A DNA stretch of 36,974 bases, from NCBI GenBank assembly GCA_944383545.1, contig CALWPY010000016.1, positions 1 to 36,974 of the forward strand. Direction: 5' to 3'. The notes under the pieces were generated by a model that was not told the origin of the DNA, searched no databases, and worked only from the letters and a program-made list of their open reading frames with translations. Position numbers and translations under genes: made by a program. The first letter of the stretch is position 1. Every line of letters begins with the position of its first letter. The stretch is from an uncultured Lachnospiraceae bacterium. GTDB lineage: Bacteria > Bacillota > Clostridia > Lachnospirales > Lachnospiraceae. Shown piece after piece: positions 1 to 36,974 of the stretch.

Positions 1-133
1 TTTTTTCCTTGGTACTCATTAAAAACGTTAGCTTTTAATTCAATACCCTTTTTACTGTGTTTAAGTTTCTGTTCTTCATTTTTTAAAGAATTTTCAGGGT
101 TGTCATGTTATTAATTTGTCAATGGTCCTTAAT

Positions 134-163
134 TAAAAACAGCCTTTTTTAAGGCGTTTTTTT
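134..163. terminator. Probable bidirectional terminator downstream of radA
   Basis: A GCCTT/AAGGC stem (142-146 with 151-155) has a TTTT loop, is followed by a T-tract (157-163) on the plus strand and preceded by an A-tract, so it can work in both directions. It lies about 125 bases past the radA stop. The rest of 1-288 holds no ORF or RNA gene that I can support. A gene converging from the left of the window could share this site. Confidence 0.6.
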
Positions 164-288
164 GCTGCCCCGTTTCCGAGACAGCTATTAGAATATATCA
201 CACCATTTTCATGATGTCAACAACTTTTTTCAATTTTTTTCAAAATAATTTTTTACCTGAATTTTTCACTGATTTTACAAGTAAATTC

Positions 289-1641
289 TCAAATATGCGA
301 CAATGCTTCAGAAAGCATTGAAACTCCAATCACATTAATATTCAGGTTTTCCATTTCTTTATCATAATTGGATTTTGGAATTATACATGTACTAAATCCC
401 ATCTTTGCCGCTTCTTTTACTCTTTGAAGGACATTTGTTACTCCTCTTATTTCACCTGAAAGACCTACTTCACCTATTATTACTGTCCGGTCATCAATCG
501 GTCTGTTTCTGAATCCTGAAACTATCGCAAATATTATTCCAAGGTCTGCAGCAGGGTCGTTTATTCTCATTCCACCTGCTATATTAACATACGCATCAAA
601 GCCTGCAAGATTTATACCTGCCCTCTTTTCCAAAACAGCCATTAACATGTTAACTCTGTTATAATCAACTCCCACCGCTGTTCTTCTCGGCATATTAAAA
701 TTCGTCTCGCAGACAAGTGCCTGCAATTCGAGAAGAATAGGTCTCGTGCCTTCTAATGTGGAAATCACTACAGACCCGGAAACCCCTTCAGGTCTTCCGT
801 TCAGCATGAGTTGCGAAGGATTATCCACTTCTTCAAGTCCTCGTCCTGTCATCATAAAGACTCCTACCTCGTTTGTGGAGCCAAACCTGTTTTTTACGCC
901 TCTAAGTAAACGTACCCCAGAATTTGCATCACCTTCAAAATAAATAACACTGTCAACCATGTGTTCAAGAGTACGCGGTCCGGCAACAGTACCTTCTTTC
1001 GTAACATGTCCTACAATAAATACAGCTATATCAAGCCCTTTTGCAAGCTGCATAAGTCTTGACGTAACCTCTCTTACCTGTGTTACCGTACCCGCAGACG
1101 AAGACACGTCCTCTACTGTCATAGTCTGTATGGAATCTATTATTATAACCTCATAATGTCCTTTGGATATATTACTTTCAATGTTTTCCATGCTCCCATC
1201 GCAAAGAAGCATCATATTGTTTCCAAATGCCGCAAGTCTTTCTGCCCTGAGCTTTATCTGCGCAGGAGATTCCTCTCCTGATATATACAGTACTTTCGTG
1301 CCTTTTTCTGATAGATTTTTGCACATCTGGAGAAGCAGGGTTGATTTTCCTATACCCGGGTCTCCGCCTATAAGCACAAGAGAGCCTTTTACTATACCCC
1401 CGCCTAATACTCTGTCGAGTTCTTTTATATCTGTTTTTATTCGTACTTCATCTGTTGCAGAGACATTTTCAAGGCTTGTAGGTTTAGGAATATTTCTGTT
1501 TGTTACATTCTTCTTACCTGAAGTTGTTACTTTTTCCTCAGAAAATGTATTCCACGCATGACAGCCCGGACACTGTCCCATCCATTTTGAAGACTCAAAG
1601 CCACACTCTTTACAAAAATATACTATTTTATCCTTAGCCAT
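289..1641 (-). CDS. radA: DNA repair protein RadA
   Basis: RecA-like ATPase (450 aa) that promotes branch migration and processing of recombination intermediates in the cytoplasm. An N-terminal zinc finger is formed by C10, C13, C24 and C27. The Walker A motif GGDPGIGKST is at about 92-101, the Walker B strand ending IIIDS at about 167-170, and the RadA-specific KNRFG motif at 250-254. A Lon-like C-terminal domain fills the rest. Length is normal for the family. The frame stays open upstream to 2001, but that extension is made of two copies of a GC-rich repeat and starts inside a terminator. The ATG at 1641 follows GGAGAAAGT, and the residues from there match the normal RadA N-terminus. clpC lies upstream as in many Firmicutes, but disA does not follow. 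No clear promoter was found between the repeats and the start. Confidence 0.95.
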   Translation of the reverse strand: MAKDKIVYFCKECGFESSKWMGQCPGCHAWNTFSEEKVTTSGKKNVTNRNIPKPTSLENVSATDEVRIKTDIKELDRVLGGGIVKGSLVLIGGDPGIGKSTLLLQMCKNLSEKGTKVLYISGEESPAQIKLRAERLAAFGNNMMLLCDGSMENIESNISKGHYEVIIIDSIQTMTVEDVSSSAGTVTQVREVTSRLMQLAKGLDIAVFIVGHVTKEGTVAGPRTLEHMVDSVIYFEGDANSGVRLLRGVKNRFGSTNEVGVFMMTGRGLEEVDNPSQLMLNGRPEGVSGSVVISTLEGTRPILLELQALVCETNFNMPRRTAVGVDYNRVNMLMAVLEKRAGINLAGFDAYVNIAGGMRINDPAADLGIIFAIVSGFRNRPIDDRTVIIGEVGLSGEIRGVTNVLQRVKEAAKMGFSTCIIPKSNYDKEMENLNINVIGVSMLSEALSHI

Positions 1642-1662
1642 ACTTTCTCCATAATCATAAAT

Positions 1663-1986
1663 ACACATGGACGCGACGCATAAAAATCGCTTAGCGGTAC
1701 CGCGCGCACGAAAAATCGCACTTCGTGCGATGGCGCGCGAGTAGTTCATCAATTTGTTACACAAATTGGTGAAGAACGCGATGGCGTCGCGGCTGTCCCC
1801 CTCCCGTTGGTCGGCGGAATCATTACACATGGACGCGACGCATAAAAATCGCTTCAAGGTATCGCGCGCATGAAAAATCGCACTTCGCACGATGGCGCGC
1901 GAGTAGTTCATCAATTTGTTACACAAATTGGTGAAGAACGCGATGGCGTCGCGGCTGTCCCCCTCCCGTTGGTCGGCGGAATCATT
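1663..1986. repeat. Tandem GC-rich 162-bp repeat, two copies
   Basis: Two direct copies, 1663-1824 and 1825-1986, differ by a few bases. Each copy has an outer stem (CGCGACGC near one end, GCGTCGCG towards the other), a GC-rich hairpin with a CTTCG core and CGCGCG arms, and a CATCAATTTG/CAAATTGGTG hairpin. The unit ends CCCCCTCCCGTTGGTCGGCGG, which resembles the right part of the element at 35313-35381. The unit is exactly 54 codons long with no stop in the radA frame, so it creates a spurious N-terminal extension. It fills most of the 394-base gap between radA and the next gene. The composition is far richer in GC than the flanking genes. I read it as a dispersed intergenic element, not a gene. 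Confidence 0.85.
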
Positions 1987-1992
1987 ACTGCA

Positions 1993-2021
1993 AAAAGGCA
2001 CTGCATCACGCAGCGCCTTTT
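1993..2021 (-). terminator. Terminator of the clpC transcription unit
   Basis: Read on the minus strand, the arms AAAAGGC.CTGC and GCAG.GCCTTTT form a stem with one mismatch and a 5-base loop, followed by a run of T. It is nearly symmetric and could also act on the plus strand. It ends the unit containing clpC and the 137-residue protein before the radA repeats. Confidence 0.75.
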
Positions 2022-2035
2022 CATTTTACGTCACA

Positions 2036-2449
2036 CTACATTTTTTCAATGACAACATCTACAGATTCATTTTCGGCAAGTTCAACACTTATGCTCAGCT
2101 TTCCGCCGAGATTGGTTTTCATCTTTCCTACATATACATTATCAACATGAACCTTGTATTCCTTTTCAGCTTCAAATTCAAGTGTTATCTGTGCGTCCTT
2201 ATCGCCCTCCACACTGAACATTACCTTTTTGTCTGTGGCTCTGAATCCGTGTACTGTGGTACCCGGTACAGATTCATATACAAACATCCCGTTCTTTTCG
2301 AGCTTGGTAATTTCATCAAATGTCTTTATCTTGTAGCTGTCTCCGTTGTACTGAAATCCATCCTTCTTGGTTTTGGAAGTGAGATTGTAATTTCCAAAAC
2401 TTAAGGAGCCGTCTTCTTCCTCACGGATGAGTTCATCTACTACTGCCAT
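2036..2449 (-). CDS. Conserved Lachnospiraceae protein, 137 aa, function unknown
   Basis: A small acidic cytoplasmic protein with no signal peptide or membrane segment. It begins MAVVDELIREEEDGSLSFG and is rich in predicted beta strands. The central stretch KLEKNGMFVYESVPGT and the later KMKTNLGGKLS are the most family-like segments. From memory, similar proteins in Lachnospiraceae carry the label endosialidase. I see no glycosidase catalytic motif and would not transfer that function. The start is the ATG at 2449 after AGGAGGATAAACC. The frame runs 16 codons further upstream without a ribosome site. It follows clpC by about 90 bases and shares its terminator, so a link with ClpC is possible but unproven. 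Confidence 0.7.
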   Translation of the reverse strand: MAVVDELIREEEDGSLSFGNYNLTSKTKKDGFQYNGDSYKIKTFDEITKLEKNGMFVYESVPGTTVHGFRATDKKVMFSVEGDKDAQITLEFEAEKEYKVHVDNVYVGKMKTNLGGKLSISVELAENESVDVVIEKM

Positions 2450-2541
2450 TGGTTTATCCTCCTCTTGTATTATAAGAGCTTCACTGTTTTCACACAACTT
2501 ATTATATTACAGTTTCAGCTTTTTTTCTACATGTTTTAACA

Positions 2542-4992
2542 TTACTTCACAGAAAATTTTATTTTATTATCCTTTACAGAAATGCTCACCTTATCGCCTG
2601 CCTTTATATCGCCTTTAAGGAGTTCCTGTGCCAGTTCATCCTCAACATAGGTCTGTATTGCACGCTTAAGCGGACGGGCACCGTATTTTTTATCGTAGCC
2701 CTTTTCAAATACATATTTCTTAAGAGTCTCGCCGTAAGAAATTTTTATACCAAGGTTGTCTTCAGCACGCTTCTTTAATTCCTTAAGCATTAAGGAAGCA
2801 ATATTTATGACATCTTCTTCCGTAAGTGAGCGGAATACTATAATGTCATCAATTCGGTTAAGAAATTCCGGCTTAAACATCCTCTTAACCTCATCCATTA
2901 CATTATCTTTCATATCCTTATGGTCACTTTCAGCATCATCACTTGCCAGAAATCCAAGCTTCTTAGGGTCTACAATGCTTCTTGCTCCCGCATTAGACGT
3001 CATAATTATTATCGTATTTTTAAAATCTACTTTTCGTCCCTGGGAATCCGTAATCATTCCGTCATCCAAAACCTGAAGAAGTACGTTAAAAACATCAGGA
3101 TGTGCCTTTTCAATTTCATCAAACAGTACAACTGAATAAGGATGCTTTCTTACATTTTCGGAAAGCTGTCCTCCTTCCTCAAATCCGACATATCCCGGAG
3201 GTGAGCCTATCATTTTAGACACGCTGTGCTTCTCCATATATTCAGACATGTCTACCCTTATGATATTTGCCTCGTCACCAAATAACACTTCAGCCAGTGC
3301 TTTTGAAAGCTCAGTTTTTCCAACTCCGGTAGGTCCGAGGAAAAGGAATGAGCCTATAGGCCTCTTAGGGTCTTTAAGCCCTACCCTGCCTCTTCTTATT
3401 GCCTTTGCCACTGCATTTACAGCTTCATCCTGTCCTATTACCCTCTTATGGAGAGTCTCCTCAAGCTTAAGCAGTCTCTGCTGCTCTGACTGTGTAATTT
3501 TACTTATCGGTATTTTTGTCCATAAAGATACGACATCAGCCACATCTTCTGCATTAACTATTCCTACATCCCTGTCTTTTAAAGATTTGCTTCTGTTAAT
3601 TCTTAAAATCTTTTTATCGGCTTCATCAAGCTTTTCCCTGATTTCAGATGCCTTTTCATAATCTCCGTCAGAAAGAGCCTCCTCCAGATTTCTCTCCAGC
3701 TCATTTTTTTCTCTTTCTATACCTGATGCAGATTTTGTTCCCGTAATCATACCCAGTCTCTTTCTGGCGGCAGCTTCGTCAATTAAATCTATTGCCTTAT
3801 CAGGAAGAAATCTGTCATTAATATATCTTATTGAATAATTAACAGCTGCAAGAAGCGCTTCTTCCGTAATGGTAACATTGTGGTGTTCTTCGTATTTATA
3901 GACAATTCCTCTCAAAATTTCCATTGTCTCATCTTTGTCCGGCTCTTCCACATAAACAGGCTGGAATCTTCTTTCAAGTGCGGCATCTTTTTCAATGTAT
4001 TTTCTGTATTCTGTTCTTGTTGTAGCGCCTATTATCTGAATTTCTCCTCTTGATAAAGAAGGCTTCAAAATATTAGAGGCATCCATCGCACCCTCGGCGC
4101 CTCCGGCACCTATAATGGTATGAAGTTCATCTATAAAAAGAATTACATTTCCTGCAGCGCGCACTTCATTTATAACCCTCTTTATTCTCTCTTCAAATTC
4201 ACCTCTGTATTTTGAGCCTGCCACCATGGCAGATAAATCCAGACAAAGAAGTCTTTTATCTCTTAAGGTTTCCGGTACATCTCCTGCTGATATAAGCTGT
4301 GCCAGTCCCTCTACTACCGCAGTTTTTCCTACTCCGGGCTCACCTACAAGACATGGGTTATTTTTCATTCTTCTGCTTAAAATCTGCATGACTCTTTGAA
4401 TTTCCTCATGTCTTCCCACTACGGGGTCAAGACCTCCTTCCAGAGCTAGCTTGGTTAAATCCTTACTGAACTGCTCAAGTGTAGGAGTTGGTGATTTCTT
4501 CTTGGCTGCACCGTTTTTAATACCGTTATACTCTTTCTTTGCCGTCTGTGCATCCACTCCGCATGCAGTAAGTGTTTCAATGTAAAGTCTCTGGATGCTG
4601 ATATTAAGGGCGGCAATAAACTTAAGCGCCACTGAATCCTGCGATTTAAGTATGGCAAGAAGGAGATGTTCCGTGCCTATACCGGTTGCTTTAAGTCTTG
4701 CGGCCTCTTTACCTGCCTCCTCTAAAAGCAGGTCAGCTCTTCTTGTATATCCGCCTTTTCCTTTAGCATCCATCAAATCACCATCATCATCTCTGAGACG
4801 ATTCATAAGCATATCAAGTTTCGTTTTATCTATGCCGTTTTCGGCAAGTACTTTATAAGCGGTACCCTTTTCTATCTCTACCAAGCCAAAAAGAATATGC
4901 TCACTTCCAATATAGCTTTGTCCAAGAGAATCAGCAATTTTTCCCGCACTGTCAAGTGCTTTTTGTGCGAGAGCCGTAAATTTTAGTCTCAT
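2542..4992 (-). CDS. clpC: ATP-dependent Clp protease ATPase subunit ClpC
   Basis: Hexameric AAA+ unfoldase (816 aa) that feeds substrates to ClpP. Two N-terminal Clp repeats (1-145) bind adaptors. The first AAA+ module has Walker A GEPGVGKT at 217-224 and Walker B FIDE at 286-289. A UVR-type coiled coil at about 425-465 marks ClpC rather than ClpA or ClpB. The second module has GPTGVGKT at 553-560 and FDE at 624-626. LGF at 679-681 is the expected ClpP-docking tripeptide. The start codon overlaps the stop of the GntR gene in ATGA with GGAGG just upstream, so translation is probably coupled. The usual low-GC Firmicute partners ctsR, mcsA and mcsB are absent here. A GntR regulator takes the position of ctsR. 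Confidence 0.95.
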   Translation of the reverse strand: MRLKFTALAQKALDSAGKIADSLGQSYIGSEHILFGLVEIEKGTAYKVLAENGIDKTKLDMLMNRLRDDDGDLMDAKGKGGYTRRADLLLEEAGKEAARLKATGIGTEHLLLAILKSQDSVALKFIAALNISIQRLYIETLTACGVDAQTAKKEYNGIKNGAAKKKSPTPTLEQFSKDLTKLALEGGLDPVVGRHEEIQRVMQILSRRMKNNPCLVGEPGVGKTAVVEGLAQLISAGDVPETLRDKRLLCLDLSAMVAGSKYRGEFEERIKRVINEVRAAGNVILFIDELHTIIGAGGAEGAMDASNILKPSLSRGEIQIIGATTRTEYRKYIEKDAALERRFQPVYVEEPDKDETMEILRGIVYKYEEHHNVTITEEALLAAVNYSIRYINDRFLPDKAIDLIDEAAARKRLGMITGTKSASGIEREKNELERNLEEALSDGDYEKASEIREKLDEADKKILRINRSKSLKDRDVGIVNAEDVADVVSLWTKIPISKITQSEQQRLLKLEETLHKRVIGQDEAVNAVAKAIRRGRVGLKDPKRPIGSFLFLGPTGVGKTELSKALAEVLFGDEANIIRVDMSEYMEKHSVSKMIGSPPGYVGFEEGGQLSENVRKHPYSVVLFDEIEKAHPDVFNVLLQVLDDGMITDSQGRKVDFKNTIIIMTSNAGARSIVDPKKLGFLASDDAESDHKDMKDNVMDEVKRMFKPEFLNRIDDIIVFRSLTEEDVINIASLMLKELKKRAEDNLGIKISYGETLKKYVFEKGYDKKYGARPLKRAIQTYVEDELAQELLKGDIKAGDKVSISVKDNKIKFSVK

Positions 4993-5384
4993 ACTTTCCC
5001 TCCGTCCTGACTATATCCAAATTGATTATACATGTCTGCTATAATTTCTTTCATTTCTTCCAAACTTATGTCTTTGCATATTGCTTCTGCAACAATGACT
5101 TTCATATCGACATTCATCGTCTGGACATGCTGCACTTTGCTTTCCATATCGACGCAGACTACAGCACCCTTTCTTCTGTCCAGTTTCAGATATCCGTCAT
5201 TTCTAAGCATTGCATATGCCTTATTTACTGTATGCATGTTGACACCAAGTTCATTTGCAAGCTGTCTCACTGAAGGAAGGGAATCCCCTTCCTTTATTTC
5301 TGATTGCGCGATTCCTATGATTATTTGATTTCTTAGCTGCATATATATAGCTTCGTCGCTGTTAAAATCAACTTTCAGTATCAT
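4989..5384 (-). CDS. GntR-family regulator, YtrA-like
   Basis: A 131-residue DNA-binding repressor candidate. It has the GntR winged helix at about 10-75, with the typical IYMQLRNQIIIGI helix, LPSVRQLANELGVN recognition region and TVNKAYAMLRNDGYL. A short C-terminal tail of about 50 residues lacks an effector-binding domain, as in the YtrA subfamily. The ATG at 5384 sits six bases after GAGGG. The ATG at 5390 directly abuts GAGGG and is less likely. The gene overlaps clpC by four bases, so it is likely to regulate its own unit. YtrA members usually sit beside ABC transporters, so pairing with clpC is worth noting. The ligand and operator are unknown. Confidence 0.85.
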   Translation of the reverse strand: MILKVDFNSDEAIYMQLRNQIIIGIAQSEIKEGDSLPSVRQLANELGVNMHTVNKAYAMLRNDGYLKLDRRKGAVVCVDMESKVQHVQTMNVDMKVIVAEAICKDISLEEMKEIIADMYNQFGYSQDGGKV

Positions 5385-5422
5385 ATTCATCCCTCACTTT
5401 ACTTTTGTAACCATTTATATGA

Positions 5423-6694
5423 TTACTGTTCATCTATTGCCTTTCCGATATCATGTCTCATGTATTTATTATCAAAGTCTATCCAGTTAACTGCCTCATA
5501 TGCATTTGCTCTTGCTTTAAAGAGGTCGTCACCTTTTGCCGTAACTCCCAGCACACGTCCTCCGTTTGTAACTACACCTTCATCAGTAAGTTTAGTTCCG
5601 GCATGGAAGACATAATAGCCGTCTTTATCTTTAAAATTATCCAGACCTTTTATAAGGAATCCCTTCTCATAATGCTCAGGATAACCGTCCGAAGCAAGAA
5701 CTACACATACGGCAGCATTGTCCTCAAACTGTAAATCCACATCTTTAAGTTTTCCGTCAATACATGCTTCCATTACATCTATTATATCATTTTTAAGTCT
5801 TGGAATAACTACCTGTGCCTCAGGGTCTCCGAATCTGGCATTGTACTCTAAAACCTTTGGTCCGTCTTCTGTAAGCATAAGTCCGACAAAAAGTACGCCC
5901 TTAAAATCTCTTCCTTCCTGTTTCATGGCTGCCATTGTAGGCTTATATATTTTTTCCATACAGAATTCATTTATTTCATCAGTATAGAAAGGACTTGGTG
6001 AAAATGTACCCATTCCTCCCGTATTAAGTCCTTTATCCCCATCCTTTGCCCTCTTATGGTCCTGGGCAGATGTCATTGGCTTTATGTCTGTTCCGTCACA
6101 GAAACAGAGTACGGAAACTTCTCTTCCTGTCATAAATTCTTCTATGACAATTCTGTCTCCTGCCTTTCCAAACTGCTTGTCCAGCATAAGTGTTTTAACA
6201 CCGTTCTTTGCGTCTTCAAGAGTATTACATATAAGAACTCCCTTTCCGAGTGCAAGTCCGTCTGCCTTTAAAACTATTGGCATTTTTGCCGTTTCAAGAT
6301 ATTCTAAAGCCTTTTTGGGGTCATCAAATGTCTCATATGCAGCAGAAGGAATATTATACTTTTTCATAAGGTCCTTGGAAAATGCCTTGGAGCCTTCTAT
6401 TATGGCGGCATTTTTAGCAGGTCCGAATACGCGGAAGCCCACTTCTGAAAACGCATCTGCTGCTCCTGCCACAAGAGGGTCATCCGGTCCTACTATTACA
6501 AGGTCAATTTCCTTTTCCTTTGCAAAAGTAACTAATCTTTCAAAGTCCATTACAGATATATCCACACATTCGGCAACTTCGCTGATTCCTGCATTTCCCG
6601 GTGCCGCATAAAGCTTCGTAACCTTTGGGCTTTTGCTTACCTTCCATGCTATTGCATGCTCTCTTCCGCCGCCGCCTACTATTAATACCTTCAT
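5423..6694 (-). CDS. purD: Phosphoribosylamine-glycine ligase
   Basis: Catalyses the second step of de novo purine synthesis: phosphoribosylamine, glycine and ATP give GAR. The protein (423 aa) begins MKVLIVGGGGREHAIAW, the usual PurD start. The ATP-grasp fold includes KADGLALGKGV and the family signature NTGGMGTFSPSP. The terminal part holds the C-terminal PurD domain. The start at 6694 follows AAGGAGGAACTT. The open frame reaches 6766 but would overlap purN without a ribosome site. It lies 26 bases after purN and 38 bases before the GntR gene, so purMND may be cotranscribed with gntR-clpC. I see no terminator between them. Confidence 0.95.
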   Translation of the reverse strand: MKVLIVGGGGREHAIAWKVSKSPKVTKLYAAPGNAGISEVAECVDISVMDFERLVTFAKEKEIDLVIVGPDDPLVAGAADAFSEVGFRVFGPAKNAAIIEGSKAFSKDLMKKYNIPSAAYETFDDPKKALEYLETAKMPIVLKADGLALGKGVLICNTLEDAKNGVKTLMLDKQFGKAGDRIVIEEFMTGREVSVLCFCDGTDIKPMTSAQDHKRAKDGDKGLNTGGMGTFSPSPFYTDEINEFCMEKIYKPTMAAMKQEGRDFKGVLFVGLMLTEDGPKVLEYNARFGDPEAQVVIPRLKNDIIDVMEACIDGKLKDVDLQFEDNAAVCVVLASDGYPEHYEKGFLIKGLDNFKDKDGYYVFHAGTKLTDEGVVTNGGRVLGVTAKGDDLFKARANAYEAVNWIDFDNKYMRHDIGKAIDEQ

Positions 6695-6720
6695 AAGTTC
6701 CTCCTTTATATCAAATCCTC

Positions 6721-7308
6721 TTAACTGTTTGCTATCATATTGATTGCCGCAGGCAGTAATTTCCACTCTGCCTCCTCCATTACACGCTGCTGAAGTGTCT
6801 TAGGGGTATCTCCCTCTTTTACTTCTACAGCCTTCTGCATAATGATAGGTCCGGTATCAGTTCCCTTATCCACATAATGCACGGTTGCCCCAGTTATCTT
6901 TACGCCTCTTTCCAGTGCCGCTTCGTGCACCTTAAGTCCGTAATAACCTGTTCCGCAGAACGACGGAATAAGAGACGGATGTATGTTTATTATTTTGTTT
7001 TCATATTTATCTATCATTTCTCCCGGTATTACCACAAGAAATCCGGCAAGCACGATTAAATCAGGGGCAAGGTCATCTACTGCTTTAAGAAGAGCCCTGT
7101 TAAACTCCTCTCTGGAAGAAAAATCTTTAGGAGATACTATATGTGCACTTATCCCTGCTTTTTCTGCCCTTTCTAATGCATAGGCATTATAATTATTGCT
7201 TACAACACCGACAATTTCGGTATTTGTAATTGTACCGTCATTAACTGCATCAATTATAGCCTGAAGATTTGTGCCTCCTCCCGAAACAAGTACAACTACT
7301 CTCAGCAT
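6721..7308 (-). CDS. purN: Phosphoribosylglycinamide formyltransferase
   Basis: Folate-dependent GAR transformylase (195 aa), making formyl-GAR with 10-formyl-THF. The N-terminal [10 protein letters not shown] binds the phosphoribosyl group. [11 protein letters not shown] carries the catalytic Asn and His, and [18 protein letters not shown] carries the catalytic Asp, so the active site is complete. The length is usual. The start overlaps the purM stop by seven bases with AAGGAG upstream, suggesting translational coupling inside purM-purN-purD. Confidence 0.95.
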
Positions 7309-8327
7309 AATATTACTCCTTCTTTTCCTTCTACTGTTTCACCAATAATATATGCCTTCTCACCTGCATCAGCCAGAGCCTTAAGAGTCTTTTCAGAATC
7401 CTGAGGGTCTACGGCACATACCATTCCGATACCCATGTTATAAGTATTGTACATCATATGCTCTGAAACATTTCCTTTTTCGGCCATAAGTTTAAATATT
7501 GCCGGAACTTCATATGAATCCTTTTTAACAGAAGCCGTAATTCCTTCCGGAAGCATTCTCGGAATATTTTCATAGAAACCACCGCCTGTAATATGGCTGC
7601 AGCCCTTTATTTTTACTCCTGCATCCTTAACCGCTCTTAATGCCTTTACATAAATCTTTGTAGGCTCAAGAAGTGCTTCACCAAGCGTCTTTCCAAGTTC
7701 ATCATAATATGTGTCAAGCGACTCCTTATTCATATCAAATATTTTTCTTACAAGTGAAAAGCCGTTGCTGTGAACTCCGCTTGAAGCTATACCTATCAGT
7801 ACGTCTCCCGGTTTAATATCTTTGCCTGTAATTAAATCTTTTTCATCAACAATACCTACTGCAAATCCTGCCAAATCATATTCATCTTCAGGATAAAATC
7901 CCGGCATTTCTGCGGTTTCACCACCTATAAGCGCCGCATTTGACTGAATACAGCCCTCTGCAACACCGCTGACTATCTCTGCAATTTTTTCAGGATAATT
8001 TTTTCCGCATGCAATATAATCCAGGAAAAAAAGTGGCTCTCCGCCTGCACATGCGATATCATTTACGCACATTGCCACGCAATCTATTCCTATGGTGTTA
8101 TGCTTATCCATGATAAATGCCAGTTTGAGCTTTGTTCCGACACCATCTGTTCCCGATACGAGAGTAGGCTTTTCCATTTCTTTAAACTTTTCCATGGAAA
8201 AGGCGCCTGAAAACCCTCCGAGGTTTGTAAGAACTTCATCTCTCATGGTCTTTTTTACATGCTCCTTCATAAGTTCAACCGACTTATAGCCTGCTTCAAT
8301 GTCTACACCGGCATTTTTGTAATCCAT
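7302..8327 (-). CDS. purM: Phosphoribosylformylglycinamidine cyclo-ligase
   Basis: AIR synthetase (341 aa): ATP-dependent ring closure of FGAM to AIR. It begins [18 protein letters not shown] and has the PurM signature [13 protein letters not shown], the [10 protein letters not shown] motif and [14 protein letters not shown] near the C-terminal domain. The start at 8327 is chosen by AGGAGG nine bases upstream. The longer frame to 8450 runs through the promoter. It is the first gene of the pur unit, 30 bases after the predicted -10 box. Confidence 0.95.
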
Positions 8328-8363
8328 CTCATTTGTCCTCCTAAGGTCATAATTTGTACAATT

Positions 8364-8392
8364 ATTATAGTTGAAATAGAACAGTTTGTAAA
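8364..8392 (-). promoter_or_regulatory. purM promoter
   Basis: On the minus strand, TTTACA and TATAAT are separated by exactly 17 bases, close to the sigma-A consensus. The expected start gives a leader of about 30 bases, too short for a riboswitch. Confidence 0.8.
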
Positions 8393-8452
8393 CACCAATG
8401 ACATAAATGTTTAAATAATTTACACAAATGGAGACTTTTAATATCTTCATAA

Positions 8453-8481
8453 TTGCATGATAATCTTATTTATGCTAAAAT
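8453..8481 (+). promoter_or_regulatory. Promoter of the diguanylate cyclase gene
   Basis: TTGCAT, a 17-base spacer and TAAAAT, with a TG one base before the -10 (extended -10). It diverges from the purM promoter about 60 bases away. The leader is about 85 bases. Confidence 0.7.
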
Positions 8482-8495
8482 TTTATTTAAATAAG

Positions 8496-8534
8496 CTGAA
8501 TGAAGGGGATGAATAAAATTATCATTCAGTTTTT
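8496..8534 (+). promoter_or_regulatory. Leader hairpin, possible attenuator
   Basis: CTGAATGA (8496-8503) and TCATTCAG (8522-8529) form an 8-bp stem with an 18-base loop, directly followed by TTTTT. It lies in the predicted 5' leader of the diguanylate cyclase gene, so it could stop transcription early. I found no competing stem or ligand motif. Confidence 0.4.
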
Positions 8535-8571
8535 ATCACATTATTTAGTTCTATATTTTGGGGGATTCTAA

Positions 8572-10881
8572 ATGACTGACAAAAGGTTAAACATAGGCTT
8601 TTTTACCTGCCATCTGGATAATGAATATGCATTTGAAGTAATTAAGGGCGTGGAATATGCAGCCAGGGAGCTGGATGTAAATCTTATTATTTTTCCCGGC
8701 ATGTATATGAATGCTTCTTATAATGACCCAAAAAATGCAAAATATGATTATCAGTACAATTCTATTTTTTATTATGCATCACATAAAACTCTTGATGCAC
8801 TTATAGTATCAATAGGCTCTATCGGAAGCTTTCTTTCAGAAAGTGATATGATTTCATTTCTTAAAAATTTCAATATTCCTATACTTACAATAGAAATAGA
8901 AGTTCCGGGCTATCCTTATCTTTATACAGAAGGAAAAACCGGATTACGTCACTCCATAGAACACCTGATAAATTATCACGGTGTATCAAAAATAGGTTTT
9001 GTAAGCGGAAGAAAAGAAAATGCCGATGCAACTGAAAGACTGAATACATATTTTGAAGTTCTTACGGCAAATAACATACCTATTGACACAGATAAAATTG
9101 TATACGGTAATTTCTCTGAATTCACTGAAGACATAGTAAATGAACTTCTTGACAAAAATCCTGACCTTGAGGCAGTAGTTTTTGCAAATGACCAGATGGC
9201 AATAGGAGGTTATAATGCCATCAAAGCCAGAGGTCTTGAAATAGGAAAAGATATACTTGTTACCGGCTTTGATAACTCAACAACATCCCTTGTTTTAGAG
9301 CCGCCGCTTACTACTTGTGATAATAATATCATGGACCTCGGATATGAATCCATGTATCAGGTTATAAATTTACTCAAAACAGGTAAGACAGAAAAATCTA
9401 TTTTAAGCTCCGAATTCATCTGCCGTCAGTCCTGCGGATGTGATATATCATCAAATGACAAGATTATTTCGGCTCTCAGAAAGATTATTTCTACAGGAAC
9501 TCCTGACGATGCACTTATATTCATAAAGAATTACTTTATGAAAGAATATTTAAACTGTTTTTACAGTGATATGCTTTTTAAAATATTTGATAACTTTTTT
9601 ATGCGTTTTATAAATGTTCTTTTTAAGGTACCTGACCCTGAATTATCTGCATATTCTTTAAACAGACAATTAGATTTTATGATAAACAATGAGGTAATGA
9701 ATTATTTTACATTCGAAAAGTTTACATATTCATTAAATATAATAAGCAGATTACTTATCAATACGGCAGAAAATAAAGATATAAAGCTTCAGATTTCCAA
9801 TTTATTTAATGAAGTAATATCTCACTTTAATTTCTGCCTGTCTAACAGATATTTTAATTTAAACAGGGAACATAAGGCAAATATATGGTCATCCATGTAT
9901 ATAACCAAAGACACTCTTACTTCCAGTGATGATGAAGTAAAATGTTTCAATCTTATAATGGAAAAACTGCAGGACTCAGGCTTTAAGAGTGCTTACCTTT
10001 ATCTTTATGATATCCCTGTCAGCCTTATGCCTGACGGAAGCTGGAAAATTCCTGATAATCTTCTTCTTCAGGCATGTAACAACGACAAGGTTACAACCGT
10101 ATTTCAGGGTGCCGACAGAATAATACCTTCTTCAATGGTATTTCACAACAACTACACTCCTAATAATAGAAGGTGCACTTTTGTTGTTACTCCCGTATTT
10201 ACAAACGATATACAACACGGTCTTTTTGTATGCGAGGCAGACCTGCAGACTTTCAGCAATGTCTACTCAACTACACTGCAGCTCGGCACCTCACTTAAAT
10301 TTATTTCACTTATGAAACAGCAGCTTGCCATCCAAAACAGACTTGAATTATCAATGACAGAAATAAATGAGAAAAACGACCTTCTGAACAGACTCTATAT
10401 TACAGATGAGCTTACAAAGCTTTACAACAGACGCGGTTTCTTTGAACTTGTACAGAACATTGTAAATTATAAAACAAATGCGGGAAAACAGGCCATGATT
10501 CTTTTTGCCGATATGGATAACCTTAAACAGGTAAATGATAAATTCGGACATAAGAGCGGTGACTTTGCCCTTAAACAGATTGCAGATATTTTAACGAAAT
10601 CATTTGAGAAAGATGCCATAATCGCTCGTTTTGGCGGAGATGAGTTTGTAGCATTTTCTTTATGCTCAGACACAATCAATTCTGAAGCAGTTGCTACTTC
10701 AATAGATAATTATTCAAAGGAGCTGAACGACACCTGTGATAAGCCTTTTTACATTGACGTAAGCTATGGAATATCATGTTTTGAGTGTCATGAAACATTA
10801 AACATTGAAGATATACTCATGAATGCAGATGAGTCTCTTTACATAAGAAAACGCTACAAGAGAAAATCCGTACTTAAGTAA
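8572..10881 (+). CDS. LacI-type sensor-GGDEF diguanylate cyclase
   Basis: A soluble 769-residue protein. Residues 1-280 are a periplasmic-binding-like fold of the LacI/GalR type (FVSGRKENADATER, VFANDQMAIGGYNAI, VTGFDNS) but without the LacI helix-turn-helix and without a signal peptide, so it should sense a small ligand in the cytoplasm. A short Cys segment (CRQSCGCD) follows at about 284-292. The helical middle leads to a possible GAF-like region at about 450-590. The C-terminal GGDEF domain starts at TDELTKLYNRRGF (611-623), has metal-binding FADMDN (645-650) and an intact GGDEF (688-692). It should make c-di-GMP from GTP. The RxxD inhibitory site is replaced by EKDA. The start follows GGGGGA. 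It is the only plus-strand gene and stands alone. Confidence 0.9.
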   Translation: MTDKRLNIGFFTCHLDNEYAFEVIKGVEYAARELDVNLIIFPGMYMNASYNDPKNAKYDYQYNSIFYYASHKTLDALIVSIGSIGSFLSESDMISFLKNFNIPILTIEIEVPGYPYLYTEGKTGLRHSIEHLINYHGVSKIGFVSGRKENADATERLNTYFEVLTANNIPIDTDKIVYGNFSEFTEDIVNELLDKNPDLEAVVFANDQMAIGGYNAIKARGLEIGKDILVTGFDNSTTSLVLEPPLTTCDNNIMDLGYESMYQVINLLKTGKTEKSILSSEFICRQSCGCDISSNDKIISALRKIISTGTPDDALIFIKNYFMKEYLNCFYSDMLFKIFDNFFMRFINVLFKVPDPELSAYSLNRQLDFMINNEVMNYFTFEKFTYSLNIISRLLINTAENKDIKLQISNLFNEVISHFNFCLSNRYFNLNREHKANIWSSMYITKDTLTSSDDEVKCFNLIMEKLQDSGFKSAYLYLYDIPVSLMPDGSWKIPDNLLLQACNNDKVTTVFQGADRIIPSSMVFHNNYTPNNRRCTFVVTPVFTNDIQHGLFVCEADLQTFSNVYSTTLQLGTSLKFISLMKQQLAIQNRLELSMTEINEKNDLLNRLYITDELTKLYNRRGFFELVQNIVNYKTNAGKQAMILFADMDNLKQVNDKFGHKSGDFALKQIADILTKSFEKDAIIARFGGDEFVAFSLCSDTINSEAVATSIDNYSKELNDTCDKPFYIDVSYGISCFECHETLNIEDILMNADESLYIRKRYKRKSVLK

Positions 10882-10920
10882 TGTAATTCAATTTAATCCG
10901 GCTGAAAATCTGATATATAA

Positions 10921-10964
10921 AAAGGGGCATGTTTTTCATAGACGCGAAAAACATGCCCTTTTTT
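10921..10964. terminator. Bidirectional terminator between cyclase and MTHFR genes
   Basis: A 13-bp perfect stem, GGGCATGTTTTTC (10925-10937) with GAAAAACATGCCC (10946-10958), is flanked by A and T tracts on the two sides. It serves the convergent cyclase and MTHFR genes. Confidence 0.9.
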
Positions 10965-10968
10965 AATA

Positions 10969-11826
10969 CTATACAATGGCATTATAGATATCTATTGTAA
11001 CATCAGATTTATTCATACTGTATAAATGAATTCCATGAATTCCTTCCTTTAGAAGTCCTTCTATCTGGTTTACGGCATATTCTACTCCCGCTTTTTTCAT
11101 ATCCTCCGGACTCGCGCCATACTTTGCAATCATATTACTTAATTCTGCAGGCACTGATGAGCCGGAAAGAGTTACCGAAGTACCAAGCTGGTTTGCCGAT
11201 GTTATGGGCATGATACCGGCATGAACGGGCGTAGTAATCCCATGCTTCTCTGCCATTTCCAAAAACGAAAAGAACTTACTGTTATCAAAAAACATCTGTG
11301 TGATAAGGAAACCCACTCCCTTATCTGTTTTTTCCTTTAAATGAATGATATCATCTTCCACACTTTGTGATTCGGGATGCTTTTCGGGATAACATGCTGC
11401 TGCTATTTCAAATTCTCCCACTTCTCTTATCTTCGGAATAAAGTCAGAAGCATATTTATATTCTCTCTGATTAAATTCCTCTTCTGTCATTGTCTTTGGC
11501 TTATCACCTCTAAGTGCCAGCACTTTATTTACACCCTTAAGCTTTAAATCCGAAAGCAGTAAGGCAAGCTTTTCATCATCCATTCCCACTGCAGTCATAT
11601 GTGCAAGGGCAGGCACCTCACATATATTTTGAATATAAGCGGCAATCGCTACCGTATTTTTTCTGTTTCCGCCTCCGGCTCCGTATGTAACGCTTATAAA
11701 ATCAGGCTGAATCACCTTTATTTCATCCAGTGTCTTAAAAATTCCGTATATATCATCATTTCTCTTGGGAGGAAAGACCTCGCATGAAAATACTACTTCT
11801 TCACCTGTAAATTTATTTTTAATCAT
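10969..11826 (-). CDS. metF: Methylenetetrahydrofolate reductase
   Basis: FAD-dependent reduction of 5,10-methylene-THF to 5-methyl-THF, feeding methionine synthesis or C1 metabolism (285 aa). The TIM barrel begins with FSCEVFPPKRND, whose Glu is the catalytic acid. Other matching segments are ISVTYGAGGG, LALRGDKP, and the ITQMFFDNSKFF and AGIMPITS stretches expected in MetF. It has normal length. The start follows GGAAGTAAT. It is the last gene of the GT2/coiled-coil/thioesterase unit. No S-box or other methionine leader is seen upstream, as the gap is only 49 bases. Confidence 0.93.
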   Translation of the reverse strand: MIKNKFTGEEVVFSCEVFPPKRNDDIYGIFKTLDEIKVIQPDFISVTYGAGGGNRKNTVAIAAYIQNICEVPALAHMTAVGMDDEKLALLLSDLKLKGVNKVLALRGDKPKTMTEEEFNQREYKYASDFIPKIREVGEFEIAAACYPEKHPESQSVEDDIIHLKEKTDKGVGFLITQMFFDNSKFFSFLEMAEKHGITTPVHAGIMPITSANQLGTSVTLSGSSVPAELSNMIAKYGASPEDMKKAGVEYAVNQIEGLLKEGIHGIHLYSMNKSDVTIDIYNAIV

Positions 11827-11875
11827 ATTACTTCCTTTCCTAAATAAAATATTTTCATTTCTCCATTCCGGTTAT

Positions 11876-12295
11876 TTAATCTGTTTTGATGTTTTCCCTG
11901 AACATTTCGTAAACTTCAGGAAATCTTCTTTTTAAATTCATAGGTCTGAATTCACTGTCTACAAAGCAATGAGCCGTTACTGCCGTATGCAGAAGTTTTT
12001 CTTTTGACTTATCATACATTTTATATTCCATCTCAAATCTTACCGGAGTAAGTTTTGTAATCTTTGGATATACATATACTTCATCATCATACTTTATACT
12101 CTGTCTGTAATAGCAGTGTATTTCCAAAACAGGGATTATAATTCCCATTTCTTCCATCTTTTTATATGGGAAGCCTATTTTTTCCATATAATCCAGTCTG
12201 CACTCCTCAAGTATTCTCGGATAATTTGAATGGTGTACTATCCCCATCTGGTCAGTTTCATAATAATTTATTTTTCTGTAATATGGCTCTGTCAC
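11876..12295 (-). CDS. Acyl-CoA thioesterase, YbgC/4HBT type
   Basis: A single hot-dog domain (139 aa) that should hydrolyse acyl-CoA thioesters in the cytoplasm. The N-terminal motif YYETDQMGIVHHSNYPRILEE is the 4-hydroxybenzoyl-CoA thioesterase signature with the catalytic Asp. The start is GTG at 12295, immediately after the upstream gene's TAA, with AAGGAG inside that gene's end, so the two are probably coupled in translation. The acyl substrate cannot be read from sequence. Confidence 0.85.
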   Translation of the reverse strand: MTEPYYRKINYYETDQMGIVHHSNYPRILEECRLDYMEKIGFPYKKMEEMGIIIPVLEIHCYYRQSIKYDDEVYVYPKITKLTPVRFEMEYKMYDKSKEKLLHTAVTAHCFVDSEFRPMNLKRRFPEVYEMFRENIKTD

Positions 12296-13090
12296 TTATT
12301 CACCATCTCCTTCTTCTACTTTCTTTACAACCGGTATGGCAGTATCCTTTTTTCTGTCCGCATCAATCTTTACCGGTGTCCTGTCAGGATTTATTTCTAT
12401 CTTAGGCTTTGGATTTTCCTCAGGCTCCTCGTCAAATTTAAATTCCAACTGATAACTTTTTTCCTTTTCTCTCTCTCGTGCCTTTTCACGTTCATGATAA
12501 AGTTCATTTGCAAGAAGCTGACCTATTTCAAGGATCTGGCTATATCTGTCATTTTTGCTCAGTTCATTAAGGCTGCCCATTAGTTCTTCCCTGTTTTCTG
12601 AAATTTTATCCAACTTGGCTTTAAGGCCTTTTGTCATCTTGTTACATTCCTCTTCAATAGTCCTGTACGCATCTGAAAACAGGTTGTCCACTTCTGTAAG
12701 CATTTCATCCGTATATATAAGTGAAGCAGCATAGATGTCATTTGCAGTTCTAAGGGCCATCTTTTCATTTCTGCTAAGCTCTGACTGCCTGAATGAAGGT
12801 ACTTCTCCTCCAATTCTCTTAGTAACCCTTATTCTGCTTGCAGATTTTTCCGCTTCATATAATATGTTTTCAGCTTCTTTTTTTGCATCATTAATAAGCT
12901 TAGCCCTCTTATCCGTAACCTCTCTGTAATTTTTTAATTCTGATTCCAGAAGTTCCTCCAGTTCGTCCAGCAAAAGGATAAAATCATCCTTACTTACCAT
13001 GACCTTCCCTGAAGAAAGCGGCACCGTCTGTGCTCCTTCCAGAGAGTTTCTCATTTTTTCTATAATCAGTTCAGCCTTTCCCTTTTCCAT
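12296..13090 (-). CDS. Coiled-coil protein of unknown function, DivIVA-like central helix
   Basis: A 264-residue, highly charged, soluble protein. Residues about 35-90 form a heptad-rich helix with INDAKKEAENILYEAEKSA, the kind of alanine/glutamate pattern seen in DivIVA/SepF-region proteins and in V-ATPase stalk subunits. A second helical segment follows at about 110-205, then a Glu/Lys/Pro-rich disordered tail. No catalytic motif or membrane segment is visible. AGGAG lies 12 bases before the ATG, a loose spacing. A role as a cell-division or scaffold protein is plausible, but I do not recognise it. Confidence 0.65.
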   Translation of the reverse strand: MEKGKAELIIEKMRNSLEGAQTVPLSSGKVMVSKDDFILLLDELEELLESELKNYREVTDKRAKLINDAKKEAENILYEAEKSASRIRVTKRIGGEVPSFRQSELSRNEKMALRTANDIYAASLIYTDEMLTEVDNLFSDAYRTIEEECNKMTKGLKAKLDKISENREELMGSLNELSKNDRYSQILEIGQLLANELYHEREKAREREKEKSYQLEFKFDEEPEENPKPKIEINPDRTPVKIDADRKKDTAIPVVKKVEEGDGE

Positions 13091-13113
13091 TTGTACGAAT
13101 CACTCCTATCATT

Positions 13114-13884
13114 TTAGCGATACTTTTTTATTCCGTTAATTGTGTATGTCATCATATGGTAAATTCTCTGAAAAAAGTTAAGTCCCAAATACTTATACAC
13201 ATTATAAGTCATATATGCAGACTTAAATTTATTACCTGATTTGCTTTTTATATCCATTCTGTATTTTAAAAGAGGCTCATCAATGCCATATGCTGTCCCG
13301 TATTTTTTCAATATACTCAGCCAGGTAATATAGTCTTCATGCATATTATCATGTCCCATGGGAAATTCCAATGCCGTTTTTTTCGGAATCAGTACCGAAG
13401 AACAGTTTATACTGTTCGTTTTCAGCAAATCCTCATAGGTTATTTTTTCTTTTACACCAATATATTTTCCCGTAGCGTTTCCCCGGCTGTCATAAATTTC
13501 ACGACCGGTACACACAAGTGCAATATTTTTATTTATTCTGTTGTTTTCAAATATTTCAAGCTGCTTTTTTAACTTTCTGCCGTCCCACCAGTCATCAGAA
13601 TCCAGAAATGCAATATATTCTCCGTTTGCAGCTTTTACACCTGTGTTTCTGGCATTTGCAACGCCCTTATTTTTTTCGAGCCTTATTATATTAAGCCTTT
13701 CGTCGCAGAGAAAATCCGTTAACACATCGGCTGCCTTTTCACTGCCTCCGTCATCAACCACTATCACCTCAAGCAAAACCTCTTCCTGCGAAAGGGCGCT
13801 TTCAACACATTTTTTAATTGTACGGTTACTGTTATAACAGGGAATTACAACACTCACCTGTGTCTTTTCAGAATTATAAGGCAT
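13114..13884 (-). CDS. Family 2 glycosyltransferase
   Basis: A GT-A fold glycosyltransferase (256 aa) using a nucleotide sugar. It has VSVVIPCYNSNRTI at the N-terminus, the VVDDGG nucleotide-binding motif, the metal-binding FLDSDDWW (DXD equivalent) and MHEDYITWL with the probable catalytic base. There is no membrane anchor beyond a weakly hydrophobic C-terminal stretch. The start follows GGGAGGAAAAGAT. It is the first gene after the promoter at 13924-13952. No polysaccharide locus surrounds it, so the acceptor is unknown. Confidence 0.88.
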   Translation of the reverse strand: MPYNSEKTQVSVVIPCYNSNRTIKKCVESALSQEEVLLEVIVVDDGGSEKAADVLTDFLCDERLNIIRLEKNKGVANARNTGVKAANGEYIAFLDSDDWWDGRKLKKQLEIFENNRINKNIALVCTGREIYDSRGNATGKYIGVKEKITYEDLLKTNSINCSSVLIPKKTALEFPMGHDNMHEDYITWLSILKKYGTAYGIDEPLLKYRMDIKSKSGNKFKSAYMTYNVYKYLGLNFFQRIYHMMTYTINGIKKYR

Positions 13885-13923
13885 ATCTTTTCCTCCCGAA
13901 AAGCTACTTTCTCCTGCCCGCTA

Positions 13924-13952
13924 ATTATAGCATTATCAGTTTTTTCTGTCCA
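13924..13952 (-). promoter_or_regulatory. Promoter of the GT2-coiled coil-thioesterase-metF unit
   Basis: TGGACA and TATAAT separated by exactly 17 bases on the minus strand, about 40 bases before the glycosyltransferase start. The repeat island begins only 15-20 bases upstream. Confidence 0.78.
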
Positions 13953-13966
13953 GTGGTACATTGGGC

Positions 13967-14207
13967 TGCACTTCGTTCGAATGGGGCTGCGCTTCGTGTG
14001 GCACCCTTCTCAGTTTCTTGGAATACGGGTTGCGCAGCCATTTTAATTCGAACTTCGTTCGAAGGGGCTGCGCTTCGTGTGGCACCCTTCTCAGTTTCTT
14101 GGAATATGGGTTGCGCAGCCCATTTTGAGTTCGAACTTCGTTCGAATGGGGCTGCGCTTCGCACTAAGGAATCCTCCCACACTTCGTGCGGGTCCCTCCT
14201 TAGTGCG
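13967..14207. repeat. Island of 83-bp GC-rich repeats with CTTCG hairpins
   Basis: CTTCGTTCGAA recurs at 13971, 14053 and 14136, giving periods of 82 and 83 bases and slightly over two copies. Each full unit has an inverted repeat GGCTGCGC...GCGCAGCC enclosing GTGGCACCCTTCTCAG, and adjoining GAACTTCGTTC hairpins. The island closes with an 11-bp perfect stem, CGCACTAAGGA (14160-14170) with TCCTTAGTGCG (14197-14207), around a CTTCG hairpin. A minus-strand frame across it (13925-14182) repeats AAQPIFQETEKGATRSAAP, but it has no ribosome site and I reject it as a gene. This fills most of the 410 bases between the glycosyltransferase gene and glnN. Confidence 0.85.
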
Positions 14208-14208
14208 T

Positions 14209-14261
14209 AAAAAAAGCCATTGCTTTAGGTTTAGGGGGTAGGATTAAAGCAACGGCTTTTT
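14209..14261 (-). terminator. glnN terminator
   Basis: A long stem, AAAAGCC.TTGCTTTA with TAAAGCAA.GGCTTTT with one mismatch and a purine-rich 17-base loop, ends in T-runs on either strand. It lies about 35 bases past the glnN stop. Confidence 0.85.
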
Positions 14262-14294
14262 ATAAACTTATTTTATTAAATTTTTGAATGATTA

Positions 14295-16403
14295 TTAGAT
14301 TTCAAATAACAATTCTCTGTATGTAGGAATAGGCCAAGCTTCCTTAGATACCATATCTTCAAGCTCATCTGCAGGCTTTCTTACGGTATCAAATGACATG
14401 AAGATTTCATCATGATAATATTTAGCCCATGCAGGAATATCATCTTCAAGCTCTGCTGCCTTTGCAACCTTCTCTTCAAGTGCATCAACTGCTGCTTTTA
14501 ACTCTGATGCCTTAGCTGCGATATCAGCTATCATTCCTTTCTGTACTGTTGGCTCAACGCCTGAAGCCTCAATATCCTTTGCTTCCTTAGCAAGTGTTCC
14601 TTCATAAGCAAGTACTGCAGGGATAATCTGCTTCTTAGCCATATCTATCATTGTAAGTGCTTCAATATTGATGTACTTAGCATAGTTCTCATACATAACT
14701 GTTGCTCTTGCATTAAGCTCAACATCACTCATTACACCCATCTTCTCAAATATTGAAACAGTCTTTTCTGTTGTATAGTAAGGAATGGCATCCACCATAC
14801 ATTTAACATTTGGAAGTCCTCTCTTTGCTGCTTCCTCAACCCACTCATCTGAATATCCGTTTCCGTTGAAGATAACTCTCTGATGAGCCGTAAGTGTATC
14901 TTTTACATATGCCTTTGCCGCTGTCTCAAAGTCTTCTGCTTCTTCAAGAACATCTGCTGCTTCGCAAAGTGCATTTGCCACTATTGTATTAAGAACTGTA
15001 GTAGGCATTGATACAGGCTGTGTCGAGCCTACCATTCTGAACTCGAACTTATTACCTGTGAAAGCAAATGGTGATGTTCTGTTTCTGTCAGTAGCATCCA
15101 TCTTGAATTTAGGTAATGTAGAAACTCCTGAATCATATGTCTTAGCTTTGATTGTCTCATGAGCTTCGCCCGTTGCAATAATCTGCTCTACCATGTCGGC
15201 AAGCTGCTCACCAAGATAAGCTGAAATAATTGCAGGAGGTGCCTCATTTGCTCCAAGTCTATGGTCATTACCGCATGAAGAAGCCGAAGCTCTGAGAAGC
15301 TCTGCGTTCTCATCTACTGCCTTTATTATTGCTGCAAGGAACACCTGGAACTGAAGGTTATTCTCAGGATGGCTTGTAGGGTCGAGGAGATTTTCTCCGT
15401 CTGAAGTTCCAATAGACCAGTTATTATGTTTTCCTGAGCCATTGATTCCTGCAAATGGCTTCTCATGAATAAGGCATGCAAGACCATTTCTGTCCGCAAC
15501 TTTCTTTAAGGTCTCCATAAGGAGCATATTGTTATCTGTTGCTGTATTTGTATCTGAGAAAATAGGAGCAATCTCGCACTGTCCCGGAGCAACCTCGTTA
15601 TGCTGTGTCTTTGCCAGAATACCATACTTCCAAAGCTCATCATTTAAGTCATTCATGAATACGAGAATCTTATCCTGAATGCTTCCGAAGTAGTTATCAT
15701 CAAGCTCCTGTCCCTTTGGAGCAGGTGCTCCGAAGAGTGTACGTCCTGCGAGTACTAAATCTTCTCTTTCTAAATATTTCTTCTTATCTACAAGGAAATA
15801 CTCCTGTTCAGGTCCTACTGAAGACTTAACTTTTACAGGTGTCTTTCCGAATAATTTAAGAATTCTCTTAGACTGCTTATCAATGGCATCCATTGAACGA
15901 AGAAGAGGTGTCTTCATGTCAAGCGATTCACCTGTATATGATGTAAATGCCGTAGGTATGCAGAGTACCTTTGTTCCTGCCGGAGTATCCTTAACGAATG
16001 CAGGTGATGTACAATCCCATGCTGTATATCCTCTTGCTGCACATGTATCTCTGAGTCCTCCTGAAGGGAATGAAGAAGCATCAGGCTCTGCTCTTAAAAG
16101 CTCTTTTCCCGAAAACTCCATAAGTACATTACCATCACCTGTAGCATTAATAAATGAATCATGCTTCTCTGCTGTTGTATTTGTAAGAGGCTGGAACCAG
16201 TGAGTATAATGTGTTGCTCCAAGTCCTACTGCCCATTCTTTCATTGCTGCCGCTACATCATCTGCTATTGAAACATCCAGAGGTGCTCCCTCATCAATGG
16301 TGGCTCTGAGCGACTTATATACTGCTTTTGGAAGGCGCTCCTTCATTACTGAATCTCCGAATGTGTAAGAACCGAATAATTCTGGCACTTTTGTTACTGA
16401 CAT
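14295..16403 (-). CDS. glnN: Glutamine synthetase type III
   Basis: ATP-dependent amidation of glutamate with ammonium. It is 702 residues long, the size of the GSIII class and much larger than GSI (about 450). It begins MSVTKVPELFGSYTFGD as in GSIII. The catalytic half includes TAWDCTSPAF, KSSVGPEQEYFLVD, HNEVAPGQCEIAPIFS, HEKPFAGINGSGKHNNWS and SCGNDHRLGANEAPPAI, and all active-site blocks are present. The C-terminal 200 residues are helical. The start at 16403 follows AAGGAAG at 8 bases. The frame extends 8 codons upstream without support. Its 108-base leader can form a terminator (see 16449-16514), so expression may be set by attenuation. No glnR or ANTAR gene is nearby. Confidence 0.95.
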   Translation of the reverse strand: MSVTKVPELFGSYTFGDSVMKERLPKAVYKSLRATIDEGAPLDVSIADDVAAAMKEWAVGLGATHYTHWFQPLTNTTAEKHDSFINATGDGNVLMEFSGKELLRAEPDASSFPSGGLRDTCAARGYTAWDCTSPAFVKDTPAGTKVLCIPTAFTSYTGESLDMKTPLLRSMDAIDKQSKRILKLFGKTPVKVKSSVGPEQEYFLVDKKKYLEREDLVLAGRTLFGAPAPKGQELDDNYFGSIQDKILVFMNDLNDELWKYGILAKTQHNEVAPGQCEIAPIFSDTNTATDNNMLLMETLKKVADRNGLACLIHEKPFAGINGSGKHNNWSIGTSDGENLLDPTSHPENNLQFQVFLAAIIKAVDENAELLRASASSCGNDHRLGANEAPPAIISAYLGEQLADMVEQIIATGEAHETIKAKTYDSGVSTLPKFKMDATDRNRTSPFAFTGNKFEFRMVGSTQPVSMPTTVLNTIVANALCEAADVLEEAEDFETAAKAYVKDTLTAHQRVIFNGNGYSDEWVEEAAKRGLPNVKCMVDAIPYYTTEKTVSIFEKMGVMSDVELNARATVMYENYAKYINIEALTMIDMAKKQIIPAVLAYEGTLAKEAKDIEASGVEPTVQKGMIADIAAKASELKAAVDALEEKVAKAAELEDDIPAWAKYYHDEIFMSFDTVRKPADELEDMVSKEAWPIPTYRELLFEI

Positions 16404-16448
16404 ATTATCTACTTCCTTTCTTTTCATTTTGGCAACAAATAATTATGT

Positions 16449-16514
16449 AAAAAAGAAAGACGCTTGGGGTATCAGGCGTCTTATCATAAAATCCGTCGTC
16501 TGTTGCCTCGATAC
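16449..16514 (-). promoter_or_regulatory. glnN leader with alternative terminator/antiterminator stems
   Basis: Read on the minus strand, AGACGC (16476-16481) and GCGTCT (16458-16463) form a hairpin followed by TTCTTTTTT: a terminator in the 5' leader. The segment GCCTGATAC (16469-16477), which is the loop plus the edge of its left arm, can instead pair with GTATC-G-AGGC at 16505-16514, with one bulge, right at the predicted transcript start. Exclusive folds of this kind mark an attenuator. The trigger is unknown. I could not fit a convincing ANTAR double-hexaloop motif. Confidence 0.5.
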
Positions 16515-16518
16515 ATAT

Positions 16519-16547
16519 AAAATACCTTAATTTTATAAAAAAGGCAA
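16519..16547 (-). promoter_or_regulatory. glnN promoter
   Basis: TTGCCT, a 17-base spacer and TATTTT on the minus strand. A start 6-8 bases downstream would place the antiterminator arm at the very 5' end of the message. Confidence 0.55.
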
Positions 16548-16592
16548 ACATAAAAAATCGGCTTTTTTCTTAATATATTTAGTTGAGATAGG

Positions 16593-17573
16593 TCACTTTA
16601 TTAAATTATTAAGGTTTTCACCGTCCCTATAGGCCTCCATGTTTTCCATGGTAACCTCTGCTATAGCCATCATAGCCTCTTTTGTAAAGAATGCCTGGTG
16701 GGACGTGAGTATTACATTTCTATAAGCTGTAAGCTTTATAAGGTCTGTATCCGTTACATTCTCATTGGAAAGGTCTTCAAAGAAATATTCATCTTCCTCC
16801 TCGTACACATCAAGCCCTACACCGGCAAACTTATTTTTATTAAGTCCTTCTATGAGTGCCTGGGTATCTACCAGACCGCCTCTTGAAGTGTTTGCAAGAA
16901 TGACATCATCCTTCATCATATTTATGCTCTTTTCATTAATAATATGTCTGGTTTCTTTTGTAAGAGGGCAATGCAGTGTAATTACGTCAGATTCTTTAAA
17001 AATAGTATCTAAGTCCACGTAATTTATATCAAGGTCCTTATTCGGATAAGGGTCATAGGCAATGACATTCATGCTGAAACCTTTCAGTATTTTTATCATT
17101 TCCTGTCCTATTTTTCCCGTACCTATTACACCGGCGGTCTTTCCATTTAAGTCTATACCCATAAGTCCGTTAATGCTGAAATTAAAGTCCCTGGTCCTCA
17201 CATATGCCCTGTGTATTTTTCTGTTTACCGCAAGTATGAGGCCCATGGTGTACTCAGCAACTGAGCTGGGAGAATAGCTAGGCACTCTCATAACCTTAAT
17301 TCCTCTTTTTTCAGCAGCCTTAAGGTTTACATTATTAAATCCTGCACATCTAAGAAGAATTACCTTTACACCATAGTCAGCCAGCTTGTTTACTGCCTTT
17401 TCTCCCGCATCGTCATTTACAAATATACATACCGCGTCGTAGCCGTAAGCAAGTACTGCCGTATTTTCATTAAGCTTTGATTCATGAAATGTAATTTCAA
17501 AGCCCTTTTCCCTCGCAATAGGCTCAAACCATATTTTATCGTAAGGTTTGGTATCATAAAATGCTATTTTCAT
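16593..17573 (-). CDS. ldhA: D-lactate dehydrogenase (2-hydroxyacid dehydrogenase family)
   Basis: NADH-dependent reduction of pyruvate to D-lactate (326 aa). The dinucleotide motif GTGKIG is at 151-156. The catalytic Arg is R231 in TSRGGLVD, the Glu lies in the YEEEDEYFFEDL segment (about 258-260) and the catalytic His is H292 in TSHQAFF. The EDEYFFEDLSN region and AFFTKEAM resemble D-LDH rather than phosphoglycerate dehydrogenase. The start follows AAGGAGGAACTGACA. A weak extended -10 (TGGCATAAT, about 17601-17609) lies upstream, so it may have its own promoter. The product suggests mixed-acid fermentation with lactate. Confidence 0.9.
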   Translation of the reverse strand: MKIAFYDTKPYDKIWFEPIAREKGFEITFHESKLNENTAVLAYGYDAVCIFVNDDAGEKAVNKLADYGVKVILLRCAGFNNVNLKAAEKRGIKVMRVPSYSPSSVAEYTMGLILAVNRKIHRAYVRTRDFNFSINGLMGIDLNGKTAGVIGTGKIGQEMIKILKGFSMNVIAYDPYPNKDLDINYVDLDTIFKESDVITLHCPLTKETRHIINEKSINMMKDDVILANTSRGGLVDTQALIEGLNKNKFAGVGLDVYEEEDEYFFEDLSNENVTDTDLIKLTAYRNVILTSHQAFFTKEAMMAIAEVTMENMEAYRDGENLNNLIK

Positions 17574-17641
17574 TGTCAGTTCCTCCTTGTTTGTAAAGTT
17601 ATTATGCCATAAATTTAAAAAAATTATTTTCTTATTAAAAT

Positions 17642-20206
17642 TTATCTTTGTTCATTTTTAAGTCTTGTAAGAACTGCTATACTTGCTGCGCCCAAAAGGA
17701 CGGAAGCTCCCAGAAGAAGTCCCCAGTTTCTTAAAACATGTTCCTTTGTCCGTTCATATCTTGCCTCGCCTTCTTCCTCTTCTTCAGCTTCATCTTCTTC
17801 AGAAGTGCCCGTTTCTTCTCCTTCATCTGTTCCATAATCACTATCTGTTTCATCAAATGTAACCGGCTGTCCGGTCATTTCAGAAAGCTGTTCTACCTGT
17901 TCCTGAAGAGACTCTATGGTTTCTGCCATTTCATCAATGGTAGCCTGCATTTCCTCCTTCATTTCCTCGGCTTCCTGTTCATATTCTTCTTCGGCATCTG
18001 CCCCCAGTGGTCTGAGCCCGTTCAAATCATTTGTACTTCCAAGTACCTCCATGGACCATCGGCTTATGGTAAAATATGATATCTTATCCGTAGCTCCTGA
18101 AAGCGCAAAGAGTATTCCTGAAAAAAGGAGCTGTATTATAAGAATAAAAGGCGCAACTCCCATAGCTCTGTCACCGTTCTTTGAGATTGCTGAAACAAAA
18201 AGTCCAAGTGCCGCAGATACAAATATTGTAATAAATATTGTCAGAGTCATTTCCACCGAAGCATTATTTATTATAACTCCACTGCATTTTGGAGCCCCTT
18301 TAATTAAAACAAATACTGCAATGAGAATAACCGCCTGTATCATTGCTATTACAAGCTGAACAAAATATTTTGACAACATATAAACCCATAGCTTCAGATT
18401 TGACATATACTCTCTTTTAAGTATAACCCTTTCTTTATATACCTCCTGAATGGTATTAAATATACCCATCCAGATTCCCGCACTCATAAGTGCAAATAAA
18501 ATTGACTGGGTTTCAAAGGTATTTGTATAGACTCCTTCTTCTGCAACAAGTGCCATCAGAAGCCCGATAAGGACAGGCTGTAAAAATATCATAAGAAGTC
18601 TTTCCACATCATTTTTTATAAGTGTCACATATCTTCTTATTAAAACCCCCAGCTGATTCAGGCTGCTGACGTGTTTTGGTTTTATAGGCTTTCCTGAAGC
18701 TGTATTTTCAGCACTTACCGGAATATTATTATACTGTCTGAAACGGCTTTCCCATTCCGCAGTATTTTCGGTTATCATATCATATACTTCTACTATATCG
18801 TCAGTATTAAAGAAATCCTTTATGTTTTCAGGAGCACCGCAGTAACAAAGTTTTCCCCCGTAACCCATAATTATAACCTTATCACAGAGATGTATATTAT
18901 TTGTATTGTGAGTTACCATTATTATGGTTTTTTCCTGCTCTTTTGAAAGACGGCTTAAGGTCTGCATCAGATGCTGCTCTGTTCCCGGGTCAAGACCCGA
19001 GGTAGGCTCGTCCAAAAAGAAAAGACCCGGATTTGCCAGAAGCTCTACGGCAATACTTGCTCTTTTTTTCTGTCCGCCGCTCAATTTTCTTATATAGGTA
19101 TCCTTATGAGACTCAAGCTCCACCATTTTAAGTACATCTTCTATACGCTTATAAATTTCTTCGGTTTTAGTATCTTCAGGCATCTTCATTTTAGCCGTAT
19201 AGTAAAGCATTTTTTTCAGTGTAATATTTTCATATATTATATCCTGCTGAGGTACAAAACCTATTACATTTTTAAGAGTATGAAAATTTTCCCTTAAATT
19301 TAAACCATTACATATTACATCGCCTGAAACCTTTGTATCAAATCCGCTCATTGCAGTCATAAGAGTGGTTTTTCCTGCTCCCGAGCCACCTATTATTGCC
19401 ACAAATTCATTAGGCTTTATAGTTAAATCTACATTATCGAGTATGCGTTTTTTTGCATTTTTCTTTCCGACAACCTTTGTAAGTCCTTTGGTAACGAGTT
19501 CTATACCTTCCGTGCCCACTTTATAAAACAGGCAGTTTCCGTCAAATATAAAAGTTGTATTTAATATTGTAATAATATCCTTTCTCTTAAGCCTGACAGG
19601 GCTGAGTATTCTTTCTCCGTTAAGATAAACTCCGTTGGCAGATTTATTATCAAATACATACACGTCCTGTCCCGTAACCCTGATACCTGCATGAAGTCTT
19701 GAAACAGATACATTTGAAAGTGTAATGTCACAGCTGTCGCTTCTTCCTATACTGTTATCACCTTCATGTAAAGCATAAGTTTTCCACTTACCTTCGGAAG
19801 AATTAGAATCATAAAGCATGAGTACTGTGTCACTATCGATATCCGTATCCGGAGACCCAAGTCTTACAATCACATCTCTCCCTGTACCGCCATAATACTG
19901 GTACGGCTGCATACGAACAAATCTCGGACCGTCCGCAATATATGTACCGTTTGAACTGCCATTATCCTTTATATAAAATTCGCCGCCACTTATATTAATC
20001 TCACCATGATTAGAACTTACTATCGAAGATTTTATAACAAAACTGTTAGACTGTCCCCTTCCAAACTGAAATACCGCATCAGTATATTCACTTAAATCAT
20101 ATTCGTTAATTCCATTTCCATCAGCAATGATAAGGCTCTTTTTCCTGTTCCCGTTTTTCAGCTGCTCTATCATGCTTTCGTCAAATAATACAGTTTTACT
20201 TTCCAT
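17642..20206 (-). CDS. Double-FHA ABC transporter, ABCG-like half-transporter
   Basis: A membrane protein of 854 residues. Two FHA phosphothreonine-binding domains come first: about 48-115 (FGRGQSNSF, SSNHG, NGSSNGTYI) and about 152-215 (IGRSDSCDITL, SRLHAGI, NKSANGVYLNG). The ATPase follows with Walker A GGSGAGKTT (273-281), LSGGQ (375-379), Walker B FFLDEP (396-401) and H433. The ABC2-type membrane domain has helices near 536-556, 567-588, 606-637, 650-675, 683-705 and 827-848. Between the last two lies a 100-residue acidic coiled-coil insert. The order FHA-FHA-ABC-TM suggests export controlled by Ser/Thr phosphorylation. The substrate is unknown. The start ATG at 20206 has GGGGGAAG upstream. 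The ATG at 20221 lacks a ribosome site. It follows ftsZ after a terminator. Confidence 0.88.
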   Translation of the reverse strand: MESKTVLFDESMIEQLKNGNRKKSLIIADGNGINEYDLSEYTDAVFQFGRGQSNSFVIKSSIVSSNHGEINISGGEFYIKDNGSSNGTYIADGPRFVRMQPYQYYGGTGRDVIVRLGSPDTDIDSDTVLMLYDSNSSEGKWKTYALHEGDNSIGRSDSCDITLSNVSVSRLHAGIRVTGQDVYVFDNKSANGVYLNGERILSPVRLKRKDIITILNTTFIFDGNCLFYKVGTEGIELVTKGLTKVVGKKNAKKRILDNVDLTIKPNEFVAIIGGSGAGKTTLMTAMSGFDTKVSGDVICNGLNLRENFHTLKNVIGFVPQQDIIYENITLKKMLYYTAKMKMPEDTKTEEIYKRIEDVLKMVELESHKDTYIRKLSGGQKKRASIAVELLANPGLFFLDEPTSGLDPGTEQHLMQTLSRLSKEQEKTIIMVTHNTNNIHLCDKVIIMGYGGKLCYCGAPENIKDFFNTDDIVEVYDMITENTAEWESRFRQYNNIPVSAENTASGKPIKPKHVSSLNQLGVLIRRYVTLIKNDVERLLMIFLQPVLIGLLMALVAEEGVYTNTFETQSILFALMSAGIWMGIFNTIQEVYKERVILKREYMSNLKLWVYMLSKYFVQLVIAMIQAVILIAVFVLIKGAPKCSGVIINNASVEMTLTIFITIFVSAALGLFVSAISKNGDRAMGVAPFILIIQLLFSGILFALSGATDKISYFTISRWSMEVLGSTNDLNGLRPLGADAEEEYEQEAEEMKEEMQATIDEMAETIESLQEQVEQLSEMTGQPVTFDETDSDYGTDEGEETGTSEEDEAEEEEEGEARYERTKEHVLRNWGLLLGASVLLGAASIAVLTRLKNEQR

Positions 20207-20242
20207 GTTTTCTTCCCCCATAATTTAAACTCTTCTCAAAGC

Positions 20243-20275
20243 AAAAAATGGGCGGAATTCACCGTCCATTTTTTT
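20243..20275 (-). terminator. ftsZ terminator
   Basis: On the minus strand, AAATGG.CGG and CCG.CCATTT form a stem with a 6-base loop and one G-T pair, followed by TTTTTT. It closes the division cluster just after the ftsZ stop. Confidence 0.82.
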
Positions 20276-20283
20276 AAAACCTA

Positions 20284-21540
20284 TTAACCTCTTTTAAGGA
20301 AATCCGGTATTTTTATGCTCTGATTGCCATTTGTCTTAAGCGGTGCCGGCTTTCTGTCAAACTTATCAGGCATAACCGGCTGCTGCTCTGCTGCAGTTTG
20401 CGCCGACTGACCCGGCTGCTGATTATTTGATGCAGGTATATTAAGTGGAGTAGGTGTTGCCTGAGGCTTTGAAGCATTTGAAAATGTAGGCTTCTTAACT
20501 CCCTGTGAAAGCGGCTGTCCTGAATATGTAGGAGTCTTTGGTGCTGCCGGCTTTGAAACAGGCATATTTAAAGTTCCCTGATTCTTTTCATTATGTTCAA
20601 GTCCTGTAGCAATAATGGTAATACTTACATCCTCTCCCATAACATCATTATCTACCGTACCGAAAATAATATTTGCCTCATCTCCTGCAACCTCAGTAAG
20701 ATAGGTAATGGCATCGTAAGCTTCCACTATGCCTATATTTCCTGAGAAGTTTACGATTATATCCGTAGCTCCGCCAACGGTAGTCTCGAGAAGCGGTGAC
20801 TCCATGGCAGACTTAATAGCATCAACGGCCTTGTTATCTCCACTTGCCTTTCCTATACCGATATGAGCAATGCCCTTATCTCTCATGACTGTCTGAATAT
20901 CAGCAAAGTCAAGGTTTATAAGACCAGGTTTATTTATAAGGTCAGTAACACCCTGAACACCCTGCTGGAGTACCTCATCAGCTTTCTTAAGTGCCTCAGG
21001 AATGCTTGTCCTCTTATCACAAATCTGAAGAAGCTTATCATTAGGTATAACAATAAGCGTGTCCACATTTTCTTTAAGCTTTGCAATTCCGTTAAGTGCA
21101 TTGTTCATACGAGGCTTGCCTTCAAAGCTGAACGGCTTCGTAACTACACCTACCGTAAGTATTCCAAGATTTCTTGCCATCTCTGCAACTACAGGAGCCG
21201 CACCTGTTCCTGTACCGCCGCCCATACCGCAGGTAACAAATACCATGTTGGCATCTTTAATTATATCAATAATTTCTTCTCTGTTTTCTTCAACTGCTCC
21301 GGCTCCGATTTCAGGCTTTGCACCCGCACCGAGTCCTTTTGTAAGTTTTTCACCAATTTGAATCTTTGTAGTTGCCCTGCTTAGGGATAATGCCTGTTTA
21401 TCAGTATTGATTGCTATAAGCTCAACACCTTCAACATTCTCATCAATCATTCTGTTTACTGCGTTATTTCCGGCACCGCCTACTCCTATAACAAGTATTC
21501 TTGCCGGTGTTTTTTCATCGTTTGACTTTATTTCAAGCAA
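20284..21540 (-). CDS. ftsZ: Cell division protein FtsZ
   Basis: Tubulin-like GTPase (418 aa) that forms the Z-ring. It has an N-terminal [17 protein letters not shown], the tubulin signature GGGTGTG at 107-113, NTDKQAL, and the T7-loop region [13 protein letters not shown]. Residues about 315-405 form a Gln/Pro/Ala-rich linker, and the tail [10 protein letters not shown] is the conserved peptide that binds FtsA, SepF and ZapA-type partners. The start is TTG at 21540 with AAGGAGGAG six bases upstream, and no in-frame ATG precedes the core. It is last in the division cluster. ftsA is not beside it. Confidence 0.96.
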
Positions 21541-21644
21541 GGTTTTCTCCTCCTTTTATTGTATTTATGATAATTTACAAGCTTCTTTTTAAGATAATTC
21601 TAATGATGTCAATATAAACAATATTATATTTTCAATTACCTTCT

Positions 21645-21673
21645 ATAATAAATGTTTTTCCTGAAATAATCAA
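21645..21673 (-). promoter_or_regulatory. Candidate ftsZ promoter
   Basis: TTGATT, a 17-base spacer and TATTAT on the minus strand, just past the divIB stop. It would give ftsZ an extra promoter with a leader of about 100 bases. The surrounding DNA is very AT-rich, so chance matches are likely. Confidence 0.4.
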
Positions 21674-21685
21674 CATAAAATTTGA

Positions 21686-22390
21686 CTAATTCGGTTTAAA
21701 ACTTGCTGTTGCGTTGTCTGAATTAAAATCTTTCATGTAAAGTGTTCCCGACTGTCCTTCAAGTCCTTCGAGAATACTTCCGAGATTCATCATCTGAACT
21801 GCCAGATAATCCCCCTCCCCAAGCTCTATTTTTATTTCATCATGCCGAAGTACAATTTCATTTTCCGAAGTAAATCTTATTTCGTCTATCTGAAGCTCAT
21901 ACTTCTCAATAAGCTGGGTAATTGCAAGAATTGATTGAAATTTCTTTTCATTGTCAATGGGAAGCTTTTTACCCATTTCCCAGCTTTCAAAATTAAGTCC
22001 TTCTATACACGGAATCCCGGAAATCAGTTCATTTGACGATTCAAGAATTATACCGTCCTTATCAAAATAAACATAACTGTCCATGTATTCTATACATCCT
22101 GCTATGGACTTTTCATACACTGTGACAGTAACCTTATTTTTTGATACAAAGTCTATATCCAGCTTTGCCACAAACGGTATGTCCGTAATAGGATTAATTT
22201 TGTTTTTTATATATATAACAACAGTATTATTAAAATATCCGCTGCCTTCTATTCTGTCTATAATTTCCTGTTCACTAACCACATCACAGCCCGTAACCTG
22301 AATTGTTTCCAACTTAAACGTACTGAGATAAGCGGCTCCGCCTATAAGAATTACAAATATAGCGATAAGTATAATTTTTATCTTCTTCAT
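21686..22390 (-). CDS. divIB: Cell division protein DivIB/FtsQ
   Basis: A bitopic divisome protein (234 aa). One N-terminal membrane helix lies at about 5-24, followed by a POTRA domain (about 25-95: LETIQVTGCDVVSEQEII, with DFVSKNKVTVTVYEK) and the FtsQ/DivIB beta domain. Outside the membrane it stabilises the FtsL-FtsB complex and links it to the SEDS-PBP pair. The cytoplasmic tail is very short, unlike the longer tails of bacilli. The start follows AAGGTGATAAT. It lies between ftsW and ftsZ, as expected. The C-terminus lacks the long disordered tail often seen. Confidence 0.88.
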   Translation of the reverse strand: MKKIKIILIAIFVILIGGAAYLSTFKLETIQVTGCDVVSEQEIIDRIEGSGYFNNTVVIYIKNKINPITDIPFVAKLDIDFVSKNKVTVTVYEKSIAGCIEYMDSYVYFDKDGIILESSNELISGIPCIEGLNFESWEMGKKLPIDNEKKFQSILAITQLIEKYELQIDEIRFTSENEIVLRHDEIKIELGEGDYLAVQMMNLGSILEGLEGQSGTLYMKDFNSDNATASFKPN

Positions 22391-22399
22391 ATTATCACC

Positions 22400-23533
22400 T
22401 TATACACCATGAGGTCTTATCTGTCGTGAAACAGCAAGCACAAGTCCCATCTCTACCATAAGAAAGACCAGCGACGTACCTCCGTAACTGATAAATGGAA
22501 GCGTAACTCCCGTATTAGGTATTACGTTTGTAACAACACTTATGTTTATTATAACCTGAACAGCAATATGCGCTATAACGCCTGATACAAGCAGACCTCC
22601 AAATCTGTCCGGAGCACCTTCTGCTATAAATCTGAAACGCCATATCAGCATAAGAAATACTATAATTACAGAAGCAGCTCCCACTACTCCGAGTTCTTCG
22701 CATATTACTGAAAATATCATATCATTGTGGGATTCAGGAAGAAATCCCATCTTTTGAATACTCTGTCCCAGTCCTCTTCCAAAAAGACCGCCTGAGCCAA
22801 TGGCATATAAAGACTGCATAGTCTGATATCCGTTTTCGGAGGTTTCAGGATTTAACCATGCTTCTATCCTGTCTCCTCTGTAGCCTACGGTAAAAATTCC
22901 AATTACCGCAATTACAGCTCCGACAACACCAAAAGCCACAATATATCTCGCCTTAGGCATTGCCACAAAAAGAACAGCTACCACAATTACAAAACATATA
23001 ATTGCAGTACTTAAGTTTTCTACAGCTATTATAACTACTGTTACCACAGGTAATATAAGCAGCTTTACAGTATCCTTTATGCTGTGAAGTTCTTTTGTTT
23101 TTGCAGTGCAGATATGTGCCATATATATTATAAGCACCATTTTTGCAATTTCTGACGGCTGGAATCTGATAGGTCCCACACCTATCCATCTTGTAGCACC
23201 ATGACTTGCAGAGCCTATAATAAATACCAGAATCAGAAGAATCATTTCTCCAAAAAGCATAAGTCTGCTGAGCTTTTTAAGCTTCTGATATCTTATTCTG
23301 GAAACAAACATCATGACAAAAAATCCCAAGACCGCAAATATTGCCTGTCTTTTTAAAAAATAAAAATTGTCTCCATACATAAGATTTCCCTTATACGAAC
23401 TGGCACTGTATACCATGACAAGTCCGAATGCAGTGAGAAAAATTATTAAAAAGAGGGCAGGATAATCAAAATATGTACCTTTTATAAACCAGCTTGTTTT
23501 TTTCCTCTTCCTTGTGTTTGGACTGTTCTCCAA
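22400..23533 (-). CDS. ftsW: Peptidoglycan glycosyltransferase FtsW (SEDS)
   Basis: A polytopic SEDS polymerase (377 aa) that polymerises lipid II at the septum with its class B PBP. About ten membrane helices are seen. Conserved segments are YSASSY in the first helix region, RWIGVGPIRFQPSEIAK, GSGGLFGRGLGQS, FLPESHNDMIFSVICEELG and PNTGVTLPFISYGGTSL. Order and spacing fit FtsW, although RodA is hard to exclude by motif alone. The TTG at 23533 stands 8 bases after AGGAG. The GTG at 23542 overlaps that site and the murD stop. Its neighbour murG is missing. divIB follows directly. Confidence 0.9.
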   Translation of the reverse strand: MENSPNTRKRKKTSWFIKGTYFDYPALFLIIFLTAFGLVMVYSASSYKGNLMYGDNFYFLKRQAIFAVLGFFVMMFVSRIRYQKLKKLSRLMLFGEMILLILVFIIGSASHGATRWIGVGPIRFQPSEIAKMVLIIYMAHICTAKTKELHSIKDTVKLLILPVVTVVIIAVENLSTAIICFVIVVAVLFVAMPKARYIVAFGVVGAVIAVIGIFTVGYRGDRIEAWLNPETSENGYQTMQSLYAIGSGGLFGRGLGQSIQKMGFLPESHNDMIFSVICEELGVVGAASVIIVFLMLIWRFRFIAEGAPDRFGGLLVSGVIAHIAVQVIINISVVTNVIPNTGVTLPFISYGGTSLVFLMVEMGLVLAVSRQIRPHGV

Positions 23534-23538
23534 TAATA

Positions 23539-24897
23539 TCACTCCTCAAGCTCTCTTACATACTGTTTAAACAAATCTCCTCTTTGTTCGTAGTTATCAA
23601 ACATCCCCCAGCTTGCACATGCCGGAGAAAGCAGGACTGCGTCCTGTGGTTTTGCATTTTCATAACAGAACATAACAGCATCTTTCAGCGAATCCATTAT
23701 AACAATATTATTAAAGCCATGGCTTTTTGCACATTTTGCTATAGCCTCAGCAGTTTCTCCGATAAGGACCAGATATTTTACCTTCCAGTCAAAGGCTTCA
23801 ATCCACTCATCATAGGAAGCCTTCTTGTCATAACCTCCCCCAATGAGAAAGGTTGTTCTTGTCATGGCACGAATTCCCCTGATTGCAGCATCAGGATTTG
23901 TTCCCTTGGAATCATTATAATAAGGAACTCCGTTTATGGTAGCAACATATTCTATCCTGTGCTCAACACCTTTGAATTCTGTGCAGACCTTTTCTATTAT
24001 CTCTGCAGGTATTCCCATATAATATGTTATTGCTGCAGCAGCAAGCACGTTTTCTATGTTATGGTCACCTAAAAGTTTTATATCCTTAAGTGAAAGAAGT
24101 CTTGTTTTTCTTCCGTTTTCAAAAACACATACGTCTCCGTCCGCTACGCACACACCCTCTGACAGCATTTCTTTCCTGCTGAAATAAACAACATGAACTC
24201 TTTCTGCCAGAAGTCTTCTTTTTCTTATTTCTTCATCATCATAATTAAGTATACAAATGTCATCTTCTGTCTGATTTTTTGTTATTTTAAATTTTACCTC
24301 CGCATAATTGTCAAAAGTATAGTGCCTGTTCAGATGGTCAGGCGTAAGATTTAAGATTGCACTGATATGCGGTCTGAATTCATGTATCGTCTCAAGCTGA
24401 AAACTGCTTATTTCTGCCGCAACCAGAGTTTCTTCAGTTGTTGTATCACAAAGCTTTGTAAACGGTATACCTATATTTCCTACAACTATGGAATTATCGG
24501 TATATTCCTTAAATATTTCTCCTACGAGTGTTGTAGTGGTAGTTTTTCCGTTAGTTCCCGTAATTGCGGCGATTTTTCCTTTATTAAAATAATATGCAAG
24601 CTCTATTTCACCCCATATCGGTATGTCTTTTTCTCTTACCTTTTCTACAAAAGGGGCATCCACGGGTATACCGGGACTTATTACCATTAAATCTGCGTCC
24701 GAAAGAATTTCATCTGTAAGCTCTCCTAAAACAAGGCTTATCTTTTCACTGTTATAAAATTCTGACATTATTTTATCTCTGTCAACAGAGGTTTTTTCAT
24801 CAAACAAAGTCACTTCTGCTCCGTTTCTCACCAGAAGCCCTGCTGCACTTATTCCGCTTTTTCCGGTCCCTGCAACTATAACCTTTTTATCTTTCAT
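23539..24897 (-). CDS. murD: UDP-N-acetylmuramoylalanine-D-glutamate ligase
   Basis: Adds D-Glu to UDP-MurNAc-L-Ala using ATP (452 aa). The N-terminal Rossmann-like domain (VIVAGTGKSGISAAGLL) binds the UDP part. ITGTNGKTTTTTL at about 111-123 is the Mur ligase P-loop. NLTPDHLNRH and HRIEYVATINGVPYYNDSKGTNP are central and substrate motifs, and VLLSPACASWGMFDNYEQRGDLF is the MurD C-terminal block. The start follows AGGAGG. It lies directly upstream of ftsW, with the stop overlapping a possible GTG of ftsW. Confidence 0.95.
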   Translation of the reverse strand: MKDKKVIVAGTGKSGISAAGLLVRNGAEVTLFDEKTSVDRDKIMSEFYNSEKISLVLGELTDEILSDADLMVISPGIPVDAPFVEKVREKDIPIWGEIELAYYFNKGKIAAITGTNGKTTTTTLVGEIFKEYTDNSIVVGNIGIPFTKLCDTTTEETLVAAEISSFQLETIHEFRPHISAILNLTPDHLNRHYTFDNYAEVKFKITKNQTEDDICILNYDDEEIRKRRLLAERVHVVYFSRKEMLSEGVCVADGDVCVFENGRKTRLLSLKDIKLLGDHNIENVLAAAAITYYMGIPAEIIEKVCTEFKGVEHRIEYVATINGVPYYNDSKGTNPDAAIRGIRAMTRTTFLIGGGYDKKASYDEWIEAFDWKVKYLVLIGETAEAIAKCAKSHGFNNIVIMDSLKDAVMFCYENAKPQDAVLLSPACASWGMFDNYEQRGDLFKQYVRELEE

Positions 24898-24934
24898 ATA
24901 ATAATTTCCTCCTGTCCATGAGTAAATTCACGAG

Positions 24935-25891
24935 TTATATTGCAAGCAGACCTATTATACAAAGCACTGCGGTAATAATTGAGAAAATTGCCACTACCTT
25001 TGTCTCAGGCCAGCCGCCCAACTCAAAATGGTGATGAATAGGCGCCATTCTGAACACCCTTTTTTTCGTTTTCTTATATACGGCTACCTGGATAATTACA
25101 GAAATAACCTCAATAAGATAAATAAACGCAACAATCACGATTATAAGTGGCATTTTAAGCACACATGCAGTGGATGCCACAAATCCTCCCAATGCAAGTG
25201 AGCCTGTATCTCCCATAAACACTCTTGCCGGATATACATTAAACACCAGGAATCCTAAAAGGCTTCCCACTGCGGCACATGTTATAGGTGCTACTCCCGA
25301 ATTATATCCTATTGCAACCACGGTAAAAAATGTCGCTATAAGAACGGTTACGGAAGAAGCAAGACCGTCCAGTCCGTCCGTAAAATTAGCTCCGTTTACT
25401 GTTCCGAGCATAACCACAAATATCAGCGGATAATACCATATTCCAAAGTCAAACTCTCTTCCCGTGAAAGGTATTGATATAGAAGTTCCTATATCCATAT
25501 ATTCTGATATATAAAACATAAATATAGCCGTAACAATTATCTGTCCCAGCATCTTCTGCCAAGGCTTAAGTCCCATGGACCTTTTCATTACAACCTTAAT
25601 ATAGTCATCGATAAAACCCACAAAACCATAGCCAAGCGTGGCAAAGAGCACAGGAATTATTTCCGGATAATCTTTAATGTATAAAATTGATGTTACAACT
25701 ATACTTATCAGAATAATAAGACCACCCATCGTAGGCGTTCCCGCCTTTTTAAGATGGGTCTCCGGTCCGTCATCTCTTACAAACTGTCCAAATTTCAATT
25801 TTTTTAGAAAAGGTATTATAATCGGACTAAGTACAACGCTTATTCCAAAAGAAATCAGTATAGGTAAAACTACATCCATTTTTAAGTTCAT
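24935..25891 (-). CDS. mraY: Phospho-N-acetylmuramoyl-pentapeptide transferase
   Basis: A membrane enzyme (318 aa, about ten helices) that transfers phospho-MurNAc-pentapeptide to undecaprenyl phosphate, giving lipid I. Catalytic motifs are FIDDYIKV near the N-terminal third, NGANFTDGLDGLA in the middle and MAPIHHHFELGGWPETKV near the C-terminus, all intact. The start follows GGGAGATAATGAT. An in-frame ATG five codons later is a less likely alternative. murF, which usually precedes it, is absent. Confidence 0.95.
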   Translation of the reverse strand: MNLKMDVVLPILISFGISVVLSPIIIPFLKKLKFGQFVRDDGPETHLKKAGTPTMGGLIILISIVVTSILYIKDYPEIIPVLFATLGYGFVGFIDDYIKVVMKRSMGLKPWQKMLGQIIVTAIFMFYISEYMDIGTSISIPFTGREFDFGIWYYPLIFVVMLGTVNGANFTDGLDGLASSVTVLIATFFTVVAIGYNSGVAPITCAAVGSLLGFLVFNVYPARVFMGDTGSLALGGFVASTACVLKMPLIIVIVAFIYLIEVISVIIQVAVYKKTKKRVFRMAPIHHHFELGGWPETKVVAIFSIITAVLCIIGLLAI

Positions 25892-25939
25892 ATCATTATC
25901 TCCCTCAGCTATCTTTTGTCTGCCTGATTTGTTATCTGA

Positions 25940-27691
25940 TTATTCCTCTGTTTCTTCTGTTTCCGTTTCTTCTTTTTCTATTCCAAGATACGGAAGTACA
26001 GTTTCAAAAAGCTCCCTGCAGACCGGAGCTGCAATTGTTCCTCCATAATATATTCCTTCAGGCTCATCAATCAGTATAAGAGCCAGTACCGAAGGATTAT
26101 CCGCAGGCGCAAAACCTATGAATGAAGAAATATATTTGTTGCTGCTTCTTGGGAGTTTCTCACTGGTAGCAGTTTTACCCCCAATTCTGTATCCTTCAAT
26201 TTTGGCATTTTTTCCTGTTCCCTCAGAAACTACTGCCTCCAGAAGCTCTTTCATGGTATCAGAAGTCTCTTTGCTGATAACTCCTTCTATTGTATCATAC
26301 TCAAGAATCTTTACAATATTATTATTTTCATCTGTTATATATTTTCCTACATGAGGCGTAACAAGCGTACCGCCGTTAATCACACAGGAAACTGCCCTTG
26401 CAAGCTGTATGGGCGTTATCTGAAATGACTGTCCAAATGTCATTGTGGCGAGCTCTACCGGACCGACATTTTCCTTTTTATGGGTAATGGATGTTGCTTC
26501 ACCCGGAAGGTCTATGCCCGTTTTGCTGTTTAACCCCAGTATGTCAAAATAGTTATAAAAGCCATCCACTCCGACTCTGGCTCCTACCTCCATAAAAACA
26601 GGATTACAGGAATTCATGATTCCGTCCCTGAAGGTTTCCGAGCCATGTCCAATCACCTTGTGACATTTGATTTTTCTGTCCTCTACTACTTTATATCCGG
26701 GACAGTAAAATGTATCATCAACAGAAAGCACCCCTTCCTCAAAAGCCATGGTCGATGTAATTATTTTAAACGTGGAGCCCGGCTCATATGTATCATTTAT
26801 GCAGAAATTTCTCCACATTTTATTTAGCGCATCCTGTTTTTCTTCTTCTGTGGCATATTCAGTTTCGGTATCTGTCAAAGTAAACGGGTCATTTAAATTA
26901 TATTCCGGCACATCCGTAAGTGCAAGAATCTCTCCGTTTTGGGGATTCATTACAAGAATACATACCCTGTTTGCATTTTTTTCTTCCAATACCTTTAAAG
27001 CCAGTTGTTCAGCATACTGCTGTATATTTACATCAATGGTGGAAACAACATTTAGTCCCGCCACAGGCTCAACACGCCTTTCGGCAACATTTTCAATTTC
27101 TATTCCCCTGGCATCTGTCAGAGTATTTATACTGCCTTCTTCCCCCATGAGATACTCTTCATATTGTACCTCCATTCCAACTATTCCCTGGTTATCTGCT
27201 CCCGTAAATCCAATTACCTTTGAAGCAAGTGTGTCATATGGATAATATCTTTTATAATCCTCATCCACCATCACTCCGTCCAGGTCCAGTTCACGTATTT
27301 TATCTGCAGTCTCCTTATCTACATTACTTTTTATCTTTTCTCTGACTGATACTTTATTAACTTTATCCGCAACAATATCTGCGTCTATTTCAAGTATATC
27401 AGAAAGTGCCGTAATAACTTTTTCACTTTCAGTGATCTGGCTGTGAATTACAGAAATTGTACACACAGGCTTATTACCTGCTATCACTACACCGTTTCTG
27501 TCATAAATTATACCCCTCGGAGCCTTTATACTCCTTTCCCTCTCATGAAGGGATGTGGCCCTGTCAGTATAATATCCACTGTCAAATATCATAAGATATG
27601 CAAGACGTCCGGTAAGCCCTATTGCAGTAATGGTTATAACCAGAGTCATAATAAATATTCTTACCCTGTTTTGCCTGTTGGTATTATCCAT
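25940..27691 (-). CDS. Class B penicillin-binding protein, SpoVD/FtsI-like, with KTA motif
   Basis: A transpeptidase (583 aa) with one membrane helix (about 10-34), a dimerisation domain and the acyl-serine domain outside the cell. STFK with nucleophile S306 is in EPGSTFKI, and SCN is at 361-363. The third motif reads KTA (506-508, GGKTATSEK) where most class B PBPs have KTG. The C-terminal tail is acidic (EEETETEETEE) and no PASTA domain is seen. The ATG at 27691 follows AGGA at 8 bases. The GTG at 27697 is less likely. It comes after another class B PBP and before mraY, the place of spoVD in Clostridia. The sporulation role is only suggested. Confidence 0.85.
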   Translation of the reverse strand: MDNTNRQNRVRIFIMTLVITITAIGLTGRLAYLMIFDSGYYTDRATSLHERERSIKAPRGIIYDRNGVVIAGNKPVCTISVIHSQITESEKVITALSDILEIDADIVADKVNKVSVREKIKSNVDKETADKIRELDLDGVMVDEDYKRYYPYDTLASKVIGFTGADNQGIVGMEVQYEEYLMGEEGSINTLTDARGIEIENVAERRVEPVAGLNVVSTIDVNIQQYAEQLALKVLEEKNANRVCILVMNPQNGEILALTDVPEYNLNDPFTLTDTETEYATEEEKQDALNKMWRNFCINDTYEPGSTFKIITSTMAFEEGVLSVDDTFYCPGYKVVEDRKIKCHKVIGHGSETFRDGIMNSCNPVFMEVGARVGVDGFYNYFDILGLNSKTGIDLPGEATSITHKKENVGPVELATMTFGQSFQITPIQLARAVSCVINGGTLVTPHVGKYITDENNNIVKILEYDTIEGVISKETSDTMKELLEAVVSEGTGKNAKIEGYRIGGKTATSEKLPRSSNKYISSFIGFAPADNPSVLALILIDEPEGIYYGGTIAAPVCRELFETVLPYLGIEKEETETEETEE

Positions 27692-27755
27692 ACACACCGT
27701 CCTGTGACTTCTTATTTAAAGTTTATTCACATACGGTATAAAATAGAGCAAATTA

Positions 27756-29756
27756 TTACTGAACTTCTGTGTTTTCAGAAGTGTTTTCAGAATCATCCTC
27801 ACCCGCGGCAGCATCTGTCGCATCCTGCGTACTTTCTTCTGTCTGACCTGCTACATCGTTTTCCGGAGTATTTCCGTCATATATAGGTGTAGGAGTCTCT
27901 GTTTCAGCATCAGAAGTATCTAAGCCATAATTATCATTTGTCTTATATATATTCATATAAGGAAGCAAATCCTCTGCTATCATATTAAACAGAATGGAGC
28001 CTGCTCCGCTGGTAGACTGATCTTCAACATTAGGCTCATCTACTATACAGTATATAACTACCTGAGGATTTTCAACCGGTGCAAAACCTATGAATGATAA
28101 TATGTAATTCCCCTGATTACGCGGCCATTTTTCTGCCGTACCGGTTTTTCCTCCTATTGTATAGCCTTCTACTCCTGCCTTTTTACCTGTTCCTTCTTCT
28201 ACAACCTGAAAAAGAATCTGTTTCATTGTCTCTGAGGTTTCCTCAGAAATCGTCCTTCTTACAAGTATTTTATCATAATTTTTTATTACATTTCCGTCTT
28301 CGTCTACAATCTGACTTACTACATGAGGCTCATAGTAATATCCTCCGTTTATCACCGAACAGAATGCAGTTCCAAGTTGTATCATTGTAACCGTAACACC
28401 CTGTCCAAAAGAAGACGTTGCAAGTTCTACAGGATTAAGGGTATCTTCATGATACACCAGTGAAGCCAGTGCGCTTTCACTTTCCTCTCCTGAAATGTCG
28501 ATATTGGTCCTCTGTCCAAAACCGAAAAGCACCTGATATTTATCAAATATGGCAGCACCTTCTTTTGCTGCAATCTGCATCAGAACGTCGTTGCAGGATT
28601 TTTCAAGTGCCTGTGCAACTGTAAGTTCTCCATGTCCTTCTCTTCTCACACAGTTTATTTTGTAATCAGCTACCTGCTGATATCCGTCACAGTTAAAAAC
28701 TTCGTCTCCGGTTATTACTCCCTCTTCAATCGCACCTGCTATGGTAAAAACCTTATATGTAGAGCCGGGCTCAAATGAATCGCTTACAACAAAATTTCTC
28801 CATACCTTGTTTAATGCTTCAAGTCTTTCATCATCTGTCATATTTTCAGTCATTTCCTCAAACTGTTCATCAGTGAGATTTTCAAACTGATACCTCGTTG
28901 AATCAAGAGAGTATGCATTATTTGGGTCATATTGATTTGCATTATACATAGCAAGTATTTCACAGTTCTGAGGGTCCATAACAAGCACGGAAATATTTTT
29001 TGCCCCTGTTGTTTCCATATATTCCTCAGCATTCTGCTGAACTATGCTTTGTACCTCTGTATCTATAGTGGTTATAAGATTATATCCGTTTGTGGCCGGC
29101 TCCACGGTTTTCTGGAAATTATAATCATCCGTAAGATATGTATATATTCTTCCGTTTTCACCATTTAAATAACTGTTATAACTTCCTTCGATTCCTCCGA
29201 GTCCTTCATCACCGCTTACTGTGTAACCCAAAAGGTGACACGCCAGTTCTCCATTCGGATAAACCCTTATATAATTATCTTCAAACCATACTCCGACTAC
29301 ATCCTTACCTTCATCAGTTTCACAAAATTCATTAAACGCCTGTACCTCATCATATGAAATTCTTCTTAACACTACTTTATACAGTGAATTGCTGTCTTCC
29401 AGGTACGGAGCAAGTTCCTCTGCGGTTATGTCAAAATAAGATGTAATGGCGTTTATTGTCGCATCTTTCTTTTCTTCGTCCTTAAGAATATTTTTAGGCT
29501 CGATAACCAGATTATAAACCTTATTGCTGGTCGCAAGGACAGTTCCGTTTCTGTCTAATATGTCGCCTCTTTTAAAAGGAACAACCAGGCTGTCATAATT
29601 TTTCTGTGAAAGGATAACCTGTTCATATTCACTTCCGTCATTTTTATTAATAAATATTATCCTTACTATAAGTCCAATCAAGGCTACACTCACAATAAGC
29701 GAAACAATCAAAAGATTTTTTCTCATCCGCTTAAGGAATACCTTTCTTTTCTTCAA
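27756..29756 (-). CDS. ftsI: Class B penicillin-binding protein, FtsI/PBP2B-like
   Basis: A 666-residue septal transpeptidase candidate, partner of FtsW. It has a membrane helix at about 14-34, then the pedestal with RGDILDRNGTVLA. The catalytic motifs STYK (S332), SCN (387-389) and KTGT (537-540) are all canonical. The tail of about 60 residues is Asp/Glu/Thr/Asn-rich and likely disordered outside the cell. No PASTA domain is seen. The start appears to be TTG at 29756, with AAGGAG 11 bases upstream. An ATG 11 codons later, still before the membrane helix, is the alternative. It lies directly downstream of ftsL as ftsI does. Confidence 0.88.
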   Translation of the reverse strand: MKKRKVFLKRMRKNLLIVSLIVSVALIGLIVRIIFINKNDGSEYEQVILSQKNYDSLVVPFKRGDILDRNGTVLATSNKVYNLVIEPKNILKDEEKKDATINAITSYFDITAEELAPYLEDSNSLYKVVLRRISYDEVQAFNEFCETDEGKDVVGVWFEDNYIRVYPNGELACHLLGYTVSGDEGLGGIEGSYNSYLNGENGRIYTYLTDDYNFQKTVEPATNGYNLITTIDTEVQSIVQQNAEEYMETTGAKNISVLVMDPQNCEILAMYNANQYDPNNAYSLDSTRYQFENLTDEQFEEMTENMTDDERLEALNKVWRNFVVSDSFEPGSTYKVFTIAGAIEEGVITGDEVFNCDGYQQVADYKINCVRREGHGELTVAQALEKSCNDVLMQIAAKEGAAIFDKYQVLFGFGQRTNIDISGEESESALASLVYHEDTLNPVELATSSFGQGVTVTMIQLGTAFCSVINGGYYYEPHVVSQIVDEDGNVIKNYDKILVRRTISEETSETMKQILFQVVEEGTGKKAGVEGYTIGGKTGTAEKWPRNQGNYILSFIGFAPVENPQVVIYCIVDEPNVEDQSTSGAGSILFNMIAEDLLPYMNIYKTNDNYGLDTSDAETETPTPIYDGNTPENDVAGQTEESTQDATDAAAGEDDSENTSENTEVQ

Positions 29757-29796
29757 TTAATCCACCGCTCCTTTACAAAAGTAATGTCCTGAGGCA

Positions 29797-30300
29797 TTAT
29801 TCCGCCCCAGGAACATCCTGATACTGTTTTACATAATCTTCATTTGCACTTTCATAATATACTACCTGTCCTTTTTCGGCATATACCATTCCAAGTTCAG
29901 TAGTTGCTATGTCATATATATCTTCCAATGTATACATACTGTTTATGGAATCTCTGGCGGCACTGTTATTTTCATTAAGCTCGTCCAGAATTACTTCTTT
30001 ATTTTCTATGCTGTCCTGCTGTCCGTCAACCCTGCTTTCCGCAGCAAGCATAACCGCACATGAAGCAGCGATGATGAATACTGCAGCGATAAGAAACATT
30101 GTATATTTTAAATCAAAAGCAAGAGACTTTTCTGCTTTTTTTGCAGCCTTTTCATCGGTTACAGGGCGTCTCTTCTTACGCGGAATTTCATACTCTCTCT
30201 CTTTTCTTAAAGGCGCCTCTTCAAAATAGCTGTCATTTTTTCTTACAGCACTCCCGTCAAAATAATACATGTCTCTTGCACGATTTGTTCTTCTCTCCAT
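29797..30300 (-). CDS. ftsL: FtsL-like septum protein
   Basis: A bitopic protein (167 aa) with a basic cytoplasmic N-terminus (about 1-65, including RKKRRPVTDEKAAKKAEK), one membrane helix (about 67-88) and a short outer coiled coil (about 90-120). It ends in YDIATTELGMVYAEKGQVVYYE, the septum-initiator type of end. The call rests on this layout and on its position between rsmH and the PBP. Sequence alone would not separate FtsL from DivIC. The N-terminal tail is longer than in B. subtilis FtsL. The ribosome site AGGAG is 13 bases from the ATG. Confidence 0.8.
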   Translation of the reverse strand: MERRTNRARDMYYFDGSAVRKNDSYFEEAPLRKEREYEIPRKKRRPVTDEKAAKKAEKSLAFDLKYTMFLIAAVFIIAASCAVMLAAESRVDGQQDSIENKEVILDELNENNSAARDSINSMYTLEDIYDIATTELGMVYAEKGQVVYYESANEDYVKQYQDVPGAE

Positions 30301-30319
30301 AATTAAATTTCAACTCCTC

Positions 30320-31255
30320 TTAAACTTTTTCAAACACTCTCAGCTTTGAACTTTTCGCTCTGCTGTTTATCAAAATCTCCGCTTCACCAGGTACTATCGG
30401 TTTTCTTGTTACAATTTTTCCTTTGGAGACTCTTCCACAGGTACACACAGGAAATTCCGGCGGGCAAATACACGGATTCATGTTTCTGCGGAATATATTT
30501 TTTACTATTCTGTCCTCTAACGAATGAAATGTTATTACACATAATCTTCCGCCGGGATTCAGCAAATCTATCATTTTATCCAGTGAATTTTCAAGAACTT
30601 CCAACTCTCTGTTCAGTTCTATCCTTATAGCCTGATAGGTTTTCTTGGAAGGATGTCCTGACATTTTTCTTACCTTCATAGGTATGGAAGCTTTTATTAT
30701 CTCATTTAATTCCCCTGTTGTTTCTATTCTCTTTTTTTGTCTTTCCTGAACAATATGTTTCGCAATGTTTTTTGCAAAACCTTCTTCACCATAATCTCTT
30801 ATTATATGATATAGTTCGTTTTCGGAATAATCATTTACTATATCAGCAGCTGTTTTAGTCTGCTCTTTGTCCATTCTCATGTCCAGCGGAACATCTTCTC
30901 TGTAAGTAAATCCTCTCTCACTGTTATCCAGTTGATAAGAAGAAACTCCCAAATCAAGCAATATTCCGTCTACATTTTCTATTCCTAAATCTTTTAGTAC
31001 TATATCTATGTTTTGATAGTTACTTTTTACTATCGTCACCCTGTCCAAATAACTTTTCAGCCTTTCTGATGCGGCAGCTATTGCATCGCTGTCCTGGTCT
31101 ATTCCGATAAGTCTTCCATTATCAGTAAGCCTTTTAGCTATTTCTAAAGAATGACCTCCTCCCCCAAGTGTTCCATCCACATAGATACCTGAAGGCTTTA
31201 TATTTAAATTGTCTATTACTTCATCAAGCAAAACGGATATATGTTTAAATTCCAC
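30320..31255 (-). CDS. rsmH: 16S rRNA (cytosine-1402-N4)-methyltransferase
   Basis: SAM-dependent methylation of C1402 in 16S rRNA (311 aa, formerly MraW). It begins [17 protein letters not shown] and has the SAM loop [40 protein letters not shown] and the C-terminal [12 protein letters not shown]. The start is GTG at 31255, eight bases after AGGAG, only 12 bases past the mraZ stop. Confidence 0.95.
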
Positions 31256-31266
31256 ACTTACATCTC

Positions 31267-31713
31267 CTAGAAGTTAATATCAAGTTCTTCCAGTTTGGCA
31301 GCAATAAACTGAGGATTAAAGGCTTCGCTCTTCTGTTTCTCTTCCCACATATCCTTGCTCCAGATTTCTGCACGTTCCCTGTTACCTATTACCACAACCT
31401 CTTTATCAAGCTTTGCATAATCCCTGAGTCTCTGAGGTATGAGTGTCCTTCCCTGACTGTCAAATTCGCAGTCACAGGCTCCTGAATTTATAAATCTCTG
31501 GAGGTCTCTGGCAATTCCCTTGGCATTTCCGAGCTGGCTTAATTTATCAGTAAACTTCTCCCACTCTTCATCGGAGTAAACATACAGACATCCGTCAAAG
31601 CCCATAGTTATTACGAACTCTTCTCCAAGGTGTTCCCTTATCTTCTGAGGAATAATCAATCTGCCCTTGGCATCAATATTATGAAAATATGTACCTAACA
31701 TGCCCTTGGCCAT
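31267..31713 (-). CDS. mraZ: Transcriptional regulator MraZ
   Basis: A DNA-binding regulator of the division and wall cluster (148 aa). It has two AbrB-like SpoVT folds carrying the paired motifs [14 protein letters not shown] and [15 protein letters not shown]. In other bacteria it forms a ring that binds repeats in its own leader. The start at 31713 follows GGAGGAAGAATTG. The frame extends to 31770 without a ribosome site. It is the first gene of the cluster. Confidence 0.95.
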
Positions 31714-31734
31714 CAATTCTTCCTCCTTTCGTCC

Positions 31735-31787
31735 TCCACTTCGTGGCACATAATGTGTTTTTAGCCCCATTTTCCACCACGTGGTTT
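31735..31787 (-). promoter_or_regulatory. Possible MraZ-binding repeats in the mraZ leader
   Basis: The leader read on the minus strand contains GTGGTGGAAAATGGGG and, about 35 bases later, GAAGTGGAGG. Repeated TGG(A/G)-type boxes are known MraZ targets in other bacteria. Spacing is not a perfect match to published sites. Confidence 0.35.
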
Positions 31788-31816
31788 TATTTTATAACAC
31801 GCAATAAATATTTGCA
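31788..31816 (-). promoter_or_regulatory. Promoter of the division/wall cluster
   Basis: TTGCAA, a 17-base spacer and TAAAAT on the minus strand, about 75 bases before the mraZ start. No other good promoter was seen until the candidate before ftsZ. Confidence 0.65.
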
Positions 31817-31894
31817 AGTTCGATTTAATGAATTTTCCTTGGTTTTTCCGTACAAATACTACGATATTTTTGTCGAATTTTTAGTAAATTTGCA

Positions 31895-31923
31895 CAAAAA
31901 AAGAATCGCTTTTCAGCGATTCT
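31895..31923 (-). terminator. ychF terminator
   Basis: A perfect 8-bp stem, AGAATCGC and GCGATTCT, with a 6-base loop and a run of seven T on the minus strand. It lies between ychF and the mraZ promoter. Confidence 0.85.
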
Positions 31924-32006
31924 ACTAGATATTGTGTGGTGTCATTAATTCCCATACTATATTTTGTTTTAGATGTTTTTTATACTTTATATGTTAAAAA
32001 TATGCA

Positions 32007-33104
32007 TTAAACATTAAATTTGAAAAGAATTACGTCTCCATCTTTCACCACGTATTCTTTTCCTTCCTGACGGACAAGTCCTTTTTCTTTAGCAGTATTC
32101 ATGTTTCCGCTCTCCATAAGGTCGTCATAGCTTACTACTTCGGCTTTTATAAAACCACGTTCAAAGTCGGAATGTATTTTTCCTGCTGCCTGAGGTGCCT
32201 TGGTCCCGTTTGTAATGGTCCATGCCCTTGATTCAGTCTCTCCTGCGGTAAAATAGCTTATCAGTCCCAAAAGTCTGTAGCTTGCCTTAATCAGCTTGTC
32301 CAGTCCAGACTCGGATACTCCCATTTCGGCAAGAAACATTGCTTTTTCATCATCCTCAAGTTCCGATATTTCCTGCTCCATCTGGGCACATACGGCAAAT
32401 ACTTCGCAGTCTGCATCTTTTGCATATTCTTTTACCCTGCTTATGTATTCATTGGAAGCTCCGTCATCAGCCATATCCTCTTCGCTCACATTTGCGGCAA
32501 AAATAACAGGCTTTCCCGTCAGAAGATTATACTCCTTAAACCATGCCTGCTCATCCTCATCATCAGTATAATAAGTTTTTGCAAGCTTTCCGGCTTCAAG
32601 GTGTGCTTTCAGGCTTTCAAGAAAAGCCACTTCTTTTGCGATAGTCTTATTATTTAATGCTGCCCTTTTATTTTTAGCTATTCTTCTGTCAATCACTTCT
32701 ATATCTGCAAAAATAAGTTCAAAATTTATGGTTTCGATATCTCTTATCGGGTCTACTGCACCATCTACATGTATTACATTGGTGTCATCAAAGCATCTTA
32801 CCACATGAACTATTGCGTCCGTCTCTCTTATATTGGACAAAAACTGGTTTCCCAGTCCTTCTCCCTTTGACGCACCTTTAACAAGTCCCGCTATATCCAC
32901 AAATTCTATAACTGCAGGAGTTGTTTTTGCAGAATTATACATTTCCGTAAGCTTTAAAAGTCTTTCATCAGGCACTGCCACAACACCTACATTTGGGTCT
33001 ATTGTACAAAAAGGATAGTTTGCCGACTCAGCTCCTGCCTTTGTAAGTGAATTAAAAAGTGTACTTTTCCCCACGTTCGGGAGTCCGACGATTCCCAGTT
33101 TCAT
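32007..33104 (-). CDS. ychF: Redox-regulated ATPase YchF
   Basis: An OBG-family P-loop NTPase (365 aa) that prefers ATP and associates with ribosomes. It begins MKLGIVGLPNVGKSTLFNSL with the G1 loop at 7-14, then DIAGLVKGASKGEGLGNQFL (G3 and switch regions) and a helical insert. The C-terminal TGS domain (FTAGETESRAWTI, KAPQAAGKIHSDFERGFIKAEV, DGDVILFKFNV) is complete. The start follows GGAGG. It is a single-gene unit between two terminators. Confidence 0.95.
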   Translation of the reverse strand: MKLGIVGLPNVGKSTLFNSLTKAGAESANYPFCTIDPNVGVVAVPDERLLKLTEMYNSAKTTPAVIEFVDIAGLVKGASKGEGLGNQFLSNIRETDAIVHVVRCFDDTNVIHVDGAVDPIRDIETINFELIFADIEVIDRRIAKNKRAALNNKTIAKEVAFLESLKAHLEAGKLAKTYYTDDEDEQAWFKEYNLLTGKPVIFAANVSEEDMADDGASNEYISRVKEYAKDADCEVFAVCAQMEQEISELEDDEKAMFLAEMGVSESGLDKLIKASYRLLGLISYFTAGETESRAWTITNGTKAPQAAGKIHSDFERGFIKAEVVSYDDLMESGNMNTAKEKGLVRQEGKEYVVKDGDVILFKFNV

Positions 33105-33130
33105 GATATGTTTACCTCCGTTTTTTCATC

Positions 33131-33176
33131 AAAAAGTCCTGACATGCGTTGATATTGTAGCACATCAGGACTTTTT
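33131..33176 (-). terminator. Terminator of the paralogue array
   Basis: A perfect 12-bp stem, AAAAAGTCCTGA (33131-33142) and TCAGGACTTTTT (33165-33176), with a 22-base loop. It ends the array transcript before ychF and could act on both strands. Confidence 0.85.
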
Positions 33177-33187
33177 TGTACATAGAT

Positions 33188-33490
33188 TTATAAATTTGTT
33201 TCCGCCACAAAAGTGTCACAAAAATTAATATTAATGCAGCAAATAAAAAATTCTGCATATCCGTTCATATCTATACCAAGCTCCTCTGAATCAGTCATAT
33301 AGGTATCTAACAGCTTTGACAGGGCTGCAATTTCCCAGTACGTTGCACCCTCTGTCATCATTTTATCAATTCTTTCACAGTCTACAACGCCATCATTATA
33401 TATACTATTAAAAGTAGGTGTAATTACTCCGTCTCCTACCTGGTCCAATTTAGTCTGAAAGTAACTTGCAAATATACTGCCATATGACAT
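33188..33490 (-). pseudogene. Fragment of the large array protein
   Basis: A 100-residue frame matching only the middle of the large array protein. SYGSIFASYFQTKLDQVGDG, TPTFNSIYNDGVVD and EIAALSKLLDTYM correspond to the split gene at 34085-35869. Homology continues upstream to about 33515, in frame with the preceding small gene but behind its TGA. On the other side it stops abruptly after YAEF near 33245, where an unrelated tail (ICCININFCDTF) follows. It lacks both the first 125 residues and the shared C-terminal domain. The ATG at 33490 has no clear ribosome site. I read it as a recombination remnant. Confidence 0.7.
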
Positions 33491-33523
33491 GTCTACACTT
33501 CCGTATTTTGCATAGTTCTCAAT

Positions 33524-34057
33524 TCAATAACCTAATTCTTCCAATGCTTCTTCACAAGCTGCTTCAAGCTGCTCACGGGTTGCAGTTTCATAATCAAGAC
33601 CCTGTTCATTTAATACTGCCCAGATTTTAGCTGCATATTTTCTGTAGTCAGTCCATCTTCCAGTAAAAGCTATTCCTTCTTCATATACAAATTCACAATA
33701 ATCCTTTAATTCTTCTGTGCTTTCATCAAATTCATAGTTTTTAACATAGATATAAAATTGCTCCTTTATCTGTTCAGGAGTTATTGTTAAGCCTACTTTA
33801 GCATTCATGTAATAAATCCTCACAATCAAGTCAATATCACAAAATTCTAAATCATTGATTACAACCTTATCATCTTGAATAATGACTTCTCCATCAACCG
33901 GTATATAATTTAGTAACTTTTCGGCCTCCCTCGACTGTCTTATTAATAGGTTTTCTTTCTCTATTTCTTTTTCTCTTTCCTTTATTCCGATTATTATTAA
34001 ATAAACTGTCAGCGCTACTACCACAATCAAAACTGTTATAATCTTTTTTCTCTTCAT
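33524..34057 (-). CDS. Small membrane-anchored array protein (intact copy)
   Basis: A 177-residue protein of unknown function. It has a basic start MKRKKI, one membrane helix at about 6-25, a charged coiled segment (KEREKEIEKEN) at about 26-50, then the array's shared domain at about 55-175 with GEVIIQDDKVVI, YEFDESTEELKDYCEFV and the ending TATREQLEAACEEALEE. The same domain ends the large array proteins. The ATG at 34057 has GGAG seven bases upstream. The ATG at 34069 has none. It begins 28 bases after the large gene's stop. The size, anchor and pairing would suit an immunity-type or partner protein, but nothing in the sequence proves this. Confidence 0.75.
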   Translation of the reverse strand: MKRKKIITVLIVVVALTVYLIIIGIKEREKEIEKENLLIRQSREAEKLLNYIPVDGEVIIQDDKVVINDLEFCDIDLIVRIYYMNAKVGLTITPEQIKEQFYIYVKNYEFDESTEELKDYCEFVYEEGIAFTGRWTDYRKYAAKIWAVLNEQGLDYETATREQLEAACEEALEELGY

Positions 34058-34084
34058 TTTTTTCTCCATACAAAATCAAAAATA

Positions 34085-35263
34085 TTATTTCCCAAGTGCT
34101 TTTTGGCAAGCCATTTCCAACTGTTCACGGGTTGCTGTATCTATATCAGTTTGCATATTTGTTAACTCATCTAATACTACACCCCCATACTTATTATAAT
34201 TTGAGGTTATTTTACCAGACAGCATTCCATCTTCCTCTACAAATTTACAAAAATCCTTCAAGTCCTCTGTATTTCCGGATGATAATTCATAGTTTCTCAA
34301 CTGCTGTTCAAGCTCCTCCAGACTTAAATTCGAACCTGTTTCTGCATTATAATAATTAACTCTCAGAAGTAACTCTCTTTCATCAATCATACGATTATTA
34401 ATAAGTATATCATCCCCATACTGGCACACAGTGCCACCAGCCGCCAAATCAGTAAGCGTCCTTTTATAATTTACTGCATTGATTAATCCATCAAGCTGCT
34501 GATTATATTCGATAGTTTCCTCCCTGACCTGTGACAGTCCAAAAAGGTCTATGCCAAATTTAACAGTATTTTCTCCTCCTCCGTATAAACTCTCATTTGC
34601 GCCCGCACTAACAGCCAAATTTTCTGCTATGTCACCTGCCGTGTCAATTGCCAAATCCTTCATGATTTTTACGCCGGCAAGTACCACTTCCTTGTCTTCA
34701 TCCTTCTTGCCACCTTCAAAGGTATTATTCAAAGCACCATCAAAATTTGCACTCAAGGAATCATCAAACAGATAAATTGTAATCGGCTTTATTTCAAGCA
34801 TGTTTTCCAATATACTCTCCTTCGCATATGGTACATCTATTGTTATGCTGTCCAATTTATCATATCCTGCTTCTCCTGTTATCATAAGCAGGTGTCCATA
34901 ATGCTCCTGTTCTACGTTAATGCAATTATAATAGTTGCATATCATCATCAGACTGTCACTTATAAAACAATTATACCTCACCTTTTTATCGTCCTCTTCA
35001 CTGTTTATCTCACTATTTCCGTATCCCGCTCCATGGTTTATCAGTGTTTTTTCCGTGACATTCTGACGATACAGCATCAAATCAGTTACGGTATTCGATA
35101 AAACGTAAATTCCAATAGTATCGGACGGGCAAATGTAACAATGATCCAGAAATTCTGCATATCCGTTCGTATCTATACCAAGCTCCCCTGAATCATTCAT
35201 ATAGGTATCTAACAGCTTTGACAAGGCTGCAATTTCCCTGTACGTTGCACCCGCCAGCATCAT
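34085..35263 (-). CDS. Large array protein, C-terminal piece of a split gene
   Basis: A 392-residue frame continuing the piece at 35327-35869 in the same frame. Only a TAA inside an inserted repeat separates them. It begins MMLAGATYREIAALSKLLDTY. The middle (EGGKKDEDKEVVLAGVKIMKDLAID, GANESLYGGGENTVKFGIDLFG) has a Gly/Ala-rich amphipathic character, and the last 130 residues are the shared array domain (GGTVCQYGDDILINNRMI, NYYNAETGSNLSLEELEQQLRNYELS, TATREQLEMACQKALGK). There is no signal peptide, lipobox or known catalytic motif. The ribosome site before 35263 is poor, so independent translation is uncertain. Joined, the two pieces would make a protein of about 590 residues. The family is unknown to me. 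Confidence 0.6.
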   Translation of the reverse strand: MMLAGATYREIAALSKLLDTYMNDSGELGIDTNGYAEFLDHCYICPSDTIGIYVLSNTVTDLMLYRQNVTEKTLINHGAGYGNSEINSEEDDKKVRYNCFISDSLMMICNYYNCINVEQEHYGHLLMITGEAGYDKLDSITIDVPYAKESILENMLEIKPITIYLFDDSLSANFDGALNNTFEGGKKDEDKEVVLAGVKIMKDLAIDTAGDIAENLAVSAGANESLYGGGENTVKFGIDLFGLSQVREETIEYNQQLDGLINAVNYKRTLTDLAAGGTVCQYGDDILINNRMIDERELLLRVNYYNAETGSNLSLEELEQQLRNYELSSGNTEDLKDFCKFVEEDGMLSGKITSNYNKYGGVVLDELTNMQTDIDTATREQLEMACQKALGK

Positions 35264-35312
35264 TTTATCAATTCTTTCCCAGTCTACAACGCCATCATTA
35301 TATATATTATTA

Positions 35313-35381
35313 TTGGACTCGGCGCATTATAAACGCTTCGCGTTGGCGCCTCGGGCGGCCCCCTCCCTTCGCTCGGCGGCA
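35313..35381. repeat. 69-bp GC-rich repeat inserted in the large array gene
   Basis: Compared with the related copy at about 33410, where TATTA joins directly to AAAGTAGG, this copy has 69 extra bases between the same flanks. The insert has nested stems (GGCGC with GCGCC, ACGC-TTC-GCGT) and ends CCCCCTCCCTTCGCTCGGCGG, close to the end of the 162-bp repeats near radA. Being 23 codons long it keeps the frame but brings a TAA at 35327-35329. Confidence 0.8.
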
Positions 35382-35869
35382 AAAGTAGGCGTAATTGCTC
35401 CGTCTCCTACCTGGTCCAATTTAGTCTGGATGGAACTGGTAAATATACTGCCATATGCTATGTCTACACTTCCGTATCTTGCGTAGGTTTCTCTTGCTTT
35501 TCCTAATTCTTCAGGTGTCCATGCATGAGTCCCCGGTGCACCAACACTAATAACGTCTACCAATGCCCTCATGGACGTTATATAATTATCTAACGCCTCT
35601 GATTTATGATTTGCCAGGGTATTTCCGTATGTCTCATCAAGCTCTCTTACATCCTCAAACCGTTCTCTTACTGAGGCTTCAGTATAACCGCACTCAGTAA
35701 TCAAATCATAATAATGATTTAGAAGATTCTCCCGCTCCGTTCCAAGAATATCCTCGCCTCCCATGTATTCATTCATTGCATTAAACAGGCCATTGGGATC
35801 GTTGAAATCAGCCTCTATATCCTCCATTTCTCCATCTGCAATTAATAGAATTTGTATTTCTCCTTCCAT
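35327..35869 (-). CDS. Large array protein, N-terminal piece of a split gene
   Basis: A 180-residue frame starting MEGEIQILLIADGEMEDIE with a helical region (NEYMGGEDILGTERENLLNH, SVRERFEDVRELDETYG) and YGSVDIAYGSIFTSSIQTK. The last 17 residues (AAERREGAARGANAKRL) come from the inserted repeat. No N-terminal signal, LXG or WXG100 signature can be claimed. The ATG at 35869 has weak TGGA upstream. A TTG at 35887 is also in frame. It begins 45 bases after the small gene's stop, so the array reads as one transcript. Confidence 0.55.
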   Translation of the reverse strand: MEGEIQILLIADGEMEDIEADFNDPNGLFNAMNEYMGGEDILGTERENLLNHYYDLITECGYTEASVRERFEDVRELDETYGNTLANHKSEALDNYITSMRALVDVISVGAPGTHAWTPEELGKARETYARYGSVDIAYGSIFTSSIQTKLDQVGDGAITPTFAAERREGAARGANAKRL

Positions 35870-35914
35870 ATAAATTCCACTGAGCAATTTAATGCATAAA
35901 TGGTATCATAGATA

Positions 35915-36440
35915 TTATTCCTCAAGAGCTTTCTTACAAGCTTCTTCCAACTGCTCTCGGGTTGCATTCTTTCTATCTGTCTTCATTTCTGCTAATGCAA
36001 AATCTATTCCCGTTATATATTGTTCATAATCCCAATTGGCTCCTTCTACAAAAATTCCTTCTTCCTCAACAAATGCACAAAAATTCTCCAACTCTTCTGT
36101 ACTTTCATCAAATTCATAGCTTTCAACATAAATATAAACCTGTTCCTTTATCTGTTCAAAAGTTATTGTTGGCTCCGTTTTCCAATTATAGTAACAAATC
36201 CTTATAACCAGTTCACATTCATTCATTTTCAAATCAGAAATCTCAACCTTATCATCTTGGATAACTATTTCTCCACTTGCAGCTATATCCCGTATCAGTC
36301 TTTCAGCATTAAACGACTGTCTTTTTAATAAGATTTCTTTCTCTCTTTCCTGCTTTTCTCTTACCTGTATTCCTATTATTAAATAAGCTGTCAGCAGTAC
36401 TCCTACCACAATCAAAACTGTTATAATTTTTTTTCTTCAT
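35915..36440 (-). pseudogene. Small membrane-anchored array protein, frameshifted at A8
   Basis: A second copy of the small protein, about 175 codons. The ATG at 36440 follows GGAG as in the intact copy, but the tract of eight A (36427-36434) puts the next codons out of frame. Loss of one A would restore IITVLIVVGVLLTAYLIIG and the rest. The intact copy has this run interrupted (AGAAAAAAG). From 36415 the frame is open: membrane helix, coiled segment and the shared domain ending TATREQLEEACKKALEE-like (NATREQLEEACKKALEE). It may be a pseudogene, a phase-variable gene or a sequencing error in a homopolymer. Confidence 0.65.
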
Positions 36441-36470
36441 TTTTCTTTTCTCCATACAAAATCAAAAATT

Positions 36471-36974
36471 TCATTTTCCCAGTGCTTCTTTACACGCTGC
36501 TTCAAGCTGTTCTCTGGTTGCCGTCTTTCTATCTGTCTTCATTTCTGCTAACGCAAAATCTACTCCCGTTTTATATTGTTCATAATCCCAATCCGATCCA
36601 GCACTCATCGCTCCTTCTTCCTCAACAAATGCACAAAAATCTTCCAAGTCCTCTGTATTTCCAGATGATAATTCGTAGTTTCTCAATTGCTGTTCCAGTT
36701 CCTCCAGTGTCAAATCCGAACCAGTTTCTGCATTATAATAATTAACTCTAATAAGTAACTCCCTCTCATTAATCATTCGATTATTAATAAGTATATCATC
36801 CCCATACTGGCACACCGTGCCACCAGCCGCTAAATCATGAAGAATTCTTTTATAATTTACAGCATTGATTAATTCATCAAGCTGCTGATTATATTCCATG
36901 GTTTCCTCCCTGACCTGTGACAGTCCAAAAAGGTCTATGCCAAATTTAACAGTATTTTCTCCTCCTCCGTATAG
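36471..36974 (-). CDS. Large array protein, C-terminal part, cut by the window edge
   Basis: An open frame from the window end to TGA at 36471 (167 codons), with no internal stop. It starts inside LYGGGENTVKFGIDLFGLSQV and covers the shared domain (GGTVCQYGDDILINNRMI, NYYNAETGSDLTLEELEQQ). The last 60 residues (EEEGAMSAGSDWDYEQYKTG, FALAEMKTDRKTATREQLE) match the neighbouring small gene better than the other large gene, a sign of gene conversion. The 5' part lies outside the window. Function unknown. Confidence 0.7.
   Translation of the reverse strand, partial: LYGGGENTVKFGIDLFGLSQVREETMEYNQQLDELINAVNYKRILHDLAAGGTVCQYGDDILINNRMINERELLIRVNYYNAETGSDLTLEELEQQLRNYELSSGNTEDLEDFCAFVEEEGAMSAGSDWDYEQYKTGVDFALAEMKTDRKTATREQLEAACKEALGK

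Follow-up and report, generated by a model that had tools for sequence, protein, structure and literature searches.

Results

An alternating and partly decayed array

What could be the role of a gene array in which large proteins alternate with small membrane-anchored ones, and in which both kinds end in the same domain? Such an array lies on the minus strand at the end of contig C16 of an uncultured Lachnospiraceae bacterium, which we analysed as one stretch of 36,974 nucleotides (the window; the contig ends at position 36974). The initial annotation had described a tandem alternation of large and small genes, and reading of the open reading frames in the window showed that this alternation is real, but also that the copies are partly decayed, which had gone unreported (Table 1). 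One small gene is intact and another has a displaced start; on the large side there are the 3' part of one gene, a second gene with a stop and an abnormal N-terminus, and a fragment. A correction concerns the large proteins, since the window holds no complete one of 590 residues: copy 1 is open at the edge, and copy 2 is a stretch of 601 codons interrupted by an internal stop and listed as two frames. Small copy 1 is listed from TTG because the upstream ATG at 36448 is in a different frame; this listing retains the N-terminal hydrophobic segment, and the longer match contains one TGA.

Table 1. Parts of the array in the window
Feature	Position	Strand	Remarks
Large protein, copy 1	36471..36974	-	Final 167 residues only, cut off by the contig edge; C-terminal domain begins near residue 40
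Small anchored protein, copy 1	35915..36448	-	Listed as 166 aa from TTG at 36415
Large protein, copy 2, N-side part	35327..35887	-	186 aa from TTG; abnormal N-terminus
GC-rich insert in large copy 2	35315..35380	-	About 66 nt; source of the stop
Large protein, copy 2, C-side part	34085..35263	-	392 aa; includes the middle region as well as the C-terminal domain
Small anchored protein, copy 2	33524..34069	-	Intact, 181 aa
Large protein, third copy	33188..33517	-	Fragment, listed as 100 aa from ATG at 33490
Hairpin	33131..33176	-	Ends in UUUUU; closes the array before ychF

About 41 nt of the GC-rich insert are 78-80% like short repeats found near radA and between lipoprotein genes on another contig of the same genome, C17, and a 14-base pattern related to the insert has one exact copy in the genome. 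The homologous stretch near 33389-33450 lacks the insert. The N-side part of large copy 2 and the large-gene N-terminus present on C17 are identical at 142 of 170 aligned residues. The single terminator said to close the set was borne out by a hairpin of 17 pairs with a loop of 12 (-23.5 kcal/mol, z -5.8), to which none of 200 shuffles was equal or superior in stability; a simple terminator scan allowing loops of 3-8 reported no terminator and missed it.

A rare domain common to both proteins

Large and small proteins have their C-terminal domain in common, as had been claimed; its length is about 130 residues. A small-protein query retrieved the two large C-termini of the source genome (E 3.5e-22 and 7.9e-20), and a profile made without any window sequence still matched the four window copies (E 8.1e-7 to 1.8e-12, with the search size set to 30000), so the sharing is not due to chance. 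The domain is rare, which speaks against an effector-immunity reading of the array. The structure model of small copy 2 (pLDDT 93.5) comprises an N-terminal membrane helix, a beta-hairpin and five helices, and the positively charged N-terminus together with the single N-terminal membrane helix predicts that the protein faces outward.

For the window pieces we found no credible match in Pfam, NCBIfam, PHROGs, PADLOC or the solved structures, the best PHROGs match (E 0.0063 over 42 residues) being to an entry of unknown function. The best match of the domain profile to PDB sequences (E 9e-4) covered a helical stretch of 24 residues in protein A constructs, no stretch passing alone, and the fold search with the small-protein model (best E 0.82 in PDB, 0.15 in BFVD) found no known fold. 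A known family with a settled role would have refuted the initial annotation; these family, sequence and fold searches revealed none to which the domain could belong. Their failure to turn up a toxin family, a catalytic motif or a known fold counts against a reading of the array as one of effectors and immunity proteins.

The array most likely extends into a type VII secretion locus

C16 breaks off within a large gene, and C17 starts within the N-terminal part of one; searches of the source genome found neither half of the large gene anywhere besides these two places. Because C17 begins within the large-gene N-terminus, the array most likely continues onto it across a putative join between the contigs. 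Upstream of the C17 large gene there are WXG100-like and YwqH-like genes and genes for EssC (TIGR03928, 1158 bits against a cut-off of 778), YukD (E 9.5e-6, 26.7 bits against a cut-off of 27), a CpaE/TadZ-like ATPase (CpaE/MinD-like) and FHA proteins. The WXG100-like protein upstream and the YwqH-like coiled coil are weak matches (E 0.015 and 0.011), and the WXG100_ESAT6 matches at the locus (E 7.3e-9 and 1.6e-8) both lie below the curated cut-off. An EssC/EccC membrane ATPase therefore adjoins WXG100 and YukD-like genes, as in EssC-type loci, and C17 most likely carries a type VII secretion locus that is T7SSf-like, the large gene taking the effector position. The initial annotation had suggested looking for the alternation near secretion genes; such genes are there, but beyond what that annotation could see, across a contig gap over which we strongly infer the linkage.

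EssC, YukD-like, FHA and WXG100 proteins and a TadZ-like ATPase are shared with T7SSf and other non-b variants of the type VII system, and in T7SSf clusters, too, predicted substrates are followed by several candidate immunity genes (Garrett, Higginson, Palmer 2024, PMC11217815); the parts of that paper used here do not mention domain sharing between effector and immunity protein, in which our array differs. Among the T7SSf components TsfV (TadZ-like ATPase), TsfJ (FHA protein) and TsfF (PPM phosphatase), the first two may correspond to the CpaE/MinD-like ATPase and the FHA protein present here, and no PPM phosphatase was noticed by eye in 20 kb (L021 1-20000). DUF6382 had no match at the C17 locus. 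A further membrane protein of the locus combines an FHA domain with a weak trypsin-like match. A sister array at the same locus encodes polymorphic effectors and lipoproteins with no sequence common to effector and lipoprotein; domain sharing is therefore not a local rule, which also counts against the effector-immunity reading.

The large-protein profile matches, with about its first 100 positions, the C-terminus (residues 405-498) of a protein of 512 aa in another EssC locus (L127, genome G104; E 4.5e-5 in one search, 4e-4 in another). The front of that protein resembles a lipase (PF11187, 34.3 bits, cut-off 21.1), so that the putative targeting part stands behind a lipase-like domain, in the 'reverse' order described for the T7-secreted lipase TslA (PMC10730906, in the part consulted). 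LXG (PF04740) gave no match in the window pieces or in the large proteins of L022, L023, L031 (607 aa), L038 and L125, and only 14.1 bits, against a cut-off of 26.5, in that of L124; we do not assign the large proteins to the LXG toxins, no N-terminal LXG domain exceeding the curated cut-off. The gene order, with small helical partner genes, then the effector gene, then the anchored gene, is of the LXG type, in which Lap genes usually lie 5' and the immunity gene adjoins the toxin domain (PMC10730906, same part). By this order the last gene is a putative immunity gene.

The arrangement recurs beyond the source genome

In other genomes, too, one to three anchored proteins with the same C-terminal domain follow a large protein. 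The initial annotation would also have been refuted had the two genes rarely been adjacent; they are not rarely so, and by layout an anchored protein follows the large one in 9 of the 10 large-type cassettes examined, the exception being L023. Strict domain support (E<1e-3 with the protein's own lineage left out of the profile) was obtained for both the large protein and its next-door anchored protein in three cassettes (source genome, L038, L124), for the large protein only in four (L022, L023, L145, L146), for the anchored protein only in two (both in L031) and for neither partner in one (L125). The proposal of an effector/immunity-like cassette thus gains from the recurring layout and from the probable effector position of the large gene, but strict support for both partners is limited to 3/10. 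The listed frames of large and small genes overlap in L124 and L145 (4 nt) and in one L031 cassette (38 nt), and the anchored partners in L022 and L038 include lipoprotein versions.

Five further anchored copies have no domain-bearing large protein alongside. In L026, L126 and L144 there is a large protein or a remnant of one next door, but it has no domain match, and in L107 no large match was found; together with L023, which lacks a small partner, these four count against the effector-immunity reading. The fifth, L147, encodes an anchored protein of 430 aa which, like that of L125 (362 aa), carries the domain together with a part that by eye resembles the middle region of the large protein.

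A model for the array

The explanation that we prefer, and on which our own judgement is evenly balanced, is that the array is the effector end of the T7SSf-like locus, an effector-immunity array in which the anchored partner copies the C-terminus of the effector. The large protein would be a type VII substrate made up of an N-terminal targeting part, a middle region and the C-terminal domain, its gene lying directly behind those of the small helical partners. Once exported it would be toxic, acting through this domain on the envelope of a neighbouring cell, and the small protein would be an outward-facing, membrane-anchored immunity partner built from the same domain, so that the producer and its kin, showing it on their membranes, would be spared. 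The anchored copy might bind the incoming domain by co-assembly and block it, or fill a site that the incoming domain needs; the initial annotation had likewise conjectured that the common domain might pair the two proteins or make them compete for one partner. The match between partners would be decided by the last 45-65 residues, and recombination between neighbouring genes could keep the large and small tails matched as the array changes.

An alternative that we consider unlikely makes the anchored protein a tether or receptor, which would keep the large protein, once secreted, attached to the surface of the producer through homotypic contact (as an adhesin, in signalling or in type VII assembly) with no toxicity involved. 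The common domain, the predicted outward orientation, the failure to find a toxin signature in our searches and the long anchored proteins of L125 and L147 would all suit it; however, a number of anchored genes that varies from one to three, orphan fragments and tail variation are characteristic of conflict loci (PMC9484751, in the part consulted), and the same locus holds the polymorphic effector array with lipoproteins.

Matched tails in two lineages

Matched tails are clear in two lineages only, where the last 45-65 residues of the large protein and the neighbouring small protein are alike far beyond the remainder. Large 1 of the source genome first follows large 2 (81 of 86 informative sites) and then does so at only 13 of 56, the remainder following small 1 (0/1000 permutations), and in L124 the agreement between the large protein and small 1 rises from 89 of 191 sites to 175 of 187 (0/2000 permutations). 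Small 2 of the source genome showed no mosaic break (188/1000 permutations), and in one L031 cassette (L031a) and in L022 the closest relative is not the cognate partner.

Gene conversion between tandem paralogues could yield matched tails without any binding, which counts against the effector-immunity explanation. The sharing might be a by-product, with an old domain having unrelated roles in large and small proteins and the tails being matched merely by recombination between adjacent paralogues. This we hold to be improbable, but several observations point to it: the paralogues in the window have stretches of 130-300 nt that are 73-93% alike, the mosaic break falls in a stretch conserved between large and small, and pair 2 of the source genome is unmatched (the tail of large 2 agrees with that of small 2 at 17 of 45 residues and with that of small 1 at 18 of 45).

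Discussion

An immunity protein usually bears no sequence relation to the toxin that it blocks. Here the anchored protein is instead homologous to the C-terminus of the putative effector, which, together with an LXG model below cut-off for the large proteins tested, distinguishes the array from TelC-TipC (PMC9484751) and TslA-TilA (PMC10730906). As far as the parts of these two papers considered here describe them, those systems otherwise resemble it: the effector adjoins small helical partner genes, the immunity gene lies by the toxin domain, and immunity proteins are outward-facing, anchored or lipoproteins, with tandem copies that recombine. That the small protein could rather be a machinery-associated or chaperone-like guide of the large protein to the secretion channel is very unlikely, for although its gene directly follows the large one and its product is membrane-anchored, the genes upstream already include small helical partners, an outside position is predicted for the domain, and tandem copies and lipoprotein versions (L022, L038) suit immunity better.

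TspA-TsaI and Rhs orphan arrays offer an analogy for the partial copies, with tspA fragments among the downstream tsaI immunity genes and partial rhs copies (PMC9484751, Discussion); TsaI is polytopic, and that Discussion describes no domain common to TsaI and TspA. The wtf meiotic drivers of fission yeast serve as a comparison of mode of action only, the antidote being the poison plus an extra N-terminal domain and matching C-termini mattering for neutralisation by co-assembly, although there one gene gives two transcripts in yeast spores, and we claim no homology (PMC11892871, in the part consulted). We tentatively raise the possibility, itself rather doubtful, of a poison and antidote from one domain, in which a type VII-secreted protein and its anchored neighbour share the domain, protection comes from recognition of like tails or from the anchored copy replacing the incoming one, and the array is a self-recognition code rewritten by tail exchange.

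The domain, with its confident model and no matching fold, represents a new family. If the explanation is true, an effector and an anchored guardian made from one domain, their tails matched by recombination, would offer a simple way for new specificities of toxin and immunity protein to emerge jointly, and would let kin identity be read from sequence in Clostridia with little-studied type VII systems.

A tandem array in which large and anchored proteins end alike

The window comprises the entire contig C16 of a 2.26-Mb genome. In its array, minus-strand genes for large proteins and small membrane-anchored proteins alternate up to the contig edge (see the table); the neighbours on the other side, ychF, mraZ, rsmH and division genes (names assigned from their sequences), look ordinary. 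Within this genome the C-termini of the large and small proteins matched each other (E 3.5e-22 and 7.9e-20), and a domain profile from which the own lineage had been left out recovered the four window copies at E 8.1e-7 to 1.8e-12. The model of the small protein (pLDDT 93.5) has an N-terminal membrane helix (2-55), a beta-hairpin (58-76) and then five helices. The same order, hairpin and then five helices, recurs in the C-terminal part of a large protein from the related locus L031 (hairpin 460-476), although that model is of low confidence (overall pLDDT 42.9).

No model of Pfam or NCBIfam reached its cut-off, PADLOC gave no match, and PHROGs gave weak partial matches only. The fold search of PDB and viral structures found no match (best E 0.82 and 0.15), nor did the PDB sequence search with two pieces of the large protein; with the small protein it returned nothing credible (best E 0.23). 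The domain profile reached protein A constructs among the PDB sequences (best E 9e-4 over a 24-residue helical stretch, no stretch passing alone), which we took as chance.

The insert in the second large copy (35315-35380) is one of several related GC-rich short repeats (~41 nt, 78-80% alike). Another is a 162-nt tandem repeat, in two copies, where the radA frame begins (1662-1988), and two more (L021 12768-12807 and 13561-13601) sit between lipoprotein genes in the sister array described below. The window also holds an 81-nt tandem repeat of 2.3 copies (13970-14161).

The array probably continues into a type VII secretion locus

Three places in this genome carry the N-side part of the large protein: two are in C16, and the third is the opening 515 bases of contig C17 (L021). 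C17 starts within a large gene and C16 stops within one, suggesting that the contigs join across it; contig L028 of a near-identical genome (uncultured Eubacteriales SI.O94 bin 178; EssC 100%) likewise ends in this gene. The C17 gene set is similar to T7SSf as presented in PMC11217815, except that no phosphatase was noticed by eye in the 20 kb of C17 read (L021 1-20000).

None of the large proteins tested matched the LXG model above its cut-off. Six other EssC loci encode proteins with weak similarity to the N-terminus of the large protein (E 8e-7 to 1.4e-3), and in the three inspected the similar protein directly follows small helical genes. In genome G104 this N-terminus also matches the C-terminal end of a 512-aa protein (L127 2623-4161, minus strand), whose front part is lipase-like (PF11187) and which EssC and WXG100-like genes adjoin. 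The reverse lipase TslA has a comparable arrangement (PMC10730906). These similarities support a targeting role for the N-terminal part.

Features of the array, the C17 locus and related cassettes (the loci L022 to L146 listed here are from Lachnospiraceae)
Locus	Feature	Position	Strand	Remark
Window	large copy 1, last 167 residues	first in transcription order of array, 33188-36974	minus	open at contig edge
Window	small gene copy 1	second	minus	ATG out of frame; 166 aa from TTG
Window	large gene copy 2	third	minus	without normal N-terminus; stop inside GC-rich insert, ~66 nt
Window	small gene copy 2	fourth	minus	intact, 181 aa
Window	third large copy, fragment	fifth	minus	
Window	strong hairpin ending in UUUUU	after array, before ychF	minus	
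L021	weakly WXG100-like protein	upstream of large gene		103 aa
L021	weakly YwqH-like proteins	upstream of large gene		101 aa and 161 aa
L021	EssC	upstream of large gene		1158 bits
L021	YukD	upstream of large gene		
L021	CpaE/MinD-like ATPase	upstream of large gene		
L021	FHA protein	upstream of large gene		
L021	membrane protein	upstream of large gene		FHA domain; weak trypsin-like match
L021	second T7SS effector array	10105-17592	minus	two effector-position proteins, tandem lipoproteins
L022	large + lipoprotein			608 aa; 202 aa
L023	large			578 aa; no partner
L031	two cassettes			SIG296; small helical genes, large gene, anchored protein(s)
L038	protein, then lipoprotein			RUI456; 658 aa; 212 aa
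L124	large + two anchored			628 aa; 187 aa, 195 aa
L125	two proteins; also one with two domains			767 aa + 362 aa; 447 aa
L145	large + three			799 aa; 183, 205, 208 aa
L146	large, partly masked, + one			1006 aa; 179 aa

A sister array in the same locus lacks the domain sharing

The second array on C17 provides an internal control. Its two effector-position proteins (363 and 366 aa) are identical at 176/186 N-terminal residues (95%) and at 75/171 of the rest, and are followed by three and one lipoproteins respectively (lipobox by eye); by eye, the 363-aa protein has a glycine-zipper-like segment at its end. This is an ordinary-looking polymorphic effector/lipoprotein array. Comparing the lipoproteins with the C-halves of these proteins gave no similarity (Z -0.5 to 2.1); therefore, within the C17 locus, sharing of a domain between effector and anchored partner is special to the window's array.

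Related cassettes in other genomes

The EssC scan covered 80 loci, the best 80 of 193. In L031 the small helical genes are WXG100-, YwqH- and YwqI-like (by eye), and the large genes (538 or 607 aa) are followed by a pair of anchored proteins (324, 322 aa) in one cassette and a single one (195 aa) in the other. The L038 lipoprotein scored E 1.6e-11 against a profile containing its own large neighbour but not itself, and E 1.4e-5 once its lineage was removed from the profile; that of L022 scored E 8e-7 with its own genome's large domains in the profile and E 1.0 without them. When each cassette's own lineage was excluded from the profile, E<1e-3 was reached by both partners in 3 of the 10 cassettes (the window's own, L038 and L124), by the large protein alone in four, by an anchored protein alone in two and by neither in one. 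Anchored copies adjoining no domain-bearing large gene occur in L026, L126, L144, L107 and L147. The domain is rare, being found in 4/299 family genomes, own included, and, with E<=1e-4 required, in 6/392 genomes at order level; of these six, G301 and G435 were judged false.

Two anchored proteins (L125 3055-4143, L147 855-2147) seem to carry the middle region of the large protein (by eye) in addition to its C-terminal domain, as if the anchor had taken the place of the secretion N-terminus. Anchored proteins of ~310 aa, leucine-rich-repeat-like by eye, directly precede the anchored domain protein in L026 (8880-9803), L107 (8066-8992) and L144 (9272-10204).

A possible effector-immunity system

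The order of the genes, the anchored genes in tandem, the orphan fragments and the exchange of tails all fit an effector-immunity array, in which the large proteins would be exported and toxic and the anchored ones protective. Parallels for such arrays are tipC, esaG and fragments of tspA (PMC9484751). The open literature searched, which leaves out most subscription papers and bioRxiv preprints, yielded, in the text accessible, no description of a T7SS effector whose C-terminal domain is common to an anchored neighbour. A parallel in the way of working is offered by the wtf poison-antidote proteins of fission yeast, which have sequence in common and whose matching C-termini are important (PMC11892871). 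The two domains could bind one another or compete for a third site, modes between which domain acidity does not discriminate. What would set this array apart is an anchored guardian that copies the effector's own end.
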